DNA from: Thozetella sp. PMI_491
Lineage: Eukaryota > Ascomycota > Sordariomycetes > Chaetosphaeriales > Chaetosphaeriaceae
Assembly: GCA_021432635.1 (NCBI GenBank)
Contig: MU270038.1
Location: 620,001 to 684,000, forward strand
DNA: 64,000 bases
Direction: 5' to 3'
Below the pieces are notes generated by a model. The model was not told the DNA's origin, did no database searches, and saw nothing but the letters and a program-made list of their open reading frames with translations. Positions 1 through 64,000 of this stretch are shown one piece after another (the stretch's first letter is position 1; each line of letters starts with the position of its first letter). The position numbers and the translations under genes are program-made.

Positions 1-187
1 TGCTTCCTCCCTTTTAGTGTCATGGCCCTTGCTTCCGAATCAACCGTATGCATCGAACATCGCAAGGAAAGGTCTAATGTGACTGGTCTAAAATACATAT
101 GATACATCTCCGTCATGAAGGGCTGGCTTATGCCGCTGTGGCCCTTGCAATATCCACTTGCTTTCTCGGTAGTAGGGGGGTTCTCCC

Positions 188-3100
188 TCACGAGAGAAGG
201 TTTCGTAGTGAAGGGCTGGCGCTAGCGCCGCTCGCCGGGCGGGGATGCTGCTGGGGGGGTGGCGGCGGCGGCGGCGGCGGCGGGAGCGCCCCATGTTCCC
301 TGCCGAGGAGTGGGAGGCCATCTCTGGACCCTGGAGGGCTCGAGTGCCGAGGCGGCGGTGGCGGTGGCGGGTGAGGCTGGGACCACTGCCGAAGGACGCT
401 TAGAGAATTCTGCGCTTCCGGCGGGATGTGCGATGCCGCCAATGGAGGCATGCGATGGTGGTCCCGCAAGTCAGGAGGACCATGGCCATTGTGAGGCGGC
501 ATGTACGGCACGTTGCTCTGGGGGGGAGGGGGTGGCGGAGGACCGCTCAGTCGTCTCGGTGAGGGTGGCACGCCGTTCATATAAGGAGACTGGCTAAGAT
601 GCCCATTCTGCATGGGCGGGGGAGGAGGCGGAGGTGGATGCGCGAGGCCGCCGAGAGGTGGCGGTCGCAGGTGGTTCGGTGGTGCCAGAGGCGGCGGAGG
701 GATTCCGCTGTTCAGCGGCGGCGCACCACCGCTGATCTCGCGATGGTGATGTACGGGAGAGTGGTGATGGTTTACCGACTGCCGATGCCAATCGTTATAA
801 GACCGATGCTGTGGCGGGTAGTGGGACGGTAATGGCGGCCCTCGAGTGGGCGGGATTGATGGAGGTACCACGGCCGCGACCGAAGTCTGAGGTGGCGGAG
901 GCGGCGGGATTGGGGCCGCAATCAGGCCGGGGGCCGGCGCCTGGAGGGGCATGGGTTGGGCTGCAGGAGGCTGGATGGGCTGGATGGACTGGACCGGCTG
1001 GACGGCCTGAACGGCCTGAACAGGCTGAACGGGCTGGACAGGCTGGACGGACTGGACGGACTGGACGGACTGGACGGACTGGACGGACTGGACGGACTGG
1101 ACGGACTGGACAGGTTGGACAGGTTGGACGGGTTGGACGGGTTGGACGGGCACGAGAGCCGGAGGAGGAGGGGCCTGTGCCGCGGCAGGGGCCTGGCCTG
1201 GGCTTGGACCGGGAGCCGAGCCGGACTGCATCTGGGGGGACCATGGGTAGGGACCTCTGCTTGGCTGCCGAGCATCCGCTGGAGACGCGAGGGGCGGGCT
1301 TGCCAACGGCACTGTCGGTTGCGGAGCTGGCTCGACAGGCGGTGTTGGCTCCTTGGGGGGCGGGTGCGGCTTGGGCTGGCGATTGGCCTTCTTGCACTTG
1401 TGGCATTGGAAGCTTCGCTGCTCAACAAATTTCTGAGCTTCCGTGCCGACCTTTCCATAGTGGCCATTCATCAGCTCGCGCTCTTGTGTGTGGTCGATGG
1501 GATACCACTTGGGGCTGACGTCAACGCCGCAGGTTAGACAGATCTTGCCACCCTGCTGGGTGGCGACCGGGGATTTCTCTCCCTCAGCATGAGCAAGGTT
1601 GGTGGTCGAGGCGCGCCGGTTCACTAGAGTTGCCGGGACCGGAGCCGTCGACATCTTGGAGCCAACCAAGATTTGGTTAGCCTTCCTTGCGCAACCGGTC
1701 AGCGTCAAATCGGCCTGCTTATATTGCTGGCAGTAGAGCTGCAGAGCAGTCAACCCAGTGCCGTCTACCGGGTCGAACATTCGGTGGACAATCGACTTCG
1801 ATGGGGGATGATCTTTACACCACACGGCTGCCACCATGGTGCCGCTCTCGCCGTTGATGCTCACGATGTTGTGCTGGTCGCGGCGGGATCCCTTGACGGG
1901 GTTGATCTCGAAGCCGAGGAGGTAGCCGGCCTGGTGGGCGCATTCCACATGCACCGAGGCCTTGCAATGATGGCAGGACACGCAGGCGCCGTCCTCCCTC
2001 TTGCACACCTTGCACGTCTCGGCATACTTGGGGCGAGGAATCAATGGAATTCCTTCGCTCGGAGCGAGGGTCTTAGCATTCCCAAACTTGACCTCGGGCG
2101 TCCAGACAGCACAGGTGACGTGAACCCAGTTGTTGTCCGACGTTCGCTTGAGGGGCTCGCGAGGGTTGACGGGGCGGTTCGTCTCTTCCTGCTTCTTGCG
2201 ATAGTAGTCGGCCGCCTTCTGGGCCGCCTCCCTATCCGCGCGGTCGCGCTCCCGATCCTTTTCCGACTTTTTCTTGCCCACAGCGGCGACCGTCTTGGGT
2301 GGCTCGACGAAGTCGTGCTCCGTGTGTTCCACCGGGCAGAGAACGCACTTGTAGTTCTAAAAAGTTGGTGATTAGCATTTTCTCAACTGGACCGCGCGTC
2401 AGCTGCGAGGGGGTAACCACTTACGATGGATACCTGAGGGTTTTTGTCGTTGGCACACATGTCGCACGTCCATTTCCCGGGAGCTCGGTTGTCGAGGATG
2501 CCATAGCAGCTGCGATGCACCGCCAAGCGGCATTCCTTGCAAGAGAGATGCTGGTCCCCGAGAGGCTCCAGCAGGTGGCAGATCGCACAGGGCAAGGTTT
2601 TTGGCTTCGGAATTTCGGGGACGGGAGCAGCCTGCTTCTCAGCCTTCTCCTTCTTCCTCCCGTGCGTGGTCGTACTCGTGCTGGCATCCGACATGACGAC
2701 ATCGGGGTCTTGGCTGGGCATGCCTTTGAGCTTCTTGCGAGGTGGTTCTTGGCCGGCCTGAGGCGCGTTGGAAGAAGCCGAAGGAGATGCGGTCGCCGAG
2801 GGGTCCGGGGTGCGGTACCGGATGTTGCTGACCATCTCGTCGGCGGCCAGTAGCTCTTTGTATAGCTCTTCGTCGACCCTGCGCCTCCAGCCGCGGCCTC
2901 CGGTGACGGCCACCTTCTTGGCGACCTCGTCGATGTCTTCCCACTGTATGGCATAGCGTCGCCATAGCTCCGCGCAGCGGCGGCAGAGGGCCTGTATGTA
3001 TCCATTGCCCTTGTCCTTGTTCGCCCGGCCGCCATTTTCCGTAACGAGCGTCAGGGCAGCGTTCGGAGCGCGTCGCCACTGGCGAGAGGTCTTGGTCGAG

Positions 3101-5874
3101 CAGAACTTGCAGATGAAACCCTTCTTCTTGGTCACAGCCTTCTCGGCGTCGAAGGCCGAGTCATCGTGGTCATCTGCAACGTCGTCCACCATCTGGGTCG
3201 TCGACGCGGGCTCGATCTTTCTGCTCTTCCCTTTCCTGCCGGAATAGTTGCCCCAGATTTGCTGGCCACGCTCCGTCTTCTTCCATATGTAATAGTATCT
3301 CGTGATGGTGCCGTAAGGCACCGTCTTGAGGTGCTTGAAGACGCTGTGGAGCTCCGAGCCAAACTTGGCGACGGCTTCCTCAAACTTCTTTTGCTCGGCC
3401 TGGTTGAGCTCGGGATCGCCAAACTCGGCCCTCGGGGTCTTCTCCAACTCTTTGAGCGCCTCCTGCGGGTCGAAGTCCTTCTTGAAGAGCAGGTTCATGG
3501 CGACGTCTTGCAGGTTGGTGGACCGCTCCGACAGGTCTAGGGCCGTGGCCTTGGACCTGGCCTTGCTCATGTACTCGTCGATGGCCTCTCCCGACATGGA
3601 GACGCCACGATCATCCGGCGGCTGCCACAGGAGCGTCACCGTGTCGTCGCCGCCCCGCTCGACATAGCCGGCGGGCTCGTCCAGGACCCACTTGGGGCGG
3701 TTCTCTCGCTTGGCCCGCTCGGCCTCGAGAGCGGCCTGCATTTCTTTGCTGGGCTTGCCGTCTTTGCGGCTGGACTTCTTGACCTCGAGCGGCTTGACGT
3801 ACTCGATGGGCTGGCCGGGCCAGGGGAGCACGTTGGCCTGGTGGCGGGGGCCGACGCGGGTCCCGGACCGCGGCGAGGTGCGGTCGTCGTAGTCCAAGAC
3901 ATCCTCGACCTTGCAGTAGATGCCCAGGTAGCGGTAGGGGAACAGGTTTGCCTTACGAATCTGCTCCTCCGTTGGCGTGGGGATGGGCTCTAGGTCCTCG
4001 TCAGGGCTGGTCCGGGTGGTGTCGACGGCGGCGTGGTCGTCCTCCTCCTCGTCGAGGAACTCATCCTCTTCGCCGTCGTGGGCGCCCGTGTCGATGGTGT
4101 GGGTGTTGCGGGCCTCGAGCTTCCGCTCTTGAGCGCGGCTGCATGCCGCACAGGACCAGGCGAAGCCACGTGAGGGCTTCTTGAGTAGGGGTGGTCGCAC
4201 ACAGTTCATGTGGTAGGTGTTCTGGCACACGGCGCAGTCGACCGAATCATTGCTGTCTAGTGTGTCAGCGCTCGGCTCCACTCCACTCATGCGCCCCGCC
4301 CCCCCGGTCTAGCTCGCACAGTCGCTACGCCCGGTATGCTCCGGCCACCCCCCGAGGGTGGGTCGAGCACACAAGCAGAGCCTGGGCGAACCTTGAAGAA
4401 AGCGCTGGCAAATCAAAAATGGGGGTGTGGGGGGCGAACGTACCTGGCGCAGTAGCCGCTGCACCGCTTGCACGACTTGACCGCACTCGTGAGCTCCTTG
4501 CCTCGACCCTGCTCGATTAAGATGAACTTCCAGCGCTCGTCTAGCACCCGTTTGACGCGCTTGGGCACATTGACAATCTGCGCCGACGGGATCACGTCGT
4601 AATTTTTCATGAGGAACCGGTCGTACAGCTTCTCGTACCAGAAGCAATCAGGGCTGCGCTTGTAGGCAGCCATGTCCGGGATCTCGGCCTTGTGCTTGAC
4701 TTGACATTTGCCACGCAGCGACGACAGCGGGCTGTTGTCCGAGTGCATTGTCGCCAGCACCATGCGCGTGTCCTGCGCCTTGCGGCCAACGTCCTTTGGC
4801 CGGTAGAACCAGTTGACGCGAATTTGCTCGACCGGCCGGCTCGGGTCGTTCTTGGAATGCACCCATTCCATGATGCGGGCCAGGTAGTAGGGTTCACCCG
4901 GCGGCTCACAGATGAGGTAGATGTGATCTGCAACCAATGTTAGAGCCGTGCACCTCCGAAAAACAGCATCCCGCCACCCTTTTCGCTCCAGCTGCACATC
5001 GCGCCGCCCACTATCACTTACCGTTCAACCCCAGCACCGTGCCGTCGTCCGCCACCATTTTGCCGTCCGCGGTGGGCATCCCCTTGCAATTCTCAAATGT
5101 GAGCATGTTGGTCTCGGGATACCCGCGCCCGTTGCCGTTGTCATTGCCATTCAACAGCTTGATGCCATTCCCATTCGTGTGCCCATGGCCGTTCTGCGCC
5201 GTCGCCCCGACCTTCTTGGGCTGGGATGCAGGCTGAGAATGGGATGGAGTTTGCGCCTGGCTGTTGGTAGACGCCGCCTGCGAGGCCGCCTTGCGCTTCT
5301 TGGATTGCGCCGGGCCGTTTGCCGCCGCCGCATTGCTGGCAGGCGAAGGGTTGGCTGAGGGCTGGTCTTTGGTAACATTCTGCGACGTGCCGTTCTTGTT
5401 GTCATCCACCACCGGTGGGGGCTTTTGCGACGCAACGCCCGCCGGCTCCGCGACCTGCGAATTCAAATTCGCGGCTGTGTTGGATTTTCTACCAGGTTTC
5501 TTGGATTTATCATCGCGCTTGTCGGAGAACTCAAACAGTTCCATGTCGATGTCTTTGTCCTCTGCATAGTTTGGCCGCGAGGCACCGGTGCGATTGCGTG
5601 ACCGTGTACCATAGGGCGATGCCGTGGCCGAACCGGCATCCTTGGCCGTCGACGCGGCGGATTTGTCCATCGCTGGCGGCGATGGTGATGGGTTCTCAGA
5701 TTTGGGCACTGGGTCCGACATCTTGGGCAAAACCGACGATCCGGAGCCTGAGGCGGATGTGGCGGCTTGCCTTGAGGATGCGGTGGATGAAGCGTCCTTC
5801 TTGGACGAGGTTGTAGAGTTGGCAGATTTGGACTGGTCCTCGGGCTGGCTTACATTTTGTGACTTCTGAGCCAT
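188..5874 (-). CDS. snt2: Snt2-type chromatin reader (BAH, PHD, ELM2, SANT, GATA finger, PHD/ePHD)
   Basis: Four exons read right to left: 5874-5022, 4927-4444, 4252-2425 and 2356-188, 1777 residues, with all phases matching. Order of domains: disordered N-terminus; BAH about residues 285-440; a PHD finger about 440-485, whose first Cys pair comes from exon 2 and the rest from exon 3; an ELM2-like segment from about 551; SANT about 728-785; a GATA-like finger about 825-875 (CKFCSTKTSRQWRR start); a PHD plus extended PHD about 1000-1170; then a Pro/Gln-rich tail. This order is that of fungal Snt2, a nuclear scaffold that reads histone H3 and associates with a histone deacetylase (and with Ecm5 in yeast) in stress transcription. 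The start at MAQKSQ was preferred. An in-frame ATG at 5934 adds 20 residues and cannot be excluded. The tail carries a VQS/VQP repeat tract and long proline runs, so its length may vary between strains. Confidence 0.93.
968..1150. repeat. 9-bp minisatellite inside snt2
   Basis: Tandem copies of a nonamer (plus strand ctggacgga and variants), perfect for about eight units near 1041-1111 and degenerate on both sides. Read on the coding minus strand it gives V-Q-S and V-Q-P triplets at about residues 1458-1515 of Snt2. Because the unit length is a multiple of three and contains no stop, several reading frames on both strands stay open here. Confidence 0.9.
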
Positions 5875-8800
5875 GACGTCAAAAGTCGTGATGAACCCGC
5901 GGATCCCAGGGCGGGTAGGCGTCCAGTTCCTCAAAAATCAGATGTGCGAGGGAGGCCGGAGCGAAAGGTGGTTGAGAGGACGGAGCAGCACAATCAGGCG
6001 AGACGCAGATCCATGAGATGGGGAGAGGAGCGACGGATCCGAAGGGGAGAGAGACGTGGGGGTGTACTGGGAACAGGGACCAAAATGTCCGTGTGATGCG
6101 AAATGGTTAAGAACAGAGAAGGATGGGATAGACAATGGTCTCCGAAGCGGTGCTAGCTCGGAGGATATGGATGGAGTGAGTGAGAATCCGAGGTGGAATG
6201 GTGGCCAACGCTGGGCGGGAGAGATACCCAGGCAATGGCCACGGGAGGGCGATATAAGAACCTCCAGGAAAGGAGGGAACAAAGTGACAGGAGGGGATGG
6301 GGGAGGAATCAGGGACGCGAGAAAAGAATGGCCGGTGCGGCGGGCATGCAGGCAAACACCGGCCGGTCGGTGGCTTCAAAGTCGGAAGGGACAGCGAGGC
6401 GGGTGTGGTGTTGTGGGAAGAAAGGGAGAGGAAGCTATGTGGAGGAGAAAGTAATAATGGAGAAGGACGAAGAGAGAAACGCCAAATAGTCGAGGCGCCC
6501 GTCCGGGTAAGGCAGAGAGGTGTGGGATGGCAGACCAGGCGCCGTCTGGGACTGGACCCCCAGGTTCAGGCAGGGCCACTCTCGTCGACAATTCGATAGC
6601 CCTCCCGTTGGGTGGGTCCCAGAGGTACCAGCTTGTACCTGCGCCCGCATTTTGCCTGGCATGGCGGCCATGCAGCCACCCCTGCACTACATCCGTCTAC
6701 CTGTGCCTTCCGGGCCCTGGAACCTCACGACATCCACCATCTGGACTCCAATTTTCATTCATCGGTGCCATCCTGCTCCCAAGCCCTGGACGGGGAATCC
6801 AGCGCCGGGCCTGCGCCGTGCTCCCCGGCACCCGTTGGACCTGACCTGCGTTCCATTCATCTTCATCCGCACGACATCTCCCACCCGCTCGCCGGATAGC
6901 CCTCTAGAAGCCCCCCCTTTCCCTCTCCTCCCACCTTTCCCCCTTCTTGTACTACGCGTACTTATGTACATTGGACTCGGACGCGCGACATGTCATGCTT
7001 TCTCTATACAAAGTGGGCGACGTCGCCGTCGCACAGGTACGAAAAGTAGGTGGGTGGTCCTTGCCTCCGGATCAACCAGCATAGAGACCGAAAGAAAAAA
7101 AATTCAAGAGGCACAGGCCAGCGCTATGTGCCGACTGGTCGGCACCAAGTTCTAGGCAGGTTGCCCCTTTGCTCGTGCTGCGAGGCCTAAGCCCGTCGTA
7201 AGCTCGTTCCTGGCTGCTTGTAGATGCTTTGTAGGTGCTGAATAGACATCGACAAGTGCGTGGGCCGCCCGCCCTTTGAAGGCGAAAGTTAGGGGGAAAG
7301 CTGGGTGCGCTGGCGCAGCCGATCCGGGTGCGTGCCAAGAGAAGACGCATATCTGGACTTCTGTTGGCGCCGGAGGGAAACACGCATCAGCAGCCTGCCC
7401 TACCCGCCCCCCTCTTTGGGAGGAGGGGGCAAAGAGGTTCCCTGCCAATCTGCGCACTGCCCAACCTTTCGCGCAGGCATCCGATTCCGATTGCGAACCT
7501 CGCGCGCAGCTGTCGAGCCTCGTGATATCATCGACCAGCTCATAGGAGATCCCTTTTTAGCTCCTAGTTTGCCCCTACCTCCGGCCCTACTTGGCTTCCA
7601 TTTGCCTTGCTACGTAGCGTTTCAAAATTCAAACTGCACGTTATTTCCTTGACAGGGGTGGCTACCGGACTCAAAATGGACGATCCCTACACGACCCAGG
7701 CCCACGACTCGGGGGTTTGGGATTTGACGCTCACGAGCACCCCTCCCCCCTTCCCCGGCCGTCGGGACCTGCCCCGGATCACGTTTTATTTAATTGACGA
7801 CATGGTCATTCTAATAACACACCGTAGCCCATAGTTATGCCCGTCAAGGCAGGCATAAGAGGAAGCAAAGGAAACAAGCTGATGACCGGTGGTCCAGAAG
7901 GCGGTTCCGGTCCGCCTAAAACAGATCGGCCAGGTTGGGATGGATGGAATGAAGTCGGGGACGGCAGTCGGGGGGTGGTGGTCTGGGAAGCGGGTGCGAG
8001 GTAAGTGGGAGGCGCATATCTGACCCCGCCAATTGTGGCCAGAAAAAGGAGTCCAGACCGAGTAGGGAGACCTGTGCACCCACGTCAATCGTCGCTCCCT
8101 CTCCAAGACACGGCCATTTGAGTCGAAACCTGATTGACTCTGCCACCAGCACTACCTTCCGGAAAGCTCTAATCGACGGCCCCTCTGCTGTGCGCTCGAC
8201 CAGCGTTGACCGCAGCTCGTCAAGACGAGTTGCGGCATACCAAATTTATTGGCCTACCTCCATGCATGCAGTGGGACGCCTTGGAGGAGGCTCCCCTGGC
8301 TACTACACTACTACTGTACTCCTTGGTACCTTGACCCTACCCTATCCACGCTACCTTCCCAGAGGAGATGGGAGGTCCCGAAAGCCCACCACGCCTCCTC
8401 GCCCATCGATCGGAAGGGTTCTTTCGCACGGCTAAGATCCAAAAAGACCCAATGGTCCTTAGTCCCGAGGCCACAATAGGCTGGCTGCGTGTGTCGTTAG
8501 ATCCCCTCGCAGGCCAAGGCGACTATGAAGGGCGGCCCAGACACCGCTCAACCGGTCACCCAGGTGTCGGCCGGTCGTGGGCTGGTGTGGGTGGATTGGT
8601 GCCGGACTCACACCATTCAACTTGTGAACCACAACGATTTGCCGCTTGCACTTAGCTCGGGTTTAGCGTTTCTGGGGGCGGCGGCGTACTACCCAAAGAA
8701 AGCGCAAATCTCGAGCCAGCTTGGCAGCCCGTCATCACTGCCCCAAAAATCCCTTGAAGCATGCGAGGCTATCTTCGCCTTCCGATATTAATACGCTGCA

Positions 8801-9931
8801 ATCAAGACTGAGCACATCGCCCACTCAAAGCTGTTGCTCTACCTCTAACTACAGCTAGATCTGACAGTGTACAGCCGGCGGGGATCCAGCCGCGCCAAAA
8901 CGGCTACACCAACGACCGGGGTGCCTCCTCACACCTCGCCTCCACCCGCCAGCGAAAACATGTTCCATCCCATCCGGCACGACCCCCCCCCTTCTCCCCT
9001 TTTCTCTCCCTCTCTTCCGTCCTTTGCCCCCCCCCGGCATCCGAGCCACCATCCATTGTACTCACATCATATATCGACCACACTCACTCTGCTGCCCATG
9101 CAAGCGGGGCTAGCTAAAGTAGGCATATGACGCCCGATCTCATTTGACTCGTGATGGACGCTCTTTCGTTTGGCTCGTAATGGCTTGTCGCTGTGTGGCC
9201 CGCCTTACTCCCGCCAGCGGGAGGAAGCGCAAAGGCACCCGGGAGGGGAACCTCCCCCAAGACCCGTACTAGGAATGTTTTCTGGGCGTGTTCTTCACTC
9301 GAGACCTGTCTTCGGGCTTCTCCACGACGTCCCTTCGCATTCTTACAAGGCAGGCCGTCCTACATAGGCCTATTTCATAGCTTCCTTCTGTAACCTTTAC
9401 CCGGGACCAAGCGCCTTCTCATGCTGATCGTCTGCAAAAATTCGATCCCAGTCTATTCCGTGGCTGACTGGGTATTCGTTTGTCCCTTCGCTGCTCCCAT
9501 TGCTCAGGTTTGTGCTGCCGACGGACAGGGCAAAGGGACGACTCTTGGCGGCGTGGGCAAGGCTCGAGGTCGTTTCAATCGGTAGGTACTGCCCGCGAGA
9601 CCCACTTGATGCAAGCCTGATTGGGTGGGGCAAGTGGAGACATTTAAGGCCCCTGCCACACACCTGATTACGTGCAGCCGAGGCGTGCTGCTACTTGATC
9701 GGGCGACGCGTCGTGCGAGATATCCAGCGACACGCTGTACTGGTGCCTGGGAGCAACCCTTCAACCCCCCCACCCCCCCTTTCTCCCCCAAAACCACTGT
9801 GCCGTATACAATCGTTCTCCTTGACGGAGAGAGTCGAGAATGCCCAATCTAGACGATTGTCATTCTGACCTTACTGCTGAAATGGGACGTGCTGGCAGGC
9901 CCTAACCGCGCCGTTTCCCCTTACTGCCATC
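5875..9931. other. Intergenic, about 4 kb, no recognisable gene
   Basis: Both neighbouring genes point away from this stretch, so it must hold both promoters and 5' leaders. All open frames are short, overlap each other on both strands, and show no domain, signal peptide or splice-consistent extension. Pyrimidine-rich stretches and C runs occur near 6905-6950, 8986-9000 and 9028-9036. I see no tRNA, transposon end or long repeat. A long leader, a non-coding RNA or a lineage-specific small gene is possible. Confidence 0.6.
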
Positions 9932-12900
9932 ATGGGCCCCGAGGACCTCGGTATATGGCACACCACCACTCTTCAGTCCGTGGCCGAGCGTCATGAGGCG
10001 AGCTATAGGGATACAAACATTGCAGTAGGCCACAAGCGGACCTTCGATGAAGCCCAAAGCGATGAGCAGCCGGTCCCCCTTCAACCAACAACCACGAGAC
10101 GGCCGGGGCACTCTCGCCAGCCTTCAGACCTGCCAAAGCAGCGCTCCAAGCTCTCGGCAAGTGCAATAGTAGCCATTGGTGATGAATTGAAGGCGGGGCC
10201 GTCTCAGTATACACAGCGCAGGGCCTTTCCCGCTACGCCGAGTTCTACGGTTGACCCTTTGCTGAGCCTCCACCATCCCATCTACGACCTTTCCCCGCCG
10301 CTGGTAGCTAATTTTGCCTCCCTCGGAATCAAAGAGATATACCCCTGGCAGAAGCAATGTCTTCTCGGACAAGGGCTCCTTCAGGGTGAAAAAAATCTTG
10401 TCTATAGTGCTCCGACGGGGGGAGGCAAGTCTCTGGTCGCGGACGTTTTGATGCTGAAGCAAGTAATGGCGGGTCGAGACCGCAAGGCTCTCCTCGTTCT
10501 CCCCTACGTTGCTCTTGTCCAAGAAAAGGTGAGGTGGCTGCGCAACGTCGTCCAAGGGATTTCCCGTGAGGATCTCGGCCAGAGGGAGCCGGATGGGGGG
10601 AGGCTATGGGCCCCCCGGGCTGATAAAGACACCTTACGAGTCGTTGGCTTTTTCGGCGGCGGTAAGATCCGGGCTACCTGGGTGGACTTCGACATTGGGG
10701 TGTGTACTATGGAAAAGGTAGACCACATGTACGCTCGGAAGCTTCCAGCGGCTTCGCTAACGTATTGCAGGCCAACTCGCTTATTAACACAGCAATCGAC
10801 GACTGCTCAATCGCACAGCTGAAAGTGGTGGTTCTAGACGAACTTCACATGATCGACGATGACTATCGGGGTTATCTACTGGAGCTGATGACTACCAAGA
10901 TACTTTGCCTGGAGCAGCAAACGCAGATTATCGGCATGAGCGCGACGCTAAGTGTAATATTGCAGCTGCTTGTGCCTTCCGATGGTTGTGCTAACCACTA
11001 TTGAAGAATATCCAACTCCTCAAGACCTGGATGCGAGCTCACTCGTACGAGACGCTTTACCGCCCAATTCCCATCAAGGAACACCTTGTTTATGAGGGGA
11101 GGATATACGCCGCCGAGACGACAAGCCGGCTGTTGTCAACTGCGACGCATCTTGTCTCGAGCAGCGCACCTGAAGAAGCCAACGTCAACGCAGTCCGGAC
11201 CATCCAGGCCTCAGAACATAAAGAACTGGTCGATCCAGTGCTTAACGCCGTTGTTGCCCTTGCCAACGAGACGGCTCGAGCTGGTTTTGGTGCCCTCGTC
11301 TTTGCCAGGAGCCGTTCTGGGTGCGAGTCCGACGCGTTGCTCATTAGTAGGGTGTTGCCTTCATGGCATGAAATTGATCCTGCCGTACAAGATAAGAGGC
11401 TAGAACTGCTCGGAGAGCTTCGCGGCCTGGCCACTGGGCTTGACCCTGTCTTGGAGCAAACAATTCCCGCTGGCGTTGCATTCCACCGTGCGGTCTTAAC
11501 CCTGCTCCCACTGCGTTAGACATCGCCTTGTTACTAACCTTCTCAACAGATGTCTGTTTATCCTCCTAGTATTCAAGTATAAAAGCTGACAAGATCGGTG
11601 TAGGCTGGCCTCACAACTGAAGAGCGCGATCTAGTTGCCGACGCATATGACTCTGGCATCATCAAGGTTTGCGTAGCAACGTGCTCGCTTGCGGCTGGCA
11701 TCAACTGTGAGGATGGCTCCCGACATTCAATAGTAACCATGAGATTTAACGTTCGTTGTAGTGCCTGCAAGGCGTGTTATTTTACACAATGCTCGGATGG
11801 GCAAGGACATCGTTGGCCCCTCTATGCTGTGAGCTGTACCCGAGCATCGGTTTTATTTAAATCTCACACGTTCACATAGGCGCCAAATGCGAGGCCGGGC
11901 CGGGAGGAAGGGCAAGGACGAGATCGGGGAAACCTACTTGTGCTGTCCCCTGAACGACTTGGACGAAGTCATTGATCTTATGCATGCCGAATTACCACAG
12001 ATATCGAGCTGTCTTCTTTCCGACCGATGTCGAATCCAGCGGGCTTTGCTTGAGATCATTGCTATCAGGCTGGCCACCACCCGAGAGTCTCTGGATGACT
12101 ACATACAAAGGACAATGTTGTACCACTCTGCTTCTTTTGAATCAATAAATGAGAATGTCGAGTCGAGTCTCGAGGGCTTGCAAGCCATGGGCTTCATCAC
12201 CACTGATAATTACAGCAACTTTCAAGCCACTCAGCTAGGCAAGGCAATTGTGGCCTCGTCGCTCGACCCCGAAGACGGTCTCTTTCTCCACTCGGAGCTC
12301 CGGAATTCCCTGAAAGCATTTGTCATGGATGGCGAGATGCACGCCCTTTACAACTTCACGCCCGTGCACGACCTCGGGAGTGGTCCGATCAATTGGAAAG
12401 TATTCTGGAACGAGATGGAACAGCTCGACGAGAGTGACCTTCGAGTTATGCAGTTCCTAGGGCTGAAACCTACAGTTGTCAATAATATGTAGGACAGCCA
12501 AAGTGATGGTGGGGGACAAGGGCTGACGAGCACAGGCTTCACGGGAGTGCTTTCAAGGACACGACGCCAGAGCAGATCGAGAACGCACGGCGGTATCATC
12601 GATTCTACTATGCCCTGCAGCTACGGGACCTTTGTAACGAGGTTCCTGTGCATCTTGTTGCCAAGAAATACGACATGCCCAGGGGGAGTGTCCAGAACTT
12701 AGCCCAAACTTGCCAGGGATTCGCTGCCGGTATGGTCAGGTTCTGCGAACATATGGGATGGGGGTAATGATCAGCCTAATTTGTTCTTTCTTACTCCGTT
12801 TACGATCGACTGACGACCGGGTCGCAGGGTTATGGCAGCCGCTCTGGACCACCTTTCGGACAGGCTGCGAGCTGGAGCCAAGTCTGACCTCCTGGCTTTG

Positions 12901-13270
12901 GCCAAGATTGCATTCATCAAGAGCCGCACTGCGTAAGATCGGGTCTCGCCTGACGCGAGACATTATCAAACTGACAGCTAGCAGGCGCGTCTTCTGGGAT
13001 AATGGGTTCAAAAGCGTGGCGGCCGTCGCTAACGCGGACCCGCAAGAGTTGGTCCCCATCCTCATGCAGGCACAGCCAAGCAAGGTGCGAGTCGAGGGCA
13101 AACAGGAAGAGGTGTACAAGGAGAAACTTCTTGGCAAAGCGAAGATCATCACCGACTCGGCCAACAGAATCTGGCGTGAGTATATCTGGGGACTGTGGTC
13201 CATTCTTAAATACCATTGCTAACCCGTTGCCGCAGAGCTAGAAATGCAGCACGAGCTTGACGAAGAATGA
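9932..13270 (+). CDS. HELQ-like (Ski2-type) superfamily 2 DNA repair helicase
   Basis: Eleven exons: 9932-10717, 10771-10953, 11007-11487, 11550-11551, 11604-11706, 11762-11828, 11880-12488, 12536-12763, 12828-12932, 12985-13175 and 13236-13270, giving 929 residues in continuous frame. Motifs: Walker A SAPTGGGKS (about 159-167), DEXH box DELH (285-288), motif III SATL (319-322), FHHAGL (482-487), and motif VI QMRGRAGR (543-550). The C-terminal part has the winged-helix/ratchet and helix-hairpin region of HELQ and Pol theta helicase domains. There is no polymerase domain, so it resembles HELQ/Mus301 rather than full Pol theta. HELQ unwinds forked and D-loop DNA in crosslink and replication-fork repair; that role is inferred from the family. 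Introns are 47-64 nt with good CTAAC/CTGAC branch points. The fourth exon is only 2 nt, an unusual feature needed to restore FHHAGL. Confidence 0.87.
11550..11551 (+). other. Apparent 2-nt microexon (AT) between two adjacent introns
   Basis: Intron 11488-11549 (donor GTGCGG, branch ACTAAC, acceptor CAG) and intron 11552-11603 (donor GTCTGT, branch GCTGAC, acceptor TAG) leave only AT between them. Exon 3 ends in C, the microexon supplies AT for a CAT codon, and exon 5 opens with GCTGGCCTC. This gives F-H-H-A-G-L, the invariant motif of this helicase family. No single-intron join I tried keeps both the frame and the motif. Confidence 0.6.
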
Positions 13271-14604
13271 AGAAGGCTCGGGTCTTTTTAATCGCTTGAT
13301 CTGGCGGCCTGCAATGGTGGCCTTCGTGCCTGTCCTTCGTGTCCCCGACTGCTACAGCGACGTGCCACATGATGGGAGTGCTGACTGAGGCTACGGAACC
13401 ATGAGCGCCAAGATTGCGCGACATGCCGCCCCGGCAGGGACTACGCTTCCAGCAGTGTGCCATCACATCGCAGTACCGCATTCTGGGCTGCAGCATCGAA
13501 TCCTTTCGGCCCTCGCTAGTCAAGCCTGCTCTATTAAGAAATTCGGAGCTCATGAACCTGAGGGTCAGGAGGGTCGTATAGACGATCGGCTCTCGCGTGG
13601 GCAGCTCTGGCAGGTCCCGCGCGAAGGGCGGGTCGCCAGAGGAGGTGTCTAATGCATGCAACCCAGATTGCGAGCATGCAGTTGCCGCCATAGATGCATG
13701 CCATGGTGCCAACGATGCCCCCGACTGGCGAGTTCCCCTTGCGCTGTAGCGTAGAAATTGCGGGCTCACGCGCTTCACATATGCGTGCTCTCTAGAGCCA
13801 CCACCAAATATATGCAGCAGCCCTGCCGGAAAACGGAACCGTACAACCGTACCTTTCGCACCTCGATAGCCTCTCGTTCGCCGTGACCTCTCTTAGTGAC
13901 TGCCACTGTACCCCCCCCCCCCCCCGTTCCTCCTACGCCTGTCTTGGACCAGTCCCCCTCCTCACCCAGAAAGCCCGCGGTCGCAGCCACAAGCAGTAAA
14001 ATTTCAACAACGGAGACCAACCAACGGCCACCGCGCCCACACACATCTTAGAGGGCTGCAGAGTATAACCAGCTGCTATGGCATGGGAATGGATGCACAC
14101 CTCACATGCATGTCTGTCGCCAGCCCGGATGCGATTCGACAGCCGAGTTGGTGTGGCTGCCTGCTGTTTAACCACAGCCAGGCCACCAGACGCACCGAGG
14201 CCAATTCTGCCCCTCGCTTTCCTCAAGAGGGGCCCCTACTTTGTGCTATCAGAGTTGCTCGTCGGCCGCTTCCTCTCTTATTGCTTTTTTCCCCCTCGCC
14301 CCCCCCGTCCAACCTATCTGCCTACTGCCCAGTACGTAACCTGAGGCTTGCTGTTTGAAATGCGATAGGACTTGTCGGCTCTTGGCTTCCTTCCTTGCTC
14401 GAATTGGAGTGAACCGACTCTTTGCCTTTCGCAACCACTTTTCTAGTCTACTTCCTCGCCTTAGACTCTTGAGACCCTTGAGACCCTTGAGACCCTTGAG
14501 ACTCTTGATAAGCAGCGGTTGGCTGGTTGTCTCTCTGCTCACTTATCGGCATACTACCCTCAACGCCCCGACCCCACTCCCACAAGCACTGCTGCGGTGG
14601 GCGA
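13271..14604. other. Intergenic between the helicase and BTB genes
   Basis: It holds the helicase 3' end and the BTB upstream region. A minus-strand open frame of 190 codons (13206-13778) overlaps the last helicase exon and shows no domain or codon signature I trust. There is a run of 15 C at 13911-13925 and a short 9-bp repeat just upstream of the BTB start. Confidence 0.5.
14466..14506. repeat. Short tandem repeat, 9-bp unit ttgagaccc
   Basis: About four direct copies of ttgagaccc, the last one ending ctc, lie roughly 100-140 bp before the BTB start codon, probably in its 5' leader or promoter. Confidence 0.8.
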
Positions 14605-16444
14605 ATGGCTTCCAACTCGCGGATGGCGGCCCCCTCGGAGCCAGTCCACGATGTTGGCGAGGGGAGCAGCAGCGCCAATGCTCGGCGACACCAGCAGGCC
14701 CGAACGCTAGCCGATGCGATGAGAGCGCCGTCCACCACCCGGCCCGAGGTCGTGGTCTTGGATGTCATGCCGGAAGCAAGCGAGCACAAGGAGGTACTAG
14801 ACCCGAAAGAAGACCTATGGTTGTCAACTGCCGACGGGTAAGCCATCGCAACTCATTGCTCATCCCTGGACCCACACGGAATTGTCCCTAAAGCGCAAGG
14901 GGGACTGCTTGGGGAAGCTACGATTGAATGTACTGATACGGTTTTGTTTGGCTGTTTTGCGTTGGTTTGACTCTCCCCGGTGACGGCGCTAGAAGGGAGG
15001 TCTGGAGAGTGTCGTGCAGTACAACGTCGCTCTACCCCGACGCACCAGATCAGCCTAGATATTGGTTTCCTTCTCGTTCTCTACCTGCATCTATTGACGT
15101 CTCCCTTGAAGGCGATACAGCTCTCCCATGATCCCATTGCTGGTTGGCTCGGAAGCGCTGCGGTCAGAGGACGAAGAAGAGCAGCAGCACATGGGAAGCT
15201 ACGAAGAAACCTTTTATGTATGGCTTCCCCTCGCGATGCCCTGTCGCTGCTATGCTGACTCGATGGATAGGTTCACAAACACATCCTTCTCAAGTCAGAG
15301 TATTTCAAAAAGGCCCTGAATGGAGACTTCAGAGAGTCTGAGTGCCAGAGGATCGAACTGCCGGAGGAGGACCCGGCCATCTTCCACTTCCTCATAGCAT
15401 ACCTCTACGAAGAGAAGTATGATCCTATCAAGCCAGCTGCAGCGGCCCTGGGTGAGATAACCCCTAGATCGCCCCCCCATTGGCCTTGGACTTGGAACTG
15501 TCGCTGACGCAGCCTCAGCTACCCCGGAGGTTGACAAGGGCAAGATGAGGGACACGGGCGCCGCGGCGGGGGTCGAGTCGGACTCGGACGCCTCTGTCGA
15601 CTCATATGGCTCCGACGTCAGCGCAATCTCCCGGCGGCGGCGAGAGCGCTACCGCCGCCGGGAAGAGCGACGCTGGGAACGACAGAGGCAGAAGCACCCC
15701 GGGGTCCATCGGCCCAACTGCAACTGCCCGCAGTGCCTCGTCGCGTCAGGGCCTCCGTGCTGGCACTGCCAGGCGCCGCGCGCGCCGCCCCCGCCTGCCC
15801 CAATGCCGCACCACCCCGTGGTGATTATCGATCGCGATGTACACTACCGGGGCCCGGTCGAGCGCCCCCGCCGTCGCCATCGATATCGCCACGGCGTCCC
15901 CGAACCGCCCCTCGCCCCGCCTCCGCCGGGCTGGGCGAATCCTATTGATCCAAACGGCGGCGGCCGCATCGCCGGCGAGGATCTGCGCACGTGGTTGCTG
16001 GCGTACGAGCTGCACCTGGATGTGTACATTCTGGCGAACAAGTTCCTGCTGGATGGATTCAAGCGCGCCGTCGCGCGGGTCGCCGTAGACATGTTAGAGA
16101 CGGCCGGCGCGGACGCAGCGGTCCCCCGCGTCCTGGTTCTGTGCAAGAAGCTCTACGAAGGGCTCAGCGAGAACGACCCGCTGCTCAAGATGATCTTTGC
16201 CCGGGTGGGTTTCCTCCAGCCGTGGCGCCGGGAGCCCGAGAGCACAAACCGGTTTCTGGTCGCGAACCCAGATGTCGCTGCCATCCTGCTGCGAGAGATG
16301 GCCGCACGAAGGGAGGAGGACCACAATGGACGCTTGCTACCGAGCATGGAAAGGAGTCCATCTCTTGTCGGGCCCCACGGGCTCGGGGAACCTCTGAGCC
16401 CGTACCGAGGAGGTCCGATGCTGTGGCGGGGACCACTACGGTAG
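14605..16444 (+). CDS. BTB/POZ-domain protein with Arg/Cys-rich insert
   Basis: Four exons: 14605-14837, 15121-15217, 15271-15451 and 15519-16444, 478 residues. After a disordered N-terminus the BTB fold starts about residue 80 (PMIPLLVG), with the core VHKHILLKSEYFKKAL near 110 and the hydrophobic FHFLIAYLYEEKY near 145. A helix typical of fungal BTB proteins (VYILANKFLLDGFKRAV) comes only at about 340. Between them lies an insert of about 170 residues with Asp/Ser-rich, strongly Arg-rich and Pro-rich parts and a cysteine cluster (CNCPQC and CWHC) that could bind metal. Fungal BTB proteins of this type are often Cullin-3 adaptors or of unknown function. The first exon and its 283-nt intron are supported by matching phase and donor/acceptor consensus; the start is less certain than the rest. 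Confidence 0.75.
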
Positions 16445-17104
16445 ACCGTGGGAGCAGGAGGGCTGGGGGGGAAGGAGGGGCTTGAGAGGGGGACCTTTAA
16501 AAGGTGGAGGGACGGCGTGTTGCAGGCAGGTGTTCTCGGGCTAGGGCTGGTACGACGACGGCTGGGAAACAGTCTTGTAGAAAAGGTATGTAACGAAGTG
16601 TGACGCTTTTCGGTGCTTGGGCGATTCCAGTAGTTCCATACGAGCCGAGTTTCTGCCCTCATTCTACGACCCGTCCGACATCGCGCGCTGTGGCATTGCC
16701 TGTGTGTCCGGGCGAGGGGACACCGCGTGTCTTTGGGGGGGGCCCATCTCGGTCTTGTTAGTGGCGGAGAAATACCCAACCCTCGGGGTATTTCAGGTCT
16801 GGCTACCACCCAAGATTGGGGAAAACACGCCCGCGCCCTTCTCGCGGCTCAACTCCATTTTACCGAGAGAGCGAGCATCGTGGTCTGGGAACTACGTCCG
16901 TCTGGTTCCCCGCAAGTGCCCCCCCTCAGTTAATAGTATATCTAGAAAGCACGCTGCATGTTCCGCAGTTGCGTGCAAGAAAATAATGTGAATATGGCCG
17001 AGGGGATAGCGAGCAGCCCTCAATAAACCATCGTGCAGCCTTTGGTGCGGAAACCCAGTCGTAACCGTCGCGTCGCCTTTCTCCCCGGCACCGTGCTCTT
17101 CACA
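16445..17104. other. Intergenic between BTB and esterase genes
   Basis: Contains the 3' end of the BTB gene and the promoter of the esterase. Only short unsupported open frames; I see nothing else. Confidence 0.6.
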
Positions 17105-18827
17105 ATGTCTTGGCCGTGGCGAGAGCGGCTCTTGGTTCTTATCTTGGGGTTGATCTCGGCCGTCCAGTCCCAAGAGCTTGTTGCGAAACTCGACTACGGT
17201 GTGTTCCAGGGGGCATACTCGAAAGAGTACAACATCTCGTACTGGCAAAAGATACCCTTTGCGGCGCCCCCGGTGGGGGAGAACCGGTTCAGAGCCCCTC
17301 AGCCTCCCCGTCCGATAACCAATGGAGTGTATAACTCGTCCCAGACCTTTGATATGTGTCCCCAGCGCACTGTAAGCTACTTTCGCCGGGCCTTGTAGCC
17401 TGCCAGCTTGCTAACGGCCACGTCAAGGTCAACGGCTCCGAAGACTGCCTCTACCTAGGTGTCTACTCCCGGCCCTGGGAAAAGGGACAGCCGCTACGCC
17501 CAGTTGTAGTCGTGTTCTACGGCGGAGGCTTCATTCAGGGGTCGGCCTCGTTCACCCTCCCGCCGTCTGCCTATCCCGTCCTGAATGTCTCAGCTACAAC
17601 GGATCTAGTGTTCATATATACCAACTACCGGGTGAATGCCTTCGGCCTGCTCCCCGGTCGTGCGGTAGTGGACGACCCGCACTCGGACACTAATGTTGGC
17701 CTGCTCGACCAGCGTGCGGCGATCTACTGGGCGAACAAGTACGCCGCACAGTTCGGAGGCGACCCCGACAATGTGGCCATCTGGGGACAGAGCGCTGGCG
17801 GCGGTAGTGTGGTATCACAAGTGATTGGGGATCACGACTTTGACCGTAGCTGTCCGAGAGGGACCGGTACCGGGGCTCGATTCCGCAAGGCCCTTGCCAG
17901 CAGCCCCTTCTGGCCCAAGACGTACAGCGCAACCAGCCCGGAGGCAGAGTGGATATACGACACCATGGTGAACCGCACAGGGTGCAGGGATGCTGAGGGC
18001 GGCTCTCTTGCATGTCTCAAGCGCGCCGACGTCCAAACAATCCGGGATGCCAGTCTGTACGTGGCAAGTAGCCACACCTACAACACGAGCTCTTACACCT
18101 GGGCGCCGGTGATCGACGGGAAGTTCTTGAAGAGATCGTTGGTGGAAGCTGCCGCAGGACCTGATAAAAAGGTCAACATCGAGGTCGGATTTGGGATGTA
18201 CAACACGCACGAGGGGGAGAACTTTCTGCCGGGAGGGCTGAGCACGCTCGAGGGATATGATGCCTGGCTGAAGGGCTTCCTGCCTGGCTTGGGGAGCAAG
18301 GATCTCGACGACGTGAAGGCAGTCTATCCTGTTGTCGGGACGACGGAGACCCTGAGCTACAACTCGTCGACAACGGCTGCCTCCCTCGTGTTCCGCGATG
18401 TTGTGCTAGCATGCCCTGCGTTCTGGATGGCAGGGGCGGCTCCGAGGGGCAGCTGGCTGGGGGAGTATACCATCGCCCCGGCGAAACATGCCAGCGACAC
18501 GACTTGGGTGAGTCTCACGGCCCTCTTACCTTCTTAGGTCCACATTACCGACGCAATGCTAACCGGGAGCAGTGGAACACCCTCAACTCGGTACAAAAGA
18601 CGGACCCATTCCACTACCAGGGCTACACAGGGACCTTCGCGTCCTTTTTCCAAACGGGGGATCCAAACGCCCAGAAGCTCACAAACTCGAGCATTCCAGG
18701 GGTTCCACCACTGAGTAGTTCACAAGAATTTGTCATAAATGAGGAGGGCTTTGCTCACGCAGACTTGGCCCAGCTCAAGAGACGTTGCAGCTTGTGGCAG
18801 AAGCTGGGCCCAAGGATCCCTATATAG
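17105..18827 (+). CDS. Secreted type-B carboxylesterase/lipase (alpha/beta hydrolase)
   Basis: Three exons: 17105-17371, 17428-18507 and 18573-18827, 533 residues, a usual length for the family. The N-terminus has a signal peptide: basic WRER, hydrophobic LLVLILGLISAV, then a likely cut after VQS. Family marks: EDCLYLGVYS, the oxyanion-hole region FYGGGFIQGS, and the nucleophile elbow GQSAGGGS with Ser about 211. The likely acid is Glu about 351 in NTHEGENF and the likely base is His about 443 in KHASDTTW. Several N-x-S/T sites suit a secreted glycoprotein. It would hydrolyse carboxylic esters outside the cell; the substrate cannot be told. The chosen start is a downstream in-frame ATG of a longer frame (17033) because it places the signal peptide at the end. 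It converges on the prolyl aminopeptidase with 163 bp between stops. Confidence 0.88.
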
Positions 18828-18990
18828 ATCTGGCTAGCGTTTTGCGGGATTTTTTTACCCTTTATTTTCCAAGGCTGGCTGAATATATTGCATATGCCCG
18901 AACTACTGGCTAGATAAAATGGGGACCGCTCAGAGGACTGCTATGCTCCCTTCTCGGGCAGCGCCAGTGAGGATCGGAGCGTGGTATGGC

Positions 18991-20547
18991 TTAGTCGATC
19001 GTATCGTCGCGCATCCTGAATAGCTGCCCAATAACGTCCTCTGTGCGGGCCCTCACCGCATTGTGGTATAGATTGTTCGTCTCGAACATCTGAATGCCCC
19101 TCACGATCTGGCCCGCCTCCCTGGAGAGGTCAAAGTCGACGTACATGTCATCTACGAAGGTAGCCGAATACAGGGGTACCTCATTGGCACGCAGCTGCTC
19201 TTCGTCGTAGAGCGGCTCCCATTCGTCATACTTGGCCAAGATGTCTGCTGCCTCCTTGATCTTGACGAGGTCCGGGTATGTGTCGAAGTGGTACGGGTAT
19301 ACCATCTCGCCCGAGAAGAAGAGCGGGGTCTTGTTGTTGTCGCTCTTTGTCGACTTGGGCTCCTCAGCCAGCCAAGAGAATTTGTCCAGCTGCCTGCCAA
19401 CCGACAGCGCTGCCCAGTTGGAGGCGATGCCAGGCTTGAAGCAGTAACAAGGCTCGTGAAGGATCGCATAGATGGGGTTGGTATCGAAGGGGTTCTGGGA
19501 CTCAATGGACTGGAGCGAGGCGCGTGTGAGAAATCCGAACTGGTCAAGGTCCGTGTCGGCTTTCAAGATGATGGAATGGACTGCGTCGAGGCCCCCATGG
19601 GCGCCGAAGGCGAGCCCCATGCTCAGGAGGCGAGGGACGGTAAGTGTACCGCCCGCCGGAAGTGGAATACCTCCCTTCTCCACAACATAATTGGCTACCC
19701 GATGGACTCGCTCCACGTCTTCGGGATACTTCTTGTAATATGCTTGATTCCGCTCGGCTACCTTCTTGAACGTGGCGCGGTAGACCTCCTCGGCTGTGCT
19801 CCGAATAGGAGCTAGCCCGCCCGTCATGAACGACTCTCTCAGGCCATCGGGGTAGAACGACATATACGTGAGCGTGACGAACCCGCCGAACGACTGGCCG
19901 AAACTAGACCACTTCTTTCGCTCCTCGGGGAAGTCCGCAGTCAGACACTGCCGTACTGCCTCGTAGTCGCGGACAATGTTGTCGGCGCGAAACAATTTCA
20001 GGTAGTCGGCCTGCGCCTGCGGACCGCCGAGCGCGAGCAAAGCGTCCGAGTTGATAGGTGAGCTGAACCCGGTGCCTCGGTAGTCGAGGAAGAGGAGTTG
20101 GTACCCGCGGCTTAAGACAAAGCGCGTCAGCGGGTGGTCCTGTGGCTCGCGGTTGCCGAACCCCGGGCCGCCTTCGAAATCTGCACGCGTGGTAAGCGTC
20201 TTGTGCCCCTGTGCTCTCCTGGGATCGAGCTTGACTTACAGACGAAATACGGCCTATCGCAAGGAGCCCCCTCCAGCAGAGACTTGCCCACGATGGGCTT
20301 CTCATACTTGTTAACGCAGCGTCCGAACAGAGTAAGAGTGCCAGCCTCTGGCTTTGCATGGTTTTTAGGGACCTCGAAAAAGAGCTCCTGAACGTGAAAC
20401 TGGCCTGGGAAGAAGGCTTAGTGATTATCTCGGTTATATGAATATATCACCGCGCTGGTCCGTACCGGGGAGAAGATGGGCTCGGCGCGATATCAGCTTA
20501 GCCGGCTGTACGGCCAAGGCTGCTGCTTTCCGCACAGGCAATGCCAT
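18991..20547 (-). CDS. Prolyl aminopeptidase (proline iminopeptidase, peptidase family S33)
   Basis: Exons 20547-20466, 20404-20240 and 20180-18991, 478 residues. The start MALPVRK and the two joins restore the family strand YFEGGPGFG, which forms the oxyanion hole, and FLDYRGTGFS. The nucleophile elbow is FGQSFGG with Ser about 179. The acid and base are probably the Asp in FVDDMYVDFD and the His in YHNAVR near the C-terminus. The enzyme removes N-terminal proline from peptides, normally in the cytosol. No clear signal peptide is seen, although the first 30 residues are basic and could be a weak mitochondrial presequence. Introns are 61 and 59 nt. Confidence 0.9.
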
Positions 20548-21563
20548 TTTGGCCAGGATTAGCCCTCGGGTGCGGATATGGCGGATAGGACGGCTCTAGA
20601 CGGGGCGATGAATGAAGTTTTGGGCAAGCACGAGCGAGGTTACTAGAGACCACCTCTTGCGGCACAACTTTGGAGTTTGGTGAGGTAGGCGGGCTAAGAG
20701 ACAGCGAGGCCTAAAGAGGAAGGAGGACGATGGGGGAGAATAGCGGGTAGGTAGTGGCCACCCCACCTGGCCTCAGTGCCTGCACTGAAGTCTGAAGCGA
20801 GAGGGGGAGGTGAGCGGATCGAGCAAGAGCAGTGCTATCTCGAGTATCACAACTGCAGCTTGAGTCTACGGAGCATACGCGCACCACAATGGTGAGCCAA
20901 CGAGATAGTCTCGTGGAGAAACGCCTGTCTGCCGCGGGGGAGAGGGGAAGGGGGGGGCTTTCTCCACCCTAGCCAGTGCAAGATGGTCGGTCCTATACGA
21001 TAATAGATCGCACCCGCACAGCATACTTAGCACGCCGTCAAAACGGCGCCTTCCAGGGATGGACTCCCTCGGACAGCTTCAAGGTGCCTAGACCGGCAGA
21101 TGTCCGAGACCCCCTTGGCCTCCACCAGCTGATGGCCTGGCATCTGCCGTGCAACGCGTGCTCAAGGGAAGATTTGATGTGTCACATAAACATGCACATA
21201 TGCGCCGAGTCTCGGCTTGTAGGCGTGAGGACAAAGCAGCTTCGCAATCTGTTTGTGCGTGGCTGCGAGGTAGCCTAGCTCGGCTGCTGAGTGAGTGCCC
21301 CACTATTTGCTTTGCTCAGAGCAGCAGCACCCGGCGCGGCCCCGAAGACCCAGCGCGCAGGGAATCGCGCTGTCGGAGCCCGGCCAACAGATTATTCATC
21401 CTAGCACACCAGTTGCGGGGAAAGACGAAGCCCCAATTGCGCGCCGGTTGGCGTGAAAAAGCCTGCCCTTTTTCCCACTTGCCATCCAACCGTCTCCAAA
21501 CCGGCGAGTCGGAGACAAGCCCAACCCAATAATTCAGGCGCGCCGCCCACCAACTCGGATGGG
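20548..21563. other. Divergent promoter region
   Basis: Lies between the starts of the minus-strand aminopeptidase and the plus-strand coiled-coil gene, so it holds both promoters and leaders. It has a C/G-rich run near 20930-20960. No supported coding frame. Confidence 0.6.
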
Positions 21564-23335
21564 ATGCATTATCTCGAATTGACACAGACTCTGGCGGAGT
21601 CGTTCAACACTCTCGCCGATGAAGTCCAGAGCCTGATCGACCGCAAGACCATCCTCGAGCACAAGCTGCGCTACGCGCATGAGCAGGTAAGGCCATCATC
21701 TATCCGCCCCGACCGGACATCTCCAAGACAGTAGAACCCTTGCCTCCTTTCAAGACGACACGCACGGCTTCCCGTGCGCCTGGCTCTTTCATGATGATTT
21801 CCTTTAGCTCTAGATCTCGAGCTGGCTTCCTTGCCGGCATATGTAGACAGATACCATATGTCTGATCCTCTGCGCCATCTCTCGTCCTACCGCCGCCCTC
21901 TTCCTTCCCACCGTCCTGTTCTGATGCAGATCCTAACCCGCACCGCATCATCTAGTACCAGTACCTGGCCGACAAGTACGCGCCGGGTGTGCCCGAGGTC
22001 TCCGAGATATTGGCCAAGCTGCAGCTGCCGCCCGATCTACACGTCACCCCGGCCTCGAACCTCGCCGTCCCTTTGCCGAAGCGAGGCGCGACGGGCGATA
22101 CTCGACACCAGATCGCCTTGCTGATCCGAGAGGGGAGAAAAGCCTCCCAGCAGCTCGCAAGCGCAATGGCCGACGCGAGCAAGGGAAGTGGCTCTAGCAA
22201 GAAGACTTCATCGCTTCCTCCCGGCGTGAACCCGGATACCCTCACCAGCTTGTCGACGGTCCTCGAGCTAGACTTCACGGTGGAGGGCAAGAAAGGCGCA
22301 CTGGCCTGCCCGTTCTCGCAACCAAAGGAAGAAAGGGAGCAACCCGAAGATGGAGACCAGTCCGTGGACCATGCAGACCTGACCGGAACGACCGCCGACC
22401 CAACACCGCACCAATCCAAGGATCCGATCTGTGCAGCCATGCTCAATGAAGCTGTGCCTGCCGCAGCGGCGAAGTGCCCGATCCGGTACTTGGACAAGCA
22501 CTCTCCCGAAGAGATTGCTCGCTACGTTGAGACGCACAAACATGAGATTCCTCGGAGCCACGAGGTGTGCGTCTCCCGCTACCAGAAGAACGAAGCACAG
22601 ATCCGCAAGCTGGACGCCAAGTACGGCAACCTGGTCAGCATGATCAAGGACCTGAGCCAGCTCCACCAGCCGATGCTCCCAATCCCGGCTGACGAGGCCC
22701 AGGAGGAGGTGGACAAATCGTCCAACAGGCGCGTCGAGACTTGGGCGCAGACGGTCACGAACAGTGACCCGGAGGAGCCGGTCGAAGCGCCGGAGGAGGA
22801 TGATCGTCAAAGTCACTTCGACCGGCCGCTAAGAGACGTCCGTGTTGGCGAGTCGCCGAGCCGTCCCTGGGGCATTTCAGTACCGCTCTACCACTCGGCC
22901 GACCCGCAGGACACCGAACGTCCGGCATCGCCTCCCCCGGCGCCAGTCCAGATGCCAAGTCCGCTACAGAGCCCGAGCCCGCCCCCGAAGGCCACCGGCG
23001 GCAAATGCCCCTTCGACCACACCAAACTAGGCGCTTTCATGTCTCCGTCGCCCTTCCGACACATCGAGGAGCGGTCTCCGGCTACCCTAGGCCTAGACGC
23101 CGAAGAAGAGCGGCCCGCGACGCCGGTAAAACATCGCCTGCCACCACCGACAGATCCTCGACCGACCTTTATCAACACCCCGGAACTTCCCGTAGCGCCA
23201 AAGGCTGGGAAAGAAGGTGGCTCTTCAGGAGCGCCAGTCACCATTAACTTTAATGGCCCCGTATTCATCGGTTACCCGATGGACCAGGCCTTGCAGTTCC
23301 TGCAGCAGTTCCAGCAAGGGCAGGGGCAGAAGTAA
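21564..23335 (+). CDS. Unrecognised fungal protein, N-terminal coiled coil and Cys-Pro motifs
   Basis: Two exons, 21564-21686 and 21956-23335, 500 residues, with a 269-nt phase-0 intron. I do not recognise a named family. Residues 1-65 are helical and likely coiled coil (LADEVQSLIDRKTILEHKL). A second conserved-looking block of about 65 residues (about 220-285) begins CPIRYLDKH and contains HKHEIPRSHEVCV and a helix rich in charged residues. The rest is acidic or Pro-rich and disordered. Three similar short motifs, ACPFSQ, KCPIRY and KCPFDH, are spaced along the protein. The C-terminus ends in a compact hydrophobic motif (FNGPVFIGYPMDQALQFL) followed by Gln. An upstream in-frame ATG at 21453 exists; the shorter start opens directly on the helix. 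Confidence 0.75.
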
Positions 23336-23847
23336 GCAGATATCATTACAGAAGTGTACTTTTACGGCGAGCTTGTAGCTACGGCCGATATGACGAGCAG
23401 ACGAACGACGTGACGTGATATTGTTTCCGGAGACCAACACAAAGGATAGGACAGCGCGGTGTTACGGGGGCATGTCTGGGATTGCATTGTACTTGGGAGC
23501 CTAGAAGGCTAACCGGAGTTTGCGTTGAAGTAGTTGGCTTCACCGCACGGATGAAAGAGGAAAGATTTGGAGCGATGTACACGGGTATGTATACAAGAGC
23601 CTCACTCGGCAACCCAATAAATATCCAATGCCAATGACTCTATGTGCCAATGCTTTCTTTCTGTATTCATACCCATGACCCTGTATAGCGCACTGTTCAC
23701 CTCTACACGCACTCTGTGCAGCCCAACTCCAACCCTGAACGCCGTGGAATGCCGCAAGTCACACACATACACACACCATACCCAACCCCCCCATCCGTTT
23801 TAGCTGTGTATCCCAGGTCTAGATCCGTCGACAGCCTGTGCTCCGGT
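23336..23847. other. Convergent 3' intergenic region
   Basis: Two genes end towards each other here. The stretch is comparatively AT-rich with a CA-repeat-like segment near 23760-23785. No gene seen. Confidence 0.6.
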
Positions 23848-25142
23848 TTACTTGGTCTCGGTTTTACTCGCGTCAATCTTGACGTCTCCGCTCCCTTCCA
23901 CGGCTGCTTCTTCATCCCAGCTATCCCTGTAGCTGTCCGCTGCGCCCTCGGTCTCCCACAGCGAGATGTCATCGTCGTCCATGGCCAAGGCGGCCGCGTC
24001 CGGATCCATCATGTCGATGCCGCGCATCAGCTGGCTCTCTTCGGATGAGTCGGCGTAGTCACCCGTGTCGTCGCCCGCAACAACTCCGATCTCCTCGGCC
24101 TCCTCAAGCGCTAGTTCAGCCGCACGCGCCATGGTGCGCTTGTAGATGACCAGTCCCAGCACGAAGCCAAGGATGACGCCTAGGGCGATGGATATGTAGT
24201 TGATAGCACGGTCACGCGCCGACATGGTGTCGCCGCCTTTGGCTAGGCGCCGGAGCTGGTCGCCGATGAAGACATGTACAGCGAGCTTGGGGCTGGAGAT
24301 CCGAGTCAGCTATAATTACCGCGGCAAGGGCGGGGAAGGACCGCAAGATAGGGAGAGGGTTCATGGGTAGCTTACGTGGCAATGGCAGTCGCAGCGGCGA
24401 ACATCCAGGCGCGGATGGTGGGGATGGTGGAGAGAAAGCCGTTGCTCAAGCTGTAGGGAAGCGGGCAGAGCCGAATCATGGCTAGCATGCCGAGGCCGTC
24501 ATGGCGGAGGACCTGTCCCAGCGCGACGAAGCGTTTGTCCTGGCCAACCAGCCGGTGGACGTAGCCACTGAAGATGCCCCGGCTGGTCCGGAACGCCACC
24601 AGCGAGCCGGCCACGCTCGCCGTTGCCACGATCGGCCAGCCGGCGGGGAAGCCGTACACGAAGCCGGCGAGGGTCAGCGAGGTCGAGTACCCGATGACGG
24701 GCGGGAAGGCCGTCACGAAGGTGATGAGCCAGAGCAGCACCCAGCCGCCGGGCAACTCCTTCCAGGTTTTGGCGATAGGCTCCAGGAAGGCAAAGATCTT
24801 GTGGCTGAAGACGAGCGCGAGGATGCTGATGGCCAGGAAAACCAGGCTGCCGAGCACGACGAGGACCCGATAGAACAGCGAGAGCGACAGGAAGAGCTCG
24901 ACGGCCTTGTCCATGAGGGACCGCGCGGTGGTCAGGATGCGGACCGTGAACGGCTGGTTGGCCGCGGCCGAGGCGCTGTGCAGCGCGAAGGGCCGACGGG
25001 TCGACAGGCGGCGCGCCGACGACGGGTTCGGGCGGACCCAAGGAGGGGCGCTGCCGTTGCGGTCCAAGGTAGGCGATGGGACGGGGGAGGGGCTCGTCGG
25101 CAGCGACAGCGCCGCGGCGGCGGACTGGTAGTCCGCGGGCAT
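23848..25142 (-). CDS. tvp38: Tvp38-like Golgi membrane protein (DedA/VTT, SNARE-associated Golgi family)
   Basis: Exons 25142-24376 and 24292-23848, 403 residues, with an 83-nt intron. A disordered Ser/Pro-rich N-terminus of about 75 residues precedes several hydrophobic membrane segments (for example FYRVLVVLGSLVFLAISILA). The VTT core follows, with PPVIGYSTSLTLAGFVYGFPAG, GSLVAF and IRLCPLPYSLSNGF; the first of these is also membrane-embedded. The splice join gives TPKLAVHVFIG, typical of Tvp38. A last transmembrane helix (ISIALGVILGFVLGLVIY) is followed by a long acidic cytosolic tail. Family members sit in Golgi/endosomal membranes of Tlg2-containing vesicles and are related to scramblase-like VTT proteins; the molecular activity here is inferred. 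Confidence 0.9.
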
Positions 25143-26883
25143 CTCGGCGGCGGAGGGCGGCGGCGACGGCGGGGGGGTCGGGGACGGAGGCGGAGGTCGA
25201 GTCGGAGGTCGAGTCGGAGTGCGAGGATGGACAGACGGCGAGGGAGCAGCGGGATGGAGCAGAAGGCCTAGGGTCCCGGAGACGGACCGGCGCAGGGGCG
25301 AGGTGGACAGGCTGCAGGAGTGGTGCTAACTTCTCGCGGGAGCCATTGATGAAGCGGGATGTGTAGGTGTCGTCAGCGGGTGCGTTCCGGGGGAAGGGAG
25401 GGGCCAATGTATGGATGCCGATCACTCGGGTTGGTCGGGCTGTGGCGGCTGGAATGGAGGAGCTGGATGCGGCAGGCCAAGACTTGGAGCGAAGGCTGAG
25501 CTTGTATTAAGGTTGGTCGTCGCGACGGTTTTGTAAGACGTCTCAGCCACGGGCTTGAGGCTTACCAACGAGCCCGATGCGGGTACGAAAAGGAGGACAC
25601 GGACGGGCTAGTAAGCTCGACACCAAAGCCCCAATAAAGTTGGTTAGTTTCCTCTGGGGGGCTTGCTAGGATTAGGACGGCCGGGGTGTGCTAGATGCTT
25701 AGAGGCTCTAGGATACGGCAGAGAGAGGGTTTCGAGGTATGTCTGTTTCTGGATCTAGGCTCTTTACAGGGGGGTGGATTAGACGCTCGCGCAGTGCAGT
25801 GGGATGGGAAGGGAAGGGAAGGAAGGGGACATGGCGGGTCTCTCCGGGTTCCCCTAAAAGGCGCACGCTGCACGTCTAGAACGCCCCAAGGCCATTGTAG
25901 CTTTAGGTGACTGGGGCTGCTACCTGCTGTACATACATCCGGAGCAAGCTGCAGGGCCCTACAGCTAGTCCGCCTGGCGCGGGGCGGCCCAATGGAGCTG
26001 CTGACTGCTGGCAGGTGCCAGGGTCGGTGTTAAGGCCTGTTTCACAAGTCGCGTGTCACCCCGGGGAATCCACTTCCAGCCAGCGAGTAACAGGGCCACC
26101 CGAGGAAGCGTGGAAGCGTGTACAGTACATACGGAGTACCTAATTACACTCTGTAGGGGACCGTAGAGAGCGCTACCTTAATTAGCGCTCACCCGCTGGA
26201 GCGGCACAGTGCGTAATGTCGTAACCTAGCAAAAGGGTGAGACGCCTTGGCCAAGGTCCTTCCCCCATTCAGGGCCTGCCTAATTACACTATCTCTGCTT
26301 TTGTAGGCATGCCGTATTAAGGCATGGTCAGGTAAGGCAGTTAACTATTTGTAGAGAGATATATATATAGCCATACATCCCGGTTGGGAGCTCTGTCGCA
26401 ACAAAACGTCACACACAGAGCCATGGCGGCTGCTTGCACTGGTCCATGGGTTTGGAAGAGTACCGTGTGGCATTCCGCCTCTGTACCGCGCATGACAGAC
26501 CAGAGACGTGCAGATCCACCCCCCTTCCCGGCAGCTGCAGAAGGTGACATAGGTCACAGAACCTACCACGCGGGAAAATGCTGCTTTGCTTCGCAGCTCA
26601 TTTCATCATGTGATTGAGCCTCACAACCACCTCTCATCGCCCCGGCGCCTAGCGACCACGTATAGAGAAGAGTATCGGGCAGAGCAGAGACGGGTTTCAG
26701 CTGAGGGTTTTACTACTTTGGTCTACTTGGAAATGGGGGGGGGGGCGTCTTGCCTTCCTCGATGGAATGGGGGGCCGGTAGTATGGGATGGGAGGGGGAG
26801 AGGGATCTCTATAAAGGGGCGGTTTAGTGGCCCGGGCTTGCGGCAAGCCTAACCCGGTCTATGCACCGTACGTCGCCTGCCTT
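25143..26883. other. Intergenic, about 1.7 kb
   Basis: Upstream region of tvp38 and 3' flank of the CCCH/Smr gene. It has a run of 11 G at 26735-26745 and an AT-rich patch near 26340-26375 (tatatatatag). No supported gene or RNA seen. Confidence 0.55.
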
Positions 26884-29204
26884 TCACCTCCCCCTGCTTC
26901 CGGCCGGGCCCTTTGGCGGCTCCTTGGAGACAGACGTGTCTCGCACGAGGAGCTTCACCTTGCCCTCACCGATCTCGACTCCCTGGGCTAGGATGTCTAC
27001 CTCCTCCTTGGGCTCGTCTTTCTTAGATCCGGCGCCTTCCCGCGAGAGCGACTTGTCCCAGCTGCGCGAGTCGATGCCGAGGATGCCGCCCATGTTGTTG
27101 CGATCGCCCGGAACCGAGAACTCGCGGTATGCATACCTCCACTCGTTGAGGAAGCTGCGCAGGGCCCGGCCGACCTTGTCCTTGCCGTTCTTGCTATGGT
27201 GGCCCGTGCCCGTAATTGCGTAGATCGGCCGGCTCTCCGTGTTGTTCTCGAGCAGAATCCGCTCCAGGTACTCGACCGCCTCGTCGGGGTGCAGCCCGTG
27301 CAGGTCGACGTATATCTCCACCCCGTTGCCGCTATTCTTGTTGCGCTGCTCGTACAGCTCGCGCGCCGCCTCGCGGTGGGCTTTCCTCATGAGGTCGTTC
27401 TCGCTCTGCCCGCGTAGGCTGAGCGCCTTGGCTGCCCGCGCGTCGTTGCGGTTCCAGGCTTGGGCGGCGCTGTTTGTTGCGTTAGCGATGGCTCGGTCCA
27501 TGTCAAGGCTCTTGCTACATACCTCTGCAGGAACTTGTTCCTAAGGCCGCCGTGCTTGATGGCCTCTTGGCGTGCCTTAAGATATGCCTTGTTGGCTTCC
27601 TCCCCAGTCTCGAGCCAGGGGATGTGCTTCGGGTTCGGAATGGCCTGCGCAGCGGCGCTGTTCTCCCCATTGCGGACATTTGTGGAGCTAACGTTCCTCC
27701 CCATCTTGCGCTCTTGGCGGGATGAGGACGGGCCCGGCGACGGAGACATCTTCACGATGTCGGCCAGCGTGCTCGGGGCGAAGTTCTCTTTGTGGCCGTG
27801 GCCGTGGCCACCTCGCTTGCCGTGGTGCTTCTTGCCCTGCTTGGATGCGGAGCCCAGCGTGGGGAAGGCGTCGGCATCGTCAAGCAGCGGGGCCTGCTGG
27901 CCGCTGTCCTTCTGGTGGCGGCTACCGGGCCGCGACCGTGGCCGATCAGGGTATCCCGATAAGGCCTTGAAACCTGGCGGTGGCGTCAACCCAACCGACG
28001 GATAGTTCCCGGAAGCCGCGAAAATGGAAAGCTGCTCCGGCGTTCCCGGCTGCAGAGCTGGGAAGCTGTTGAGGTCTTGGATGTTTACGTTTGCTTTCTG
28101 GGCCGGTGGCGTGCTCGAACCGTCGATGCTGAGCTTGTTCACCAGGTGGGCGGGGTCGTGCGAGAAGATGCAGGTACTGCCGGCGAGGCAGTTGCCTGCT
28201 ACCCAGTACCTAGGGCCATGGTTAGCATGGAGAAGGATTGCCCGTTGCAGGGGGTGCTGAGAGACTTACTTGCAGATGTGGCTGCTGAGATCGTGACTGA
28301 ATCGGCAGTCGGAACGCAAGCACTGCCCGGTAGAGAGGAAGAATTTGCAAATCACTCCCGACTTCTGCTGGTCGGCGGGTGTCGACGGCCGGCCGTTGGG
28401 GGTCATGGACTTGCCGATAAGGACGCCGCCCTGGGCTTGCGCTTCCTCGGCCTGGGTGGCCGAGGCGATGTTGTCCTGCATCTGGCTCTCCATGATAGCA
28501 GCGACCGTTGCACCGAGGTCGTAGCCGTGCATGGCCAGGGCGGCGTCAATCTCCTCGTCGGTCCGGGCCTGGCCGAGGATCGAGCGCAGCATATCGTAAG
28601 GCGTCATATCGATCTGCTGATTCGACACGAACTCGGGGGCAGCGACGTTCAGGCCGCTCGAAGCCCCGACGGACGAGGTGATGCTCACAGCATCGTCGCT
28701 CACTAGCCAGTCCACGTTGTCCGATTGGTAGTCACCGAATACTTCCTGCGAGGGGGTATCATCGTTGGCGAACTCGTAGGCGTTCAAATTTGGACTGTGC
28801 GGTACAGGGGCGGCGAAGGCGAGCCGCGGAGACGGACGAGGGGAGCCGAATGGCGACGCGGTCGACGACTTGGTGCGGGTAAGGGTCGAGGGAACAAAGC
28901 CCGGCAGGGCTAAGGGACTGACGCCGAGGCGCGGCGAGCCCGAGAGGGGGGTCCCTGCACTGCGCCAGGAGGCCGGCGACGGGCGCCGCAGGATGGTCTG
29001 CCGGATCGGCGGTGGGGAGGTCGCGCTCCCGCCTCCATCGCGGTATCTCCACAGGGCATCGAGTATTGCATTCTCCAGAGCCTGGCCCGTGAGGCTAGTC
29101 TTCTCCTTCAGTAGCTCCTCGAGCTTGTCTGTCTTCTCCTCGTCCTCAAGGCTCGAGTCCTGCAGGACGGGGAGGCATATGTCGTATGTCTCGTCTGAAA
29201 CCAT
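26884..29204 (-). CDS. CCCH zinc-finger protein with DUF1771 and C-terminal Smr domain
   Basis: Exons 29204-28270, 28209-27523 and 27469-26884, 735 residues. The N-terminal 55 residues form a helical acidic domain, followed by a Ser/Pro-rich linker. Residues about 220-245 look like a CUE/UBA-type helix pair (DEEIDAALAMHGYDLGATVA). Two CCCH fingers follow, CX8CX4CX3H about 288-306 and CX7CX5CX3H just after, the second completed by the first splice join. After a His/Gly-rich stretch come DUF1771 (SAAQAWNRNDARAAKALS) and an Smr domain with VDLHG (Asp about 596, His 598) and GTGHHSKNG. Smr domains of this DxH type are RNA endonucleases in Cue2/NONU-1/N4BP2 proteins of no-go decay, so a role in mRNA surveillance is plausible but inferred. 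Introns are 60 and 53 nt. Confidence 0.88.
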
Positions 29205-31474
29205 GGTCGTGAGCGCGAGGGAGGAACCGGACGGGGGGCGAAGGGTCTCCGAAAGTTACGCTGTACCTTCGAGAACTCGTGAGGGGTGTCGGTGTATTAC
29301 GGGGGGTTCGCTATGTATAGAGTATAAAGGCTAAGGAATCAGAAAAAGAAGCGAAGCCTGGCCGTGCTCGGCCTTTGCTTGCGTGGGTGCTTGCTTGCTG
29401 TGGCTAGCGCTAGGATCGGTGGGGAGAGGAGGGGGGCAGCGGCAGTTTCGCTGGCTGAGGGCGTGGGCAGAATGGCTGTGAGCTGTATTTGGGAACTCGC
29501 TGGGGTTGGCTGGAATGCGGAAAGGCTGTTGACGACGACAAGCGGAGATAATGGGTATGGGCCGGACGCGGCTCTCCTCGACGGTGGGCGAGGCGGAATA
29601 ATCAAGCTTGGGCGGACAAGCAGCACGGGCGGAGCATTCGGCAGTCCCCTAGTGGCATGTTGTCATCTTTCGCTTTGGTATCGGCATGATCTAAGTAATC
29701 CAGGTGGGCGGTGGCGGGCGGTGCGAGGCAGACGAGAGACACGGGGCAGGTGAGATAACCGGGCAAATGGTACGGATGCACGGAGAAGGTGCGGTGCTCG
29801 CGAGGACAAAAAAAGAGACTATTATTAAAGAGGAGAAGGGGGGTGGTTGCGTGGAAGTGCGAGGTGGTGCTTGTGCGACACAAGGGCAAGGCGGCAATCG
29901 GCAGGCGAAGAGGGAAGGGGAGGAAAAGGAAAACACACAAGCAAGAGGCAGGAGGAGTGGGAAGGAACACGGGCAGCTGGAGACGACGTTGGCTGGCGGC
30001 CGTTGGTTTGTTGTCGGCTCGCAGGCTAAGGTGGGCAGGCAGGAAGGCAGACGAGGCGAGCTGGGGGAGGGAGCGTCTTCAGCTGCCGTGGGCGGTCGTG
30101 GTGGTGAGCAAGCAACTGATTGCGGCTGGAAGTCGAGACGCACCGGGCGGGAATGGAGGGTGGGTTATGGGGTGGAGGAGCACTCCGTAGGAAGAGGGCC
30201 CCCCTAAAAGTGATTCGGACGGCCGTGCCAATGTGGGGTCGACGTCTGCCCAGGACCACTCTCAGCGCTGATCTTAGAATGTTGGGACCGCCTGTCGGCT
30301 GCTGCTGGGTGATGTGACGAAGAAGCATGTACTGCACAGCAGCCGATGTAAGGTCCCAGGAACAAACTTGCCGGTCGTAGGTCCCCAGAATAGAAGCAGC
30401 GCCGCAGAATAGAACGAGAAGGAGGGAAAATGGAATTTCCTCGCTGATCCTGCAGCCAGTCGTGGCCAGTCGTGGGGACGTTTATAGATGATTTATTATT
30501 TCTTTCTTTCTCTCTTCCGCAATCGAGACTTTCTTCCATGGTCGTCTCTTGTACTGTCTGTCTTTCGGCCCCTCCTTCCACGTCTCAGTCAGCCCCCCTC
30601 CCTCCTCGTCTCCCAAAAGCGAGACCTAGAATCTTGGCCATGCGACGCAAGGCGCCAAGCTCGTGCCTCGCAAGAGGGCTGGAATCGACCTGGGCGATCA
30701 CAGATCCCTCACATCTTGTAGCGTCGCCACCGGGATACACTCGGCGAAGAAGCCCGAGAGGGCTCGACAGGCGTAGAACATCCACGCGTCCCACGAACCC
30801 ACCTATCCACTAGAGAGCAGGTCAAAGCTCCTAGCGCTACCGCAGCTCTTACGATTAACCTACATAGCACAATACAGCTCCTGTTTGCTAGCGCGGGAAT
30901 TAAAAAGTGAAAAGGTCGCTGTGTCGAATTTACTATTATAGGCTATACGAAAAGATGCAGAGAACTTACACGGCCAGCAGCGAGCCAAATGGGCTACTCA
31001 CTGGCTTTCAAGCCCTCAATTACGGCTGGTGGCTGGCCTCTGTCCCGTACCAACCTAGCTACATTAACAAACATGTTGTATGGCACCTGTGGAAATGGCA
31101 CTAGAGTAGCTTAAGGAGGTAGGTATATTTGGGGGTCGCGGGGCGCCCCGTTAATGGCGTTCAGTGATGAAGCTGGGCCTTGACTTGGTGCATCTGGCTG
31201 CGTCGCGCTGGCGAAAGGTACTCGCAAAGCTCAAATGGCTCCTCTAGCACGTCCTACATCCTACAGTGCCAATCTAGAACGGCCCCCGTCTAAAGCTCTA
31301 GAATCTCGGCCGGTACATATCACGCTATTATTGCTCTTTCTGGTCTGTTCACACGTGAGCTCGGAGAGACATAGGGAGAGACATCGGACGGGCTAGACCA
31401 AGCAGAAAAGGCCGGCCGGGCCGCCCGACATCTTCAACTCCTGGTGAATTGAAGGACGCCTCTGAGAAAGAGTC
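29205..31474. other. Intergenic, about 2.3 kb
   Basis: Upstream of the CCCH/Smr gene and downstream of the F-box/JmjC gene. On the coding strand of the former it is pyrimidine-rich around 29340-30100, as in many fungal promoters and leaders. Around 30830-31130 it is more AT-rich. Open frames are short and unsupported. No tRNA or repeat element recognised. Confidence 0.55.
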
Positions 31475-33104
31475 TCAAGGAATCTCGATCTCGTCACCGT
31501 CACCGAATCCAAATCCGAAGCTGAACCCCGCGCTCTTCTTCTGGGGCTGCTCATCCTCGTCGGCGCTCCCCACGGCAAGATCCCACAGCCGCTTCTTGTG
31601 GCCGCGCCCTCGCTTGAGCTCGCTCAACGCTTGCTCTAGCAGATCTGGATAGTGTTCGCTCAGTCGCTCGACAAACAGTCCGTATGGATCGGAAATATCC
31701 CTCCTGAAACCGGTCACCTGCTCGGGCTTCTCCTTTAGGAACGCAAGGGCGTCTGCGAGGTGTGCCTCAGGGACAAAGTTCTGCGTGAGGGCAATGCCGC
31801 TCTCCAAGTTCACCACCAGGTGCCACCACCCACTGGGAACATGGAGGATCTCGCCAGCCCGGCAGATGCCCTCGATGCACGCCGGCAGCTGCCGAGCCTC
31901 CTCGTGGAACTCCAGCAGCCACTCCGCGATGCTGAGAGGGCTAGTAACCTCGCTGTTGTCCTGGGAGACATAGACCCCGGGTACGGCGACCGACGGAGGG
32001 AACATGATCCAGTATTTGGCGCCTTGGATCACCGCGTTCCATGCGCTGGTGGCATTGGGATCCTTGTGGAAGGTTGAGCCGCTGCGCTCCGGCCCTATAA
32101 TAAGCCACCGATGTGCAGGCCGCTCGGGTCCGAGCAGCTCGAACAGGTCGGGCCCGAAGCAGCGGGGCTTCCAGTACGCTGCGCCCTCGTCCTCGCTGAC
32201 CTGAATGCTCATCTTTTCAGCAAATTTCTTGTCGAACAGGTAGACTGGGCTCTCATCGTGGCTGTTGAACATGTACTGTGAGTAGGTTGAGAACGTCCAG
32301 TCGACCGCCTCGGCGCGAAACTCCACGTCGGCGTATTGCTTCAGCAGGCTGTCGAGATTCCATGTCTGGCAAACCGGCCACGGCTGGACGGCTTTGGTGA
32401 GAATGAAGGGTTTGTTACTCCATTTGGTAGCAAACTCGTCGCATGACATGTCCTCCATGCGGCTGATCTGGTTGCCCCGTGGGATGTGCGCGACGAAGCG
32501 TTCCATGGGAACATGAGAGCAGACGAAGGGCCGGTGCAGCACGTCCGAGAAGACATTATTGCATTCGATCCTGATCTGCTTGTCTTTGGAGAGACCGAGA
32601 AGCGTTGATCTCCACGTACCGAGCCATGCAAACTCATGAGCCTGCCCAAAAGGGGACCTAGTCCCTCGTCAGCATGCGTCAAGGTACCATCGAGAGGTTC
32701 AGGGCCCAGGGACTTCGATCTAAGTCTGGACTGTGATCGATAGTCCGTAGAAGCAAGAAGTGGACAGCGGCTTACTCGAGAAAGAGGGCTTTCCATAGCT
32801 CCTCGGAGACGGAGTGGGCGTACAGAAATCTGCATGTATATCCCAGGACCCGCAATGAGCGCTGGTCGAGGAACTCCAGGAGCTGCGAGAGCAGTTCATC
32901 GGGCAATGCCTGGAAACTCCCGATATGATGCCTCGCATTCGGCCCATCAACTAGGTACTGATTCCCGAGGGGTTTAATCCCGAGAGGGTGTGAGGGAATC
33001 GATGAGTCACTGCTGAAGGGGATCGTGTCACTAGTATGACTCCCAGCTCTCGAGGAGGAGCTGGGGTTATGCCCATTTAGGGGAACATCATTTAAAAGTA
33101 CCAT
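31475..33104 (-). CDS. F-box and JmjC-domain protein (JMJD6/PSR-like oxygenase)
   Basis: Exons 33104-32776 and 32657-31475, 503 residues, with a 118-nt intron. Residues about 65-110 are an F-box (LPDELLSQLLEFLDQRSLRV). The splice join brings in FAWLGTWRSTLL, then a cupin/JmjC domain. Fe(II) ligands are visible: His 307 and Asp 309 in FHKDPNATSAWN, and a later His about 389 in VPSGWWH. The Lys in KYWIMFPP probably binds 2-oxoglutarate. A Lys/Arg-rich segment and a Phe/Gly-rich acidic tail follow. The combination suggests a 2-oxoglutarate-dependent hydroxylase or demethylase linked through Skp1 to an SCF complex. The substrate is unknown. Confidence 0.88.
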
Positions 33105-34706
33105 GACTGGTATCTGATTGTCACCAGAGGCATAATGCCACTAGAGCCGGGGGATTGCTGCTTAAGATATGGATGTCGAGGAAGAGCCAGCGCTCCAGCA
33201 GATGGATGGTTCGAGGATTTTTTGCTGTGGACCCACTTGATGGCAAATGTGGGCAGTCAGGTACCTACCTCTCTACCTTAGCTCCCTCTGTCCCTATGTG
33301 TGTGTAAGATAGGGCAAACGTCCCTATGTGTAATACCTTGACCCAGCTCCGATACACGAGAGCTCTTGGGAACCACGAACACAAGCGAAGTAGGTTTGTA
33401 TTAAAAATATTGCGATGGAAATACATCTGTGTTTGAACCCTGTTTGCTCACGATATCGAATTTGACTCTGAAATGCGATTCCTCTTTCCCCTCCGTGCCA
33501 CTACCCCACCTTGGTAGATCAGGGGCGTGCACAGAAGTAAACAAAAAGCAGCAGGAGGCGGAACCTCCCACGGATGAAGCCCCAGCAATGGAGAAAGAGT
33601 CACATTAGCCGCAAAGCCGCTAAGGCAAGGATCTGGTACTACTGTGCGCTAGTGATATGAATTGACATTCCTGGTGTTCTCTCTCTCGCTGAAGAAGCAA
33701 GATGACATGCGTCTGGCCGCCGAAGGGATGTCCAAATGCAGTGGGATGTGGCAAAAGATACCTGTATGAAGTCCTGGGGGGCTGTGCCACTCGCTTCACT
33801 AACTTTGCTGGCGCTGAAAGAATGGCCTTATTCGCTGGAGATGATGTCAACCTAGTAGATAGAAGAGGAAAAACCTGTAACAATAGGGGAAAGAGACAGC
33901 TGCTCCTTGACTGCGAATGGGGGCTCAAGCGTGCCAAGGCTTCTATTCAACCACAGGCAGAGGGGCCAGAGAGAGAAAGTGAGAGAGCTCGCTCGGCAAG
34001 AGCCGGAGGAAGGGTAGATGCATGCGCCGAGGCAGATGTTCTAGGGGCTTTACGGCCTGTTCCCTTCGTCCTCGTTCCAGAATGCAGAATGCAGACTCGA
34101 GTTGCACGAAATAAATTTAGCTGAGGGCTAAAATATACCCGTAGTTTGACACGGGGCACAGGGCACACTTTCAAGAAGCGTAAGGTAAGACACATGGGAC
34201 AGGGTGGTCTTCCACCAGCAAAGAGGCGGCTTCTAGAAGACAAGAGGCGAGATCCCATCTATTGCCGCCTTGTACAGTACGAATGCAGCCTGTCTTTCCG
34301 AGAACGCATGGCCATGGAATCCAAGAACTGGTGGCCATTGTTAGCCACCAAGTCGGCTCCCATCCCACACTGTATGTAGTGTAGTGGGGCTGGCGGCGAC
34401 TGGCCCGTGCGCTGCGGCGAAATAGAGAAGAAAAAAAAAATTGAGACGGTTTCCTCTCTCCTCCATTCACCACAGAACAACCAAGATCACAACCATCAAA
34501 ACCTCTTTCTAGATCCCAAGTGTTCTCGGTAGTATACTGAGAACTTTCGGATCTATTCACTTCAGTCTTTAATTTCTTTGTCTGCGCATCTCGTTTGAGA
34601 CGCAGATATCCTTTGCTCGCAACCTATCACCCCGCCAGCACCGCCTTTTTTTTCTCGATTTCAAGCCGGGCTTGGATCGAGAACCCCTCAATAACCAACC
34701 GCAATC
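33105..34706. other. Divergent promoter region of the JmjC and eIF4A genes
   Basis: Holds two promoters. The last 150 bp before the eIF4A start are pyrimidine-rich (ctttaatttctttgtctg and a T run near 34646-34653), typical of strongly expressed fungal genes. A 12-bp sequence gtccctatgtgt occurs twice, at 33290-33301 and 33320-33331. A 140-codon plus-strand frame (33702-34124) has no recognisable domain and is not called. Confidence 0.55.
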
Positions 34707-36351
34707 ATGGCTACCGATAAGGGACTCGAGGATGTGCCCGAGAGTGAGTAGCTTCCTGTCGCCCTGCTTTTACTCCCTGCCCTCTGCCGCCGCTGTGATT
34801 GCGATGCGATGCGACTTGAATGCGCCGCCGATCGGTGAAGGCGCCCGCGCTCCACCGTAGATGGCTCCTGCCTTGATCCGTTGCCCCTCACCACAGTCGC
34901 CCATGTCGAGCGCCTTTTGTTTCCACAGCATGCAGCTAACCATGGTACCAACGCAGGCCAGATCGAGTCCAACTACGATGAGACCGTTGACTCCTTCGAT
35001 GAGATGAACCTCAAGTCGGAGCTCCTTCGAGGTAGGAACTTGGCGCAATGCGGCCAACAGCCATAAATATGGATCAGGCTAACCCGGTCAAAGGCATCTA
35101 TGCCTACGGTTTCGAGCGCCCCTCTGCTATCCAGATGCGCGCCATCATGCCGGTCATTAAGGGTAAGTAGCCGAGACGGTATCCTCTAGCCTGGCGGCGC
35201 TTTCGCGAACTTGTGATTGATTTTTTTTAGGCCACGATGTCATTGCCCAGGCTCAGTCCGGAACTGGCAAGACTGCCACCTTCTCGATCTCCACTCTGCA
35301 GAAGATCGACCAGAACGTGAAGCAGTGCCAGGCTCTGATCCTCGCCCCGACCCGTGAGCTGGCTCAGCAGATCCAGAAGGTCGTTGTCGCCATTGGCGAC
35401 TTCATGAACATTGAGTGCCACGCCTGCATCGGCGGCACCAGCGTCCGTGATGACATGAAGGCCCTGCAGGACGGCCCCCAGGTGGTCGTCGGCACTCCTG
35501 GCCGTGTCCAGGACATGATTCAGCGCCGCTTCCTCAAGACCGACGCCATGAAGATGTTTGTCCTTGACGAGGCCGACGAAATGCTTTCGGTGAGTGATCA
35601 GCCCGCGCTTGCCCTGGATGGAGGCGCAAAAGATGGGCCTCCCTCCGCGGGTTAGCGATGGACCGGCAAGCAGGCAGCTAGCTAACAATCTCTGCAGCGT
35701 GGTTTCACCGAGCAGATCTACGACATCTTCCAGCTCCTGCCGCAGTCCACCCAGGTGGTTCTGCTCTCGGCCACCATGCCGCAGGACGTGCTCGAGGTCA
35801 CCACCAAGTTCATGCGCGACCCTGTCCGTATCCTGGTCAAGAAGGACGAGCTTACCCTGGAGGGTATCAAGCAGTTCTACATCGCTGTTGAGAAGGAGGA
35901 GTGGAAGCTGGATACCCTCTCTGACCTTTACGAGACGGTCACCATCACCCAGGCCGTCATTTTCTGCAACACGCGCAGAAAGGTTGACTGGCTCACCGAC
36001 AAGCTGACTGCCCGTGACTTTACTGTCTCGGCCATGCACGGTGACATGGACCAGGCCCAGCGTGACCTGATCATGAAGGAGTTCCGGTCCGGCTCGTCGC
36101 GTGTGCTGATCGCTACCGACCTCCTCGCCCGTGGTATCGATGTGCAGCAGGTCTCTCTCGTCATCAACTACGATCTTCCCGCTAACCGCGAGAACTACAT
36201 CCACCGCATCGGTCGTGGCGGTCGTTTCGGCCGAAAGGGTGTTGCGATCAACTTTGTGACCGCCGAGGACGTGCGTATGATGCGCGAAATCGAGCAGTTC
36301 TACAGCACGCAGATCGAGGAGATGCCCATGAACGTTGCCGACCTCATCTAA
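34707..36351 (+). CDS. tif1: Translation initiation factor eIF4A (DEAD-box RNA helicase)
   Basis: Five exons: 34707-34743, 34957-35031, 35094-35162, 35231-35589 and 35698-36351, 397 residues, the standard eIF4A length. Motifs in order: Q-motif region GFERPSAIQ, motif I AQSGTGKT, Ia PTRELAQQ, Ib [49 protein letters not shown], ending in the usual DLI. It is the ATP-dependent helicase of the eIF4F cap-binding complex in the cytoplasm, unwinding mRNA leaders for ribosome scanning. The first intron (213 nt) is the longest in the gene, a common pattern in highly expressed fungal genes. Codon use is strongly biased. Confidence 0.98.
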
Positions 36352-37313
36352 GGCTCTGCACAACGGCCGGACCTGATTTCACTCCTTTTCTCTCAGTACT
36401 CATCCGCACGACGTCATATCCGAATTTCATCACGAGCAGGGCATCTTGTTGGAAGGTCTTCTGATAGAGGGAGAGCAGCTGCCGGCGCCGGAATCCGGGG
36501 GAGTGCAGCATCTGAGGCGTGTCTCGGAACAAAAGTGCCTGGCTTTTTTCGCAACAAGGGGATCTGATTTTTTTTGCTCTTGCACTCTGCACCTTTAATC
36601 GCTGGAGGGTGCACGGTGCTTTCACGGAGGAAAGGCCGAATCTCGGCCTGCTTTCCTCGCCTTTTTCTTAATCGTCTGTAACCAGGATGCTTTCCTTAGT
36701 TAGCATTAGGTCTCAGAAACGCGGATTAGACGAAAATCCCTATCCTGACTTTTATCATTTGTGCTGCCTGTCTTGCTTGGTGCGGAAAGTATGCCTTTCA
36801 CGGCCCGACTGGACGTCCCATGGGGCAGATCGGGTTGCTCCGACCCGCCCAGTGTAAACCCCCAGTTCCATAGAGTAACATAGCAGCATTTGCCTTTCGG
36901 CATGTCCCTAGCATGCAGCTCCCAAACTCCCGGATCCTGGATGCTTGCAGCTCTCCCTTGGCAAGCTTGGATGGGATGGAGCCTGAGCATGAGCATGGGC
37001 ATGGGCATGAGCATGAGCAGGAGGAGGAGTAGCCGCAGCCCGCCCACCAGCAGCTGCCGGCCCACGGTGCTTGGCCGTGGTGCCTGCCCCTGCCGCTGGC
37101 CCACTAGCCCCCTGCGTCGTCGGCTCCGTAGAAACCCACACGAGGCTGGGCGCGGCACGGCTTTCCCCAAGCCGCATTTCTTGACCCTGGCTGGCTTGTC
37201 TGTGTCGTCAAGGCTACCTCCTTCGACCTGAAATCTTTTTTGGGGCTACCCGACTTCAACCCTCCCGCACCAGTTTACAGTCGCCAGCTCCGATTCTTTG
37301 TTCCCGAGACAAG
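36352..37313. other. Intergenic between eIF4A and Yra1
   Basis: Contains the eIF4A 3' untranslated region and the Yra1 promoter. A hexamer tract lies at 36984-37020. No coding frame supported. Confidence 0.6.
36984..37020. repeat. Hexanucleotide repeat (gagcat/gggcat)
   Basis: About six tandem copies of a 6-bp unit alternating gagcat and gggcat, in the region upstream of the Yra1 gene. It produces Met/His/Gly-rich pseudo-peptides in overlapping frames but no gene. Confidence 0.85.
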
Positions 37314-38899
37314 ATGAGTTCCTCCCTGGATCGCAGTCTCGATGAAATTCTCGCCGATCGCGAGCAGGTATGCTTGTCTTCTCACCTCCTCCAAATTTGG
37401 TTCTTGGGCCCGCTGACACCAGAGCTTCAGGGCAAGAGAAACCCGCGCAACAACAACAACAATAACAACAACAACGGCGGCAGCAATAGCAACAACAACC
37501 GGAGGGACGGGGGTCGACGGCGCGAGAGACATGATTATCCTCGAGATGGCGTAAGAAAGGTATGCACGCGTGTCCTCACTCCCATCTACTGCTATGTTTG
37601 CATTACCGAACTACCCATGGCTGACGGCTCTCCATCTCAGGTTGAAACCTCTCCTCTTCTTCCCCCCTAAGGCCGCCCTTCTTCGGTTCCCCCTCGAGTT
37701 CTCGACGCAGCCATTTTCCCCCGCGACTTGACTTGCTCGATGCCTCGGACCGCGACCGAGGAAGGTAGCCTGCGTTTGGAACCTCCAGCTAACTACGCCC
37801 GTCTCATTGGGCGAGACAGTCATTCAGAGACGATGCGCCACGCAACCTGGACTCGTACGTGCCCGACCGCAAAAGAGTGTCTCTATCCTCTGGGGCGAAC
37901 GGAAGCTGATGCATCATTGCAGCGAATGGGTCCATGACAGGTTCGAAGACAGCGGTAAGGCGCAATGGCGGCCCAGACGGCTTTGAGACGCTCTAACAAG
38001 TTTATGCAGGTAACCGTCGCTCTGTCGCGCGCCGCCGCCACTCTCCAGAGCTCAGCGGCTCAGCCGGTGCCAAGATCCGGGTTGACAACATCCACTACGA
38101 CCTGACGCAGGAGGATCTGGAGGTACGTTGGTAGCATACCAGCCGGAATGCTTCCAGTCGCTAATTGGCTTCGTCAGGGCCTTTTTTCCAAGATTGGGCC
38201 GATAATCAAGCTGGAGCTTCAGTATGACCGCGCTGGACGCTCTGAAGGCACCGCCTACGTCACATATGAATCCGCACAGGATGCGAACGCCGCCATTCGG
38301 GAATACGACGGCGCGAATGCCAACGGTACGGTGCTGCAAGCAGAGCCCACTTAGGGCAAGATGGACACTTCTAACACTCGGCAGGCCAGCCGATCCGGCT
38401 CACCTCGATGCCCAGCGGGCCGAGCACCAGGCGCAATCCCTTCGACTCGGCAGTGATGCCTGGTCGCCCGCTAGCCGAGCGCATCACCGTTCCTGGGGCA
38501 CGATCGCGGTCCCGTTCGCCCCGGCGGCGGCACGATCTGGACGACGAAGAAGCGGCCCGTAGGGGGGTGGATCGGTATAGACCCAGCGGAAAGTCGCGTA
38601 GCCCTATGCCTAGGGGGCGACGGGAAGGAGGGCGTCGGCCCGGCGCGCGCCGTGAAGGTGGCGGCGCCGGCGGTGCGGGCGGTGCGGGCGGTGCAGGCGG
38701 CAAGTCCGGCGGCGAGAAGGGCCGAGGCGGCCGGGAGGGTCGTCCGAAGAAGACCCAGGAGGAGCTTGATGCCGAGATGGCGGACTACTTTGGCGGCGGA
38801 GGCGAAGCGCAGAACGGGAGTGGTGCCGCGTCTGGGAACAACGGCGCTGCCCCGGCCGCGTCCGGCGCGCCCGAGGAGGATATCGACATGATCGAGTAG
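37314..38899 (+). CDS. yra1: Yra1/ALY/REF mRNA export adaptor (RRM protein)
   Basis: Seven exons: 37314-37367, 37431-37559, 37820-37854, 37923-37954, 38010-38122, 38178-38325 and 38385-38899, 341 residues with continuous phase. The N-terminus SLDEILADRE is the conserved REF N-box. An Asn-run and Arg-rich segment follow, then one RRM about 130-205 (KIRVDNIHYDLT and GTAYVTYES). After it come an Arg/Ser region, a Gly/Ala-rich repeat and a C-terminal FoP-type motif KTQEELDAEMADYF. This is the layout of Yra1 (budding yeast), Mlo3 (fission yeast) and ALYREF. These are nuclear adaptors that link TREX and the Mex67 receptor to mRNA. Intron 2 (260 nt) is far longer than the others. Confidence 0.92.
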
Positions 38900-39246
38900 T
38901 GGTCTACCGCCTCACCTCCAGGCGCCCATGGCCATCAAGGCAGGATCAGGATGAACGCCACCGAAAATATGCGGGAGCGAAAGAGCGGACGAAACAGGCG
39001 ACACGGGCCTACCATTACGATTAGATATTACGGTCTTTCCCACCCAGTTCCCCTCTATCATACATTGTGTTGCCGCCTCTGTGAACGCCGAACCTTGGTG
39101 TAACGCTTCGCTGTGCCGTACCTATTTTCACCAACCTGCCACCGTTCAAGGGACCGCGCCGCCATAAAATCCAAAGACAAAGCGCCAAAACATGTACAAG
39201 GCGCCGTGTCACAGACGGGACAAGCGCCAGTCCTGTCCTCGCCGCA
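38900..39246. other. Convergent 3' intergenic region
   Basis: Lies between the stop codons of Yra1 and the disordered minus-strand protein. Only 3' untranslated sequence is expected; nothing else seen. Confidence 0.6.
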
Positions 39247-40413
39247 TCACAGCATGGAGAATTCGATTCCACCCTTGATCTTCGCCTTGATTGTGATGTC
39301 GACGTCAAGGTTCAGGCTCATCTGCAGCCGCACGTTGCTGCCACCAACTTTCGTTTCCGAGCGGGGGGTGAGCTCCCTGCCGAGTCGTGCGCTGCTCCGC
39401 TCCTGTCTTCGCATGGACCGCTCTCGCCGCAGGTTCTTCTTGCTCGGCGGGTCTGGACCCATGAGGATGCCGTTCATACTCCTTTCATCGTACGAGTAAT
39501 CGTCGTACTCGTCTTGAGGCGAAAGCCCGCCTTGCCGGTAAGCCGCCATCCACGGCCCAGTTCCACGGGGAACGCTCCGGCTGCCCTGGAGCTGGGGGGA
39601 ATAATAGTCACTATCGCCCTGCCTGCCCCTATACCTGGGAGGAGATGCTCTGTATCCCTGGCGGCTCCCCGGGCGGGAACCGTAGCCGTAGTCTTCGTCT
39701 TCGTCGTCGGCATACTCGTCGTACCTTGGCGGCTCTCTGCGCTCCCTGCGCTCCCGCCGGTGGTTCAGGTCCCGCCCCAGGTCTCGCCGCCGGGACTGCG
39801 TGTGGGTTGACGACACATCCGTCTCGGTCTCGGTCGGCTCCTCATACTCGTAGAGTACGCCCTGTTGTGGATGATGCATGAAGCCACGGAAGGGCGACAT
39901 GGGAGGCGGTAGATGAGGTGAGCGCTGTGGCCGTGCAAAAGAACGTGGATCTCGTGGGATCTCCTCCGCCTCGTCGTCGTCATCCTCGCCGCCGCCCGAG
40001 GCAGGGTGCGTGGAGGTCTGCCGAGTGTAGCGGACGAGGGACGTCTCGGAGTTCCCGGATTGGGGAGCTGGGCGTGGGAGTTGTGCCGCGTTCCCTCTAG
40101 TCCCTAGTGGCTGTAGTGACGCGGGCGACGTCGCCTCTTGCGCCGGGCCGGAGCTTGGCGATACCGGTGGGCTGGACCCTTCACGAGGAGGAACCGCCGG
40201 CTTGCTGCTCCCTTCTTTCAGAGGGCCTTCGTGGTCCCCGGCCCCGGCCTCCCGTGGCTTGCACTCTGTATCCTCTTCGCCGTCGTCACGATCCTGCCGG
40301 CCGTCTGGTTCCTGAATGGACTTGTGCTCTTCCAGACCCGTCTCTTCTCGTTCCTCTTGCTTGGGAGTGTCGGGAGGGGACGGCATCCCACCAGAGTCTT
40401 CAGTGGAAGCCAT
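39247..40413 (-). CDS. Conserved-type disordered fungal protein with hydrophobic C-terminal motif
   Basis: Single exon, 388 residues from the ATG of MASTEDSGG; an in-frame ATG at 40446 would add 11 residues. I recognise no catalytic domain. The protein is almost wholly low complexity: acidic and Pro/Ser-rich at first, then Arg/Glu-rich and Tyr/Asp/Gly-rich (QSRRRDLGRDLNHRRERRE and similar). A short ordered-looking end has alternating hydrophobics (VRLQMSLNLDVDITIKAKIK). From memory, similar C-terminal motifs end several disordered Pezizomycotina proteins of unknown role, but I could not check this. The long uninterrupted frame with purposeful composition supports it being a gene. Confidence 0.8.
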   Translation of the reverse strand: MASTEDSGGMPSPPDTPKQEEREETGLEEHKSIQEPDGRQDRDDGEEDTECKPREAGAGDHEGPLKEGSSKPAVPPREGSSPPVSPSSGPAQEATSPASLQPLGTRGNAAQLPRPAPQSGNSETSLVRYTRQTSTHPASGGGEDDDDEAEEIPRDPRSFARPQRSPHLPPPMSPFRGFMHHPQQGVLYEYEEPTETETDVSSTHTQSRRRDLGRDLNHRRERRERREPPRYDEYADDEDEDYGYGSRPGSRQGYRASPPRYRGRQGDSDYYSPQLQGSRSVPRGTGPWMAAYRQGGLSPQDEYDDYSYDERSMNGILMGPDPPSKKNLRRERSMRRQERSSARLGRELTPRSETKVGGSNVRLQMSLNLDVDITIKAKIKGGIEFSML

Positions 40414-41846
40414 CGTGTACCGGCAGTGTGAGACGCGCGGGCCCACCAGGCCAGGTGAGCGTGAAGGCTATATCACACAGGCGAGCGGGCCGGGAAGGGG
40501 GGAGAGGCGTTCAGGAGAAGGCCACCCGCTCTCTCGGTATTCCGTCCCTGGCCTTATGAACCCTGCCTAAGGGAGGGGAGCCGAGGGGTCAAACCGGCGC
40601 GTGCTCACTCCGCCTCTCAATTATCCTTCATGGAATTATGACATAGTCGGCCGGGGGCCAACGACCAGAATGGGCAATATACCGCACCATATTAAAGCGC
40701 GGCGATTGGCAGATTGCGGGCAATGCGCGGTCGACCTGGCCCCCGCGCGCCTCGCAAGCCTTGGTACGATATCAGTCCATTCAAGAAACCTTTGGACCCT
40801 GCGCATGGTTCTGCTGAGAGGGGTCCGTCCAGGGGGGGGGAACCCCAGGCGCGTCAGGATGGGAGGGGGGGCCAGAGGCGAACGAGTATACTAGACTAGG
40901 AAGGCCAACGGCCAAGCCGTAGCCACCTGGAGTAGGATCAAGACCAAAACAGGCTTGCCTGAGGAAAGCATTCCTGGAACCGGTTTCCTTTTTGGATGAA
41001 TACGACCCAGCCAGGAACCGTTCTCCTGGGAGCCAACCGGGTCGGTGAGCGGGCTGGGATTTTTCGTGGTGGACAGGGGTGACAGGCAGGATTCAGGCCC
41101 GCGATATTAGAGGCTATTAATTACCGACGTCACTTAGCTACGCCCTAACAGCTCCAGTATAGCGTAGATCTATGCCCCAAATGCCGCAATGGCCACTGCT
41201 TCTCGTGTTTGTCTGAAGATCAAAGAGGGCACCTAGAGTGTTCCCAGCTCTGTCTCGTCAGGGATAGCCCGGCAACGGACCCTCGCACGTCCGTGGGGCG
41301 CTTGGGGAATCCCAGGGGGGGCCCTCGCTGGCTTCTCTCGCTATAGCACGGCTCCGGATACCGCGTGGCGTGTTGTTAGTCCTGGTCATCTCTCGAATGT
41401 TAGAGAAGCCCTGTGACGAGCTGGGCCAAGTTACCTCGCACCGGCAGTTAGCTTGGTGGCAAAGGTAGCGGTAGCAGGCCGGAAAGGCGGGCGTAAGCTT
41501 TCGGCACCGTTGTCGTGGAAGCATGCCTTTTCATCCAGCTGGAAGCCTATAGAAGCACAGGTGGCGCATCTACATCGTCACAATGCCGACAGACCCAAGG
41601 TTTAAAGGTGTAGCATGGTGGATATCTCCGCATCATCAACGAAGTGGCAGCAGGTGGGCTCCCGGAGGTCTCCTCATGGGCCATGCTTTGGGACAGATAG
41701 TGTAGGAGCTGTATACAAACGTCGTCCACGCCGAAACTGAGAGAGTATCGTGATCATCGGCCAAAGTTAGCACTGCCGGTGCAGCCCTAGCAATCATAGA
41801 CTACCAAGTGGTCCCCGTCCACCCCGTCCACCCTCCCTTGCCCCCC
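40414..41846. other. Intergenic, about 1.4 kb
   Basis: Upstream region of the disordered protein and 3' flank of the dehydrogenase. G runs lie near 40832-40842 and 40864-40870. No supported gene. Confidence 0.6.
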
Positions 41847-42882
41847 TCACTCCGTCTTCTTCTTCTTCTTCGCCAGTCCCTCGGCTATGGCCGCGGCGGT
41901 GTCGTCGGCGGTGGTGCCCCTCTTGCGCTGCCCGATCTTCTCCTGGCCCAGAACCGTGTCCTCGGCGACGGCCTTGAACACGCCAGCGGCGCCTTTAAAC
42001 AGCTCCGGCTCGAACCCGCCCTCCTCGGCGAAGGTCCTGCTGATCTCCTCCATCTCGCGGACCCAGCGATACGCCTTGGGCGCCATACCCACCAGGCCTT
42101 TCTCCGTCTGCGCCAGCCGGGCTGGGACCATGGACCCCAGGACGTCCTTGAGCTCTCCTAGCACGCCCATGCGCTGCGCCGTGGTCCACGCTTGGATCGA
42201 AATGGCTGTGTAGCCCTTGGACATGGATGCGAAGCACATCTTGAGCCCGGACGCGGCGCCGATGTCGGGCGAGATGTGGTACATCCCGAGCGACTTGGCC
42301 AGCGCCTCGCCGTAGGGGAGGTCCAGCAATTTCGTGGGCCCGGAGAGCGGCATGCTCGGAACATACCACTCGCCGTCGGCGCTGGCGCCCTTGAGGGAAG
42401 GCGGTCCGCCGATGATAGAGCCGTCCACGAAGACGCCTTGGATCCTGGCGCGGTCGAAATTGGCGGCGATAGCCTTCACCGTGGACGGCGCCACGGCGTT
42501 CATGTCGGCGAAGTAGAGGGGCGCCGCGTCGGGCCCCCGCGCGCCGGGCGTAGAGAGCGCATCGACGATACGCTCCGCCGTGGCCTCCGAGTCCCGGGGC
42601 GGGACGACCGAGAGGATCACGTCGCAGGCGCCGACGAGGGCGACGTCCGTAGTCAGGACATCGATTTCGGCAGCCTTGGCCCGGTCAATAGTGTCTTGAC
42701 TGGTGGCTTCTGTCAGCTTGTGTCGCAGTACGTCTTGAGGGGGAGCCCGTCCTTTACCTTCGGCCCTTGCAGTTTGTGGCCACGGCGAACCCCGTCGCCT
42801 TCAGCCGCTTGGCGATCCCGAGCCCCATGTCGCCGATAGACAGGATGCCAATTGTGGCCAGGTGCGAGCCGCCTGTCGCCAT
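41847..42882 (-). CDS. 6-phosphogluconate dehydrogenase-like / DUF1932 oxidoreductase
   Basis: Exons 42882-42758 and 42699-41847, 325 residues, with a 58-nt intron. The N-terminus is a Rossmann strand-loop-helix (IGILSIGDMGLGIAKRL) with the GxxMG pattern of the 6PGDH/beta-hydroxyacid dehydrogenase superfamily. VILSVVPPRD and YFADMNAVAPST follow, the second matching the substrate-binding strand of that superfamily. The C-terminal half (GASGLKMCFAS-type helix, here AASGLKMCFASMSKG) corresponds to the DUF1932 all-helical domain. It ends in a Lys-rich tail (AKKKKKTE). It probably reduces or oxidises a small hydroxyacid with NAD(P). The substrate is unknown and it is not the canonical pentose-phosphate enzyme. 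The start follows from the Rossmann fold; longer upstream frames are non-homologous in composition. Confidence 0.85.
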
Positions 42883-43371
42883 GGTTCGGATTGAGTGCGC
42901 GGGGGTGGGAGCCACGAGGAGCCGACGAGTGGTGCGTATTCGACAGTCGTAACGTATAGAATGCGGCCGGCGAAACAGAATAAGGGCAGGTTTGCGATGA
43001 TACGGTAAGATGCCAAGATATGTCGAGGGCGTCGCCCCCTCGATCCAAAGCCTTTTTGTACCTGCCAGCTTCATAAATAGCAGCGAGGTGCAATCGATGC
43101 ATGAAGACGAGATCGGACACACGACCTAAACTCCGAACTGGGCTCGCATTGCCGTCAATTGCCATGCAGGCCATTAATATGAGTCACTTTTCACGGCAAC
43201 TCGTAGCCGTCGCAACCGACGCGTATAATTCTACATTTATAGCTCGTATGGTACACGATTCAATATCGTCCTATCTGTCCACATCTTACATCAGGAGGGC
43301 AGTAATGCGCCTCTCTTGAGAAATATTAGCGCCTACTCGCGCGGCTCCTGGTAGCGTGAGGTCCCTAACTC
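42883..43371. other. Intergenic between two minus-strand genes
   Basis: Promoter of the dehydrogenase and 3' flank of the next gene. Relatively AT-rich around 43170-43330. No gene seen. Confidence 0.6.
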
Positions 43372-44992
43372 TCAGTCTCGCTCGGCGCTGAATATCGCCG
43401 ACCCTGGTGCGTCGATCTTTGTGCCGACAGTGGGAGCATCAGAGCTGCGTCCGGTTCCATTGGCCGCCGAAGCGAGATAGATGCCCTGGGATGAGATGGC
43501 GCCAAATAGGTTGACCGTCACGGATACGGCGTCTGGGTTCTCCTCACTGCCGAAAGGGGTTTCGGCCTCGTCCTGCGTACCGACGTAGAGGGAAAGAGTT
43601 GACGATGATACTTCGGCGACGCTTCCAGGCTCTCCCTTGGACAGGTTCCGGGGTGGTTCAACGTAGAATTGAATGCTAGAGCCCGGCCTGATGATGCTTC
43701 CGTCGTCGTCGGATGTATCGCCTCGGAAAGATCTAATGAAGCTCTCTACGTCTTCTTGATCCGGGGACGTGTATCGCGTCTGGGGGTCTAGAGACAAGAG
43801 CCCTTGCTTTGCGCCCCATCCACCGCCGCCGCTGACTGCAATATGCCGTTAGTAGCTGCTGCGTAGGTCCCCTGGGCTGAGAGCAACTTACGAATCCTAC
43901 ATAGACGTCCTCCAGCAGCGAGAACTTTATGAATGAACTCGCCATCCTCTTCAGACGCCGAGACATCTCCTTTCAGCGTGAAGTGCTCTGGTACCACGAG
44001 CGCCCACACGCCCATCGGGCCGGCCTGTGGGGCTTGTTCCAAGGCTTTCCGCTGCTCCAGCATCTTGGGAATGACCTCCTCCAGCTCCTTCGAGGCTGGG
44101 AGCGGCTTCAGGGAAGGACTGTCGCCCTCTAGTAGGCGGATGATGTTCCCCAAGCCCGCCACGATCTTCCGCGGCTGGGTGATTGGGACAAGACTAGTGT
44201 GGATGCTGGACCGGCGGATTCCTTGCTGCTTTCCAATGACGACGGTCTGCGTCTTCTTTTCCAGTCGACGGGCCAGTCGAAGCTGGTCGGAGCTACCGCT
44301 TTCCCATTCACAAGCAAACATGGTATACGTACGGCCATTGTTGAAGGAGGTATTCGCCAACGGAACTGTGACGTCGAGCTGGGATGTTGGCGGATCCAAT
44401 GGAAGCCCCGAGAGAACTAGCGACGGCAGCATGCTCGACTCTGCCTCCAACTTCCCGCTTGCCGTCCATAAACCGGGAACCAGGTCACTAGTGGTGCCAA
44501 GCAACACACTGATCTGGCCATGCAGCTCTGGACTTCTACGAAGGGTCGGCACCCGGTCCATAGCGGCATGGAGGGTGTGCAAGACTGGCGCGGCACCCGA
44601 GCCAACGGCCCCTAGACGGAATGGCTCCAAGATGCCCGAGATGAAGCGCTCGTCTTCGAGCCATGATACTAAGTTCTTGGAGGCCAAAATCACGGCAGCA
44701 TGCGGGTCTTTGTGAGACCTAGACTGCCAACGCTCTCGGAATCGGTGGAGCGCCGCACGTGTCGCCTCGACTGCCTTTTGCTTTGTGGATGTAAGCCAAA
44801 GGCACGCTGGAAAGGCTCCCATTGGCGACCGCTTACCTTGGATACCGCTTTCCCAAGTGTCACAGTAAAGGCGTAAGGCCCATTCTCGCCCGAGCTGGGG
44901 CTCCTGTTTGTCGAAGCAGGTCGTCGCGGATGGAGCAGGGGCCGAAGGGCAGGAGCAAAAGCCCTGGAGGCCCTTCCCGACACGGTCAACAT
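43372..44992 (-). CDS. Unrecognised fungal protein with probable mitochondrial presequence
   Basis: Exons 44992-44837, 44780-43892 and 43835-43372, 502 residues. All joins keep phase, and the last intron has a perfect CTAAC branch point. The start MLTVSGRASR gives an Arg/Ala/Ser/Pro-rich, acid-free N-terminus (about 35 residues) typical of a mitochondrial targeting sequence. After it come a helical segment (QKAVEATRAALHRFRERW), a mixed alpha/beta body with LHGQISVLLGTTSDLVPG, and a Gly-rich motif with GGGGWGAKQGLLSLDP near residue 352. The C-terminal 150 residues are beta-rich with acidic loops. I cannot name the family. A distant FIST-like sensory fold is a weak guess from the LLGTTSDLVPG-type strand and GVWALVVPE. 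An alternative unspliced start at 45011 keeps a long frame but loses the targeting sequence. Confidence 0.75.
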
Positions 44993-45478
44993 CCCTCCTG
45001 GGCTGTGACACGTCTTGCTAAGAATTGCGCATCAGCTTAGAGAGACTGTATGTGAAGTTAGCAATCCCCTCGGCATGCGAAGGGCTCGTGGCCGTCGAGA
45101 GTGGTGGCAGGATTGGTTGTATTAGGAGGGATGAGAATTTTATTTACACGACCAGAGCTTCCTGAAGCTTCGCATAACACGTCCCGGGGCGAGGGACAGC
45201 CCCACTGTAACCCGCATGCACCGTCTGTAAGTTTGGCGTTACACGCGCTAAAAGCAGTGGCATTTTTTTGCCAATCGGGGCATGCATGCTACTACAATTA
45301 AATCCAAAATACTCCAGAGATATAAGAGAGGTAACTTAGACAGTATCCATGACGTACCCCTTTCCCTTTGAATCTTGGACCAAACACAACAGCCACCAAC
45401 GCTCAAGGGATAGCACAACATCACCACCCACAGCGCCTTGTCATCACCGGGCATTCAATCTCGACCGCCGTGCACCAC
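44993..45478. other. Intergenic, divergent
   Basis: Separates the minus-strand mitochondrial-type gene from the small plus-strand gene. AT-richer at 45270-45340. Nothing else seen. Confidence 0.55.
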
Positions 45479-45706
45479 ATGGCGACGAATTCGGGCCGAG
45501 GAAATCCTATCGGGGCCACTGATGGCCCAAAGATAGAAATGACACCACCTCCAGTGTCCAGCGAGGTCAAGGCCCAGGTCCGGGATACCGAAGGCTCCAG
45601 CTCCTTGGGCATGCATGTCCCGGGCCAGGACGCCGGCGCCGTCCCGCCTGGAGCCAAAGTCGAGACAAGGAAAGAGGTTGAGCGAGACCTATCGAAACAG
45701 GGCTAA
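45479..45706 (+). CDS. Small hydrophilic protein, 75 residues, function unknown
   Basis: Single-exon frame starting MATNSGRGNP. It is rich in Gly, Pro, Ser and charged residues, with no Cys and no hydrophobic core. It ends in the charged segment PPGAKVETRKEVERDLSKQG. The composition is protein-like rather than random, and small Gly-rich proteins of this style occur in Sordariomycetes. I cannot name a function. The frame is open upstream to an ATG at 45368, but that extension is His-rich and looks untranslated. Confidence 0.5.
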   Translation: MATNSGRGNPIGATDGPKIEMTPPPVSSEVKAQVRDTEGSSSLGMHVPGQDAGAVPPGAKVETRKEVERDLSKQG

Positions 45707-46263
45707 TGCTTGATGGTCTGTTGGGGGCAAAAACTCACTATGCGATGGGTATCGAGACGATAGCGCGGTATAGGGGGTATTGTATTTGGATTATTAAGAG
45801 TGCGGAACTGGGTACATTCCAAGGGGTCATCATCGCCGTGTGTTCCTTCTTGTAATCCCTCGTTTATTCCCTCCCCAGGAGTTTTATAATTCCCTCCAAA
45901 TCGACAGAACGAGCCATGTGTGGTATCATTTGTAACTTGGGATCACGACCCAACCCTCCTCCCCGATGCGTAAAAAAACAAGACTAAAAATCTCAGCTTG
46001 GGACACAGACGCGTCCTGTGATCCAGCGCCCGTCGTCCCTCCCTCCTCGATGGACAAATTGGGCTACGTTGTGCCGTAGCATGCTCGCTAGTAGATGGAA
46101 ATTATGCCCTCCTTTGCCAACCGATGGCTATCGTACGCACCCTTGGTAGACCCGAGACAGCGTTGAACGAAGAGGATAGTTCAAGTAGGAAATCCTGGAG
46201 CGAGTGGCAGGATCTTCAAGAGATCCCAGTGTAGTTATGGGAGTGGAAAAAGAGCACGCCGCC
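45707..46263. other. Convergent 3' intergenic region
   Basis: Downstream of the small gene and of the large F-box gene. Rather AT-rich for the window around 45770-45990. No gene seen. Confidence 0.6.
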
Positions 46264-49200
46264 TTACATCATCGTGCACTTGCTTCCACTCTTCCCCTCG
46301 CGGTTCCGATACTCCCGGTCCCGCGGGTGGAAGTTCGACAGCACAGAACCTCCCCAGGCCGACTCGCGGCCGCTCTGAGTTGTGATGTCGGTCCACGCGG
46401 CACTGCTGGCCACGTCGAACTCGCGCTCCTTAGACTTCTTGCCTCGCTTGCTCTTCTGCCGGCGGCCGGTCCAGCCACGTCTCTTAGCGTCGGCCATATT
46501 TTTGGCCGCGCTCCGTTCGGCTCGGCTTTGTTTTCGATTGAGGCTCGGGCCGCGCTGGGAGGACGAGGCCGAGGGCGCGGCTGGTGGGACCAGATAGTTG
46601 GACGGGCCGGGTGCCGAAGGGTGGTTATTTCCGTTTTCCGATACGACGCTGTAGATGGTTTCGAGACGGTCCATGGCCGGCCGGAGCACGGCAGCTTGCG
46701 TATTGGGGCGCGGGTGGCGCGGCACAGGGGCAAATATTGGTGGGTGATCGGCGCTGCGACCCGATGTGCGCCTGTCCGGCGGGTCATAGGCACCACTGAC
46801 GCCCTTGGGCGTGCTGATAATCAGCGGCATATCTTCTTGCGGGGGCACCGGAGCTGTCTGCCCGGCCCGCCGCGGCTGCGGCTGATGGATCGGGACCGCC
46901 TGTGGGACTTGCTGGTGCTGCTGCTGGTGCTGGTTCTGCTGCTGGTGCTGCTGCTGGTGCTGCTGCTGTTGCTGGTGCTGCTGCATCGGTGCTATGTAAG
47001 ACGTCGCCGATGGAGTGTGCATCGGCGACTGCATCGGCGACGAGTATGTGACATACTGTTGCTGCTGCGAGGTCGGCCGCTGCTGGGAAGACCGGCGGCT
47101 CGAGTACTCTCCGCTCGCCCGACTGCCTACAGGGACACGCGGAACCTGGAATGCCCCGGACAGACGGCGAGGTACTTCGTCCGGCCGTCGGCTGTGGAGA
47201 CTGGCTAGCTGGTCCGGGTTCGGAGCAGGCGGGTAGGACTGGGCAATTGCCGCGTTGGCATTAAGGTCTGTCGGGGGCGCGGAGTAGGGGTATCCAGCCG
47301 GAAGCACCGCAGGCGCATGTCCTGGCTGTGGCGCAGCTGGCCATGTATTTGTGGTGGCGAGCAGCCGCACTTGGGGGCTGTTTGCTGATGGCGTGTTCCA
47401 AACAGGCATGTTGGTAAAGGTCGGAGATGGAATCTGTAGGTCCAATGCTGGTGGCCGACCGGCCTGCGGCGAAACTGTCGGGGTATATGCTGTTGTCTGG
47501 ATGCGAGGTACACTGGTGGCTTGGTGCTGAGTAAAGGGGGGCGAGACAGGTGAGATGATACTAGCCTCGCTGACAGCCGACGTGACACTAGCTGTCCTGT
47601 TGTCGCTCGGCTGGCGTTGCGCCGGGGCAATCGCCGAACGAGGCGAGCCAGGCGGCGAGACGTCGTATATGTTGTTGCCATCCACGTATCTCGAGTCACT
47701 AGTGGCGGGACGGTGAGGTTCTGCCATATGCGACGTGGCCGTAGAGTTGCTTGAGAGCCGCTGATGCGGTGCCGGCGCCGAGACCTGTCCGACAGCTGGT
47801 ACCGCCTGGACAGGTGGTACCGGTGGCACAGGCGGCAAGGAGGGTACTGGAGGCACCTGCGAAGCATGCTGGGAAAGGCCTGGCACAGGGCGAGGAGCCG
47901 GCGCGGCTGTTTGGCTTCTGGGCGGCTGCTGCTGCGGGACGAGCTGAGCAGGGGCTGGGCGTGCACTCGCCGGTACGGCCGGGGCCCGGGCCTGCTCTGA
48001 TGTTGTGCCTGCATCTGTGGAGCTAACTGGGGGAACGGCATGTCGGAGGAAAGCAGGGACATCGCCGGGGTCCTCCTTTTGGTACGGAGGCGGAGGAGGG
48101 ACCCAGTTGTCGGCGTCGCTCTCGTGCGGATGCTCGGCCCGGCCGTCGGCGCGCCGGTACTCTACACGCCCTGCAGTAGCCGGGGCTGGATGGAGCCGGC
48201 GGTGAACGGCGGCGGCGGTGGCGGCGCGGCGGAGAGTTGTGCCCGAGCGAGGTCCAGTGTGCGAGTAAGGCGCGTCCATGGCCTCTTGTTCTTCCATGAT
48301 TGCCTCCGTCTCTTCCTCTTCCGCGTCTTCTGGAGTCGGTACCGTCTCGACTCTTCGTGGAGGAGCCCCAATCCGCCGGGGGATGAGCGGGTCATCCTCG
48401 TCCTCCTCGGATTGTGGAGCGGGAGCCTGTGTAGGAAGGGGCGGCACTCTCGGCGCAGCTGATGTCGTGGCAGCACGCATGACAGCGCTGCGGCCTCCTC
48501 GCTTCTGCGCGACCGTTCTCCTTCGGACAATGGCCACTTCCGTCTCCATGTCGCGATGCTCCTCTTCAAGGACCTCAGGCTCCTTAGTCCCAACCTCTAC
48601 CGTAATCTCTGTCGTCTGTCCGTCTTCTAATCCGTAGTCGAAGTCGATGAGAGTGAGCCTACCGCCGTCGACAAAGTCGATGCCTTCATCGTCTATAATA
48701 GACCTCCCAGGGGTGATGCCGCGGGCCCCTACAACAAGCCGCTCCTTGAGAGACGAATCGCCAAAGTCCGCAACCCATTTGACCATGCCCACGCCACCCA
48801 GCTCGTCAATCTTGAAGCCGCTAACCAGGGTGTTGCGCTGCCTATCGCAGAGAATTTGCCATTGCGGCACCTGCACCGGCTCGCTGCTATCCTGAGACCT
48901 CGACCCGGATCGTGGGGCGCTATTGCGACGATTGAGGCTGCCTGAGCTGGAGCCGCTGTCGCTATTGCTGGGCTCCGGCACCGCGTCGAGGTCCTCCGGT
49001 ACTCCGTAAAGCCAGATGTCCTTGCCTTGGAAGCCAGCAGATACGAGATCTCCGTAATATGATGCCGCCGGGAGCGTGCACGGCAGCAGCTTCGCCTGCT
49101 CCGAGGGGCTGGGCGTAGGTCCGGTAAAGTAGGTGGTTCCATTGCGCAGATCGTCGATCCGCACGGCACGGAAGGTCTCAAAACTCCGGTCGTAGGTAAA

Positions 49201-50373
49201 CGACCAGAAAGCCTCCTCATGTCGGCCGTTCTGTATGAGCACGGCATGGCTGCAGTCGCGGCTCGAGTTGGGGAAGAGAATGGATGTTGTCCACAGTGCG
49301 CTAATGTCGTCGTCGGCCATGTGGCTGCCGGGGTCGTAGTAGGGTGCTGTGAGGATGACCGTGTTCGGCTGCGACGTGTGGATTGTCGTCCCCAGGATCT
49401 GGGTTCCGTCCAGCGAGAAGGCCAATGCGTCGACCGCGTCGCACTTGACAGCTCTCCGGTCCGTCGCGAGGCCGCCGGAGCTCAGGGATGAGACCTCGAT
49501 CCCGCCCTGGTAGGCAGCGGCTAGGACGGAGCCGCAGGGAGACAGGGCGATGGCGCGGGGGCTATGGTCCAGGATGAGCGACTGCGTTCGCTTTGGTGGG
49601 ACGGCGGTGAGGTCATAGATGTCAACCTGCATCTCGGTCAGGAGCACGGCGAGCATCGATCCATTGTCGGTTATACATGTCGCGGCCGGGCGGCGTAGTA
49701 TCTTGAGCTCCCTCTTGACCTCGATGTCGGCCCCCTGAACATCTAATACATAGATTCGCGACGAGTTGTACGCAAGGATGTGGTGGCCACGGGGGGATGG
49801 GCTGAATTGGATCCCCTCCCCACCTGGGCAAGACGATGAACTGATGGAATTGGATATGACCTTGATGACAGTACGTTGGGGTCGTAGGTAGGCCGCAAAG
49901 AGGTTCCGCTTGACTTCGCGGGCAAAGAGACGTCGAAGCTCAGGCAGTTGGTCCTCGGTGGCCTTAGGCGCGCGTCCGCCATGGCTCATAGAATACGACG
50001 GGCAGTTCGCGAGGTGGTGGGCGTAGAGATGGGCCTGCTGGGCGACGCTTCTCCATTTGGAATTGAGGAGGGCCAGCGACGCGAAGCCACTAGGGTCGGT
50101 CGCCTGTAGAATCCTACACCACGTAGTTATTCGATTAGAAAAGTCCAGTTCAAAATGAATAAGAGAGCCAGAGAGAGGGTCCAGATTCCTCCGATGGGCT
50201 CAAAGCGCGAAGCATCTTTTGCAAGTAGGAAAAGGGGGAGGCACTCACTGCTGAATGATCTCGTCGGGCAAGCGATCGAACGCCGGCAGGACTGGACTGT
50301 CGTCGTCGGGCATGATGATGGGCGGCTTCTCGATCGAGGACCGTCGGGGCTCGGCGGCATCGATTGTTGCCAT
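46264..50373 (-). CDS. Large F-box protein with beta-propeller-like region and C-terminal CaaX box
   Basis: Exons 50373-50249 and 50113-46264, 1324 residues, with a 135-nt intron inside the F-box. The join gives FDRLPDEIIQQILQATD and then LALLNSKWRSVAQQAHLY, an F-box at about residues 30-75 that should bind Skp1. Residues about 120-500 hold repeated beta-strand units (HHILAYNSSRIYVLDV, AIALSPCGSVLAAAYQGG, ALAFSLDGTQILGTT) like a WD40-type propeller, the likely substrate-binding part. Residues about 600-1200 are disordered, rich in Pro/Ala/Ser, with a Gln/His tract near 1045-1070. The C-terminus is basic (RRGWTGRRQKSKRGKKSK), then ends KCTMM, a CaaX prenylation motif. The substrate is unknown. 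Confidence 0.87.
46911..46983. repeat. CAG/CAC-type repeat encoding a Gln/His tract
   Basis: Imperfect trinucleotide array (plus strand ctg, gtg, ttg units) that encodes on the minus strand a mixed Gln/His/Asn tract of about 25 residues in the F-box protein. It is a likely site of length variation. Confidence 0.9.
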
Positions 50374-53347
50374 GTCGAAAAGCGATCCGACCAGGAACGT
50401 TTACGACGGCAGGTGTGCGATGGCGAGGTTCATGTTCTGTCGATGCTGTGTGTGCCCGTCTGTTCTGGCGTGCGACAGTGAAGCCCTGGATCGAGCGAGC
50501 GCTGGACGGGGGGTTTGCAGGAATGGGGCGGCCGACTGGAAAAAGTGTAATGTACCTAAATGGCTGCTGGCCGAATCCGAGTTGCAGCAGAGCCTAGCGG
50601 CGAAGCAGTGACAACGACTTCTGTATTGGTCGAGTCTGCGTAAGCCACTAACCGCTGCGAGCCGGACCCCGTCCAGGGCGCTCTAGGCTAGCTAGTCTTG
50701 GGGTCCTGATATTTTTTTTCTCCGTCTCTCTCTCTCTCCGTCCCTTCCTTCTTAGCACAGCTGGAGCCTAGGGCAGCTTGAGAATGCTTCGTAAGGGAAA
50801 AAAAAGAGGGCCCAGGGACGGGGGGTTCTGCGCTCTGATGATGACACTGGTGCCTAGACCCGGGGATTGGGCGCTCGTACAGGACAATACAAACCAGGGC
50901 CCTGTCAGAACTTAAAGCATGACAGGCAACGCAGAGGGGACCTTGGACCAGCCCAAGACGGAGCCTCCTTTCAGCTCGTGAGTGGAAAGAAGAAGGGGAA
51001 AAGAGAGGCCTTCGTTCACCCAGCCGTTGCTTCCCCTCCCCCCCCTCTCTCTCTCCCGGCGGCCTTTTGTTGGCTTTGGTCTTTGTTACAATTACACGAA
51101 GTGCAGCACAAGCGGCGTCTGCCCCGCTAGTAATGGACTCCGGTTGGGCAACAGCAAGTGCCGGGGCGGCGTGGAGGGAGGACGACTGCTACACAGTAGG
51201 TCTCTTTTGAGAGAGCCCTCCCCCCCTCCTTTAGGATATGTTTCCCAGTCCCAGCGCGCCGTGGTCCTCACACTTGTACGCACTTGCACGCACTTGCCCA
51301 CACCTGCACACACACACACACTCACACTCTTAGTCATCTTCTGGTGGCACCAAATGGCCTTGCACAGCCCGGCAGCTCATGGTGCCGCATTGTTTCCCAC
51401 GCCGAGACGCACTGGGGAACGCACTCCGTTGGCGGTCCCCGTCTAACTTCCCGGTTCCAGCACCGACTACAGTAGAAGGGTGTGAGTGTGAGTGGGGGCG
51501 CTAGATGGGTCCCAATTGCACTGTCGAGCTGCTAGGGGCTTTGAAGTCAATAGCGACTGAGGCTGGCTGTTGGCATCCGTGAGTAAGGAGATGGCAGCTA
51601 TTGGCAGCGAAAGGAGGAAAAGGTCAGCTTGGGCTGGGATGCTGGCCCGTTCGGCGTCTTGGCAGGCTCTCGCCACCACGATACGGAGCAAAAAACCATC
51701 ACTTTGCGGCGTGCCTGCGGGTTTAATCAATTGATCAATTGTCAACTTGGAGGAGGGTGCTTGGCTGTGGTGTTTCACCCCCCGGTCTTGCAATGTTTTT
51801 GTTTCTTCCCGTCGTGGTGCCGTATAAAGTCGACAATTCATTTCGATCGAGGCCCGATTTGATGTACGCAGCCGCCTCCGGTCTCAGGGCATCAGCACAC
51901 TTGAATGCGGCCCGTAGTCCGGCCTGTCCTGCCTGTCCTGCTGTCTGTCTAGCAATATAGCAATCTAGCAATCTGGCAATCAATCTGGCAATGCTGATCT
52001 GGCTGGCCTGATGGATGGCCTCGTCTCGTTTTCGCCCTCGGCCAATTAGGGGCTCTCCAAGAGGCAGCCGGAGGCCCAACCACGCGGGCACACGGGCAGC
52101 ACCCGACGTGCTGACGCAGCCTCCTCGCACAATCTCACCCCAACTTGGAGGGGCAACATCGAGCCTTTCTCAGCCACCGGGTGAGCCTGCGCGAGATCCT
52201 CCAATGGAGCGTGCTATTTTTGTCGCTGGACGGACCCGGCGCCACCAACGAGAGCCGCCACCAGCAGGTCTCCGTGGGTCCCGCACCTGCAGAAGTGGCC
52301 CGGCGGCGGCAGCACGCCGAGGGCAAAGCCGTCGTTGTTCCCGCGAGCGTTTCTCAGCGCTGTCTCGGGGGCCGCCTGTACTGTATGTGCATGTACTGTA
52401 CCTCCCAACCCCAAGGCGCTACATGCCTGCGCGTCTCTTTGCAACCCACCAGCCGAAGCTGCTTCCTTCGACCCCCCCCCCCCCCCCGGGACGCTTGCAA
52501 ACCCTTCTGGAGCCGTTCTCATCGCGATAAGAAGCTTTGTCATCGCCCCCCCCCCCCCCCCCCGTGAGATGGCGTGCTCCATGCTGTCGGACTCCTGTCC
52601 GCACTAGCCAGGATACTGATAGCCGTCGGCTGCATCGTCCGCTCTTGGGAGTGTTCAGGGCCGCCCCGTCAGTAAGATTGCCCGTAAGCAGGATTTGTTT
52701 ACTCGCACGTAGTGAGGAGTAACCAGCTTACCTCATGCGCATGGGGATAATTACGAGTCAGCCTATCAGGAGGAACCTGCATCATGACTATAGAGTTTTG
52801 TGTTTGTGCCAACTGGAGAGCCAACTGTCAATAGATAGATGCTTCGTACGGGGATACTCCTCTGGTTCAGTAGCGAGCCGTCTCAACCGTCATGAGCCAG
52901 CTGGAACAAGATACTCCGTATAAAATGACTAGTGCGCACGTCTTATGGCCCCCGGTTCTCGAGACTCGGAATTTCGTATGTCCTGTATCCCATGAATCCT
53001 ACCCAGAACCGACAGGATCGTCCTTTTACCAAGAGGTTACGTAGGGCTGCGAATTTACATACCTACAGCTTCCGAGAGGGCGAAACAAATTGTAGTCATG
53101 TAACCCTATCCCCTCCCAAGAACGGTTTAATGGGACCCACTCGAGCTTGACGCGGTCTATCCTTGTCAAGGTGCGTGACATGCGCGCCCTTGAGGAGCTC
53201 GGATCAAGCAGGGGAGGGGGTTCGTCAAAAGACGAGCAGAAACCTCAATTGCACTGCAAACCAACCTGAATCAAGCCAATGCGCAGCAAGCTGTCGGCAT
53301 CCCCGCGAGTAGCCAGAAGATCGCTTCATTTCCCACTCTAACCCATC
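50374..53347. other. Intergenic, about 3 kb, simple repeats and poly-C tracts
   Basis: The flanking genes diverge, so both promoters lie here. Contents visible: a T run and TCTC repeat at about 50708-50740, a CACA-type repeat at about 51270-51328, a short repeat of the type tagcaatctggcaat at about 51953-51995, and two poly-C tracts at 52472-52487 and 52546-52563. Open frames of up to 171 codons overlap on both strands and show no domain. Confidence 0.55.
52472..52563. repeat. Pair of poly-C tracts (16 and 18 C)
   Basis: Homopolymer C runs at 52472-52487 and 52546-52563, 58 bp apart, in the non-coding region upstream of apn1. The complementary strand is poly-G and could form G-quadruplex or related structures. 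Confidence 0.85.
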
Positions 53348-54671
53348 ATGCCGCCCGCAAAGCGCAAGTCCGTAATCAAGGACGAGGACCCCGTCGATGT
53401 CAAGAAGCCGGCTACAAAGAAGCAGAAGACCAAGGTCGGGAAGCACGACGACAATATGCCCCTCGCCGAGAGGACGGCCGTCTCTTCTCTGAAGAAGGCC
53501 ATGTACATTGGCGCCCATGTGAGCGGTGCAGGAGGTACGTCCGCACAAACTCTCCTCTAAAAGCGAAATCTACCGGAAGCACACGCTTACACAGCTCCTC
53601 TTACTGTTCAGGAGTGCATAACTCGATCGAGAATGCATCCAACATCGGCGCCAATGCCTTCGCCCTCTTCCTCAAGTCCCAGCGGAAATGGACGAGCCCG
53701 CCCCTGGCCCCAGAGGCAAAGGACCAGTTCCACGCGCTGGCGAAGCAGCACAAATACGACGCCGCCCGTCATGTCCTCCCACACGGCTCATACTTGGTCA
53801 ACCTGGCGCAGACCGACAAATCGAAGGCGGACCAGGCATATGACAACTTTGTCGATGATCTCGAGCGCTGCGAGGCGCTCGGCATTAAGCTCTACAACTT
53901 CCACCCCGGCTCGTCCGGCGGCGAGACCAAGGAGAGCGCGATCACGCGAATCGCCCAGCAGCTCAACAAGTCGCACAAGGCCACCAAGTCGGTCATTACT
54001 GTGGTAGAAAACATGTGTGGCCACGGCAATATCATCGGCGCGACATGGGAAGAGCTCCGGGACATTATCAAACAGGTTGACGACAAGAGCCGGGTCGGCA
54101 TCTGCATCGATACATGCCACGCCTTTGCGGCTGGGTACGATTTGCGCACCCCAGAGGCGTTCAAGAAAACCATGGAAGATTTCGACAAGATCGTGGGCCT
54201 AAAGTATCTCAAAGCGCTGCACTGTAAGCACCCTCGCACCGAGGCGTACCCGAGAATGTAGCCCGACAGGCGACGCTAACCACGGGGACAGTGAATGATA
54301 GCAAGGCGCCGTTCGGCTCCCATCGCGATTTGCACGCCAATATCGGGACTGGATTCCTGGGACTGCAAGCGTTTCACAACGTGATGAACTACGAGCCGTT
54401 CCAAGACCTGCCCATGGTCCTCGAGACGCCCATAGACGAGAAGAACGCTGACGGCAAGACGGTGGAGAACAAGCAGATATGGGCTGACGAGATCAAGCTC
54501 CTGGAGAGCCTCATTGATCAAGACCCGGAGAGCGAGGAGTTCCAGGCCAAGGCGGCCGAGCTAGAGAAGCAAGGGGATGCAGAACGCAAGAAGATCCAGG
54601 CCCAGGTAGACAAGAAGGGCGAGAAGGACGCGAAGAAGGGAGCCAAAGCAGCGAAGGGAAAGAAGAAGTAA
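53348..54671 (+). CDS. apn1: AP endonuclease Apn1 (endonuclease IV family)
   Basis: Exons 53348-53534, 53612-54223 and 54292-54671, 392 residues. A Lys-rich N-terminus (PAKRKS, KKPATKKQKTK) can serve as a nuclear signal. The TIM-barrel endonuclease IV core follows. Metal-site segments are all present: AHVSGAGG, YNFHPGS, VVENMCGHG, CIDTCHAFAAGYD, LNDSKAPFGSHRDLH and VLETP, holding the His/Glu/Asp ligands of the three-zinc site. The second join completes LNDSK. A Lys-rich C-terminal extension (KKGAKAAKGKKK) extends beyond the bacterial length. The enzyme cuts DNA 5' to abasic sites and trims blocked 3' ends in base excision repair, in the nucleus and perhaps mitochondria. It converges on bub1 with 252 bp between stops. 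Confidence 0.95.
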
Positions 54672-54923
54672 ACAAGAGAGCAGCAAGGCAAATATTAAGG
54701 AGGGCTGAGCCCCTGTATTGCGTGTATGATATCGTAGCAAAGGGGGGGTGGGGGTATGTGTAAACAAGAAAAGATGCGCTCTATGCGACACACGCCAAAT
54801 AAACGCCTCGTTAATGGTCCATCCCGTCATAACCAGGATGCAGTCAACACATATGCGAGCACGGCAGCGTATTGCGCAGTCTCCAAGTTCAATCCACCGG
54901 CGCGCGCACCACCTCGCCGCCTC

Positions 54924-57900
54924 TCACCGTCTCCCCTTGGCCCAAGCCTCAACCTTGGCCATCAGACTCCGAAGGCCGACCCCCCGCTCGCAGTTCGCCT
55001 CCAGCCATGCCTCCATCCTTTCGCGCACGCCACGCATGGTCCGCAGCACCGGCATCCGCGCGCCGTCCTCGTCGCCGACGAACTGGCCCGGGTTGAGCAG
55101 CACGTCGAAACAGTCGCCCCAGATGTCGGCCTGCCAGTACCGCTTCAGGCTCTCGCGAATCTTGTAGCGCCGGCTCGTGCCCAGAGCACCAGCGTCGCTC
55201 CGCACCGTTTCGATGTAGCGCCCGAAGAGCAGACAGTGCACGATGCCGGCGAGCCCGTGGTAGTCGATCTGCCAAGTCCACGGCCGGCCCTCGCGCATCT
55301 CGGCGCAGTCCTGCGCAGTCGTCTTCCAGTCGGCGACAAACTGCACGTCGGGCGTGAAGGCGCGCATGTCGATGGCGCGGCCAAAGTCAATCAGAGTCAC
55401 CCCGCGCGCCGCCCATCCGCCAGCACCGTCTGCCCGCCACGCGCCCGAGAGCGGCGACTGCTGGTCCCCGCCCGCGCCGCCGGTGATGCCGTCGAGCCGG
55501 AGCAGACAGTTATCTGCCTTGAGGTCACCGTGCAGGATCTGCTTCGCGTGAAGCGCCTCCACGGTCCGGAAGAGCTCAACCGTGAAGAACATAGCAAGCG
55601 TCTCCTCCATGACTCCAGAAGGCTCTGCGCGGAAGAGGTTGACCACGTCGAGGAGCGTACCGTGCGGGTGATACGGCAGCAGCAGGAAACCATCGTCTTG
55701 ATAAAGGTGCATCTCCAAGGCCGCCGAGAGAGAGGCGGTAGCGCGGTGGTGCGAGCCGAGACGAGCGTGCGACAACCGCATCATGTGGAACTCCCACGGC
55801 GTCGGGGGCATCTCCATCTTGAGGGCCTCCAAGGCGCCGCGCCGGTGGTGGGCAGAGGCAAACGCGCCCTTGCCCATCATGGCTACTGGCGAGTTCTCGT
55901 CATTCTCGCTGGTAGCAGCCTCGCCATCATCAGGGTGCGAGTTCTCAACCAGATAGACGGGAGCGAAGGCACCAGCACCGAGCTCCTTCCGGATCGAATA
56001 TTCCCTCTCCGTGTCGGGGAACTGAACCGTTACTTGGGTTGCTAGCGTGCCCGTCTTGTCCGTGCTGTTCCTGCCGGCCTTCGACAGCGCCTTGGCGTGC
56101 TTGCGAATCTCGGTGCCCTTCTCGCACTTCTCGTCGCGGTGGTCGTAGAAGCCCTCGTACGACGAGAGCGGAGGCTGCATGCTAGCGAGAATCGCATCCC
56201 GAACGCTATCGTCAATCGGGTTGCATTGTGACTCTTTGATAATAGGACCTTTTGGTGGCACAACCTTAGCCGTCAGTGCCTTCGGCGCGAGAGGCTTCGA
56301 CTTCTGAAGCAGCGGCTGGGCAATCTTGCCCTTGGGCGACCGCTCGCTCACCACCTCTCGCAAGGGGCTGCTGAGCGGCTCGAGGTCGAGGTTGTCGTCT
56401 GCTTCCTCATCCTCGTCCTCGTCATCTCGAATGGGGGGCAGGCCGTCATCCCTCTTGCTGGGAGTTCTGGCGTGTATGTCCTGCTCATAGTCCGGTGTGA
56501 CGTCCAGCGACGTCTCCGTCCTCTCCGTAATCGGGGTCATGAACGGCAGGCGGTTGTTGGCCACCTCGAACGGGTCCCTATACGGCCGCGTCGGGGGTTC
56601 ATAATCCTCTGGCGGGATCGGCACGAACACCGTCCTGGTCTTTGGCTGCATGTTCTCATGAACCGGCGTCTCTATTTCCTCTTCCTCCTCTTCTCCCTCC
56701 GGAAGAGCGCTGGAAGGTTCCGAGTCATGAACATCGATCAAGTCGGAGACTTGAGTATCATCCTGCTCCTGGCCATCGCCGATCTGGGGGATGTGTTTGC
56801 GGGTTGAAAAGTCGGACCATTCACTAACGCTCTTCACATCTGAGGTCTCGTCCTCCACGTGTGCATCAATGTCCTCTTCCTCTTCGTCGTCTCCTGCTTC
56901 GCTGACGGATATGTTTCGGGTCGTCATTGTGCTCTCCCCCCCGCTAGTGTAGTCGTCCGTCTCGTAGTCATCATCGCCAAGGAGACCTTCCTCTTCTTGA
57001 GGGGGCTTGATGGGGGCATTGAATATATCGTATATGTCGTCTGTTGCCGCCTTAGTGTGCATCGTCATCGTCGGCTCCGAGGTGTGCTTCTTCTTGAGCA
57101 GCTTGGGGCGCGACGGCGAGTCCAGCTTGGCTTTGACTAAGATTTGTTAGCCGCTGCACCACCGTGTTCTGCAGTGTAAACATGTGCGCACTTATTTGTG
57201 TCTCGTTCACCTCGATCACCTTCTTCTTCTTGGGCTTGGTGGTCTTTGGGAGGATGGGAGCGCCATTCTCATCCAATCTTACAACGTCTACAACATCATG
57301 GTGGACGACAAGCTTCTGCGAGACATTCTCAGCCAACATGTCCACATCGTGGCGGCGGTTCTCGTCCATTGGCAGGGCGGGAGCGGCCTCGTCTTCCCAT
57401 GTCTGATCTAGCCAGCCACGGTTGGCAGCCCAAACCTCCTCGAAGCTAAGCTCAGTACCAGGCTCGTCAGGACTGGGGTAGACTGCTCGAAGGTCCACAA
57501 AGACACGCTCCTTCTTTCCATTCTGGTTGATCGTCACCTGCGATTGTGAGTGGTGGATGGGAATGTGCGATTTGGATAACTGCTTAGCCAGCGACTACAT
57601 ACAAAAAGCGCCAAACCGGCCGATGATTAGTCCTATAATGATCAACACAATGTTGTAGAGGAAGGGGCCAGAGCGTAGGCTCAGCTTACCGGATCCCTGA
57701 ACACAGCCATCTTGGAGGCCCCCGTCTTCTTTCCTCCCGCCTTCAGCGTCTCACCCACCCATGGCTTAGGCTCCATGACATTCTCCTTCTTGCGGTCGGC
57801 TAGCGATCCGATGCTCTCCCAACCCTTCGACTCGGTGCCGGAGGACATGGCTGGCTGGGCGGCGTCGGCGTCGGAGAAGATGGTCAGTTTTGACCGCGCG

Positions 57901-58694
57901 GGCTTCGAAGGCGCTCCGCCAACGCCACTGGTGGCCCGCGGGGCCTGGGGGTCGCGGGCAGCCGCCGCGGCCGCAAAGGGGTCGATCTTGGCCGCAAGTG
58001 CTGGCCTGACAGTTGGGAGGGCGGGCGAGGAAGGCGCGTCGTCGCCCTCTGGCTCTTGGGCCGCGCGCCTCTGCTCAAACTCCCCAAACTTGCGGACGAG
58101 TCGCTGGGGAGGGCGCGCCTCACGCTCGATGCCGAGCTTGTACACCTCCTCGGCTTGAGCCCAGCGGCCGGCGCCCTCGAGCCAGGCAGCGTATTCCTCG
58201 TAGAAGAGCGCGAGGTTCTCGCCGATGCCGTGGCGCGACAAGAAGACAAAGGTCTCGCGTGGCGCGTCCGAGAAGAACTGAATGTAGAGGACCCACAGCT
58301 TGAGGTAGCGGGGGTCGTTTTTGTACTGAGGGTGACTAACAAACGTCTTGGTCGCGCGTTCTAGGACGGTATGTAGCTGAGACTGTGGCGTGGCCTGCGC
58401 GGACGGGTAGGCATCCAGTGTCCATTGGACGTATCGCTCGTAGACGTCGAGCGGGTCGTCCGATTCGGAGAGGTTGGTAATCTCTACCTCGAACTCAGCG
58501 CGGATGTGTTCGTGGATAGTCTTGGTGTCCTGGGGGCTAGGCGCTCCCGTCGTTGCTGTTTGTTTTGGCTGGAGCGCGGGCGAGGGCGAGAACAATTGCG
58601 CGAGCTTCTTGGCGGAGCGGCCGCTTGGGATGCTCTGGATGTTCTCCTTCTGGCTCTCGATTACATCGAAGTTGATTAAGTCTCCGGGCGCCAT
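54924..58694 (-). CDS. bub1: Spindle checkpoint kinase Bub1 (Mad3/Bub1 type)
   Basis: Exons 58694-57690, 57537-57192 and 57136-54924, 1187 residues. The second intron uses a GTGCGC donor. The N-terminus carries a KEN box (16-18) and the Mad3/Bub1 TPR domain (about 65-225, with DPLDVYERYVQW). A second KEN lies at 303-305. IYDIFNAPIK (about 485) may be the GLEBS-type Bub3-binding motif. Long acidic disordered regions precede the kinase domain, which starts about 825 (KELGAGAFAPVY). It has HGDLKADN (986-993) in place of HRD, usual for Bub1, and DFG at 1034. Bub1 sits on kinetochores, phosphorylates histone H2A and recruits checkpoint proteins. Two KEN boxes on a kinase-bearing protein fit the idea that filamentous ascomycetes use one Bub1 for both Bub1 and Mad3 roles. 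Confidence 0.94.
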
Positions 58695-59381
58695 CTTGTC
58701 GGTGGTTTGGCGCGCATCAACTTGTCGTCGTCGTTGATTGTCGGGCACGAAACCAACAGCGGCCCGGCAGATGGGCAAAATATTATGGGTCGGTCGCTGG
58801 GGCAACCGAAACAGACCCACAACTGTGCGTCTCCACTTCTTCTCGCTAGGCCATGTTTCCAGCCCTGGTCTGTTCCACCCTTGCTCTTCTACCCCGCCAC
58901 TACGTCAGGGTCAGGTCGCGCCATAGGGCTCGGGATGCGCCGCTGGCTCGACCCTCCGGGCTACCGGGTGCGCTACGTCTACGTACAATCGCTCGCGTAC
59001 AATGCCTTTGATGACACAATGCCGGGATGCAAGGTCAGCTCGCTCACGGCGGGTCTGCCAGCTGCTAGCTGCTTATGCTCGCGTAGGAAGGGCGAACATA
59101 TATAAAAGGCAGGAAAGCGACCGGAGCCTTCGGGCAGGATCGAAGGCTACGGGGGCCGGGCACGAATGGGGAAGCACAAGTCTCGGGCACAGTGGCAAGC
59201 TGCATTTTCATTCTTGGTATCCCTATGTTTCCGGGCTCTAATCATGTCCCGGTGCCATTTTCTGTATTCCATAGCGCGGTCATTATCTTCATCCGAGGTC
59301 CAAACAATGTGCTAGCTGGTAAAGGTTGCCCATGGCTTCCGGATCGATCCGAGTGGGGCCACGGCTCTACGTAAAGAGACC
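58695..59381. other. Intergenic between enolase and bub1
   Basis: Both flanking genes are on the minus strand, so this is the bub1 promoter and the enolase 3' flank. Nothing else seen. Confidence 0.6.
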
Positions 59382-62265
<2,884 letters not shown>

Positions 62266-64000
62266 ATGTTTCGCGTGGTGGTCCAACGCTCCGCCCTTCG
62301 AGCGCCCGCACGCCCGACATGGTTCCAACGGCGGCCAGCGTCGGTTCGAGCCCCGCACCCGCATCCTCTGTTGCCTTTCGCCAGAGCCTGCTACTCAGCT
62401 ACCGCCCTCACTCCCACAACAAATCCGAGAACCCGGATCGCCCACCGATCCAGCTATTTCCAAGTCCGTCGCTGCTCCCACCGGCGACATAACATGTGCA
62501 AGACCCAGGCCGCCGCCGAGATGGCAGGCGGAATCAACGTCCAGGCCCGCGAGCTGCTCCCCGCCAACGTCATCCCTCGCCACTACCATGTGACCCTCGA
62601 GCCCGACTTCAAGAACCTCAACTTCACCGGCACCGTCGTCGTCGACCTTGACGTTGCTGAAGACTCCAAGTCCATCTCGCTCCACACCGCCGAGATTGAG
62701 GTCCACGGCGCCACGCTGCGCTCCGCAGGCCAGGTCATTAGGTCCGCATTTTCTCTTTTTTTTACCCTCGTCCTTCCCCCGCCCCTCCTCCATGCGTCCG
62801 CCTGGTGCCCCTCTCTCCACAGGGGTCGGAGGGATGGAGGGGTAGCTCTCTCTCCTGCAAGGTACCCAGACAGCTAACACTCCGGCAGCTCAACCCCCGC
62901 CATCGCGTACGACGAGGCCGCCCAGGTTACCAAGTTCGACTTCGACAATGGCGTCGCCCAGGGGACCGCAGCCCAGCTCGAGGTCAAGTTCACTGGCATC
63001 CTCAATGACAAGATGGCTGGTTTCTACCGGTCCACCTACAAGAACCCAGATGGCACCGACGGCATCCTGGCCGTCTCCCAGATGGAGCCCACCGACGCCC
63101 GCCGGGCCTTCCCTTGCTTCGACGAGCCGTCCCTGAAGGCCGAGTTCACCATCACCCTCATCGCCGATAAGAACCTCACCGCCCTGAGCAACATGGACGT
63201 AGCCTCCGAGACCGATGTCCAGTCCGAGATCACCGGCACCACCAAGAAGGCCGTCACCTTCAACAAGTCGCCCAAGATGTCCACCTACCTCGTCGCCTTC
63301 GTCGTCGGCGAGCTCAACTACATTGAGTCGAACGACTTCCGCGTGCCTGTGCGCGTGTATGCCCCCCCCGGTCTAAACATCGAGCACGGCCGCTTCTCCC
63401 TCAACCTGGCCGCCAAGACTCTGGCCTTCTACGAGAAGGTCTTCGGCATCGACTTCCCCCTCCCCAAGATGGACCAGATCGCCATCCCGGACTTCGCCGC
63501 CGGCGCCATGGAGAACTGGGGTCTCGTGACCTACCGCGTCGTCGACTTGATGCTGGACGAGGCAGCCAGCGGCGCCGCCACCAAAGAGAGGGTTGCCGAG
63601 GTCGTCCAACACGAGCTGGCGCACCAGTGGTTTGGAAACCTGGTCACCATGGACTGGTGGGAGGGCCTGTGGCTCAATGAGGGCTTTGCCACTTGGGCTT
63701 CGTGGGTGAGCTGTTGCCAAATCCCCTGACCGACCTTGTCCCATTTACTAACTGCCACGCTAGTACTCGTGCAACAAGTTCTACCCCGAGTGGAAGGTGT
63801 GGGAGTCATATGTCACCGACAACCTGCAGCGGGCTCTCTCTCTAGACTCGCTTCGCAGCAGCCATCCCATTGAGGTGCCTGTGAAGAGGGCTGACGAGAT
63901 CAACCAGATCTTCGATGCTATTTCCTACTCGAAAGGCTCCTGCGTCCTGCGGATGATTTCCACCTACCTTGGCGAGGACACGTTCCTTGAGGGCGTGAGG
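62266..64000 (+). CDS. ape2: M1-family aminopeptidase Ape2/puromycin-sensitive type (cut by the window end)
   Basis: Exons 62266-62741, 62889-63705 and 63764 to beyond the window edge; the C-terminal part is missing. The first donor is weak (AGGTCCGC) but the join gives [13 protein letters not shown] in frame. The first 76 residues are Arg/Ala/Pro-rich with hardly any acids, a likely mitochondrial presequence. An internal in-frame ATG at 62494 begins MCKTQ, close to the start of cytosolic fungal homologues. Family marks: [25 protein letters not shown], and the zinc motif [10 protein letters not shown] with the third ligand in NEGFA. It removes N-terminal residues from peptides, in the cytosol and perhaps mitochondria. 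An upstream ATG at 62224 would add 14 hydrophobic residues. Confidence 0.93.
62494..62496 (+). promoter_or_regulatory. ape2: Possible second start codon of ape2 (cytosolic form)
   Basis: In-frame ATG in aacATGtgc context, after a 76-residue basic leader and just before the aminopeptidase domain. Initiation here, by leaky scanning or an internal transcript start, would give a protein without the targeting sequence. Confidence 0.5.

Follow-up and report, generated by a model that had tools for sequence, protein, structure and literature searches.

How is the coding sequence joined where two introns of a helicase gene leave only the dinucleotide AT between them? The gene lies in a 64-kb window (positions 620001-684000 of contig C24), which is the whole stretch of DNA analysed here. 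The first-pass annotation had proposed two introns with AT between them. Their coordinates (Table 1) are exact, and the branch points and acceptors that had been described as good are confirmed. We infer from the DNA that AT is very probably a constitutive two-nucleotide coding exon, flanked by two ordinary short introns of the U2 type.

Table 1. Positions within the window of the helicase gene and of the predicted exons and introns around the AT exon
Feature	Position	Strand	Details
POLQ-like (Ski2-type SF2) helicase gene	9932..13270	+	11 exons, 929 aa; open join, PDB and Pfam matches
Upstream exon	11007..11487	+	ends GTT GCA TTC CAC C (VAFH and first base of His484)
Upstream intron, 62 nt, phase 1	11488..11549	+	weak donor GTGCGG, branch CTAAC, acceptor CAG
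Two-nucleotide exon AT	11550..11551	+	bases 2 and 3 of the His484 codon in FHHAGL
Downstream intron, 52 nt, phase 0	11552..11603	+	weak donor GTCTGT, branch CTGAC, acceptor TAG
Downstream exon	11604..11706	+	starts GCT GGC CTC ACA (AGLT)

The joined reading of the gene is open throughout its 929 codons (930 counting the stop codon). The consistency over 929 codons claimed earlier stands, and the accompanying count of nine other joins has to be corrected, since the gene has ten introns and hence eight besides the two next to AT. The predicted introns are, from 5' to 3', 53, 53, 62, 52, 55, 51, 47, 64, 52, and 60 nt long, and introns 3 and 4 border the AT exon. The lengths of both fall inside the 47-64 nt span of the other eight. 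Searched against the 72.3-Mb genome (157 contigs), a 341-base DNA query around the AT exon finds no match besides itself.

The top PDB match of the protein is the helicase domain of human POLQ (E 1.9e-114), and residues 119-899 align with the helicase region of human DNA polymerase theta. The POLQ match scores 387 bits, as against 193 bits for archaeal Hel308. The Pfam matches include POLQ_helical (217 bits), DUF7898, HTH_61, DEAD, Helicase_C, and ResIII, together with an archaeal helicase domain that scores under its cut-off, and none of the seven matches is a polymerase domain family. The protein thus matches the POLQ helicase region in full, has POLQ_helical, and shows no polymerase domain. 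POLQ-like helicases without a polymerase are described from many Pezizomycotina, and that of Hypoxylon is called HelQ (PMC8469720). The gene had been labelled HELQ-like, which is imprecise: the best PDB match is human POLQ, and POLQ_helical is present. The best 60 of 66 PDB matches include no HELQ structure, so that the structures compared are those of POLQ and Hel308. Because proteins of this kind are published as POLQ-like helicases without polymerase, POLQ-like is the better name.

The upstream intron has the sequence gtgcgg...tactaaccttctcaacag, and the downstream intron gtctgt...agctgacaagatcggtgtag. The branch-point adenosines of CTAAC and CTGAC are 12 and 14 nt, respectively, before the ends of their introns. 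When AT is included, the predicted spliced product reads TTC CAC C+AT+GCT GGC, which keeps the frame and encodes FHHAGL. A read across this join is expected to be TTCCACCATGCTGGC, and other joins would give reads such as CACCGTGCTGG and CACCGCTGG. The histidine completed by AT belongs to the core of the enzyme and sits in the segment GVAFHHAGLT, which is identical in human POLQ. If AGL is to stay in frame, the acceptor must be at 11603, because an in-frame TAG occupies 11601-11603 just before GCT. All structures with one or two introns of at least 40 nt were enumerated locally, using GT or GC donors from 11440 and AG acceptors up to 11640. There are 109 in-frame open solutions (18 with a single intron and 91 with two), and HHAGL is kept in one of them, that with the AT exon. 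This bears out the earlier claim that AT restores both the reading frame and the FHHAGL motif. AT has the properties of an ultra-short coding microexon: AG and GT flank it, both neighbours are complete introns with a branch point, and it is required for the frame and the conserved motif, which simpler solutions lose.

The second histidine of the motif is strongly conserved among related helicases. It is present in 8/8 paralogous places of the same genome, two of them close together on contig C29; the search had returned 12 loci, of which four are the helicase gene itself and were set aside. Among prokaryotic SF2 helicases it is found in all 31 aligned loci, two of which (L030 and L031) represent one gene, whereas L032, the thirty-second, did not align. 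Matches were obtained in 81 of 100 prokaryotic genomes, and the best 30 loci were looked at. Both sets were chosen by likeness to a query that contains the two histidines, which biases the comparison mildly. A search of contig collections for orthologues of the AT site gave two loci in all, a bacterial helicase (L030) and a viral contig (L074). One of the paralogous helicases (L037) is Mtr4-like, its best PDB match being the FRQ-interacting RNA helicase with 1690 bits, and the next molecule DOB1 with 1157. The FRQ-interacting RNA helicase chain is presumably from Neurospora, and the match is in keeping with a Neurospora-like ascomycete as the source; the structure of the gene likewise suggests a fungus.

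The conserved histidine bears on the single-intron structures. The one that changes the motif least is a GC-AG intron of 114 nt (11490-11603), which has no stop codons, keeps the frame, and replaces one residue to give FHRAGL. It is nevertheless very unlikely to be used, as it would put arginine at a place where all the compared helicases have histidine. Its donor, CGT|GCGGTC, scores -7.8 without its first two bases, which is under all 115 introns of other genes, and the structure is outside the top 12 of 155 local structures ranked by signals and coding score. Even less probable is a GT-AG intron with a shifted end, the best of which (11488-11622) ranks second of the 155, 3.5 bits behind the structure with the AT exon. 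This intron would place Q where HAGLTTEE stands, and so break the motif and drop residues that are aligned without gaps with human POLQ; at 135 nt, it also exceeds the lengths of the gene's other eight introns. An error in the assembly is about as improbable as the GC-AG intron. Two exonic bases would have been lost next to a single 116-nt intron and the arrangement AG|AT|GT would be a coincidence, but the loss would have to fall precisely at the exon edge, and the sole homopolymer of four or more bases in 11480-11610 is AAAA at 11581. The coincidence was assessed with 20000 shuffles of the interior of the 116 nt, in which dinucleotides were kept and the first and last six bases were fixed. 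In this test, which was devised once the exon was already known and whose branch-point model contained the helicase gene, 234/20000 shuffles contained AG|AY|GT flanked by two introns of 44 nt or more, and the observed score of the AT structure was reached in 0/20000.

In the unspliced DNA, CGT GCG within 11487-11493 encodes Arg-Ala, and a translated search crosses the donor as FHRA, a mimic by which annotation could be misled. Automatic annotation may well break the helicase or select the false FHRAGL intron.

The two-nucleotide exon is also recovered when protein homology is not used. A homology-free gene finder, for which 264 kb of contig C24 served as training sequence, chose exon 11550-11551 exactly, with final signal models that had taken in the helicase gene's own introns (10 of 125). 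Open frames of 350 codons or more supplied its coding model; the longest of the helicase gene has 313. The gene finder departs from the present model at two introns: the first, with a donor at 10700 instead of 10718, and the one near 12760, placed at 12730-12838 instead of 12764-12827. At both, the alignment with human POLQ favours the present model. Of the 125 predicted introns, 27 are at least 84 nt long. For rescoring, the donor and acceptor models were built from 98 introns of other genes, omitting introns above 120 nt and an artefact gene. With these held-out models and a branch-point model that still contained the helicase gene, the AT structure heads the 155 local structures by 3.5 bits, before the protein is considered.

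The two donors next to AT are weak and rank at the 3rd percentile among the 98 held-out predicted introns, a set picked with a donor model and therefore biased towards strong donors. The donors at 10718, 10954, 12489, and 12764 likewise rank at or below 4% in this set. All ten donors of the gene (introns within 10718-13235) lie in its lower 28%. Either donor weakness is characteristic of the helicase gene in general, or it reflects the bias of the reference set to strong sites.

Exons of two nucleotides account for two of the 69 internal exons in the 264-kb prediction, the AT exon and one artefact. The latter (C24:605432-605433) was rejected, as it makes one gene out of a neighbour and the end of a MutS/MSH1-like gene, through introns of 183 and 385 nt. 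The MutS/MSH1-like gene that gave rise to it (L018, C24:602069-606980) was named by eye. In the window itself, an RNA-binding gene at 37314-38899 (+), of the RRM type by eye, has seven predicted exons, two of which are just 35 and 32 nt long. A 9-base unit like TTGAGACCC occurs in tandem copies at about 14468-14500, upstream of the next predicted gene. Two gene calls of the finder are probably spurious, namely the long open frames at 35227-36511 (-), antisense to an eIF4A-like gene, and at 58935-60260 (+), antisense to an enolase-like gene (both neighbours named by eye).

It had also been asked whether the arrangement is a form of stwintron, where one intron sits inside a splice element of another and excision leaves no exon. 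According to PMC8469720 and PMC9024468, a [D1,2] stwintron is present in the orthologous gene of Hypoxylaceae; the latter paper describes that of Hypoxylon HelQ as being of unique occurrence. At the AT site, however, this reading is the least probable of those considered. None of 522 nested parses (GT donors and AG acceptors, about 11430-11640) gives HHAGL; they contain 200 distinct open in-frame combinations, which encode ten proteins, all without HHAGL. The splice elements are whole, as each intron has a complete donor, branch point, and acceptor of its own, and AT is needed for HHAGL. Nor is the site a recursive splice site with an exon of zero length, since it has the form AG|AT|GT instead of a juxtaposed AG|GT.

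It is conceivable, if rather unlikely, that the AT exon and the Hypoxylaceae stwintron represent alternative states of a single ancestral complex intron, located at one position of the gene, with the intron pair sliding between an overlap and a tiny gap. Should the junction be the same, the two states would differ by three bases in where the second donor stands with respect to the first acceptor, an overlap of one base as against a gap of two. In that case, a complex intron of a class whose reshaping is ascribed to microhomology-mediated end joining would reside in the gene of a repair helicase that is itself of the end-joining type.

With AT as an exon, the introns on its two sides would be removed by intron definition, one and then the other. 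In filamentous ascomycetes, the pairing of splice sites is held to take place over the intron (PMC6616335). For the second donor, base -3 is the G that closes the first intron, so that this donor overlaps the first acceptor. Simultaneous use of the two sites is therefore unlikely, and sequential removal is likely on these steric grounds. Removal of the first intron turns the context of the second donor from GAT into CAT and raises its score by about 0.7 bit, too small a gain to fix the order of removal. For a plant gene with a 9-nt exon, removal starts with the second intron (cited in PMC4674806).

Four mis-spliced forms were built. Skipping of AT leads to a stop after 488 aa, retention of the second intron to a stop after 489 aa, and retention of the first intron or of both to a stop after 493 aa; all four lose the later helicase motifs. 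We infer that the RNA is spliced with AT and that, as every failure built yields an early stop, its inclusion would be constitutive. The earlier question of whether skipping or retention regulates the helicase finds no positive evidence in these forms; since none of them is a productive isoform, regulation through them could be of the on/off kind alone.

The exon probably originated either when a new intron was gained two bases from the end of an existing one, or when a cryptic AT exon rescued a small loss at an exon edge, as has been proposed for the 1-nt exon of Fusarium (PMC12940212). Duplication of an intron was rejected as the origin, because 1723 of 2000 shuffles score as high as the likeness between the two introns. 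Spread of the introner type was likewise rejected: a genome search with a cut-off of E = 10, which skips simple repeats and very common words, gave no further match to either intron.

Ultra-short exons are a kind already known, to which the AT exon would add. Exons of 2-5 bp in Arabidopsis, Drosophila, and humans are mentioned, with reference to other work, in PMC12940212, and 1-nt exons are described in Arabidopsis APC11 and plant VPS55 (PMC4674806, PMC8831610). We found no published example of a natural fungal 2-nt exon in the open-access literature searched. If transcripts confirm it, the AT exon will add a natural 2-nt case to the few exons below 3 nt that we found published, and the helicase will be a second fungal gene with one, after that of PMC12940212. 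The intron pair offers a test of how, with intron definition, splicing handles sites two bases apart, and of whether a stwintron can turn into a microexon or the reverse.

As in APC11 and VPS55, the exon restores the frame and is shorter than one codon (PMC4674806, PMC8831610). Within a 422-nt stretch of this plant gene, the APC11 exon is located at 333 nt, so that one flanking intron is far longer than the other, in contrast to 62 and 52 nt here (PMC4674806). When the APC11 exon was engineered to TT, it was correctly spliced in Arabidopsis and mis-spliced in rice protoplasts (PMC4674806); the result in Arabidopsis indicates that 2-nt exons can work. Tiny exons are also described in lipS of Dactylellina haptotyla, like the present species a filamentous ascomycete, but they are 3 nt long and belong to another gene (PMC5639578). 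Ratchet points of recursive splicing, for example in Drosophila, resemble the AT site in their nearly abutting acceptor and donor and in stepwise removal, as proposed here; they differ in that their acceptor and donor directly adjoin each other and lie in long introns, whereas here two bases lie between them and are retained (PMC8605326). The HelQ stwintron of Hypoxylon sp. CO27-5, the cDNA of which is MW530496, belongs to an orthologous kind of gene and is likewise removed in two successive U2 reactions, but, as reported, its internal intron splits the donor of the external one with a one-base overlap and leaves no exon, in place of the two-base gap found here (PMC8469720, PMC9024468). A close parallel in exon form is Fusarium CYP621A, published in February 2026 with RNA reads and self-described as the first fungal case of a 1-nt exon, which most gene models had missed (PMC12940212). 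There too, an ultra-short exon of a filamentous fungus interrupts what could pass for a single long intron, and the exon is needed for the frame and completes a codon of a conserved motif, PKG in that protein (PMC12940212). The CYP621A exon is 1 nt long and was documented by at least 20 aligned orthologues and 18 RNA reads (PMC12940212), whereas the AT exon is 2 nt long and is predicted from the sequence of one genome.
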